Positions 1 to 34,511 of a stretch of 34,511 bases of DNA are shown piece by piece. Each line of letters starts with the position of its first letter. Within the stretch, counting starts at the first letter, position 1. A program made the position numbers and the translations under genes. The DNA lies in assembly GCF_021531815.1 (NCBI RefSeq), contig NZ_JADYUM010000022.1, forward strand, positions 1 to 34,511, written 5' to 3'. The notes beneath the pieces are model-generated. The model was given only the letters and a program-made list of their open reading frames with translations. It had not been told where the DNA came from and made no database searches. This DNA comes from Pseudoflavonifractor phocaeensis. GTDB taxonomy: Bacteria; Bacillota; Clostridia; Oscillospirales; Oscillospiraceae.

Positions 1-76
1 CACCCGCCCCGCCCACAAGCTGCTGGCTGACGGCAAGAAGGTCTGCGTCTGCAAGAAGTGCGGCGCTGAAATCTGA
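1..76 (+). CDS. rplX: 50S ribosomal protein L24, C-terminal end (partial)
   Basis: The window opens inside this gene. Reading from base 2, the last 24 codons end in a lysine-rich tail with a Cys-x2-Cys pair (…VCVCKKCGAEI) before TGA. That matches the end of bacterial L24, which helps start assembly of the large ribosomal subunit. The position directly before rplE is the standard spc-operon order. Only the C-terminus is visible, so the identification rests on the tail and on synteny. Confidence 0.85.
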   Translation, partial: TRPAHKLLADGKKVCVCKKCGAEI

Positions 77-93
77 GAGAGGAGGAGTAACAA

Positions 94-651
94 ATGGCTG
101 ATAAGAAAGTGCCTAACCTGAAGGCCAAGTACCAGGCCGAGGTCGCTCCTGCTCTGATGCAGAAGTTCGGCTACAAGTCCACCATGCAGATCCCCCGCCT
201 GGAGAAGATCGTGGTCAACGTGGGCTGCAGCGACGCCCGCGAGAACGCCAAGGTCCTGGACGCCGTGGTCAACGACCTGACCACCATCACCGGCCAGAAG
301 GCCGTCATCACCAAGGCCAAGAAGTCCGTGGCTAACTTCAAGCTCCGTGAGGGCATGCCCATCGGTGCCAAGGTCACCCTGCGCGGCGACAAGATGTGGG
401 AGTTCCTGGACCGCCTGTTCAACGTGGCTCTGCCCCGTGTCCGTGACTTCCGCGGCATCTCCGCCGACGCCTTCGACGGCCGCGGCAACTACGCCCTGGG
501 CATCAAGGAGCAGCTGATCTTCCCCGAGATCGAGTACGACAAGATCGACAAGATCCGCGGCATGGACATCGTCATGTGCACCACTGCCCAGACCGATGAA
601 GAGGCCCGTGAGCTGCTCAAGCAGATCGGCGCTCCCTTCGCCGGCCGCTAA
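94..651 (+). CDS. rplE: 50S ribosomal protein L5
   Basis: A 185-residue protein of normal L5 length, which binds 5S rRNA and forms part of the central protuberance of the large subunit. Family features are visible: an N-terminal Tyr-rich segment, [11 protein letters not shown] near residue 33, the KARKS-like [17 protein letters not shown] segment, and the [16 protein letters not shown] block. It starts at ATG behind GAGGAGG, 17 bp after rplX, and is followed 15 bp later by rpsN. It is transcribed within the spc operon. Confidence 0.98.
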
Positions 652-666
652 GGAGGAGGAGAAATT

Positions 667-852
667 ATGGCTAAGAAATCTATGATCCTGAAGCAGCAGG
701 CTGAGCCTAAGTTCTCCAGCCGCCGCTACAACCGCTGCAAGATCTGCGGCCGTCCCCACGCCTACCTGCGCAACTACGGCATCTGCCGTATCTGCTTCCG
801 CGAACTGGCCTATAAGGGCCAGATCCCCGGCGTGAAGAAAGCGTCTTGGTAA
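667..852 (+). CDS. rpsN: 30S ribosomal protein S14, zinc-binding (type Z)
   Basis: 61 residues, the length of the zinc-containing S14 class. Cys24, Cys27, Cys40 and Cys43 form the zinc ribbon. S14 binds 16S rRNA in the head of the small subunit. Start ATG follows GGAGGAGG. Only the Cys-containing paralog occurs here; the zinc-free form is not in this window. It is the last gene before an unusual 576-bp interruption of the operon. Confidence 0.97.
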
Positions 853-991
853 ATCCTCTTGCGTCATGCCTCGCTGCGTCGGTTTGCTGTACACAGAGTA
901 CGGCCTCGCCTCCGCGCCTCGTCTGACGAAAGGACCTTCACCAAGCCGTCCCAGCCTCTGAACGGGGCCGACGGAATACGGATTAAGATTC
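853..991. other. Intergenic stretch with imperfect inverted symmetry and GCCTCG repeats
   Basis: There is no plausible ORF. CGTCA at 862-866 and TGACG at 924-928, plus two GTAC tetramers at 889-892 and 898-901, are symmetric about base 895. The arms between them pair poorly. GCCTCG occurs three times (868, 903, 916). It may be a decayed repeat or a structured spacer; no function can be assigned from the sequence. Confidence 0.4.
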
Positions 992-1021
992 CCGGGAAGG
1001 GGCTGAAAAGCCCCTTCCCGG
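992..1021 (+). terminator. Strong hairpin after rpsN without a clean U tract
   Basis: A perfect 13-bp stem (CCGGGAAGGGGCT / AGCCCCTTCCCGG) closed by a GAAA loop. It is followed by AATAATCTTT rather than a run of T, so it could be a weak intrinsic terminator, an RNA-processing site or an mRNA-stabilising hairpin. It sits just upstream of an internal promoter, which fits separation of two transcription units. Confidence 0.6.
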
Positions 1022-1063
1022 AATAATCTTTCCACACGTTCGTGTGTGCGCAGAGAAAAACCC

Positions 1064-1092
1064 TTGTAATTCCCGAAAAATCAGGTTATAAT
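1064..1092 (+). promoter_or_regulatory. Sigma-A promoter for the rpsH leader
   Basis: -35 TTGTAA (1064-1069), a 17-bp spacer, and a perfect -10 TATAAT (1087-1092). Expected transcription start is near base 1099. A promoter this good inside the spc operon would give rpsH and downstream genes their own transcript and leader. Confidence 0.8.
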
Positions 1093-1098
1093 GAGTCG

Positions 1099-1428
1099 AT
1101 TGCGCGTCCAGGTGCAACCGCAATAAACTCCCAACGCTGTCGGGAGTGCCGAACCCCGTGGGTCCTGAGCGAAAACCGTTCCGGGCCGCGGGTTTTGTCC
1201 TGCGAACCAAACAGTCCGGAGACCGGCGCGTCACCCGCGTCCCGTCCGGCGGTCCGAAGGGACATCTTAAGTTGGTCAAACCCGCCCTGACCCAGGCGGT
1301 TTTGATAAATACCGTGCCTGCCCCAACCAGGCACAAAGGCGGTCAATAGGTCGGGGAAGCACCTACTCTCCGATACCTTACCGTCTGTACCGGACAAAAC
1401 CGGTAATCTGAATAGGAGGTAACAGTCC
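1099..1428 (+). ncRNA. Long structured 5' leader of rpsH (unidentified RNA)
   Basis: About 330 nt of non-coding sequence between the promoter and rpsH. Visible helices: AGGTGC (1110-1115) with GCACCT (1359-1364), continued by ACCGC (1117-1121) with GCGGT (1339-1343), enclosing the domain; ACTCCC/GGGAGT (1127-1132/1142-1147); AAAACC/GGTTTT (1172-1177/1191-1196); AAACCCGCC/GGCGGTTTT (1278-1286/1295-1303, one mismatch); perfect GTGCCTG/CAGGCAC (1314-1320/1328-1334). A last hairpin TACCGG/CCGGTA (1388-1405) lies just before the AGGAGG site of rpsH. I do not recognise a known riboswitch, T-box, 6S, SRP, RNase P or tmRNA signature. A regulatory or stand-alone RNA is inferred. Confidence 0.55.
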
Positions 1429-1827
1429 ATGCAAATCACCGATCCCATTGCGGATATGCTGACCCGCATCCGCAACGCGAACAACGCCAAGCATGACACC
1501 GTGGACGTCCCCGCGTCCAACATGAAGAAGTCCATCGCTCAGATCCTGCTGGATGAAGGCTACATCAAGAACTTCCAGCTGATCGACGACGGGACTCAGG
1601 GCGTTATCCGCATCACCCTGAAGTATGGCGCCGGCAAGGAGAAGGTCATCTCCGGTCTGCGCCGCGTGTCCAAGCCCGGTCTGCGCGTCTACGCCGGCGC
1701 CGACGAGCTGCCCAAGGTCCTCCGCGGCCTGGGTATCGCCATCGTTTCCACTTCCAAGGGCGTCATGACCGACAAGAAGGCCCGTGAGGCCCATGTCGGC
1801 GGCGAAGTCCTGGCATTCATCTGGTAA
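1429..1827 (+). CDS. rpsH: 30S ribosomal protein S8
   Basis: 132 residues. The N-terminal [22 protein letters not shown] block and the C-terminal [31 protein letters not shown] block are diagnostic of S8, which binds helix 21 of 16S rRNA. In E. coli it also represses spc mRNA translation. The ATG follows AGGAGG with normal spacing. It is the first gene after the long leader and is followed 14 bp later by rplF. Confidence 0.98.
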
Positions 1828-1841
1828 GGAGGGTTATAGGA

Positions 1842-2387
1842 ATGTCTAGAATTGGTAGAGCTCCTATCGCCATTCCCGCCGGAGTGGAGATCAAGGTAGA
1901 GGACAACAACGTTGTCACCGTGAAGGGTCCCAAGGGCACCCTGACCCAGCAGTTCAACCCCAACATGGCCATCGCCATGGAGAACGGTGAGCTGCACGTC
2001 ACCCGTCCCAACGACGCCAAGGAGAACCGTGCCCTGCACGGCCTGACCCGCACCCTCATCCACAACATGGTGGTGGGCGTCACCGAGGGCTACAAGAAGG
2101 AGCTGGACGTCAACGGCGTTGGCTACCGTGTGGCCAAGGAGGGCAACAAGCTGGTCATGAACCTGGGTTACTCCCACCAGGTCATTGTTGAGGAGGAAGA
2201 GGGCATCACCATCGAGGTCCCCGGCCCCAACAAGATCATCATCCACGGTTGCGACAAGCAGCAAGTGGGCCAGTTTGCCGCCGAAGTGCGGGAGAAGCGT
2301 CCCCCCGAGCCTTATAAGGGCAAGGGCATCAAGTACGTCGATGAAGTTATCCGCCGCAAGGCTGGTAAGACCGGCGCCAAGAAGTAA
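1842..2387 (+). CDS. rplF: 50S ribosomal protein L6
   Basis: 181 residues with the two repeated L6 domains. [15 protein letters not shown] starts the first, and the C-terminal signature [23 protein letters not shown] with [11 protein letters not shown] ends the second. It binds 23S rRNA near the factor-binding (sarcin-ricin) region. Usual spc position between rpsH and rplR. Confidence 0.98.
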
Positions 2388-2404
2388 GAAGGAGGTGTGC
2401 CAAA

Positions 2405-2764
2405 ATGATCAACAGACCCGATACCCGTTCTCAGCGCATCAAGCGCCACAAGCGCGTGCGTGCTAAGATTTCCGGCACGCCCGAGCGTCCCCGCCTGAAC
2501 GTGTTCCGCAGCGAGACCAACATCTACGCCCAGATTATCGACGATGTGAACGGCGTGACCCTGGTTTCCGCTTCTTCCCTGGAGAAGGACTTTGCCTGTG
2601 AGGGCACCAAGAGCGACGCCGCCAAGCAGGTGGGCATCAATGTCGCCGAGCGTGCCAAGGCCAAGGGCATCGACACCGTGGTCTTCGACCGCGGCGGCTA
2701 TGTCTATCACGGCCGCGTCAAGGCTCTGGCCGAGGGCGCCCGCGAGGGCGGCCTGCAGTTCTAA
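2405..2764 (+). CDS. rplR: 50S ribosomal protein L18
   Basis: 119 residues. An Arg/Lys-rich N-terminus is followed by the fold seen as [20 protein letters not shown] and the terminal [26 protein letters not shown] signature. L18 carries 5S rRNA into the large subunit together with L5. SD AAGGAGG precedes the ATG; the stop lies 19 bp before rpsE. Confidence 0.98.
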
Positions 2765-2783
2765 GGGAGGAGGAAAACGACAA

Positions 2784-3284
2784 ATGGCTAGATTTGAGAG
2801 AGAGCCCAGCGAGTTCGTCGAGAAGCTGGTTTATCTGAACCGTGTATCCAAGACCGTCAAGGGCGGCCGCGTGGCGAAGTTCTCCGCCCTCATGGTGGTG
2901 GGCGACGAGAAGGGCCGCGTGGGCTTCGGCCTGGGCAAGGCCGCTGAGGTCCCCGAGGCCATCCGCAAGGGCATCGAGGATGCCAAGAAGAATATGATCA
3001 CCGTGCCCATGTCCGGCGCTACCATCCCCCACGAGGTGATCGGCGAGTTCGGCGCCGGCCGCGTGCTGATGAAGCCCGCTGCCCCCGGTACCGGCATCAT
3101 CGCCGGCGGTCCTGTCCGTGCCGTCATGGAGGCGGTCGGCATCAAGGACATCCGCGCCAAGTGCCTGCGCTCCAACAATCCGCAGAACGTGGTCTCCGCT
3201 GCCTTTGAGGGCCTGAAGTCCCTGCGCAGCCCCGAGGAAGTAGCCAAGATCCGCGGCAAGAGCGTGGAAGAGATCGTGGGTTAA
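2784..3284 (+). CDS. rpsE: 30S ribosomal protein S5
   Basis: 166 residues from the ATG at 2784, which follows GGAGGAGG; a longer upstream frame has no family similarity. N-terminal RNA-binding domain ([28 protein letters not shown]) and C-terminal domain ([36 protein letters not shown]) are both typical. S5 shapes decoding accuracy and the mRNA entry helicase. Confidence 0.98.
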
Positions 3285-3298
3285 GGAGGGCTTTTACA

Positions 3299-3481
3299 AT
3301 GGCTAATCTGAACATCAAGCTGGTCAAGAGCCTGAACGGCCGCATCGCCAAGCACAAGGCGACCGCCGAGGCCCTGGGCCTCCGCAAGATCGGCGACACC
3401 ACCGTGCAGCCCGACAACGAGGCTACCCGCGGCAAGATCGCCCACATCGGATACCTGCTCCAGGTCACCGAGGAAAACTAA
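3299..3481 (+). CDS. rpmD: 50S ribosomal protein L30
   Basis: 60 residues, the normal short bacterial L30, with the LNIKLVKSLNGRIAKHKATAEALGLRKIGDT pattern and the terminal IAHIGYLLQVTEE. A peripheral large-subunit protein. It starts at ATG behind AAGGAGGG and lies between rpsE and rplO. Confidence 0.97.
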   Translation: MANLNIKLVKSLNGRIAKHKATAEALGLRKIGDTTVQPDNEATRGKIAHIGYLLQVTEEN

Positions 3482-3496
3482 AAGGAGGCGCGAGAC

Positions 3497-3937
3497 ATGA
3501 ATCTGCATGAACTTTCCCCCGCCGCCGGCTCCAACACCAAGGCTTACCGCAAGGGCCGCGGCAATGGTTCCGGCAACGGCAAGACCGGCGGCCGCGGCCA
3601 GAAGGGCCAGTGGGCCCGTTCCGGCGGCGGTGTCCGCGTCGGTTTCGAAGGCGGCCAGATGCCTCTGACCCGCCGCATCCCCAAGCGTGGTTTCCACAAC
3701 ATTTTCGCCAAGCCCCTGGAGGCCGTCAACGTTTCCACCCTCGAGAAGTTTGAGGATGGTGCCGTGGTCGATGCCAAGGCTCTGCTGGAGAAGGGTATCC
3801 TCTCCAAGTGCGAGTACGGCGTCAAGATCCTGGGCAACGGCAGCCTGACCAAGAAGCTGACCGTCCAGGCTTCCGCCTTCTCCGCCTCTGCTAAGGAAAA
3901 GATCGAAGCTGCGGGTGGTAAGGCGGAGGTGATCTGA
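3497..3937 (+). CDS. rplO: 50S ribosomal protein L15
   Basis: 146 residues. The Gly/Arg/Lys-rich N-terminal extension ([21 protein letters not shown]) that penetrates 23S rRNA and the [18 protein letters not shown] signature are clear. The stop codon is separated from the secY ATG by one base, so translation of the two is probably coupled. Confidence 0.98.
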
Positions 3938-3938
3938 G

Positions 3939-5324
3939 ATGATCCAGACGATCCGTAACGCTTGGGCGGTGCCCGAGCTGCGCAAGAAGATCCTGTTCAC
4001 CATCTTTGCGCTGCTGATCTTCCGTCTCGGTTCCGCCATCCCCGTCCCCTATATCAATTCCCAGCTCCTGTCCATGCAGCTGCAGAGCCAGAGCGGCACT
4101 ATCCTGGGCCTGATGAACGCTATGAGCGGCTCCGCCTTCTCCATGGCAACGGTCTTCGCCCTCAGCATCCAGCCCTATATCAACAGCTCCATTATTATCC
4201 AGCTGCTGACCGTGGCCATCCCCGCTCTGGAGCGGCTGGCCAAGGAGGGCGGTGAGGAAGGCCGGAAGAAGATCGCCTCCATCACCCGGTACACCACCGT
4301 GGCCATCGCCCTGCTGCAGGGCTTCGGCTACTACACCCTGATCAAGAGCTACGGCCTGATCCAGACCGGTACCCTGCCCGCCCTGTGGGTCGGCATCGTC
4401 ATCGTCCTGTCTTTCACCGCCGGCTCCGCCTTCCTGATGTGGCTGGGCGAGCAGATTACTGAGTTCGGCATCGGCAACGGCATCTCTATCATCCTGTTCG
4501 CCGGTATCGTCTCCCGCTTCCCCAGAATGGTCACCGACTGCATCAAGGGCGTCAACATCTGGAGCCAGGTGAAGAACGGCGCTTTGACCGCTGAGATGAT
4601 CATGGAGCAGTATCCCACGGTATACAAGACCACGGAGGACGCCCAGGCCTACATTGACCGTATGGCCCTGGCCCCCTGGATGATCCCTGTCATTCTCATC
4701 GGCATGATCGCCCTGGTGGTCTTCATCGTCTTCATCTCCGACGCCGAGCGCCGCCTGCCTGTCCAGTACGCCAAGCGGGTGGTGGGCCGGAAGATGTACG
4801 GCGGCCAGTCCACCCACATCCCCATGAAGGTGAACATGTCCGGCGTCATGCCCATCATCTTCGCCCAGTCCATCGCCTCCCTGCCCGCCACCATCGGCGC
4901 CTTCGCGGGGTGGACCACGGACAACAGCGCCATGATGCGGCTGTTCGACACCAGCAAGCCTTTCTACTCCATTCTGTACTTCTTCCTCATTGTTGGCTTC
5001 AGCTACTTCTACGCCAGCATGACCTTCAACCCCATCGAGGTGTCCAACAACCTGAAGAAGAACGGCGGCTTTATCCCCGGCTTCCGTCCCGGCAAGCCCA
5101 CCGCCGACTTCATCACCAAGGTGCTCAATAAGATCACCATGTTCGGCGCCCTGTACCTGTCCGTTGTGGCTATCCTGCCCATCGTGACCGGCAACATTGT
5201 GGGTTACAGCTCTCTGGCCATCGGCGGCACTTCCATCATCATCGTGGTGGGCGTTGCCCTGGAGACCGTGAAGCAGATGGAGGCCCAGATGCTCATGCGG
5301 CACTATAAGGGCTTCCTGGAGTAA
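3939..5324 (+). CDS. secY: Protein translocase subunit SecY
   Basis: 461 residues forming the channel of the Sec translocon in the cytoplasmic membrane. About ten hydrophobic segments are visible. The plug and first helices include [16 protein letters not shown] (residues ~27-42). The [27 protein letters not shown] and [12 protein letters not shown] motifs are family hallmarks, the last two on cytosolic loops that contact the ribosome or SecA. The start overlaps the rplO region with no real gap. Normal length and position. Confidence 0.98.
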
Positions 5325-5340
5325 AAAGGAGTCGGAGATC

Positions 5341-5979
5341 ATGGGAATGAAGCTGATTCTGCTGGGCGCCCCCGGCGCCGGCAAAGGAACTCAGGCTGAG
5401 ATTCTCAGCGCCAAGCTGGGTATCCCGACCATCTCCACCGGAAATATTCTCCGTGCCGCCATTAAGGACGGCACGCCCATCGGCCTGCAGGCCAAGTCCT
5501 ATATGGACGCGGGCAAGCTGGTCCCCGACGCCGTCATCATCGGCATCGTGGCCCAGCGGCTGAAACAGCCCGACTGCGCCAACGGCTTTATTCTGGACGG
5601 GGTGCCCCGCACCATCGGCCAGGCCGAGGCTCTGGACGCCGCCGGCGTCACCTTTGACCATGTGATCTCCATTGAGATCTCCGACGGAGAGATCGTGGAC
5701 CGCATGGCCGGGCGGCGGGTCTGCTCCTCCTGCGGCGCCCCCTATCACATCAAAGCCAAGCCCCCCAAGCAGGAGGGCGTGTGCGATTCCTGCGGCGGTC
5801 CCCTGGTCCAGCGGGACGACGACAAGGCGGAGACGGTGCTTCACCGCCTGGAGGTCTACCACGCTAAGACGGAGCCGCTGAAGGGTTACTATGAAGCCAA
5901 GGGCATCCTCTCCCCCGTGGCCAACCAGGCCACCATCGAGGGGACGACCAAGGTCATGATGGAGGCCCTGGGAATCTGA
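5341..5979 (+). CDS. adk: Adenylate kinase
   Basis: 212 residues; interconverts ATP + AMP and 2 ADP in the cytoplasm. P-loop GAPGAGKGT at residues 9-17, AMP-binding STGNILRAA near 32-40. A zinc-type LID has Cys128, Cys131, Cys148 and Cys151, as in many Gram-positive enzymes. The usual GFPRT motif reads GVPRT (87-91). Start ATG at 5341; an ATG two codons later is also possible. The stop overlaps the map start by one base. Confidence 0.97.
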
Positions 5980-6755
5980 TGGGATTGGAAATGATCTCGC
6001 TGAAATCCCCCCGGGAGATCGAGGCGATGCGCAAGGCCGGACGGATCACCGCCCAGGCCCGCGCTCTGGCCGGTTCCATGGTGGCCCCCGGGGTCACCAC
6101 CCATGAGATCGACCAGGCTGTGCGCCGCTTTATCGAGAGCCACGGGGCAAAGCCCTCCTTTTTGGGCTACGGCGGCTTCCCCGGTTCCGCCTGCATCTCG
6201 GTGAACGAGGAAGTCATCCACGGCATCCCCGGTCCCCGGAAGCTGAAGGAAGGGGACATCGTGAGCATCGACGTGGGCGCCTATATCGGCGGCTTCCACG
6301 GCGACTGTGCCGCCACCTACCCCTGCGGCAAGGTGAGCGACGAGGCCATGAAGCTGATCCGGGTCACCCAGCAGAGCTTCTGGGAAGGCATGAAATATGC
6401 CCGCCAGGGCTGCCGGGTCTCCGACATCGGTCACGCGGTCCAGGAGTATGTGGAATCCAACGGGTTCTCCGTGGTCCGGGACTTTGTGGGCCACGGCGTG
6501 GGTGCCAAGCTCCACGAGGCACCGGAGGTCCGCAACTTTGGACCAGCCGGCCACGGTCCCCGGCTGCTGCCGGGTATGACCATCGCCGTGGAGCCCATGG
6601 TCAACGCGGGCGGCTGGCAGGTCAAGGTGCTGGCCGACAAGTGGACCACCGTCTCTCTGGACGGCTCTCTGACGGCTCACTATGAAAACAGTATCCTGAT
6701 CACCGACGGCGACCCTGAGATCCTGACCGTCACCGAGGATGGAGCCTATGTATGA
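5979..6755 (+). CDS. map: Methionine aminopeptidase, type I
   Basis: 258 residues; removes the initiator Met from nascent proteins. All metal ligands and catalytic histidines are present: His81, Asp98, Asp109, His172, His179, Glu205, Glu236, with spacing as in the E. coli enzyme. It lacks an N-terminal zinc-finger extension. Translation is probably coupled to adk through the TGATG overlap; the ATG at 5991 is an alternative start. It overlaps the following KOW gene. Confidence 0.97.
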   Translation: MGLEMISLKSPREIEAMRKAGRITAQARALAGSMVAPGVTTHEIDQAVRRFIESHGAKPSFLGYGGFPGSACISVNEEVIHGIPGPRKLKEGDIVSIDVGAYIGGFHGDCAATYPCGKVSDEAMKLIRVTQQSFWEGMKYARQGCRVSDIGHAVQEYVESNGFSVVRDFVGHGVGAKLHEAPEVRNFGPAGHGPRLLPGMTIAVEPMVNAGGWQVKVLADKWTTVSLDGSLTAHYENSILITDGDPEILTVTEDGAYV

Positions 6756-7041
6756 TTATACAGGCTGGATCGTCCGTGCGACGGCTGGTCGGGACAAGGA
6801 CGGTCTGTTCTGCGTGGTAGGCGTGGACCAGGAGCGGAACTTTCTGCTGCTGGCCGACGGAAAACGGCGGAAGGTGTCGAAGCCCAAAGGGAAAAAACTT
6901 GGGCATGTGGCGCCTCTCACCGACCACCTGCACGAATTTGACCATCCCGCCATCAAGAAGCTGAAACAAGGAGAACCGGTGTCTGACCGGGAACTGAGAC
7001 GGGCGCTGGCCGCCTTCAAGGAGGGAATCACGCTTGGCTAA
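6748..7041 (+). CDS. KOW-domain RNA-binding protein (L14e-like)
   Basis: About 97 residues. The N-terminal [49 protein letters not shown] segment resembles a KOW/SH3-like barrel of the eukaryotic L14e type, and the protein is rich in Lys/Arg. Small KOW proteins at this spot, between map and infA, are common in clostridial spc operons; a ribosome- or RNA-linked role is inferred and the exact function is unknown. The ATG at 6748 has GAGG nine bases upstream; the ATG at 6739 sits too close to it. It overlaps the end of map by 8 bp and the start of infA. Confidence 0.85.
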
Positions 7042-7252
7042 GGACGATATGATCGAGTTGGAGGGAATCGTCACCGAATCTCTCCCCAACACCACATTTC
7101 ATGTGGATATCGGAAACGGCCACATTATCCTGGCACATATTTCCGGCAAGCTGCGGATGAACTTCATCCGCATCCTGCCCGGCGATAAGGTGACGGTTCA
7201 GATGTCACCTTATGACCTGACCAGGGGAAGAATCACCTGGCGTAGTAAGTAA
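7034..7252 (+). CDS. infA: Translation initiation factor IF-1
   Basis: 72 residues forming one S1-type OB fold ([64 protein letters not shown]). It occupies the ribosomal A site during initiation. The start is TTG at 7034, eight bases inside the preceding KOW gene, with GAGGGA seven bases upstream. No ATG gives the conserved MAKDD N-terminus. Confidence 0.97.
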
Positions 7253-7608
<356 letters not shown>

Positions 7609-7626
7609 TTGGAGGTGCTGTAATAA

Positions 7627-7995
7627 ATGGCTCGTATTGCCGGTATTGACCTGCCGAGAGAGAAGCGAATTGAGATCGGCCTCACTTATATCTACGGCAT
7701 TGGGCGCACCAGCGCCAACAAGATCCTGGCCCAGGCCGGGATTAACCCCGACACCCGCGTGAAGGACCTGTCCGAGGAGGACGAGGCCAAGCTGCGTGAG
7801 ATCATTGGCCATGAGTACACCGTTGAGGGCGACCTGCGCCGCAACGTGGCCATGGACATCAAGCGTCTGACTGAGATCGGCTGCTACCGCGGCATCCGTC
7901 ACCGCAAGGGTCTGCCCGTCCGCGGCCAGCGGTCCAAGACCAACGCCCGTACCCGCAAGGGTCCCAAGCGCACTGTCGCCAACAAGAAGAAGTAA
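7627..7995 (+). CDS. rpsM: 30S ribosomal protein S13
   Basis: 122 residues starting [30 protein letters not shown], the canonical S13 N-terminus with the helix-two-turn-helix, and ending in the basic [21 protein letters not shown] tail that contacts tRNA in the P site. It sits in the head of the 30S subunit and forms bridges to the 50S. Alpha-operon position. Confidence 0.98.
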
Positions 7996-8008
7996 GGAGG
8001 GATAAGCA

Positions 8009-8413
8009 ATGGCTGCTGCTAATACCAAGGGCAAGAAAGTTGTCCGTAAGCGCCGCGAGCGCAAGATCGTTGAGAAGGGCCAGGTGCATATCCGCTCTTC
8101 CTTCAACAACACCATGGTCACCGTCACTGACGCCCAGGGCAATGCCCTGTCTTGGGCTTCCTCCGGCGGCCTGGGCTTCCGTGGTTCCCGTAAGTCCACC
8201 CCCTTCGCCGCTCAGACTGCTGCTGAGACCGCTGCCAAGGCTGCGATGGAGTATGGCCTGAAGACCGTCGAGGTCTTCGTGAAGGGCCCCGGCGCTGGCC
8301 GTGAGGCCGCTATCCGGGCGCTGCAGGCCGTGGGTCTGGAGGTCACCCTGATCAAGGACTGCACCCCCGTTCCCCACAACGGCTGCCGTCCCCCGAAGCG
8401 CCGCCGCGTCTGA
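8009..8413 (+). CDS. rpsK: 30S ribosomal protein S11
   Basis: 134 residues. Central [46 protein letters not shown] and C-terminal [18 protein letters not shown] are S11 hallmarks. It is a platform protein near the mRNA exit site. ATG follows AAGGAGGG. Confidence 0.98.
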
Positions 8414-8433
8414 TTTGAAGGAGGTTTTGACAC

Positions 8434-9036
8434 ATGGCTAGAAACATGCAGCCCATCGCCAAGCGGTGCAAGGCGCTCAACCTGTCTCCCGCCGCCATGG
8501 GCTATGCCAAGAAGGATACCAACCGCAACCCCAAGGGTCAGATGCGCAAGAAGCAGTCTGAGTACGCCATGCAGCTGACCGAGAAGCAGAAGGTCAAGTT
8601 TGTCTACGGCATCCTGGAGAAGCAGTTCCATATGTACTATGAGAAGGCTTCCCGTATGCCCGGTAAGTCCGGCGAGAACCTGCTGGTCCTGTGCGAGCGC
8701 CGCCTGGACAACGTGGTGTACCGTCTGGGCTTTGCCAAGACCCGCCGCGAGGCCCGTCAGCTGACCACCCACGGCCACTTCACCGTCAACGGCCAGCGCG
8801 TGGACATCCCCTCCTACCTGGTGAAGACCGGCGACGTGATCGAGGTCCGGGAGAAGAGCCGTTCCTCCGTCAAGTTCAAGGGTCTGCTGGGTGAGGACGC
8901 CCCCATGGTCACCCTGCCCAAGTGGCTGACCCGTGACAAGAATACCCTCCAGGGCACCGTCGCTGCCATGCCCGTCCGGGACGACATCGACTTCCCCGTG
9001 GAAGAGCACCTCATCGTCGAGCTGTATTCTAAGTAA
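8434..9036 (+). CDS. rpsD: 30S ribosomal protein S4
   Basis: 200 residues with an N-terminal domain and the S4 RNA-binding fold ([40 protein letters not shown]). S4 nucleates assembly of the 30S body. The N-terminus has no Cys zinc knuckle (zinc-free type). Location inside the alpha operon behind rpsK matches Clostridia rather than Bacillus, where rpsD is elsewhere. Confidence 0.98.
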
Positions 9037-9167
9037 TAAGTTTCCCGCCCGCCTCTCCGGCCCGGCCGGAGAGGCCTGGCGGACCACACTTAGACAACCC
9101 TCAGATATTGGTGAGCTGAATGAGGCGGCGAGAGAGCGCCGCCGAGAAAAGGAGGGTATCCTAGCAT
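9037..9167 (+). other. rpsD-rpoA spacer with two strong hairpins
   Basis: GCCTCTCCGG / CCGGAGAGGC near 9051-9075 is a 10-bp stem with no T run behind it. GGCGGCG / CGCCGCC near 9124-9143 lies right before the AGGAGGG site of rpoA. No convincing promoter is seen. These may tune rpoA expression or mRNA stability relative to the ribosomal proteins. Confidence 0.5.
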
Positions 9168-10118
9168 ATGGTAGAAATCGAAAAGCCCCGCATCGAATGT
9201 GTGGAAAATCCCGGCGATGCTTCCTATGGCAAGTATGTGGTCGAGCCTCTGGAGCGCGGCTACGGCACCACTCTGGGCAACTCCCTGCGCCGGATTCTGC
9301 TGTCCTCTCTGCCTGGTACCGCGGTGACCTCCATCAAGATCGCCGGTGTCCAGCATGAGTTTACCACCATCCCCGGCATCAAGGAGGACGTCACCGAGAT
9401 CGTCCTGAACGTGAAGGGGATCATCGCCAAGCTGTACTGCGAAGGCGTGAAGACCGTCCACATTGAGGCTGCCGGCGAGTGCAAGGTCACGGCTGGCGAC
9501 ATCAAGGCGGACGCCGACGTGGAGATCCTGAATCCCGACCTCCACATCGCCACCCTGGGTCCCGATGCCACCCTGAGCATGGAGCTGACCTTGTCCCACG
9601 GCCGGGGCTATGTCTCCGCCGACAAGAACAAGCCCGCTCAGTCCATCATCGGCATCATCCCTGTGGACTCCATCTACACCCCTGTCCGCAAGGTCAATTA
9701 CACCGTGGAGAACACCCGTGTGGGCGACGCCACGGACTATGACAAGCTGACCCTGGAGGTGTGGACCAACGGCACCATCGACGCCCGGGATGCCGTCTCC
9801 CTGGGAGCCCGCATCCTGTGCGACCACTTCACCCTGTTTACTGACCTGTCCGAGACCATGGGCAACAAGTCCACCGTGGTGGAAAAGGCCGAGGCTCAGC
9901 GGGACAAGGTGATGGAGATGACCATCGACGACATGGACCTGTCCGTCCGCTCCTACAACTGTCTGAAGCGGGCCAACATCAACACGGTGGAGGACCTGAT
10001 CTCCAAGACCGAGGAAGAGATGATGAAGGTCCGGAACCTGGGCCGCAAGTCCCTGGAAGAGGTCATCAACAAGCTGGCTATGATGGGCCTGTCCCTGGCC
10101 AGCGATGATAATAATTAA
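9168..10118 (+). CDS. rpoA: DNA-directed RNA polymerase subunit alpha
   Basis: 316 residues. The N-terminal assembly domain has the [28 protein letters not shown] signature. A flexible linker near 225-245 leads to the C-terminal domain with helix-hairpin-helix segments ([43 protein letters not shown]), which contacts UP elements and activators. Normal length; ATG preceded by AGGAGGG. Confidence 0.98.
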
Positions 10119-10275
10119 ACACCTGGTGTTTGATAACCGGGACAGCGTTAAAAGTATGTAACGTTCCGTTTTACGCACGGCAGATTGCCGTCCCTATGTG
10201 GGTGTCCCAGGCCGAAAGGCCGAATGAACGAATTTATGAAAGATCTCGCCACGCGAGGTCGGAGGAGAGTTTACT
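10117..10275 (+). other. rpoA-rplQ spacer, structured leader of rplQ
   Basis: A palindrome AAACACC t GGTGTTT (10117-10131) overlaps the rpoA stop. GGGACA (10139-10144) can pair with TGTCCC (10203-10208), enclosing a hairpin ACGGCA gat TGCCGT (10177-10191). GGCC gaaa GGCC (10210-10221) and GATCTCG/CGAGGTC before the RBS follow. No clear sigma-A promoter. Compact folding suggests a regulatory leader or processing region; identity unknown. Confidence 0.45.
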
Positions 10276-10620
10276 ATGTCTCTGAAGAATCGTAAGCTGG
10301 GCCGCACCAGCGATCAGCGCAAGGCTATGCTCCGCGCCATGGTCACCTATCTGCTGGAGAACGGCCAGATCAAGACCACTGTTACCCGCGCCAAGGAAGT
10401 CGCTCCCGTGGCTGAGAAGATGATCACCCTGGCTAAGGACAACAGCCTGACCTCCTACCGCCAGGCCCTGGCCTTCATCACCAAGGAGGACGTGGCCAAC
10501 AAGCTGTTCAAGGAGATCGGCCCCAAGTACGCCGACCGCAACGGCGGTTACACCCGTATCGTCCGCATTGGCCCCCGGCGCGGCGACGCCGCCGAGATGG
10601 CCATTATCCAGTTGGTGTAA
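10276..10620 (+). CDS. rplQ: 50S ribosomal protein L17
   Basis: 114 residues: [41 protein letters not shown] is the L17 signature, and the tail [21 protein letters not shown] is normal. L17 lies near the polypeptide exit tunnel. It is the last gene of the super-operon. Its final 39 bp and the terminator are duplicated 224 bp downstream. Confidence 0.98.
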
Positions 10621-10634
10621 TCATACACGGCTTG

Positions 10635-10667
10635 AAAAATCCCGTTCCGAGAGGAACGGGATTTTTT
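10635..10667 (+). terminator. Terminator of the ribosomal super-operon (copy 1)
   Basis: Stem AAAAATCCCGTTCC / GGAACGGGATTTTTT with a GAGA loop and a run of six T. A textbook intrinsic terminator located 15 bp after rplQ; also usable from the other strand. Confidence 0.95.
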
Positions 10668-10699
10668 GTACGCGCCGTCGCGCCGGGGGAAATAGGGTG

Positions 10700-10806
10700 C
10701 CCCAAGAAGGCGACAGTGCCGCCTTCTTGGGGAGAGGAGGAGCAGCGGAGTGAGCGAGCCCATCCGCTTGCGGAAGGGCGAGGGATATGGAGCTTGCGAC
10801 GACGAG
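10700..10806. repeat. Structured repeat element, copy 2
   Basis: A perfect 13-bp stem (10700-10712 with 10720-10732, CCCCAAGAAGGCG / CGCCTTCTTGGGG) is followed by the same 74-nt tail as at 7387-7460. Its internal hairpin here is GCCCATCCGC / GCGGAAGGGC with one mismatch. The arms differ from copy 1 while pairing is kept, and the tail sequence around the hairpin is nearly identical. Confidence 0.85.
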
Positions 10807-10844
10807 GCGACGCCGCCGAGATGGCCATGATCCAGTTGGTGTAA
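10806..10844 (+). pseudogene. rplQ C-terminal fragment (duplicated remnant)
   Basis: The last 12 codons plus stop of rplQ are repeated here with a single change (Ile to Met). The fragment has no start or RBS of its own and is a by-product of the duplication. Confidence 0.85.
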
Positions 10845-10858
10845 TCATACACGGCTTG

Positions 10859-10891
10859 AAAAATCCCGTTCCGAGAGGAACGGGATTTTTT
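10859..10891 (+). terminator. Terminator copy 2 (duplicated)
   Basis: The hairpin and T run are identical to the terminator behind rplQ, 224 bp further on. It would catch read-through and insulate the acyltransferase promoter. Confidence 0.9.
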
Positions 10892-10922
10892 GTACGCGCC
10901 GCCGCGCCAAAACAGAAAAGCC

Positions 10923-10950
10923 TTTGCTTTTCCACAGAATTTGATATAAT
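10923..10950 (+). promoter_or_regulatory. Promoter of the acyltransferase gene
   Basis: -35 TTTGCT (10923-10928), 16-bp spacer, perfect -10 TATAAT (10945-10950). Confidence 0.7.
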
Positions 10951-10982
10951 GCTTTCATAAGGCGATGGAGGGGGAGAAGGCT

Positions 10983-12020
10983 GTGGCGGACGTGGAGCAG
11001 AAACAAAATGATAAGTTGGATCTTTTCAAATGTATCGCTATTTACAGCACAATATTTGCCCACGCACCCCTTCCCGGGGCAGTGGGTCAGCTGCTTGCCG
11101 CCCTGGCAAAGTTTTCGGTAGTCGTGTTTTTCCTGTCATCCGGTTATTTCAGTTGGGAGAAAAACAGCAGGACCCTGGGCAGGAGAAGCCTGCGCATGGG
11201 GAAACTTCTGCTGGAAACATCGGTTATGCTGCTACTGTTTGGCTGTGTTTTGGCGGTAAAAGGAGGACAGACCGTCAGCGCCTACCTGCTCAGCCGGATG
11301 AATCCCTTGTTTTTGAAAGAAATCGTGCTCTATCAGGTACTGCCCTTTCCATACGCCTGGCCGATGTGGTATTTGACAGCTCAGTTTATGGTCTATGTGA
11401 TTTGGTGGAGCATAACGTATATCTCGGAACGACTGGGCAAGCGGCTGCCCTACAATGTGTTGGGAGCGGCAGCTCTGGGGCTGCTGCTGCTCCACCTCTC
11501 CTTGGGAGAATGGCGGGCCATGACGGGGCAGACGCCTCTGAACAATATGTATCTCCGCAACACGTGGCTGGACGGCCTTCCCTTTTTTACATTGGGCGTC
11601 TGGATGCGGGAACACCGGGAGGGACTGCAAACCAAAGGGAATGTACCTTGGCTTTGGTGCGGCGTGGCGGTATCTGTTCTTCTGGCGGTGTGGGAGCACA
11701 GCAGAGTTGGCGTGGTAGACGTATTTGTGGGCACAACGTCAGTGGCATTCCTGCTGGTGTGGCTCTCGCTCTGTTCGCCCCAGATACCAAGCCCATGGCT
11801 GCGGCGGACCGCCTGTTGGTGCGGGAAAAATCTGACGTTTTACATTTATGTGATCCATGTGCCTCTTTACGGGGTAATGAAGGAGTGGGCGGGGCAGGTC
11901 CCCGTGTTTGCCTGGGCCATGGGGCGGCCATGGCTGATGCCGTTCCTCATCACTTTCCTGAGTACATTGGCGGCATGGGCCATATATTTCCGTCCGTGGC
12001 GCAAAAGGCGGCAGCGGTAA
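10983..12020 (+). CDS. Acyltransferase family 3 membrane protein
   Basis: About 345 residues, almost entirely hydrophobic helices. It opens with KLDLFKCIAIYSTIFAHAPLPGA, the pattern of the OafA/WecH-type acyltransferase 3 family with a His in the first helix (family motif: histidine near the end of TM1). Such proteins O-acylate cell-surface glycans or other envelope substrates; the substrate here is unknown. The GTG at 10983 has GAGGGGGAG nine bases upstream. The ATG at 10965 has no ribosome binding site. The gene is AT-richer than its neighbours, which hints at acquisition. The amidohydrolase follows after 21 bp, probably co-transcribed. Confidence 0.8.
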   Translation: MADVEQKQNDKLDLFKCIAIYSTIFAHAPLPGAVGQLLAALAKFSVVVFFLSSGYFSWEKNSRTLGRRSLRMGKLLLETSVMLLLFGCVLAVKGGQTVSAYLLSRMNPLFLKEIVLYQVLPFPYAWPMWYLTAQFMVYVIWWSITYISERLGKRLPYNVLGAAALGLLLLHLSLGEWRAMTGQTPLNNMYLRNTWLDGLPFFTLGVWMREHREGLQTKGNVPWLWCGVAVSVLLAVWEHSRVGVVDVFVGTTSVAFLLVWLSLCSPQIPSPWLRRTACWCGKNLTFYIYVIHVPLYGVMKEWAGQVPVFAWAMGRPWLMPFLITFLSTLAAWAIYFRPWRKRRQR

Positions 12021-12041
12021 AACAATGAAGGAGTATTGCCT

Positions 12042-12863
12042 ATGAAAATCATCGACGCGCATCTCCATATTTTCCCCCAGGAGGATTGGGCGGAGCAGAC
12101 TGCCGCCGGGGTGGGACACCATAACAGCCTGGACCATCTTCGGCAGGTCTACGGGGAACTGGATATGGTCCACGGAGTGGTCATGGGGAACCGCAGCCTG
12201 GAGGTGGGCGACCACCACTACCCCGCCGACCTGTTCCACTACTGCGTGGGACTGGACAGCTTTCTTCTGGAGGGGGGCAGGAAGGCCATCCCCGACCTGG
12301 CCGACCGGGTGGAGGAGCACCTGAAGCGGGATGCCTGCTGCGGCGTGAAGCTATATCCGGGCTACAACAAGATCTGGCTGTCCGACCCCATGTACACGCC
12401 CATCTACGACCTGGCGGCCCGGTATGACAAGCCGGTGGCTGTCCACATGGGGCTCACCGCCAACAGACGGGCCCACCTGAAATACTGCCATCCTCTGGCC
12501 CTGGACGAGGTGGCCGCCGACCATAAAAAGACCCGGTTTGTCATGTGCCACTTCGGGAACCCGTTTTTGGAGTCCGCCGCCGCCGTGGTGGAGAAGAATC
12601 CCAACGTGGCCACCGACCTGTCCGGCCTGCTGGAGGGGCGGGTGGACCTGGAGCGCTATTTCCGGGAGCAGGCGGGCTATGTGTCCCTGCTCCGGACCTG
12701 GCTCACCGCCATCTGCCAATGGGACGACGTGATGTACGGCACCGACTGGCCCATTGTCAACCTGGGGGAGTATATCCGGTTCATCCAGGGCGTGGTCCCT
12801 GAGGAACACTGGGAGAAGGTATTTTTCCAAAACGCCAACCGCATTTATGGCCTGGGCCTGTGA
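12042..12863 (+). CDS. Amidohydrolase family protein (metal-dependent TIM barrel)
   Basis: 273 residues. Metal-binding His7-x-His9 (DAHLHIF) in strand 1, His135 (AVHMG), His170 (MCHFGNP) and Asp235 (YGTDWP) fit the COG2159 amidohydrolase-related/decarboxylase group. Members hydrolyse or decarboxylate small cyclic or aromatic acids; the substrate cannot be told. The ATG at 12042 has AAGGAG eight bases upstream; an in-frame TTG two codons earlier is unlikely. It sits in the same short operon as the acyltransferase and ends at a terminator. Confidence 0.85.
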   Translation: MKIIDAHLHIFPQEDWAEQTAAGVGHHNSLDHLRQVYGELDMVHGVVMGNRSLEVGDHHYPADLFHYCVGLDSFLLEGGRKAIPDLADRVEEHLKRDACCGVKLYPGYNKIWLSDPMYTPIYDLAARYDKPVAVHMGLTANRRAHLKYCHPLALDEVAADHKKTRFVMCHFGNPFLESAAAVVEKNPNVATDLSGLLEGRVDLERYFREQAGYVSLLRTWLTAICQWDDVMYGTDWPIVNLGEYIRFIQGVVPEEHWEKVFFQNANRIYGLGL

Positions 12864-12867
12864 AAAC

Positions 12868-12910
12868 AGCGCCGCCCGTCAGCCCGACGGACGGCGCTGC
12901 GGGTTTCTTT
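12868..12910 (+). terminator. Terminator after the amidohydrolase gene
   Basis: CAGCGCCG…CCGTC paired with GACGG…CGGCGCTG (about 12868-12898), followed by GGGTTTCTTTT. The stem and its upstream context closely resemble the terminator behind the M20 hydrolase at 14322-14361. Confidence 0.8.
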
Positions 12911-12977
12911 TGGGAACCGGTGCTGCGGCGCCTCTGCTGCGGCTAGAAAGCACGTCTGCTTCCTGAAAAAGGAAATC

Positions 12978-13006
12978 TTGACAAGGAAAAAGCAGGTGCT
13001 TAGAAT
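12978..13006 (+). promoter_or_regulatory. Promoter of the M20 hydrolase gene
   Basis: Perfect -35 TTGACA (12978-12983), 17-bp spacer, -10 TAGAAT (13001-13006), 23 bp ahead of the start codon. Confidence 0.85.
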
Positions 13007-13029
13007 GGGAGAAAACAGGGGGGATTCTT

Positions 13030-14259
13030 ATGGACTGGAGCCAGACTGCGGAACATATTGCCCGGCGGCTGACAGAACTGAGCGGCTTTACCGCCACACC
13101 GGGAGAGGGCTGCACCAGGCTGCCCTTTACCAGGGAGACCCGCGAGGCGGCGGATTACCTGAAGGCGGAGATGGCCGCCGACGGACTGGAAACCTGGGAG
13201 GACGGGGCCGGGAACGTATTTGGACGGCTGCCGGGGCGTGACTCCGCCCTGCCCTGTATCATGTGCGGGTCCCATTATGATTCCGTGGTCTGCGGCGGCA
13301 ACTATGACGGGATCGCCGGCGTGGTGTGCGCCATGGAGCTGGCCCGGCTGCTGAAGGAGTGCGGGACTTTGGACCGGGACTTTGTGGTCGCCGCCTTTAT
13401 GGACGAGGAGGGCTGCCGCTTTGGCAGCGGATGCTTCGGGTCCAGAGCCATTATGGGACGGATCACCCCTGAATACTGCCATAGCGTCAGGGATAAACGG
13501 GATGGCTCCACCGTGGCCCAGCGCATGAAGGAATACGGACTGGACCCGGAACGGGTGGCAGAGGCGGCCTGGGCTCCGGGCACCATCGGGAATTATCTGG
13601 AGCTTCACATCGAGCAGGGACCGGTGTTGGACGCTAAGGGGATCCAGCTGGGACTGGTGGACTGTATTGTGGGCATCCAGCGGTATATGATCACCATTCA
13701 CGGCCAGAGCAACCATGCGGGCACCACGCCCATGGATATGCGGCTGGACGCCATGGACCGGGCCGCCAGAGTGATCGTCCGGGCCGGGGAGATCGCCCGG
13801 ACCAAGGGCCGGGGCTGCGTGGCCACGGTGGGCTATGTGGAGGCCTTCCCCGGCTCCTACAACGTGGTCCCCGGAAAAGCGGTGTTTTCCGCGGAGATGC
13901 GGGCGACAGAGCAGGAGCTGGTGGACCAGATGGCGGCGGAGATCCGTCAGGCTCTGGAGGAGGAGACCGCGGACGGTCTGACCTTTGAGATGGAGCAGAA
14001 GGCCAACACGCCTCCGGTCCATCTGTCCAGAAGAATGACGGAGATCAGCGAGGGGATCTGCCGGGACCGGGGCTTTACTTACCGGATCATGCCCTCCGGA
14101 GCGGGACATGACGCCCAAATCATCGGCCAGGGCGTGGAGGCGTCCATGCTCTTTGTGCCGAGCCGCCAGGGGCTGAGCCACTGCCCCCAGGAGCACAGCG
14201 AATATACCGACCTGCTCCGGGCGGTCCAGGTGGCTCTGGAACTGATCCGGAAGCTGTGA
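13030..14259 (+). CDS. Zn-dependent hydrolase, M20 family (N-carbamoyl-L-amino-acid hydrolase / allantoate amidohydrolase type)
   Basis: 409 residues, typical of the HyuC/AllC group. Di-metal ligands: His82 and Asp93 (GSHYDSVVCGGNYDG), Glu126-Glu127 (MDEEGCRFG), His193 (ELHIEQGP) and His384 (GLSHCPQEHS). SGAGHDAQ (356-363) is the substrate-binding signature. The enzyme removes a carbamoyl or ureido group from an amino acid or allantoate. No hydantoinase or allantoinase lies beside it, so the substrate is open; the upstream amidohydrolase is of another group. ATG preceded by AGGGGGG; single-gene unit with its own promoter and terminator. Confidence 0.92.
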   Translation: MDWSQTAEHIARRLTELSGFTATPGEGCTRLPFTRETREAADYLKAEMAADGLETWEDGAGNVFGRLPGRDSALPCIMCGSHYDSVVCGGNYDGIAGVVCAMELARLLKECGTLDRDFVVAAFMDEEGCRFGSGCFGSRAIMGRITPEYCHSVRDKRDGSTVAQRMKEYGLDPERVAEAAWAPGTIGNYLELHIEQGPVLDAKGIQLGLVDCIVGIQRYMITIHGQSNHAGTTPMDMRLDAMDRAARVIVRAGEIARTKGRGCVATVGYVEAFPGSYNVVPGKAVFSAEMRATEQELVDQMAAEIRQALEEETADGLTFEMEQKANTPPVHLSRRMTEISEGICRDRGFTYRIMPSGAGHDAQIIGQGVEASMLFVPSRQGLSHCPQEHSEYTDLLRAVQVALELIRKL

Positions 14260-14321
14260 GACCGTGGCGTAAAGCGGCATCTAAGCTCTGTATATGCCTG
14301 TATTTATCGGCTGGGACTGTG

Positions 14322-14361
14322 AAAACAGCGCCGTCCGTCAGTTTGACGGACGGCGCTGCAT
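14322..14361 (+). terminator. Terminator after the M20 hydrolase (also usable by the reverse-strand ALDH gene)
   Basis: Nearly perfect stem CAGCGCCGTCCGTCA / TGACGGACGGCGCTG with a GTT loop. Flanked by AAAA on one side and GTTTACTT on the other, it can serve both converging transcripts. The stem resembles that at 12868-12898. Confidence 0.8.
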
Positions 14362-14363
14362 GT

Positions 14364-15734
14364 TTACTTGAGAAAACGGCGGATCCACTTCTCCCGGGGG
14401 CCGGTATAGGGGGGGTAGCGGATGGGCAGGTCCAGGCGGGTGGAGGTCTGGAGCACCCCCTTGGTGTGGGAAAAGGTGTCGAAGCTGTATTTACCGTGGT
14501 AGTGCCCCAGGCCGCTGTTTCCAACGCCGCCGAAGGGCAGCCGGGGATTGGCCAGGTGGAGGACGGTGTCGTTGACGCAGCCGCCGCCAAAGGGGACATT
14601 GCGGAGGAAACGCCGCTGGACGGCCTTGTCCTGGGAGAACAGGTAGAGGGCCAGGGGGCGGGGCCGGTCCAGAATGAAATTTTCCGCCTGGTCCAAATCA
14701 TCGAACTCCAGCACCGGCAGCAGGGGCCCGAAGATCTCCTCCCCCATCACCGGGTCCTCCGGCGACACCCCGTCCAGAATGGTGGGCTGGATCCGCAAAG
14801 TATCCGGGTCGGCCTGCCCGCCGTATACCACCTTGGCCGGGTCGATCAGGGCGCATACCCGGTCAAAGTGTTTCCGGTTGACCATGTGGACATAGCCCTG
14901 ATTGTCCAGGGGGTCGGCTCCGTACATCCGCTCCGTCCAGTCCCGGAGGCGGTCCAGCAGCTCGTCTTTTACCCGCCGTTCCACCAGCAGGTAGTCGGGA
15001 GCCACGCAGGTCTGGCCGCAGTTGAGGAGCTTGCCGAAGACGATGCGTTTGGCGGCCAGATCCAGCCGGGCGGTGGTGTCCACCACGCAGGGGCTTTTGC
15101 CGCCCAGCTCCAGGGTGACGGGAGTCAGGTGTTTTGCCGCCTTCTCCATGACCTGACGGCCCACTTCCACCCCGCCGGTAAAGAAGATGTAATCAAATTC
15201 CTGGTCCAAAAGGGACTGATTCTCCTGGCGGCCCCCCTCCACCACCGCCACGTATTCCGGGGGGAAGCACCCGGATACCAGCTCCCGGATGGCCTCCGAG
15301 GTGGCCGGGGCGTAGGCTGAGGGCTTGACCACGCAGCAATTGCCAGCGGCGATGGCTCCGATCAGGGGATCCAGGGTGAGCAGCAGGGGATAGTTCCAGG
15401 GGGACATGATCAGGGTCACGCCGTAAGGCTCCGGGAAGACGGTGCTCCGGGCGGGGAACAGGGCCAGAGGCGTGGCCACCCGCCGTTCCCGGGCCCAACG
15501 GGGGAGGTGGCGCTCCGCAAAGGACAGCTCCTCCAGGGTGAGCCCCACCTCGCACAGGTAGCCTTCGGTGTCCGATTTGCCCAGGTCGGCCCGGAGGGCG
15601 GCAAGCAGGGTGCTCTCCTGGGCCTGGACCGCCCGTTTCAGATCGGCTAACGCCGTTTTTCGAAATCCCAGCTCCCGGGTAGCTCCGGAGCGGAAGAAAG
15701 CGCGCTGGGCGGCCACCAGCTTCTGAATCTCCAT
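14364..15734 (-). CDS. Aldehyde dehydrogenase family protein
   Basis: About 456 residues, the shorter class-3 / YwdH-like ALDH type that oxidises medium-chain or aromatic aldehydes with NAD(P)+. Numbering from the first Met: PWNYP (114-118), Glu211 in LELGGKSP and catalytic Cys245 in NCGQTCVAPDY are in place, and FFTGG (186-190) marks the cofactor site. AGGAGGG abuts the first ATG (15740), so the second ATG at 15734 with a six-base gap is the likelier start. No visible C-terminal membrane anchor. Monocistronic, convergent with the M20 hydrolase. Confidence 0.92.
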   Translation of the reverse strand: MEIQKLVAAQRAFFRSGATRELGFRKTALADLKRAVQAQESTLLAALRADLGKSDTEGYLCEVGLTLEELSFAERHLPRWARERRVATPLALFPARSTVFPEPYGVTLIMSPWNYPLLLTLDPLIGAIAAGNCCVVKPSAYAPATSEAIRELVSGCFPPEYVAVVEGGRQENQSLLDQEFDYIFFTGGVEVGRQVMEKAAKHLTPVTLELGGKSPCVVDTTARLDLAAKRIVFGKLLNCGQTCVAPDYLLVERRVKDELLDRLRDWTERMYGADPLDNQGYVHMVNRKHFDRVCALIDPAKVVYGGQADPDTLRIQPTILDGVSPEDPVMGEEIFGPLLPVLEFDDLDQAENFILDRPRPLALYLFSQDKAVQRRFLRNVPFGGGCVNDTVLHLANPRLPFGGVGNSGLGHYHGKYSFDTFSHTKGVLQTSTRLDLPIRYPPYTGPREKWIRRFLK

Positions 15735-15766
15735 GGCCATCCCTCCTGTTTGGAAGTATTTCCTTT

Positions 15767-15794
15767 AGTATAGCCTGTTTTTCCGAAAAGGAAA
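15767..15794 (-). promoter_or_regulatory. Candidate promoter of the ALDH gene
   Basis: Reverse strand: -10 TATACT (15767-15772) and a weak -35 TTTCCT (15789-15794), 16-bp spacing. The -10 is good, the -35 poor. Confidence 0.45.
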
Positions 15795-15799
15795 TGGGG

Positions 15800-16056
15800 A
15801 ACCGGGGGAGGAGCAGGCCTTTTCCGAAATCCCGGCAAGAAAGTTGCACAAAAATAGAAATGAAATTCTGGTGGAACCGGGATCGGAAAAGTTCCATGCT
15901 TCGGTTTTTATACACCAGCCATAACGAGGGCTTCGAGGCCTGCGATGAGACGGCCAAGAAATGCGGCCCGGGCATCAAGAGGTTTGTAACTCATCAATTG
16001 CGCGGGAAACTTGCGCCGGCGGGGGTGAAAAATTGGGGCGGCGGGAAAGAAACCGC
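15800..16056. other. Gene-free stretch
   Basis: About 260 bp between divergent genes. The open frame here reads like random Arg/Lys/Gly-rich sequence, with no RBS and no family similarity. Apart from AT-rich patches around 15840-15915 I see no clear element. Confidence 0.5.
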
Positions 16057-16085
16057 TTCCCTGCCGGGATGGAATTTGCTATAAT
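16057..16085 (+). promoter_or_regulatory. Promoter of the small Cys-rich gene
   Basis: Perfect -10 TATAAT (16080-16085) with a weak -35 TTCCCT (16057-16062) at 17 bp; the start codon lies 52 bp downstream behind GAGGAGG. Confidence 0.6.
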
Positions 16086-16136
16086 GAACCCGTGAAGTGT
16101 GCGGCGCCATGGGCGCCGAAGTGAGGAGGCCTGTTT

Positions 16137-16340
16137 ATGGCATGTAACAACACCCGCCCCTGCCCCTGTACGGTGGATTGTCCCCGGCATGGGATCTGCT
16201 GCGCCTGCGTGGCCCATCACCGGGACCATGAGGGGGGGATCCCCGGATGTTTCTTCTCCAAGGAGGGGGAGGCCACCTGGGACCGGAGCCTGGAAAATCT
16301 GGCCCGGGACCGGGGGATCCTGCCGTCCGGGGAGAACTGA
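16137..16340 (+). CDS. Small Cys-rich protein (DUF6485-like)
   Basis: 67 residues with eight Cys, seven of them in the first 28 residues: C3, C9, C11, C15, C21, C22, C24, then C38. The pattern CPCTVDCPRHGICCACVAHHR…GIPGCFF matches my memory of a small clostridial family annotated DUF6485. A zinc or iron-sulfur site is inferred; the function is unknown. It has its own promoter and a strong terminator, so it is probably expressed alone. Confidence 0.75.
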   Translation: MACNNTRPCPCTVDCPRHGICCACVAHHRDHEGGIPGCFFSKEGEATWDRSLENLARDRGILPSGEN

Positions 16341-16391
16341 CCCTTTGATGGCGCAAAACGAAGAATTTGGCGGAAAACAGCAACATTTTTC

Positions 16392-16434
16392 AAAAAAGGA
16401 AGGGCTTTTTGGGAAGAAAAGCCCTTCCTTTTTT
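16392..16434 (+). terminator. Bidirectional intrinsic terminator
   Basis: Perfect 18-bp stem AAAAAAGGAAGGGCTTTT / AAAAGCCCTTCCTTTTTT with a seven-base loop, ending in six T. Confidence 0.95.
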
Positions 16435-16495
16435 GTGTAGCCTATGATAAGATGATACGCGAATGATTTTGACCATGTTTTGAAGGAGAAAAATT

Positions 16496-18094
16496 ATGAT
16501 CACAGTCACCAACCTGAGCCTGAATTACAGCGGCACGCCGCTGTTCTCCCATGTGGACCTGCAGTTCCTGCGTGGCAACTGCTACGGCATCATCGGCGCC
16601 AACGGCGCGGGCAAATCCACCTTCCTGAAGATCCTCTCCGGGGAGCTGGATTCCACCTCCGGCGAGGTGTCCATCCTGCCGGGCATCCGCATGTCCGTGC
16701 TGAAGCAGGACCAGAACGCCTACGACGCCTACAATGTCATGGATACGGTCATCATGGGCAACCAGCGGCTGTATGACATCGGCAAGGAGAAGGAGGCCCT
16801 CTACGCCAAGGAGGAGATGACCGACGAGGACGGCATGCTGGCCTGCCAGCTGGAGGAGGAGTACGCCGAGTTGGGGGGCTGGGAGGCTGAGTCTGACGCC
16901 AGCCGCATTCTCCAGGGCCTTGGCATCGGCACCGAGCTGCACTACAACGACATGTCCACCCTGGACGCCCGGCTGAAGGTGAAGGTGCTGCTGGCCCAGG
17001 CCCTGTTCGGCAACCCCGACCTGCTGATGATGGACGAGCCCACCAACAACCTGGACATCGACGCCGTCAACTGGCTGGAGGACTTCCTGCTGGACTTTGA
17101 GGGCACCGTCATCGTGGTGTCCCATGACCGCCACTTCCTGAACACCGTCTGCACCCACATCGTGGACATCGACTACGGCAAGATCAAGATGTATGTGGGC
17201 AACTACGACTTCTGGTATGAGTCCTCCCAGCTGGTGCAGCAGCTCATCAAGAACCAGAACAAGCGCAACGAGGAGAAGATCAAGGAACTCCAGGACTTCA
17301 TCTCCCGGTTCTCCGCCAACAAGTCCAAGTCCAAGCAGGCCACCGCCCGCCGGAAGCTGCTGGACAAGCTGACGGTGGAGGAAATGCCCGCCTCCTCCCG
17401 TCGCTATCCCTGGGTGGGCTTCTCCCCCGACCGGGAGGTGGGCAAGGACATCCTCTTTGTCACCGACGTCAGCAAGACCATCGACGGGGTGAAGGTGCTG
17501 GACAAGGTGTCCTTCATCGTGGGCCACGGGGATAAGATCGCCTTTGTGGGCGACAACGAGAACGCCCACACCGCCCTGTTCAAGATCCTGGCCGGGGAGA
17601 TGGAGCCCGACGAGGGCACAGTGAAGTGGGGCCAGACGGCCACCTTCTCCTACTTCCCCAAGGACAACACCGAGTATTTCAAGGACTGCGACGACAACCT
17701 GGTCCAGTGGCTGCGCCAGTTCTCTCCCGACCCCCAGGAGCAGTACCTGCGGGGCTTCCTGGGCCGGATGCTGTTCTCCGGGGACGAGGTGTACAAGCCC
17801 GTCAAGGTCCTGTCCGGCGGCGAGAAGGTCCGGTGTATGCTGTCCCGGATGATGCTGTCCGGGGCCAATGTCCTCATGCTGGACCAGCCCACCAACCATC
17901 TGGACCTGGAGTCCATCGCCGCGCTGAACAAGGGTCTGGAGGCGGTAAAGTGCAACGTTCTGGTGGCCTCCCACGACCATCAGCTCATCCAGACCGTGTG
18001 TAATCGGGTGTTCGACTTTACTACCGACGGCAAGCTCATCGACCGCAAGACCACCTACGACGACTATCTGAACAGCCAGAAAGAGCAAGGCTGA
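16496..18094 (+). CDS. ABC-F family ATPase (YbiT/YkpA-like), with degenerate second nucleotide site
   Basis: 532 residues, two ABC domains on one chain and no membrane part, so a ribosome-associated ABC-F protein that binds the E site region. NBD1: Walker A GANGAGKS (34-41), Walker B with Asp180-Glu181, but the LSGGQ signature is replaced by TLDARLKVK (155-163). A charged linker follows near 245-300. NBD2: the P-loop reads GDNENAHTA (352-360), losing the Lys; the signature LSGGE (439-443) is intact; Walker B is LDQPTNH, with Gln464 in place of the catalytic Glu. The intact halves (Walker A/B of NBD1, signature of NBD2) could form one working composite site. ATG behind GAAGGAG. Confidence 0.93.
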   Translation: MITVTNLSLNYSGTPLFSHVDLQFLRGNCYGIIGANGAGKSTFLKILSGELDSTSGEVSILPGIRMSVLKQDQNAYDAYNVMDTVIMGNQRLYDIGKEKEALYAKEEMTDEDGMLACQLEEEYAELGGWEAESDASRILQGLGIGTELHYNDMSTLDARLKVKVLLAQALFGNPDLLMMDEPTNNLDIDAVNWLEDFLLDFEGTVIVVSHDRHFLNTVCTHIVDIDYGKIKMYVGNYDFWYESSQLVQQLIKNQNKRNEEKIKELQDFISRFSANKSKSKQATARRKLLDKLTVEEMPASSRRYPWVGFSPDREVGKDILFVTDVSKTIDGVKVLDKVSFIVGHGDKIAFVGDNENAHTALFKILAGEMEPDEGTVKWGQTATFSYFPKDNTEYFKDCDDNLVQWLRQFSPDPQEQYLRGFLGRMLFSGDEVYKPVKVLSGGEKVRCMLSRMMLSGANVLMLDQPTNHLDLESIAALNKGLEAVKCNVLVASHDHQLIQTVCNRVFDFTTDGKLIDRKTTYDDYLNSQKEQG

Positions 18095-18101
18095 CGGCTT
18101 T

Positions 18102-18133
18102 GGGCGGGAAGCGCGGCTTCCCGCCCGTGCTTT
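18102..18133 (+). terminator. Terminator after the ABC-F gene
   Basis: Perfect 11-bp stem GGGCGGGAAGC / GCTTCCCGCCC (18102-18126) followed by GTGCTTTT. Confidence 0.85.
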
Positions 18134-18147
18134 TGCGCCGGATGGCA

Positions 18148-18209
18148 TGTTGGAGAAATGTTAAACTTATGTAAAATCTGTTGACGGTTTTCCCGGACAC
18201 CCATATAAT
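18148..18209 (+). promoter_or_regulatory. Na/Pi transporter promoter with 11-bp-spaced direct repeats (PhoP/WalR-type box)
   Basis: TGTTGG (18148), TGTTAA (18159), TGTAAA (18170) and the -35 TTGACG (18181) start exactly 11 bp apart. A 17-bp spacer and a perfect -10 TATAAT (18204-18209) follow. Tandem hexamers at one helical turn are how OmpR-family regulators bind. TGTTAA-N5-TGTAAA fits the published WalR consensus (TGTWAH-N5-TGTWAH), and a phosphate regulator (PhoP) is plausible from the target gene. Confidence 0.75.
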
Positions 18210-18215
18210 AATCGG

Positions 18216-18376
18216 GGCACAAATGGAATAAGATAACAGAATAGCGGCCGGCCGTCCTGCTGAGGAGACGGGTCACAAGCGAGAGGCAGGCACGACCTGC
18301 GCCCGGGGACGGGCGGGGCTGTGCTTTTTTTCTGGAACGGCGTGAGCTTGTGGCGGGAAGGGCCGCGAGGAAGGAA
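18216..18376 (+). promoter_or_regulatory. Leader with terminator-like hairpin upstream of the Na/Pi gene
   Basis: About 160 nt of untranslated leader. GCAC (18290-18293) pairs with GTGC (18321-18324) around an inner perfect stem CGCCCG ggga CGGGCG (18300-18315), followed at once by seven T (18325-18331). An alternative hairpin, GCAGG/CCTGC (18286-18300), overlaps the terminator's left side. This looks like a transcription attenuator or riboswitch-controlled terminator. I do not recognise the ligand class. Confidence 0.55.
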
Positions 18377-20032
18377 ATGAAACAGATGGGTATGACAGTG
18401 ATCCTGGGGCTGCTGGGCGGTCTGGCCCTGTTCCTGTACGGGATGCAGATGACCAGCTCCGGCCTGGAGGCCGCGGCAGGCGACAAGATGAAGTCGATCC
18501 TGGAGCGGCTGACCGCCAACCGGTTTTTGGGCGTGCTGGTGGGCGCGCTGATCACGGCGGCGGTCCAGTCCTCCTCCGCCACCACCGTCATGGTGGTGGG
18601 CTTCGTCAACGCGGGAATGATGACCCTGAACCAGGCGGTCTGGATCATCATGGGCGCCAACATCGGCACCACCATCACCGGCATCCTGGTCTCCCTGGAC
18701 ATGGGAGCCATCGCGCCGCTGTTCGCTTTCGTGGGCGTGGTGCTGGTGATCTTTGTGAAAAGACAGCGGATCCAGCATGTGGGCCAGATCCTGGCCGGCC
18801 TGGGCGTGCTCTTTATCGGTATGGAGATGATGAGTACCGCCATGGCCCCCCTGCGGGAATCGGAGGCCTTTATCCGGCTGGTGTCCAATTTCTCCAATCC
18901 CGTGGTGGGCATCCTGGTGGGCGCGGCCTTTACCGCCATCATCCAATCCTCCGCCGCGGCCGTGGGCATCGTGCAGACCCTGTTCAACGCGGGGATCATC
19001 CCCTTTGCCAGCGCCTCCTTTGTCCTGTTCGGCACCAATATCGGCACCTGTATCACCGCGGTGCTGGCCTCCGTGGGTACCAACCGCAATGCCCGCCGGG
19101 CCACCCTGATCCACCTGATGTTCAACCTCATCGGTACGGTGGTTTTCACCCTGCTGGTGCTGATGCTGCCCATCACCCACTGGATCCAGCTTCTGGTCAG
19201 CGCGCCCAAGGCCCAGATCGCCGCCATGCACACCTCCTTTAATATCGGCACCACCCTGCTGCTGCTGCCCCTGGGCAACTACCTGGCCAAGCTGGCGGTG
19301 CGCATCCTGCCCGACCTGCCTCAGGCGGAGAAGGATGAGTCTGTGATGTGCCTGGAATACCTCAAGCCGGTCTCCACCACCGGAAAAGAGGGCGGCCTGG
19401 GCGTGTCCGCCATCGTAGTCGACCAACTGCGCCATGAGCTGAACCGGATGCTGTCCATGGCCCGGGACAACGTGGCGGAGAGCTTCCGGGCGGTCCTGGC
19501 CCGGGATGCCAGCCAACTGGACGTGGTGGAGGAGCGGGAGGAGTATATCGACTTTTTGAACAAGGAGATCTCCCGCTACGTCTCCCACCTGATCTCCATC
19601 GAGACCAACGAACAGGGCTCCGTCGTGGTCAGCAGCTTTTTCACCATTTCGGGAAACATCGAGCGTATCGGCGACCACGCCGACAACCTGGCCGGCTACA
19701 CCCGGCTGTTGGTGGATAAGAACGTCAGCTTCTCCGAGACTGCCCAGAACGAGATCGGCGCCATGCGGGACATCTGTCTGGAGGCCATCGCCGCCCTGCT
19801 GCACCACCAGGCCGGCCAGCCCGAATGGCTGGTGGACGTGGCCCAGTTGGAGCAGCGCATCGACGACATGACCGACCAGTTCCGCCGGGGCCAGCTGGAC
19901 CGGATGCGCATGGGCACCTGCAACGAGGAGGCCTGCATCATCTACTCCGAGCTGCTCACCGACTTCGAGCGTATCGGCGACCATGTGCTGAACATCGCCG
20001 AGGAGCTGACCAAGGTCCAGACCTGCCTGTAA
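18377..20032 (+). CDS. Na/Pi cotransporter family protein with C-terminal PhoU-like domain
   Basis: About 551 residues. Two inverted Na_Pi_cotrans repeats, each with the QSS signature (QSSSATTVMVVGFVNAG near 64-80 and QSSAAAVGIVQTLFNAG near 195-211), surrounded by hydrophobic helices. From about residue 340 a cytosolic PhoU-like helical bundle follows (ERIGDHADNLAGYT and ERIGDHVLNIAEEL, one per repeat). NptA-type proteins import phosphate with sodium. The ATG at 18377 has GAGG six bases upstream; the ATG at 18386 is possible, and a GTG at 18350 is unlikely. Its promoter carries an 11-bp repeat array and its leader an attenuator-like hairpin. Confidence 0.93.
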   Translation: MKQMGMTVILGLLGGLALFLYGMQMTSSGLEAAAGDKMKSILERLTANRFLGVLVGALITAAVQSSSATTVMVVGFVNAGMMTLNQAVWIIMGANIGTTITGILVSLDMGAIAPLFAFVGVVLVIFVKRQRIQHVGQILAGLGVLFIGMEMMSTAMAPLRESEAFIRLVSNFSNPVVGILVGAAFTAIIQSSAAAVGIVQTLFNAGIIPFASASFVLFGTNIGTCITAVLASVGTNRNARRATLIHLMFNLIGTVVFTLLVLMLPITHWIQLLVSAPKAQIAAMHTSFNIGTTLLLLPLGNYLAKLAVRILPDLPQAEKDESVMCLEYLKPVSTTGKEGGLGVSAIVVDQLRHELNRMLSMARDNVAESFRAVLARDASQLDVVEEREEYIDFLNKEISRYVSHLISIETNEQGSVVVSSFFTISGNIERIGDHADNLAGYTRLLVDKNVSFSETAQNEIGAMRDICLEAIAALLHHQAGQPEWLVDVAQLEQRIDDMTDQFRRGQLDRMRMGTCNEEACIIYSELLTDFERIGDHVLNIAEELTKVQTCL

Positions 20033-20048
20033 GTTCATAGAAATCACG

Positions 20049-20078
20049 GCGCGCCGTCCCTGAGACGGCGCGCTTTTT
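20049..20078 (+). terminator. Terminator after the Na/Pi gene
   Basis: Perfect 10-bp stem GCGCGCCGTC / GACGGCGCGC followed by TTTTTG. Confidence 0.93.
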
Positions 20079-20159
20079 GTCGCATGGACGGCCGGTATCC
20101 CCTTGACGGACGGGGGAGGTGCGGGTATGATGAGAAGAGAATGTAAGGAGGGGAACGCC

Positions 20160-21179
20160 ATGACTTATCAAGAGATCCTTCAGGAGGCCCGCACCTGCAG
20201 CGGCCCTTATTGTAAAGTGTGCCCGGTATGCAACGGCCGGGCCTGCAAGAACACCATGCCCGGCCCGGGCTCCAAGGGCAGCGGCACCGTGGCCGCCCGG
20301 AACTACGACGCCTGGCAGGAGGTCTGCCTGAACATGGACACCATCTGCGAAAACGGCCCGGTGGACACCAGCTTCATCCTGTTCGGCCAGCAGTATGACC
20401 TGCCCATCTTCGCCGGGCCCGTGGGGGCGGTGAAGCTCCACTACGGGGACAAGTTTACCGACCAGGAATATAACAGTATCCTGGTCCCCGCCTGTGCCCA
20501 GGCGGGTATCGCCGCCTTTACCGGCGACGGTACCGACCCCGGGGTGTTCACCGCCGCCGCCAAGGCCATCGGAGAGAATGGGGGCAAGGGCATCCCCACC
20601 GTCAAGCCCTGGGACCGGGACACCCTGTTTGCCAAGCTGGACGCCGCCAAGGCCTCGGGCGCCAAGGTCTTCGCCATGGACATCGACGCGGCCGGCCTGC
20701 CCTTCCTCAAGGGCCTCAATCCTCCCGCCGGCTCCAAGACGGTGGCCGAACTGAAGGAGATCATCGACTACGCCGGGGTGCCCTTTATCATCAAGGGCAT
20801 CATGACCGTCAAGGGGGCCGAGAAGGCCCTGGAGGCCGGAGCCGCCGGCATCGTGGTGTCCAACCACGGGGGCCGGGTCCAGGACGGTGTGCCCGCCACC
20901 GCCGCTGTGCTGCCCGCCATCGCCGACGAGGTGAAGGGAAAGATGACCATTCTGGTGGACGGCGGCATCCGCTCCGGCGTGGATGTGTGCAAGGCCCTGG
21001 CGCTGGGCGCCGACGCCTGTATCCTGGCCCGGCCCTATGTCACCGCCGTCTACGGCGGCGGCGCCGAGGGGGTAAAGGTGCTCACCAATAAGCTGAAAGC
21101 CGAGCTGGCCGACACCATGGCCATGTGCGGGGTCCACTCCCTGGCTGAAATCAGCCGGGACATGGTGTTCGGATATTAA
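20160..21179 (+). CDS. Alpha-hydroxy-acid oxidizing protein (FMN-dependent, lactate oxidase/dehydrogenase-like)
   Basis: 339 residues. A TIM-barrel flavoprotein of the glycolate/lactate oxidase family: KGIMTVKGAEKALEAGAAGIVVSNHGGR supplies the FMN-contacting Lys and the catalytic His-Gly-Gly-Arg, and LVDGGIRSG binds the phosphate. The N-terminus is unusual, with five Cys (13, 18, 21, 24, 29) that could hold a metal or Fe-S cluster. In an anaerobe it more likely acts as a dehydrogenase passing electrons to another carrier than as an oxygen-using oxidase (inference). Start ATG at 20160 follows AAGGAGGGG; upstream in-frame ATGs at 20127 and beyond lack a site this good. Confidence 0.88.
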   Translation: MTYQEILQEARTCSGPYCKVCPVCNGRACKNTMPGPGSKGSGTVAARNYDAWQEVCLNMDTICENGPVDTSFILFGQQYDLPIFAGPVGAVKLHYGDKFTDQEYNSILVPACAQAGIAAFTGDGTDPGVFTAAAKAIGENGGKGIPTVKPWDRDTLFAKLDAAKASGAKVFAMDIDAAGLPFLKGLNPPAGSKTVAELKEIIDYAGVPFIIKGIMTVKGAEKALEAGAAGIVVSNHGGRVQDGVPATAAVLPAIADEVKGKMTILVDGGIRSGVDVCKALALGADACILARPYVTAVYGGGAEGVKVLTNKLKAELADTMAMCGVHSLAEISRDMVFGY

Positions 21180-21196
21180 AACGTACAGATGCGCAG

Positions 21197-21228
21197 AGAC
21201 AGCCGCCCTCCGGGCGGCTGTCTTTTTT
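21197..21228 (+). terminator. Terminator after the alpha-hydroxy-acid oxidase gene
   Basis: Perfect 12-bp stem AGACAGCCGCCC / GGGCGGCTGTCT with six T following. Confidence 0.95.
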
Positions 21229-21315
21229 GAAAACTCCTTCTGTCCGGAAGGACCTTCCGGCGGCGATCCACGGGGGAAACAGGGGAAAGCGGGGCAATGG
21301 ATGAAAAACCCGCGG

Positions 21316-21344
21316 TTGCACTTTTGGGAGAAATCTGGTAAACT
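21316..21344 (+). promoter_or_regulatory. Candidate promoter of the panDC operon
   Basis: -35 TTGCAC (21316-21321), 17-bp spacer, -10 TAAACT (21339-21344). A TTGACA at 21466 has no matching -10. Confidence 0.55.
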
Positions 21345-21594
21345 ATGGAACGGAGATAGTATTTGCTCAAAACTATACTCTGACTGATCGGCGCGTTATT
21401 TCATACAACTGAATAGGGGCCGGCGGATGTACCAACCCAGGGACGTCCGGCGGCGGATTTGTGTTTTGACAAGGGCTTATATTCGGAAGAAATGAGACTC
21501 TGTGAAGAAACATCAGGTGAAACTGTGCATCTTCAGGGGGATTCTGTGCCCGGAAGGTGCTTTTATTTTTGTAAAAAGGAGGTGAAGGACCAAA
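21345..21594 (+). other. Long leader of panD with hairpin
   Basis: About 250 nt without an ORF. A large hairpin (21419-21430 with 21443-21454, one mismatch and one G-U pair) is followed by ATTTGTGTTTT, resembling an attenuator. A smaller stem forms around GAGATAGT/ACTATACTC near 21352-21381. No known riboswitch signature was recognised. Confidence 0.4.
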
Positions 21595-21987
21595 GTGACA
21601 TTGGAAATGCTGAAAGGAAAGATCCACAGGGCCACCGTGACCCAGGCGGAGTTGGACTACGTGGGCAGCATCACGGTGGACGAGGCGCTGCTGGAAGCGG
21701 CGGGCATCCTGGAGTATGAAAAGGTTCAGATCGTGGACATTAACAACGGGAACCGCTTTGAGACCTATACCATCTGCGGCCAGCGGGGCAGCGGCATGAT
21801 CTGCCTCAACGGCGCCGCGGCCAGATGCGTCAGCGTGGGCGACAAGGTGATCATCATGGCCTACGCCGGGTATGAGGCCGGGGAGGCCCGGGACCACAGA
21901 CCCTCCGTCGTCTTTGTGGACGAAAACAACCGGATCCTCCGGAAGACCAGCTATGAAAAGCACGGCCGGCTGGAGGACATGAAATAA
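21595..21987 (+). CDS. panD: Aspartate 1-decarboxylase precursor
   Basis: 130 residues. A pyruvoyl enzyme making beta-alanine for pantothenate. The self-cleavage site is the Gly-Ser bond in YVGSIT (residues 22-27); [21 protein letters not shown] and [11 protein letters not shown] and [13 protein letters not shown] are family motifs. GTG at 21595 is chosen because AGGAGGTG lies ten bases upstream; the ATG at 21607 would give the more usual N-terminus but is too far from any SD. First gene of a panD-panC-transporter operon. Confidence 0.96.
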
Positions 21988-22043
21988 CCAACCGTCAGGG
22001 CGAGACTATCTTCCAATTTTCATCACGAAGAGAGGAAACAAAA

Positions 22044-22883
22044 ATGCAGGTAACAACCACCGTCGCGGAGACGAGAGCTCTGGTAAAAAGCTGGAAAAAA
22101 GAGGGGAAGACCGTGGGTCTGGTCCCCACCATGGGATATTTGCATGAGGGGCACGCCAGCCTGATCCGGAAATGCCGGGAGGAGAACAACATCGTGGTGG
22201 TGTCCGTGTTCGTCAACCCCACCCAGTTCGGTCCCAACGAGGACCTGGAGGCCTATCCCCGGGACTTTCAGCGGGACAGCGCCCTTTGCGAGTCCCTGGG
22301 GGCGGACCTGATCTTCCATCCGGAACCGGAGGAGATGTACCAGGACCCCTGCGCCTATGTCAGCATCGAGACCCTTTCTGAAAATCTCTGCGGCAGGACC
22401 CGGCCCATCCATTTCCGGGGCGTGTGTACCGTGGTCTCCAAGCTGTTCCACATTGTCGCCCCCGACAAGGCCTACTTCGGCCAGAAGGACGCCCAGCAGC
22501 TGGCCATCATCCGGAAGATGGTCCGGGACCTGAACTTCGACATTGAGATCGTGGGCTGTCCCATCATCCGGGAGGAGGACGGCCTGGCCAAGTCCTCCCG
22601 AAACACCTACCTGAATCCCCAGGAGCGCCAGGCGGCCCTGTGCCTCTCCCGGGCGGTGAAGCGGGGCCAGGAACTCATCGCCCCCGGCATGGACAGCGAA
22701 GCGGTGCTGTCGGAGATGAGAAAGATCATCGAGGCGGAGCCTCTGGCAAAGATCGACTACGTCTCCATGGTGGACGCCCTGACCATGAAGGATGTGGAGA
22801 AGGTGGACCGGGACGTACTGGTGGCCATGGCGGTGTACATCGGCAAGACCCGGCTCATCGACAACTTCAGCTATGAGGTGTGA
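22044..22883 (+). CDS. panC: Pantothenate synthetase (pantoate-beta-alanine ligase)
   Basis: 279 residues; joins pantoate and beta-alanine using ATP. The HIGH-like MGYLHEGHASLI, VSVFVNPTQFGPNEDLEAYPRD, PDKAYFGQKDAQQ and KSSRN (KMSKS-equivalent) motifs are all present. ATG preceded by GAAGAGAGGAAAC, 56 bp behind panD. panB (ketopantoate hydroxymethyltransferase) is not adjacent, so pantoate must come from elsewhere or from outside the cell. Confidence 0.98.
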   Translation: MQVTTTVAETRALVKSWKKEGKTVGLVPTMGYLHEGHASLIRKCREENNIVVVSVFVNPTQFGPNEDLEAYPRDFQRDSALCESLGADLIFHPEPEEMYQDPCAYVSIETLSENLCGRTRPIHFRGVCTVVSKLFHIVAPDKAYFGQKDAQQLAIIRKMVRDLNFDIEIVGCPIIREEDGLAKSSRNTYLNPQERQAALCLSRAVKRGQELIAPGMDSEAVLSEMRKIIEAEPLAKIDYVSMVDALTMKDVEKVDRDVLVAMAVYIGKTRLIDNFSYEV

Positions 22884-22886
22884 CCG

Positions 22887-23825
22887 GTGAAAACGTTGGA
22901 AAAGCTCGTCACGGCTCTGACCCGCTACATCGGCGTGGTCATCATCCTGTTTTCCGCGGCGGCCATGGCCGTTCCCTCTGTCTTTGCCTGGGCCACCCAA
23001 TACACCTCCTGGTTTTTGGGTGCCGCCATGTTCGGCATGGGCCTGACCATCAAAGCCGGGGACTTCAAGGTGGTGTTCACCCGGCCCAAGGAGATCATCA
23101 TCGGCTGCGTTGCCCAGTACAGCATCATGCCCCTGGCGGCGTGGGTGCTGTCGGTGCTGCTGGGCCTCCCCACGGACCTGGCCGTGGGCGTGATTCTGGT
23201 GGGCTGCTGCCCCGGCGGCACCGCCAGCAACGTCATCACCTACATCGCCGGAGGAGACGTGTCCCTGTCCGTGGGCATGACCATCGTCTCCACCCTTTTG
23301 GCGCCCATCATGACGCCCGTCCTGACCTATCTGCTGGCGGGAGCCTGGGTGGACGTCTCCCTGATGGCCATGGTCATCTCTGTGACGAAAGTGATCCTGG
23401 TGCCGGTGATCCTGGGCATCGTGATCCACGGACTGCTGGGCAGCGCCATGGAGAAGATCTCCTCCCTGGTGCCCCTGATCTCCGTGGTGGCCATCGTCAT
23501 GATCATCGCGGGCATCGTGGCCAACAACGTGGAGAAGATCTTCACCTGCGGCCTGTTGGTCCTGGGCGTGGTGGTGCTGCACAACCTGCTGGGCATGGGC
23601 CTGGGGCTGCTGGCTTCCAAGCTGTTCCAGGTGGAATATGACAAGGCCACGGCCATCGCCATCGAGGTGGGCATGCAGAACAGCGGTCTGGCGGTGTCCC
23701 TGGCGGCGGCCAACTTCGCGGCCAATCCCCTGGCCACCCTGCCGGGAGCCATTTTCAGCGTCTGGCACAATATTTCCGGTTCCGTTTTTGCCAGTGTCAG
23801 AAGGGCACAGGCAGGGAAGAAATAA
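22887..23825 (+). CDS. BASS-family transporter, likely PanS-like (pantoate/ketopantoate uptake)
   Basis: 312 residues with about nine to ten hydrophobic helices of the bile acid:sodium symporter fold; GCCPGGTASNVITYIAGGDVSLSVG and EVGMQNSGLAVSLA are the crossover motifs that bind sodium and substrate. GTG start three bases after panC, with GAGGTG overlapping the panC stop, so translation is coupled. A BASS protein, PanS of Salmonella, imports ketopantoate. Operon membership with panDC and no panB nearby make the same role likely here (inference). Confidence 0.88.
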   Translation: MKTLEKLVTALTRYIGVVIILFSAAAMAVPSVFAWATQYTSWFLGAAMFGMGLTIKAGDFKVVFTRPKEIIIGCVAQYSIMPLAAWVLSVLLGLPTDLAVGVILVGCCPGGTASNVITYIAGGDVSLSVGMTIVSTLLAPIMTPVLTYLLAGAWVDVSLMAMVISVTKVILVPVILGIVIHGLLGSAMEKISSLVPLISVVAIVMIIAGIVANNVEKIFTCGLLVLGVVVLHNLLGMGLGLLASKLFQVEYDKATAIAIEVGMQNSGLAVSLAAANFAANPLATLPGAIFSVWHNISGSVFASVRRAQAGKK

Positions 23826-23826
23826 A

Positions 23827-23887
23827 TCCTTCCCGCGCCGGGAAGGAAAAGAGCAGGAGGCTCCGGGACCGGTCCCGGAGCCTCCTG
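23827..23887 (+). terminator. Two hairpins after the pan operon
   Basis: TCCTTCCC / GGGAAGGA (near 23827-23847), then a perfect 34-bp palindrome centred between 23870 and 23871 (CAGGAGGCTCCGGGACC and its complement). No T run follows, so termination may be factor-assisted or weak. Confidence 0.6.
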
Positions 23888-23956
23888 GCCGGTTACAGGA
23901 AAGAGGGCGTCCGGCCCCGGATTTCTTAAATTTTCATGAACTGGGGCCTCTCCCCC

Positions 23957-23985
23957 TTGCCGAAGCCTGTCGAACCCGGTATACT
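23957..23985 (+). promoter_or_regulatory. Promoter of the LCP gene
   Basis: -35 TTGCCG (23957-23962), 17-bp spacer, -10 TATACT (23980-23985). Transcription is expected to start near 23992. Confidence 0.7.
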
Positions 23986-24038
23986 AAGGGGTGATCAGCA
24001 GTTGGGAGGGGAGCGTCCTGGAAGAGAAATATGTAAAC

Positions 24039-25142
24039 GTGTCCCGCGGCGGCAGGCGTACCGCCCCGGGAAAAAGGATGCGGCCCGAACCGGAGCATCA
24101 GCCACGGCGCAAATCCTTTGGGAAAAGAGTGTTCTGGGGCCTTTATAAGGTCGTTTTTGTGATCTCCCTGCTGATCGTGGCCGGTTATGTGGGCTGGAGC
24201 GCCTGGGTACAGCCGCCGGAGCAGGCCCCCGGGACGGTGACTCCGCCCAGCCAGGGCGGGAGCACCCAGCCGTCCGGGAATATGGGGACGGCCGATCCCA
24301 GCGACGTTTCCCAACAGGAGCAGCCCCTGGTCCGCCGGGAGATGGTGTATAACATCCTCCTGACCGCCACCGACAAGGAGGGGGTGCGCACCGACACCAT
24401 GATGGTGCTGAGCTATGACATCCCCAACCAGAAGGTGGGGGTGGTGTCCGTGCCCCGGGACACCCTCACGGACCGGGCCAGCGGGAAAAATCCCAAGCTG
24501 GTCTACGGCAGCGGCGGCGTGGAGCAACGGGTGGCCGACATCTCCGATATGCTGGGCATCCCCATCGACTACTATGTGAAGGTGAACATCAAGGGCTTTA
24601 TTGCCCTGGTGGACTATCTGGATGGCGTGGACTTTTATATCCCCTGCGACATGGACTACGACGATCCCTATCAGGACCTGTCCATCCACTTTACAGAGGG
24701 CATGCGGCATCTGAACGGCCAGGAGGCCATGGAGGTGGCCCGGTTCCGGAAGAACAACGACCTGTCGGGTTACTCCGACGTGGGCCGGACCCAGACCCAG
24801 CAGAAGCTGCTGGTGGCTCTGGCCAAGAAGGTGCTGTCCTGGAACAGCCTCACCAAGGTCAACGGCTTTGTGGAGATCTTCAACAAGTATGTAAGCACCG
24901 ACCTGGAGCTGAACGACATGCTCTATTTCGCCTCCCAGGCCATCAATGTGGACATCTCCAGCGGGGTGGAGACCGCCACCCTGGAGGGCCGGGGGGACGG
25001 GATCTACCGGGGGAACACCTACTGCTATGAGCTGGACGCCGAAAAGACAGTGGAGGCGGTGAACCGCCTCATCAACCCCTACGACCGGGACCTGACTCTG
25101 GAGGACATGAACCTGGTCCGGGCGGAGCGCTATATGAGTTAA
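24039..25142 (+). CDS. LCP-family (LytR-CpsA-Psr) cell-wall polymer ligase
   Basis: About 367 residues. A basic cytosolic tail, one membrane helix (VVFVISLLIVAGYVGWSAW), a Pro/Ser/Gln-rich linker, then an extracellular LCP domain: RTDTMMVLSYD, VGVVSVPRDTL, FIALVDYLDGVDFYIP and the terminal catalytic block HLNGQEAMEVARFRKNN…GRTQTQQKLL. LCP enzymes transfer undecaprenyl-linked glycopolymers to peptidoglycan. The frame stays open to a GTG at 23991, but that lies at the expected transcription start. GTG 24039 is a tentative choice; its GGAAGAG site is rather far away. Confidence 0.88.
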   Translation: MSRGGRRTAPGKRMRPEPEHQPRRKSFGKRVFWGLYKVVFVISLLIVAGYVGWSAWVQPPEQAPGTVTPPSQGGSTQPSGNMGTADPSDVSQQEQPLVRREMVYNILLTATDKEGVRTDTMMVLSYDIPNQKVGVVSVPRDTLTDRASGKNPKLVYGSGGVEQRVADISDMLGIPIDYYVKVNIKGFIALVDYLDGVDFYIPCDMDYDDPYQDLSIHFTEGMRHLNGQEAMEVARFRKNNDLSGYSDVGRTQTQQKLLVALAKKVLSWNSLTKVNGFVEIFNKYVSTDLELNDMLYFASQAINVDISSGVETATLEGRGDGIYRGNTYCYELDAEKTVEAVNRLINPYDRDLTLEDMNLVRAERYMS

Positions 25143-25147
25143 ATACA

Positions 25148-25178
25148 TGACCCCCTCCGGCAAAGCCGGAGGGGGTCA
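25148..25178. terminator. Bidirectional terminator between convergent genes
   Basis: Perfect 13-bp stem TGACCCCCTCCGG / CCGGAGGGGGTCA with loop CAAAG; serves the LCP gene and the reverse-strand operon. Confidence 0.8.
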
Positions 25179-25184
25179 TTACAT

Positions 25185-25427
25185 TTACGGTTCCATGCCC
25201 AGGGTCTGAATGAGCAGGTTGCGCAGGGAGATGGCGCTCTGCCGGTTCATGACGATGGAGGCGATTTGGTCGGCGGCGGGGGTGGAGATGTTCTCCAGGC
25301 CCTTGGGGGTGATGGTGACCGCGGTCTCCATATATTTGTAGGCGATGTCCAGGGTGACCTCCAGGACCTCGCCCTCCTTGTCAGACACCTTGCGGATGCC
25401 GAAGGTGTTGGCGTACTGGGGCTTCAT
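25185..25427 (-). CDS. Hypothetical protein, 80 residues
   Basis: Not recognised. An 80-residue soluble protein with an N-terminal MKPQYANTFGIRKVSDKEGEV segment, then LEVTLDIAYKYMETAVTIT, which looks like beta strands, and a C-terminal helix SAISLRNLLIQTLGMEP. It has a good AGAAGGAGG site and lies 18 bp behind the mutarotase gene on the same strand, so it is likely real and co-transcribed. No Cys, no membrane segment. Confidence 0.7.
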   Translation of the reverse strand: MKPQYANTFGIRKVSDKEGEVLEVTLDIAYKYMETAVTITPKGLENISTPAADQIASIVMNRQSAISLRNLLIQTLGMEP

Positions 25428-25445
25428 GGCGTATCCTCCTTCTGT

Positions 25446-26324
25446 TCAGCAGAACGTGGTGGTATAGGACAGGACCTCGGCCTGTCCGGGGGCCAGGCGG
25501 CGGATGCCCTGCTTGTCCGCCAGTTCCCGGCCTACGAAGACGGCGTCGGGGAGGGTGGACCAGGGCTCGATGCAGACATAGTTGGTGTCGAAGGGCTTTG
25601 CCGGAGTCCAGACGCCCAGGTAGGGGAAGTCGGCAAAGTCCAGGGTCACCCGGGGACGGCCCGCCCTGTCCGCCAGGACAGCCCGCCGCTGGGGCAGCTG
25701 GTCCAGAATGACGGTGTCCAGCCCGAAGACGGAGGGCTTCAGGGGCAGACGGCCCCCCTCCAGGGGGATGGCGGCACCCTTGGGGGTGGTCATGCAGGCC
25801 TCGTCCATGCCGTAGGGGGTGATGGCCTCCAGACCGGGGAGGAGGATGGCGTAGTCATCCATGGATTCGCCGGGCTCCAGGGGAGCGCGGAAGCCGTCGT
25901 GGGCTCCCAGCTCAAAGAGCATCTCCTCTTGGCCGGGATTTTCCACCCGGCAGGCCTTGGTCAGGCGGTTTTCCTCCAGGGTATAGGTGACGGTGAGAAG
26001 GAAGGGGAAGGGGAAGACGGCCAGCGTCTCCGGGCTGTGGGACAGGCGGAAGACGGCGCGGGTACCGCTCTGCTCCACCACGTCGAAGCGGCTGTCCCGG
26101 GCGAAGCCATGGCTGGAGATGGAGTAGGATTTGCCCCGGTGGATGTACTGTCCGTCCCGGAGCCGCCCGATGACGGGGAAAAGAAGGGGGGCGTGGCGGC
26201 CCCAGATGGCGGGGTCGGCCTGCCAGATGTACTCGGTGCCTTGGGCGTTCTGTACCGAGCACAGCTGGGCGCCCAGATCGTCGATCTCCACGGTCAGGAG
26301 GGCGTTTCGCAGGGTCACAGTCAT
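25446..26324 (-). CDS. Aldose 1-epimerase family protein (galactose mutarotase-like)
   Basis: 292 residues of the LacX/YihR-type mutarotase superfamily, a beta-sandwich that interconverts sugar anomers. Candidate catalytic residues: His in SSHGFARD (near residue 73), His in LGAHDGFRAP (near 148) and Glu in VCIEPWSTLPD (near 254). The actual sugar is unknown. Its start overlaps the end of the Nudix gene by four bases, so the two are translationally coupled. Confidence 0.9.
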   Translation of the reverse strand: MTVTLRNALLTVEIDDLGAQLCSVQNAQGTEYIWQADPAIWGRHAPLLFPVIGRLRDGQYIHRGKSYSISSHGFARDSRFDVVEQSGTRAVFRLSHSPETLAVFPFPFLLTVTYTLEENRLTKACRVENPGQEEMLFELGAHDGFRAPLEPGESMDDYAILLPGLEAITPYGMDEACMTTPKGAAIPLEGGRLPLKPSVFGLDTVILDQLPQRRAVLADRAGRPRVTLDFADFPYLGVWTPAKPFDTNYVCIEPWSTLPDAVFVGRELADKQGIRRLAPGQAEVLSYTTTFC

Positions 26325-26806
26325 AGTTCCGGCGCTCCTTTCAAATGCCGGCCGTCCAGAACGGCCTCGGCCAAAGTTTCGTCCTCATAGCGCAGCTTCA
26401 GGGAGAAGAAGGGGGTGTCCTCCCGGGCGATCAGGTCCAGGAAGATGGCGTCCCCCTCCCAGTGGGGCAGCTCCAGCAGCTTGTGCCGGGGCACCCACTC
26501 CAGCACCCCCTCGTCGCAGTCCTTCAGGGTGCCGGTCCAGCCGTCGGCGGTAAACAGGTGCATATATTCCGTGGGCCAGCGGTCAGAAACAAAGGTGACC
26601 AGGCCCCGGTAGCGCCAGTCTGTCAGGGTGAGGCCCGTTTCCTCCCGGGCCTCCCGGAGCAGGCAGTCCTCCGGGCTCTCCTTGTCCTCAAATTTTCCGC
26701 CGATCCCGATCCATTTGTCGTGGTTCAGGTCGTTTTCTTTTTTGATCCGGTGGAGCATCAGGTACTCATCTCCCCGCCGGATGTAGCACAGGGTCGTGTT
26801 GATCAA
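26321..26806 (-). CDS. Nudix hydrolase (8-oxo-dGTP diphosphatase-like)
   Basis: 161 residues. The Nudix box is complete: GGKFEDKESPEDCLLREAREETGL, near residues 36-59, matching G-x5-E-x7-REUxEExGU. An N-terminal TTLCYIRRGDEYLMLHRIKKENDLN is typical of MutT-like enzymes that hydrolyse oxidised nucleotides. The start codon is TTG at 26806 with AAGGAGGGA upstream; no ATG fits. First gene of a three-gene operon. Confidence 0.92.
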   Translation of the reverse strand: MINTTLCYIRRGDEYLMLHRIKKENDLNHDKWIGIGGKFEDKESPEDCLLREAREETGLTLTDWRYRGLVTFVSDRWPTEYMHLFTADGWTGTLKDCDEGVLEWVPRHKLLELPHWEGDAIFLDLIAREDTPFFSLKLRYEDETLAEAVLDGRHLKGAPEL

Positions 26807-26862
26807 GGGCGCTCCCTCCTTGCCGGGACAGTATTTCTGAAAAATCCCGTTCAGACAGTTTG

Positions 26863-26891
26863 ATTATAGCACGGCGGACAGGGAGGGGCAA
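26863..26891 (-). promoter_or_regulatory. Promoter of the Nudix-mutarotase operon
   Basis: Reverse strand: -35 TTGCCC (26886-26891), 17-bp spacer, perfect -10 TATAAT (26863-26868). Confidence 0.75.
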
Positions 26892-26896
26892 ATAAA

Positions 26897-26924
26897 ATAT
26901 GGACGCTTCGAAAAGCGTCCATAT
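26897..26924 (-). terminator. Terminator of the regulator-kinase-HtrA operon
   Basis: Perfect 12-bp stem ATATGGACGCTT / AAGCGTCCATAT with a four-base loop; on the reverse strand it is followed by TTTATTT. Confidence 0.88.
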
Positions 26925-26933
26925 CAAAAACGG

Positions 26934-28172
26934 TCAGCCGATCAATTCCGAATCCACCAGGGCCACTTCCACCGCATAGGACACGCCGTCCCGCAGGTAG
27001 GTGAGCTCCACCGTGTCCCCGGGGCCCAGGGACAGCTTTATCCGGGCCAGGTCCTGGGTGCCGGTGACGGGCTGGCCGTTGACGGCGGTAATGATGTCCC
27101 CCGCCTGGAGCCCTTTGGCATAGGCGTCGCTGTTGGGGTCCACGCTCTGGAGCTCCAGACCGCCGGACACCGGCCGGGTCAGGACGGTGAAGCCGAAAAC
27201 GCCGGTGCGGACCTGTCGGCCGTCGATGAGGGTGTCGGCCACATACTTCACCCGCCGGGAGGGAATGGCAAAGCCCAAGGCCTCGGCGGAGCCGTCGTCG
27301 GTGACGATTTTGATGGTGGTGATGCCCACCACCTGGCCGTATTGGTTGATGAGGGCACCGCCGGAGTTGCCGAAGTTGATGGCGGCGCTGGTCTGGATCA
27401 GGGTCATGGTGACGCCGTCCACCTCCACCTCCCGGTCCAGGGCGGAGACGATGCCGTCGGTGATGGTGGAGCGGTAGCCTAGGGGGTCGCCGATGGCGGC
27501 CACCGGATCGCCGCAGCGCAGGGCGGAGGAATCGCCGAACTCGGCGGGAATGAGGCCCTCCGCCTCCACCTTTAATACCGCCAGGTCCTCGTCGGCGTCA
27601 AAGCCCACCAGGCTGGCCTCCAGTACGTCGTTGTCGTAGAAGACCACCTGGACATACTCGGCCCCCGCCACCACGTGGGCGTTGGTGATGATATAGCCGT
27701 CTTCGGTGAGGATGACGCCGGTGCCGGTGCTGAATTCGTGCCGGCTCTCCGACTCGATGGAGACGATGGAGAAGGCGTTCTTCTCATAGATCTGGGTACA
27801 GGTCAGGGATTCGCCGGAGGCGGGCGTCAAGTCCAGGGTGACGCCGGTCCCTGTTTCCGCCCGGGGAATGGAGGGGGGATCGGTGCTGTACTCCTGCTCT
27901 TGATAGCGGTCGTCCTCCCCATGAGGGGGTGGGAAAAACTCCGCCTGGGAGAAAAAGCGGCTGCCGAAGGCCACGGCGATCCCGGTCAGGACCAGGATCA
28001 GGACCACCAGCAGGGCAATTCCGCCGCCCCGCCGCCGCCGGCGGGGACGGAGCACAGGCCGGCGGGGCTCCATGGCGTGGGCAGGGATGCGCACCGCCGG
28101 AGGCGTTGGAAAATGGGGAGAGGGCTGCTCCCAGGGGCCGCCCTGCCAGAGGTCGTCACTTCGATTGTCCAA
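26934..28172 (-). CDS. HtrA/DegP-like S1C serine protease with PDZ domain
   Basis: 412 residues. A cytosolic Arg-rich tail, one membrane helix (~50-70), a Pro-rich linker, a trypsin-like domain with catalytic His166 (ITNAHVV), Asp196 (DEDLAVL) and Ser270 (NFGNSGGAL), and a C-terminal PDZ domain (~320-405; QAGDIITAVNGQPV). Such membrane-anchored proteases degrade misfolded envelope proteins. It lies behind the histidine kinase in one operon, the arrangement known for envelope-stress or cell-wall two-component systems. Confidence 0.94.
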   Translation of the reverse strand: MDNRSDDLWQGGPWEQPSPHFPTPPAVRIPAHAMEPRRPVLRPRRRRRGGGIALLVVLILVLTGIAVAFGSRFFSQAEFFPPPHGEDDRYQEQEYSTDPPSIPRAETGTGVTLDLTPASGESLTCTQIYEKNAFSIVSIESESRHEFSTGTGVILTEDGYIITNAHVVAGAEYVQVVFYDNDVLEASLVGFDADEDLAVLKVEAEGLIPAEFGDSSALRCGDPVAAIGDPLGYRSTITDGIVSALDREVEVDGVTMTLIQTSAAINFGNSGGALINQYGQVVGITTIKIVTDDGSAEALGFAIPSRRVKYVADTLIDGRQVRTGVFGFTVLTRPVSGGLELQSVDPNSDAYAKGLQAGDIITAVNGQPVTGTQDLARIKLSLGPGDTVELTYLRDGVSYAVEVALVDSELIG

Positions 28173-28209
28173 GGAAACACCCCGCTTCTTGGAATTTGGA
28201 ATAGGGAAC

Positions 28210-29649
28210 TCACGCCAGGGTCATGGTGAAGGTAAACTGGGTCACACCGTCCTCACTGGTGACGGTGATGTCCTCTTTCAGATTATTCAGAATGGTCTTG
28301 ACGATATACAGGCCCAGACCCACGCCCTCCCGGTCCATGGAGCGGGAGTAGTCCGCCTTATGGAAGCGCTCAAAGAGGAGGGGCAGCTCCTCCGGAGGGA
28401 CGGTGGCCCCCAGGTTGCGGATGGTGGTGTAGGCCTTGCCGTCCTTTTTGGTGATCTGGACGGTGATGGTGGTGCCCGAGGCGGCGAACTTGGCGGCGTT
28501 GTCCACCAGGTTGTAGCACACCTGGGTGATGGAGTCGGGATCGCCCCAGACCATCAGCTTGTCCTCCGGCATCTGCACGTCCACGTCCAGGTTCCGGCCG
28601 GTGATCTTGCCCTCCAGGCTGATGAGGACCTGGGACATCACCTCGGTGAGGTCAAACTGCTCCTGGGCGGTGAGGGTATTCTCCGACAGGGCGTTGAGCC
28701 GGCTCAGGTCCAGCATCCGGCGCACCAGGCGGGACAGCCGCCGTGTCTCGGATACGATGATCTGGAGGGACTCCTTCTCCCGCTCCGGCGGGATGGTGCC
28801 GTCCAAAATGCCCTCGGCGAAGCCCGCGATGGTGGTCATGGGGGTCTTCAGCTCGTGGGAGACGTTGGCGATGAACTCCGACCGCTGGCTCTCCACCTTC
28901 TCCAGGGAGTTGGCCATGGCGTTGAAGGCGTCGGCCAGCTCGCTGATCTCGTCACAGCGGCTCTCGTAGCCCGTGACCCGTACGTCAAACTCCCCACGGC
29001 CGAACTTCCGGGCGGCCTCGGCCATCTCTTTCAGGGGCCGGACCTGATAGGCGGAGGTGAGGGAGCTGGCCACAACGGCGATGAGCAGCACCACCACCGC
29101 GGAGAAGAAAAAGATCGTGGCGGTGGCCGACCAGATCTCAGACACGCTGGAGGCGTCGGCGGAGACCAGCACCATCCCCTGGACCACGGAGATGCCGCCC
29201 AGCTTGACGGTGACGGGGAGGCCCGCCACATACCGGCGCTCGGGATAAATGCCGTCCAGATTGCTCATGCCGGCGAAGGAGCCCTGGTTCAAAACGGATT
29301 GGACCACGCTGTCCGGAATACGTTCGTTGTCGTTGTAGGAGGAAAAGCGGGTGCCGTCGGTGGCGTAGATGACCTGCCCGTCCGGGTTGGAGACGATCAC
29401 GTGGGAATCGGTGAGCAGCGCGATGGAGGAGACATAGTTTTTGTACAGCTCACTGTGAATATCCATATACTGCTGGTAGTAGGCGGAGGTAAAGGCGGCG
29501 ATATAGTTGGCGTTGCGGCCCAGGCCATCCCGCTTTTCAGAGATGATATAGCGGTAGGACAGCAGCATAAAGGCGGCGGACAGCAGAGAGAAGGACAGCA
29601 CCATAATGCCCACCATCATGGTGAGCTGCCGGCGGTAGAGGGATTTCAC
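28210..29649 (-). CDS. Sensor histidine kinase (HAMP, HisKA, HATPase)
   Basis: 479 residues. TM1 (~10-32), an extracytoplasmic sensor domain (~35-170, PDC/Cache-like by its pattern LLTDSHVIVSNPDGQVIYATDG), TM2 (~175-197), HAMP (~200-250), HisKA with phospho-accepting His265 in VSHELKTPMTT, and an HATPase domain with NLVDNAAKFAA and GVGLGLYIVKTI. It overlaps the response-regulator gene by four bases. The stimulus cannot be read from the sequence: the HtrA gene downstream suggests envelope status, while the shared boxes at the Na/Pi promoter suggest phosphate. Confidence 0.95.
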   Translation of the reverse strand: MKSLYRRQLTMMVGIMVLSFSLLSAAFMLLSYRYIISEKRDGLGRNANYIAAFTSAYYQQYMDIHSELYKNYVSSIALLTDSHVIVSNPDGQVIYATDGTRFSSYNDNERIPDSVVQSVLNQGSFAGMSNLDGIYPERRYVAGLPVTVKLGGISVVQGMVLVSADASSVSEIWSATATIFFFSAVVVLLIAVVASSLTSAYQVRPLKEMAEAARKFGRGEFDVRVTGYESRCDEISELADAFNAMANSLEKVESQRSEFIANVSHELKTPMTTIAGFAEGILDGTIPPEREKESLQIIVSETRRLSRLVRRMLDLSRLNALSENTLTAQEQFDLTEVMSQVLISLEGKITGRNLDVDVQMPEDKLMVWGDPDSITQVCYNLVDNAAKFAASGTTITVQITKKDGKAYTTIRNLGATVPPEELPLLFERFHKADYSRSMDREGVGLGLYIVKTILNNLKEDITVTSEDGVTQFTFTMTLA

Positions 29650-30338
29650 GCCGCCCCACCTACCTCAAATTTATAGCCCACGCCCCACACGGTCTTGAGC
29701 CTCCACTGGTCGCTGACGTTTTCCAGCTTCTCCCGCAGCCGCTTGATGTGGACGTCCACGGTGCGGCTGTCGCCGAAGTAGTCGAAGCCCCAGACCTCGT
29801 CCAGCAGCTGGTTCCGGGTAAAGACCCGGTTGGGAGCGGAAGCCAGGTGGTAAAGCAATTCCAGCTCCTTGGGGGGCGTGTCCACCCGCTGGCCGTTGAC
29901 CAGAAGCTCGTAGGAGTCCAGATTGATGACCAGCTTGTCAAAGGTCAGCTTCTTCTCGCCGGGCTCCTCCTCCTCGCCGCTGCGGCGGAGGACGGCGTGG
30001 ATGCGGGCCAGTACCTCTTTCATCTCAAAGGGTTTGACGATGTAATCATCGGCCCCCGACTCCAAACCGGAGACCTTGTCCTCCGTCTCGCCCTTGGCGG
30101 TGAGCATGATGACGGGGGTCTTCCCGGCTTCCCGGATCTTTTTCAGGACGGCCCAGCCGTCCATGACAGGCAGCATAATGTCCAGCAGCACCAGGTCGGG
30201 CTGGAAGGAGCGGAAAAACTCCACGCCTTTGCCGCCGTCCTTGGCCACCTGGGTCTCGAACCCCTCTTTCTCCAGATAGAGGTGGAGCAGCTCGGCAATA
30301 TTGCCGTCATCCTCTACGATCAATACCTTTTTGGGCAT
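29646..30338 (-). CDS. Response regulator, OmpR/PhoB family
   Basis: About 230 residues. Receiver domain with acidic pair Glu9-Asp10-Asp11, phosphorylation site Asp53 (LLDIMLPVMDG), the T/K switch residues in MLTAKGE and IVKPFEM; winged-helix DNA-binding domain with FTRNQLLDEVWGFDYFGDSRTVDVHIKRLREKLE. The ATG at 30338 has AAGGGGTG upstream; a GTG three codons earlier is less likely. OmpR-type proteins bind tandem repeats 10-11 bp apart, which are present at its own promoter. Confidence 0.95.
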   Translation of the reverse strand: MPKKVLIVEDDGNIAELLHLYLEKEGFETQVAKDGGKGVEFFRSFQPDLVLLDIMLPVMDGWAVLKKIREAGKTPVIMLTAKGETEDKVSGLESGADDYIVKPFEMKEVLARIHAVLRRSGEEEEPGEKKLTFDKLVINLDSYELLVNGQRVDTPPKELELLYHLASAPNRVFTRNQLLDEVWGFDYFGDSRTVDVHIKRLREKLENVSDQWRLKTVWGVGYKFEVGGAA

Positions 30339-30431
30339 ATGAGGCACCCCTTTTCTTTGAATTTCGCCGGTTCAGCAATCAAAATCCGCGGGGAGCGGAA
30401 AGCTGGCCCCGTAGTTTCTTCCTCAGAGAGT

Positions 30432-30473
30432 ATTATAACTCCAATCAGGCCGCTTGGGTGAATAATTTGTAAA
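30432..30473 (-). promoter_or_regulatory. Promoter of the two-component operon with 11-bp repeat box
   Basis: Reverse strand: TTTACA (30468-30473), five bases, TTCACC (30457-30462), then a perfect -10 TATAAT (30432-30437) 19 bp on. There is no proper -35; the half-site sits in its place, as in activator-dependent promoters. TTTACA-N5-TTCAnn also occurs at the two small-RNA units near 31902 and 32081, which suggests autoregulation. Confidence 0.6.
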
Positions 30474-30503
30474 TTAGGGCGGAAAGGGAGCCCTTCCGGG
30501 CGG

Positions 30504-31673
30504 TCAGCCCCGGACGTCCACATAGGAGTGGTCCACCTGGATCACGGGGAAATAGCGGTCGGACAGGCCCTTAATCCCGGCGGTCAGCTCAGAGCGCACC
30601 TGGTCGTCGGTGAGGCGGAAGCCGTAGGGCACCACCACGTCGAAAATCAGATTGGTGTGGATGGGGCCGGCGGTGATGCGGAAGTCGTGGATGGTGAGGG
30701 CGGGGTCCATTCCCTTGGCGATGTCGGTCACCTGCTGCCGGAGTCCGGCGGTCCGCTCGTCACATACCACCGGGTCCATGTGGATGGTGGTCTCGATGTG
30801 GTGTTTGGCCTTCAGCTCCCGCTCGATGTGGTCGATGAGGTCGTGGATCTCCAGCAGGTCGCCGTCGGCGGGGACCTCGGCGTGGAAGGACATCATGGCC
30901 CGCCCCGGACCGTAGTCGTGGTAGACCAGGTCGTGAATGCCCAGGATCTTGTCGTGGCCCAGCACCAGCTTGTCAATGTCGGCGGCCAGCTCCGGGTCCA
31001 TGGGGCGGCCCAGCAGGGGGTCCAGCGTCTCCCGGGCGGCCTCCCAACCGGTTTTCAGGATGAGCAGGGAGACGGCCAGACCGGCCAGACCGTCGATGGG
31101 GAAGGATACGAACCGGCCCAGCAGGGCGGAGGCCAGGACCACCGAGGTGGAGGCCACGTCGGACAGGGAGTCGGCGGCGGTAGCCTCCATGGCGGCGGAG
31201 CCGATGGCACGGCCCAGGGCGCGGTTGAAGAAGAACATCCACAGCTTGACGGCGATAGCCGCGGCCAGGATGACCAGGGACAGGGGAGTGGCCTCGACGG
31301 GCGAGGGGTGGAGCAGGGCGTCCAGGGAGGAGCGGCCCACCTCGAAGCCCATGAGCAGAATGGCCAGGGCCACGATCAACCCGGTGACGTACTCCACCCG
31401 GCCGTGGCCGAAGGGGTGGTCGGCGTCGGCCTCCTGTCCCGCCAGACGGAAGCCAATCAGGGTGACAACGGAGGTGGCGGCGTCGGACAGGTTGTTGACG
31501 GCGTCGGCCACCATGGCCACGGAGGAGGTGATGAGGCCGGCCAGCAGCTTGCCCAGAAACAGCAGTATGTTCAGAAAGATCCCGATGCCACCGGACATGG
31601 TGCCGCAGCGGCGGCGGGTCTTGGGGTCGTGCTTATCACCGCCGCGCAGGCAGAAGTTTACAAAGAATCCCAT
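30504..31673 (-). CDS. Cation diffusion facilitator (CDF) family transporter
   Basis: 389 residues. Six membrane helices with the metal-site motifs DAVNNLSDA (TM2) and DSLSDVAS (TM5) and the cytosolic HPFGHGRVEY loop, then a ferredoxin-like C-terminal domain with metal-binding His residues (HAEVPADGDLLEIHDLIDHIE) and a further ~80-residue tail. CDF proteins export Zn, Fe, Mn or Co by proton antiport; the metal is not certain. AAGGAG lies about 12 bases before the ATG, longer than usual. Confidence 0.93.
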   Translation of the reverse strand: MGFFVNFCLRGGDKHDPKTRRRCGTMSGGIGIFLNILLFLGKLLAGLITSSVAMVADAVNNLSDAATSVVTLIGFRLAGQEADADHPFGHGRVEYVTGLIVALAILLMGFEVGRSSLDALLHPSPVEATPLSLVILAAAIAVKLWMFFFNRALGRAIGSAAMEATAADSLSDVASTSVVLASALLGRFVSFPIDGLAGLAVSLLILKTGWEAARETLDPLLGRPMDPELAADIDKLVLGHDKILGIHDLVYHDYGPGRAMMSFHAEVPADGDLLEIHDLIDHIERELKAKHHIETTIHMDPVVCDERTAGLRQQVTDIAKGMDPALTIHDFRITAGPIHTNLIFDVVVPYGFRLTDDQVRSELTAGIKGLSDRYFPVIQVDHSYVDVRG

Positions 31674-31726
31674 GATGTACAGATACTCCTTAGAGCGGAC
31701 CGAAATCCCGCGTTTGGTAATATTTT

Positions 31727-31756
31727 ATTATCTCACAGCGGGAGCTGTCCTGTCAA
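31727..31756 (-). promoter_or_regulatory. Promoter of the CDF transporter gene
   Basis: Reverse strand: perfect -35 TTGACA (31751-31756), 18-bp spacer, -10 GATAAT (31727-31732). Confidence 0.75.
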
Positions 31757-31901
31757 GACAAGGCGGCTCCGGTCCCTTTCAGATGGGCGCGCCGCAAAAG
31801 ACGCGGCTGGATGGGGCGGGACCGGCGCCGTGTTTTTGACGGGAGGGGGAATTTGGCGTGTGCGCCACAAAAAGGAATGATACGGGGAAAAATCCCGGCA
31901 T

Positions 31902-31962
31902 TGTTTACAAAATGTTCATACCATTGTCACGATTTTGCCTTAATTCTCCGTTACGATAGTAC
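31902..31962 (+). promoter_or_regulatory. Box array and promoter of small RNA unit 1
   Basis: TGTTTA (31902), TGTTCA (31913), TTGTCA (31924) and TTGCCT (31935) start at exact 11-bp steps. Candidate -10 elements are TACGAT (31952-31957, 11 bp after the last hexamer) or TAGTAC (31957-31962, 16 bp after). Written in the other register, the first two sites are TTTACA-N5-TTCATA, a perfect match to the B. subtilis PhoP repeat pattern TT(A/C/T)A(C/T)A. Confidence 0.7.
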
Positions 31963-31967
31963 CGTAC

Positions 31968-32056
31968 CAAACGTACCAATTATCTCCCATTTCTCCCTCT
32001 CCTTTTACAACACACACAGGCGGAAGGCCCTGGCCGTATGGCCGGGGCCTTCTGTC
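31968..32056 (+). ncRNA. Putative small RNA 1 (C-rich, box-controlled)
   Basis: About 85-90 nt from an estimated start near 31968 to a hairpin at 32023-32052 (13 bp, one G-U, loop GTAT). No ORF with an RBS on this strand. The unpaired middle contains TTTCTCCCTCTCCTTTT followed by ACAACACACACAGG, nearly identical to unit 2. Pyrimidine-rich stretches of this kind can pair with Shine-Dalgarno regions, as in RoxS/RsaE-type RNAs. The T run is poor (TTCTGTCG), so the 3' end is uncertain. Confidence 0.6.
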
Positions 32057-32080
32057 GTCCGGAGGGGGAAAACAGCCGGA

Positions 32081-32141
32081 TGTTTACAAAAAGTTCATGT
32101 CCGCGTCATGGATTTGACGCAATTATATTGTAGCATATTCC
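32081..32141 (+). promoter_or_regulatory. Box array and promoter of small RNA unit 2
   Basis: TGTTTA (32081), AGTTCA (32092), GCGTCA (32103) and TTGACG (32114) repeat the 11-bp steps of unit 1. TAGCAT (32131-32136) or TATTCC (32136-32141) would be the -10, at the same two distances as in unit 1. Confidence 0.7.
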
Positions 32142-32146
32142 CGTAG

Positions 32147-32250
32147 CCAGAAGACATCATAATTCACCTCTTTTCTCCCTCTCCTTTACAACACACACAG
32201 CAAAAGGCCCTGACAGCTGTCAGGGCCTTTTGCTGTGTGTTTTATTTTGT
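32147..32250 (+). ncRNA. Putative small RNA 2 (C-rich, box-controlled)
   Basis: About 100 nt. It contains CACCTCTTTTCTCCCTCTCCT and ACAACACACACAGC, the last ~30 nt matching unit 1 except for one deleted T and a changed final base. It ends in an extremely strong terminator: a perfect 24-bp inverted repeat, 32193-32216 with 32217-32240, followed by TTTATTTTG. Homologous to unit 1 over promoter, C-rich core and 3' hairpin position, so the pair arose by tandem duplication. Confidence 0.65.
32193..32250. terminator. 48-bp perfect palindrome terminator
   Basis: Two 24-base arms with no mismatch, the 3' arm running into TTTATTTTG. It terminates small RNA 2 and probably also the converging prephenate dehydrogenase transcript, whose stop codon lies at 32242-32244. 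Confidence 0.9.
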
Positions 32251-33123
32251 TCCGTTGCGGCCCACGGCGCCGCTTTCCTGCTCCAGCTGGTTCATCTTCC
32301 GCTTCCGGGCGGCGGAGACGGACAGCCGCTGGGCGAGGGCCTCCGTGTCCCCGGCCTGGATGGCAAGACGGTAGTCCCGGATGTTGCCCTCCAGCTGTTC
32401 CAGAGCGGTACACAGGGCGCAGGCGTTCATGGAGAACAGCTGGGTCCAGAGGGGGACGTCCAGCGCGGCCACCCGGGTGCAGCCCCGGAAGGAGTCGCCC
32501 TCGAAGCCCTGGTAGCGGAACAGGCTCTCGTCATCACAGACGGCCACGGCGATAATGTGCATCATCTGGCTGGTGTAAGCGATGATGGCGTCGTGCTCCT
32601 CGGGCGTGGTCTTGACCACGTCGGCGCAGCCCGCCTGCTTGGCCACCCGCTCCATCAGGGCGATATGCTCGGGACGGGACTGCTGGTTAGGCGTGAGAAT
32701 GTAGTGGGCGTTGAGGAACATGTTATCCAGGGAGTTCTGGATGCCGGAGGTCTCCCGGCCCGCCATGGGGTGCCCGCCCACGAAGGAGACGTTGCCGGGC
32801 AGGGCCGTGGCCGCCTCCAGGACGGCCCCCTTGATGCCGCACACATCGGTGACCATGGCGCCCGCCTTGAAGTGATCTTTATGTTCCGTCAGGAAATCCA
32901 CGATGCCCTTGGGGTGGAGACAGAGAAATACCAGGTCCCCCTGGGCCAGGGCCTTGACCGGGTCGGTCTCCGCCTGGTCGATGATGTTGTTTTCCAGGGC
33001 GAAGCGCAGCGTGGGCTGGCTCACGTCCAGGCCGATGATGTCAAAATCCTCAAAGCCCCGCAGGGCCCGGGCCATGGAGCCGCCGATCAGGCCAAGCCCC
33101 ACAATTACAATATGTCTGCTCAT
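32242..33123 (-). CDS. tyrA: Prephenate dehydrogenase
   Basis: 293 residues from the ATG at 33123 (GGGGG upstream). Tyrosine biosynthesis: oxidative decarboxylation of prephenate with NAD(P)+. Rossmann signature GLGLIGGS (residues 9-16), DVCGIKG, the substrate-binding GGHPMAGRETSGIQNS and HDAIIAYTSQMMHIIA match the family. No chorismate mutase or ACT domain is attached. The C-terminal ~25 residues are hydrophilic. Encoded alone, convergent with small RNA 2. Confidence 0.95.
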   Translation of the reverse strand: MSRHIVIVGLGLIGGSMARALRGFEDFDIIGLDVSQPTLRFALENNIIDQAETDPVKALAQGDLVFLCLHPKGIVDFLTEHKDHFKAGAMVTDVCGIKGAVLEAATALPGNVSFVGGHPMAGRETSGIQNSLDNMFLNAHYILTPNQQSRPEHIALMERVAKQAGCADVVKTTPEEHDAIIAYTSQMMHIIAVAVCDDESLFRYQGFEGDSFRGCTRVAALDVPLWTQLFSMNACALCTALEQLEGNIRDYRLAIQAGDTEALAQRLSVSAARKRKMNQLEQESGAVGRNGTK

Positions 33124-33185
33124 AGTAACCCCCATGCGCCTCCGGGCGCGGTAAAATGGTAAGCTCCCCGGTGGAAGCCAGAAAC

Positions 33186-33214
33186 ACTTTAACACAGTTA
33201 ACTATTAAAGTCAA
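33186..33214 (-). promoter_or_regulatory. Promoter of tyrA
   Basis: Reverse strand: -35 TTGACT (33209-33214), 17-bp spacer, weak -10 TAAAGT (33186-33191). Confidence 0.5.
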
Positions 33215-33337
33215 GGGAGGCGGAAAACTTTTCCGGGACCTGCCGCATCCGCTTCCCGGCAGTTCGGCCGGCGGGCAATCCATGCCAGGGACAGGGGGAA
33301 AAGGACGGGAAAGTGTTTTCATTTCCTGCCATTTGGC

Positions 33338-33366
33338 TTGACGGGCCAAAAAAAAGAAAGTACAAT
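33338..33366 (+). promoter_or_regulatory. Promoter of the GntR regulator with inverted repeat over -35
   Basis: -35 TTGACG (33338-33343), 17-bp spacer, -10 TACAAT (33361-33366). TTGGC ttgacgg GCCAA is an inverted repeat covering the -35 and could be an operator for autoregulation or another factor. Confidence 0.75.
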
Positions 33367-33397
33367 GGGATTCACTATGAGGACAGGAGGCGGGACT

Positions 33398-34099
33398 ATG
33401 GAGCCGATCAAGCGGGTCCCAATCGTCCAGCAGGTGGAAGAACAGATCCGGCAGCTGATCGAAAGCGGACAATGCGGGCCGGGTGAAAAGCTCCCCGCCG
33501 AGATGGACCTGTGCCAGCGCCTGGGTGTGGGCCGGGGCACCATTCGGGAGGCCTTTCGCCTGCTCCAGGCCCGGGGCTATGTGGAAATCAAGCCCGGCCG
33601 GGGGGCCTTTGTGGCCGAGCGGCAGCCCGGTGAGGACGTGGGCGCGGTGGAGTGGCTGCTGAAGAACGAGGTGCAGCTCCGGGAAGGGATCGAGATCCGG
33701 CGCGCCCTGGAGCCCATGGCCGCCCGCCGTATGGCGGAGCGGGGGAGCGACCGGGACATCGGAGCCCTGACAGAACTCCACGGCCATTTCATGGACGCCC
33801 TTCAGGCGCAGGATACCGCCCGGATCGCCCAGCTGGACGAGTCCTTCCACAGCGCCATTGTGGAGGGCAGCGGCAACCATCTGCTCATCGCCATCAACCA
33901 GCAGATCAACCAGGGGATGAAGACCTTCCGCTCCAAGACCTTTCAGGTCCCTCAGAACGTTCGGAACGCCGTGACCCCCCACACCCGGATCATGGAGGCC
34001 ATCCAGGCCAGGGACGGAGACAGGGCGGAAAACGCCATGCGGGCCCACTTGGACAAGGTCCAGGAGGACCTGGAGGAGAACATCACAAACCCCGCCTGA
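33398..34099 (+). CDS. GntR-family transcriptional regulator, FCD (FadR-type) domain
   Basis: 233 residues from the ATG at 33398, which has AGGAGG seven bases upstream; earlier in-frame ATGs lack a site. N-terminal winged helix with KLPAEMDLCQRLGVGRGTIREAFRLLQARGYVEIKPGRGAFV; C-terminal all-helical FCD domain containing the Asp/His metal-ligand pattern (LDESFHSAIVEGSGNHLL and a later TPHTRIMEAI). FCD regulators usually sense organic or sugar acids and bind GT-N3-AC operators. Two such motifs lie before the next gene, a lipoprotein. Confidence 0.93.
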   Translation: MEPIKRVPIVQQVEEQIRQLIESGQCGPGEKLPAEMDLCQRLGVGRGTIREAFRLLQARGYVEIKPGRGAFVAERQPGEDVGAVEWLLKNEVQLREGIEIRRALEPMAARRMAERGSDRDIGALTELHGHFMDALQAQDTARIAQLDESFHSAIVEGSGNHLLIAINQQINQGMKTFRSKTFQVPQNVRNAVTPHTRIMEAIQARDGDRAENAMRAHLDKVQEDLEENITNPA

Positions 34100-34122
34100 A
34101 CCTGCTTTTGCACTACTGTGTC

Positions 34123-34157
34123 AAAGCCCGGCGCCTGAAACAGACGCCGGGCTTTTT
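34123..34157 (+). terminator. Terminator after the GntR gene
   Basis: Perfect 11-bp stem AAAGCCCGGCG / CGCCGGGCTTT, 11-base loop, five T. Confidence 0.93.
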
Positions 34158-34310
34158 GCTGCCCCGGAAAGGAAAGAGAGGGGGCAAAATGGGGCGGAGG
34201 AGCCACATGAGGAAAAATTTATGGAATCTTGACGGACTTTCAGGGAGGAGACGGGAAACCGGCTGTCAAATAGACCAAAAACGGAGAGTGTTTTTCGCTG
34301 TTTTTACAAA

Positions 34311-34338
34311 TTGACTTTACCCTGAAATTTGATACAAT
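34311..34338 (+). promoter_or_regulatory. Promoter of the lipoprotein gene
   Basis: -35 TTGACT (34311-34316), 16-bp spacer, -10 TACAAT (34333-34338). The sequence upstream (34290-34310) is T-rich and could act as an UP element. Nothing else is recognisable in 34158-34290. Confidence 0.8.
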
Positions 34339-34347
34339 AATGTCAGA

Positions 34348-34383
34348 TGTCATACAATTCTGAACGCTCAGAGGCGTATGACA
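34348..34383 (+). promoter_or_regulatory. Candidate FCD-regulator operators
   Basis: TGTCATAC (34348-34355) and GTATGACA (34376-34383) form an 8-bp inverted repeat, and each contains GT-N3-AC, the core of FadR/FCD-type operators. They lie just downstream of the promoter, a position suited to repression by the GntR regulator encoded 250 bp upstream. Confidence 0.5.
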
Positions 34384-34433
34384 CACAGAGGTGAGCGGTC
34401 CCCGCTCAATAAAGGAAAATAGGAGGATTTGCA

Positions 34434-34511
34434 ATGAAAAAGCTGATTTCCGCCCTGTTGGCCGGCGCCATGGTCCTGTCCCTGGCCGCCTGCGGCAGCA
34501 AGCCCGCCCCC
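34434..34511 (+). CDS. Lipoprotein, N-terminus only (probable transporter binding protein)
   Basis: 26 codons are visible before the window ends. MKKLISALLAGAMVLSLAACGS is a lipoprotein signal peptide: two Lys, a hydrophobic core, and lipobox LAAC with the modified Cys at residue 20. ATG follows AGGAGG. An ABC or TRAP solute-binding protein under control of the upstream GntR regulator is plausible, but the mature part is not in the window. Confidence 0.8.
   Translation, partial: MKKLISALLAGAMVLSLAACGSKPAP

Follow-up and report, generated by a model that had tools for sequence, protein, structure and literature searches.

Tandem units in Pseudoflavonifractor phocaeensis that probably encode a conserved family of anti-ribosome-binding-site small RNAs beside an OmpR-family response regulator

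Two families of small RNAs (sRNAs) under two-component control offer the closest described precedents for the locus analysed here. The csRNAs of streptococci belong to the CiaRH regulon; in the portions of the literature drawn on here (PMC3091779, PMC8186281), a genome encodes several of them, controlled by an OmpR-family regulator, and each presents an unpaired sequence complementary to a Shine–Dalgarno (SD) site and start codon (anti-AUG, CAU) and closes with a terminal stem-loop. LhrC1–5 of Listeria, which depend on LisRK, are described in the sections used as multicopy sRNAs with redundant CU-rich UCCC sites and a link to envelope stress, with lapB a proven target (PMC4132741). We examined a pair of repeated units in a 34,511-nucleotide stretch of P. 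phocaeensis DNA, referred to as the window, and compared them with these systems.

The units lie head to tail on the + strand (unit 1, 31904–32056; unit 2, 32083–32240; starts 179 bp apart), in the gap between a CDF efflux gene and tyrA, both of which are on the − strand (Table 1). Each follows a common plan: hexamers at 11-bp steps, a −10 element, an unpaired CU-rich core containing ACAACACACACAG and a strong hairpin. The first-pass annotation had proposed such a pair with units of ~165 bp; location and plan are borne out, but the lengths are corrected to ~153 and ~158 bp. All four of its hexamers are found at both units, in the form TTTACA-N5-TTCAT-N6-GTCA(C/T)G followed by a weaker fourth hexamer; across 46 aligned units, hexamers 1–3 are strongly conserved and hexamer 4 less so. 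The candidate −10 likewise holds up: it begins 48 bp downstream of where the box begins, an offset constant across units, and there the eight commonest hexamers (TATGAT-like) account for 43 of the 46. An invariant ACACACA adjoins the core in alignment A1 (described below).

Table 1 Coordinates of the two units and of neighbouring features in the window
Feature	Position	Strand	Sequence or basis
HtrA-like serine protease with PDZ domain	26934–28172	−	
Histidine kinase (HAMP, HisKA, HATPase_c)	28210–29649	−	
OmpR-family response regulator (MtrA/YycF/PhoB-like), proposed activator	29646–30347	−	
Response-regulator promoter −10	30432–30437	−	TATAAT
Two-hexamer box in response-regulator gene promoter	30457–30473	−	TTTACAAATTATTCACC; box matrix
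CDF efflux gene	30504–31673	−	
Unit 1 regulator box (four hexamers, 11-bp period)	31904–31942	+	TTTACA/TTCATA/GTCACG/GCCTTA
Unit 1 −10	31952–31957	+	TACGAT; constant 48-bp offset, 46 units
sRNA 1 (predicted), ~93 nt	31964–32056	+	Start predicted from −10; covariance-model match; fold
Unit 1 core	31982–32019	+	UCUCCCAUUUCUCCCUCUCCUUUUACAACACACACAG; alignment A1
Unit 1 hairpin, 17 pairs	32019–32056	+	Fold and covariation
Unit 2 regulator box (four hexamers, 11-bp period)	32083–32121	+	TTTACA/TTCATG/GTCATG/GACGCA
Unit 2 −10	32131–32136	+	TAGCAT; constant 48-bp offset
sRNA 2 (predicted), ~100–104 nt	32143–32246	+	Predicted start; covariance-model match; fold
Unit 2 hairpin, 22 pairs, U-rich tail after	32193–32240	+	Fold; terminator call
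tyrA	32242–33195	−	

The hairpins are as strong as had been claimed, with z scores of −5.76 (unit 1) and −8.54 (unit 2) and none of 200 shuffles per unit reaching the observed structure. The core is unpaired in the centroid folds of both units; the minimum-energy fold of unit 2 places a weak stem there that is absent from the centroid. The unit 2 hairpin is called as a terminator and is followed by a U-rich tail and, being palindromic, may also end tyrA. The hairpin of unit 1 has no notable U-run behind it and no terminator call. Shuffling predicts that 9.0 of the 47 units have a 5′ stem of 4 bp or more, yet 20 do; this stem may shield the 5′ end of the RNA. The absence of a + strand reading frame, as first annotated, holds in one sense only: a mechanical 111-aa frame (31811–32146) crosses unit 1, but relatives contain no conserved frame, the longest closed frame being shorter than 10 aa in 42 of 47 related units. 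A + strand peptide was rejected on this ground.

Conservation was followed at several depths. A DNA search of 60 genomes gave matches in 32 (own genome included), corresponding to 32 of 37 from the same genus and 0 of 23 others. From loci L002–L031 we aligned 47 units (alignment A1) and built a covariance model, R1; one unit, L005, has two mismatches and was lost from the alignment of boxes, which is why box statistics refer to 46. In the window, R1 matches unit 1 at 31958–32064 (97 bits) and unit 2 at 32137–32242 (89.8 bits). Fifteen of the 16 hairpin pairs vary on both sides with pairing retained, and 98.0% of 744 cells hold a pair, against 85.0% in shuffles (0 of 500 reaching the observed value). 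At E ≤ 1e-3, R1 has a match in 63 of the 64 genomes of the genus. Counting R1 matches of at least 50 bits, 55 of the 64 (own included) carry a unit: 30 have two or three in tandem, 19 have at least two that are separate and 6 have one. Among the nine genomes under 50 bits, the weaker match in three (G032, G066 and G067) still has box, core and hairpin.

The cores fall into two types, A (UCUCC-UUUCUCUCUCC) and B (UCUCCCAUUUCUCCCUCUCC), although the rule used leaves 19 of 46 units as neither (11 A, 16 B). In each of the 11 loci having one of each, type A lies ahead of type B, and identity between genomes is 0.70 (A–A) and 0.76 (B–B), compared with 0.64 for A–B within a genome. The fixed order and the higher identity within types indicate an ancient duplication whose copies have retained their order. 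The B core occurs in named records of Pseudoflavonifractor, Flavonifractor, Flintibacter and Lawsonibacter, among others; the window's own units do not form a clean A/B pair. Selection on a pair of regulatory RNA genes with OmpR-type promoters and an anti-SD core, as the first-pass annotation had proposed, gains support from conservation, covariation, fixed promoter geometry and the ordered A/B paralogues. Conservation and covariation, taken with the unit plan, lead us to read the units as very probably belonging to a real, conserved and uncatalogued sRNA family, whose transcription we infer from these features. Rfam gives 0 matches in the window at the gathering cut-off (24 sub-threshold matches all lie below it), and a limited search of the literature on Oscillospiraceae, Flavonifractor and related genera found no report of such a family. 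A search for the genus names in the main text of PMC8040213, which presents predictions from human microbiomes on a large scale, gave no match, and the tables of that paper possibly contain an earlier, unnamed prediction of these sRNAs.

Matches thin out beyond the genus. At the family level, 83 of 200 genomes have R1 matches at E ≤ 1e-3; many of these matches score low and might be no more than terminators. Sixteen strong matches from other genera were read: ten show a clear box, pyrimidine core and hairpin, and three have no forward box; with the 45-bp box matrix, ten of the same 16 score at least 26 and three score 1 to 13. L072 lies ~300 bp from a regulator gene of 87% identity, and L066 adjoins a CDF gene. 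L070 and L076 (~1400–1600) are other-genus sRNA-like units without a forward box, L070 having a box-like repeat pair upstream in the opposite orientation. Outside the family, matches are few: at E ≤ 1e-6, 3 of 295 order genomes, all from other families. Of these, L214 resembles the units in its core but lacks the box, and L215 and L217 look like plain hairpins. A phylum search of 397 genomes returned one non-self match, L292, with a promoter of another type. L214 (1501–1605) and L292 (1501–1593) share a similar pyrimidine core and hairpin, placed behind a TTGAC-type promoter; they may be distant relatives or cases of convergence.

A candidate activator is encoded next to the units. The response regulator has its best profile matches to MtrA, YycF and PhoB, each under its cut-off, and among solved structures it is closest to MtrA and RegX3. 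It is conserved at 84–95%, and 60 of the 64 genus genomes contain it at E ≤ 1e-80. Its own promoter carries a box of two hexamers, with hexamers 3 and 4 absent. Among distinct upstream sequences of at least 120 bases, 30 of 30 from the regulator hold this two-hexamer box above the shuffled 99% level, accompanied by a −10 resembling TATAAT at 36–38 bp; over the same level are 1 of 32 upstream sequences of the CDF gene and none from tyrA (0 of 3), the kinase (0 of 25) or HtrA (0 of 13). For the full box, with up to three mismatches allowed in 14 genomes, 29 of 30 matches fall at sRNA units, and the reversed pattern has no match in the same genomes. The sole match elsewhere (G006:C25:476; L203 476–509) has three mismatches and stands before a possible promoter.

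Regulator and units are also linked. Of the 60 genus genomes in which the regulator is found, 44 have a unit no more than 5 kb away from it and 54 have units of at least 50 bits, compared with one of the four genomes lacking it, not all of these genomes being complete. That one, G009, has two strong units and no regulator match; six with the regulator have no 50-bit unit, three of which show weaker members on reading. In G017, regulator and units are ~0.98 Mb apart and the box is kept in both promoters. On 21 of 48 named contigs, a CDF gene and a regulator of at least 88% identity lie within one stretch. From the box in its own promoter and from this linkage, we infer that the regulator drives both the sRNAs and itself, making this MtrA/WalR/RegX3-like protein most likely the activator of the sRNAs and a better candidate than a phosphate regulator. 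The kinase has a WalK-like profile score and the HtrA gene sits beside it, which together point to envelope stress as a possible signal.

How the sRNAs might act is suggested by the core. The earlier proposal that it is complementary to SD sites is upheld, 31 of 46 units holding the complement of GAGAGGGAGAAATG. Since the complement of the B core reads SD, spacer and AUG, covering translation starts is the likeliest action, in line with what is described for csRNAs (PMC3091779) and LhrC (PMC4132741), and we consider it likely that the sRNAs block them. Pattern searches, sRNA loci included, gave 74 matches to GGAGAGRGAG before ATG in 8 genomes versus 29 reversed, an excess that the AG-rich bias of SD sites could produce by itself, and 113 matches to GGAGAGGGAGAAATG (up to two mismatches, 6 genomes) versus 53 reversed. 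No convincing target emerged from the 16 candidate places read; the sole gene recurring among them (three genomes), which from its protein sequence we take to be rplB, has an ordinary SD. Duplex energies at the start regions of the regulator, CDF and tyrA genes are near those of shuffles. They are somewhat below shuffles for the kinase (median −14.8 versus −11.9) and HtrA (−13.7 versus −8.4), and a conserved pairing site is absent from both start regions. Target prediction against start regions, by patterns and by neighbour-gene duplexes, thus yielded no specific target. Two loci on contig C11 of the window's own genome (L276, L277) have strong SD-like sequences followed by frames of 6 and 3 codons, which are either leader peptides or chance.

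We regard it as probable that the two units are genes of non-coding sRNAs of one family (~93 and ~104 nt), activated by the neighbouring regulator and repressing translation starts. The regulator (29646–30347) would bind the TTTACA-N5-TTCAY-N6-GTCAYG box and activate the sRNA promoters, and would activate its own promoter through the two-hexamer version. The unpaired core would then pair with the translation start regions of target mRNAs, causing repression, and the 3′ hairpin would terminate and protect the RNA. Control by phosphate, as first suggested, is not supported, as most of the pst promoters read in the genus carry another box and the neighbouring regulator's promoter shares the sRNA-type box. 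That the same sRNAs are instead driven in phosphate starvation by a regulator of the PhoB/PhoP type encoded in the pst operon, which does contain a regulator gene, is unlikely. Pho boxes have the same 11-bp period and TTTACA first hexamer, and since the pst box of this genome scores 17.7 with the two-hexamer matrix (regulator promoters, median 16.6), PhoB might bind here. However, the pst promoters of the genus (six of seven readable; TTTAC-N6-TT(A/T)AC) differ from the sRNA box in the second hexamer and downstream half, the other five scoring 5.3, 4.0, −1.6, −2.8 and −8.1, and the full 45-bp matrix finds nothing in the seven pst regions. Three genomes (G006, G029 and G035) have no phoU match over the cut-off, in a search for phoU only, yet carry units. 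In the window, a PhoU-like stretch (19421–20008, + strand; 72.9 bits, below the PhoU cut-off) lies inside a 595-aa open frame, perhaps a Na/phosphate cotransporter with a PhoU-like tail.

Other readings dispute the action or the existence of the RNAs. Under the same promoters, the RNAs might mainly bind a protein or sponge another RNA, an option that would suit the empty target searches and the invariant ACACACA, which SD pairing leaves unexplained; we think it decidedly improbable, as two-thirds of the cores (31/46) are exactly complementary to an SD, its spacer and AUG, as in csRNAs (PMC3091779). A reading without independent RNAs, in which bidirectional, promoter-distal terminators serve tyrA and its neighbours and the box serves something else, draws on the palindromic unit 2 hairpin abutting tyrA, but the hairpin is conserved together with box, −10 offset and core at many loci with varied neighbours, leaving this very unlikely. 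A simple tyrA 3′ UTR fails because tyrA is on the opposite strand and many relatives' units lie away from it. Scarcely credible is a small gene on the opposite strand: reversed, the core does resemble an SD followed by ATG (GAGAGGGAGAAATG on the − strand, 31 of 46 units), but the motif is absent in 15 of 46, the frames after the ATG vary in sequence and length and mostly stop early, and promoter and −10 face the + strand, away from such a gene. As its frames are not conserved, this antisense gene was rejected.

Within the preferred reading, sRNAs under the neighbouring regulator, we tentatively raise the possibility of a two-component system whose output runs almost entirely through sRNAs, with the full box assigned to multicopy anti-ribosome-binding-site sRNAs and the half box to its own gene. 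If true, it would be a Gram-positive counterpart, in gut Clostridia, of GacA acting via RsmY/Z. For gut Oscillospiraceae, the analysis contributes a widely conserved sRNA family that had not been catalogued, together with its likely regulator, and the promoter box gives a handle for direct testing of an uncharacterized response regulator.

The nearest kinds appear to be the CiaR csRNAs and LhrC, placing the units with sRNAs of the two-component-controlled, anti-ribosome-binding-site kind. So far as the consulted parts of those papers describe them, LhrC and the present units are alike in being multicopy, with CU-rich UCCC sites, two-component control and envelope stress (the last two predicted here), but LhrC carries its CU sites within loops and in the stretch separating two stem-loops, whereas a single unpaired core is used here. 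With csRNAs, on the same partial basis, the units share several related sRNAs per genome, an OmpR-family regulator (here proposed), a hexamer-N5-hexamer box, an unpaired anti-SD and anti-AUG (CAU) region (complementary in 31 of 46 units, unpaired in the centroids), a terminal stem-loop and a linked HtrA. The boxes differ: CiaR recognizes TTTAAG-N5-TTTAAG, while here TTTACA-N5-TTCAY is joined by GTCAYG, and the second hexamer starts with TTCAC or TTCAT in 46 of 46 aligned units, not with the CiaR repeat. By their box the units are not csRNAs; they come from another class of bacteria and, unlike csRNAs, often lie beside the regulator operon. The comparison suggests that csRNA-like circuits—a two-component system, HtrA and several anti-ribosome-binding-site sRNAs—exist in Clostridia too.
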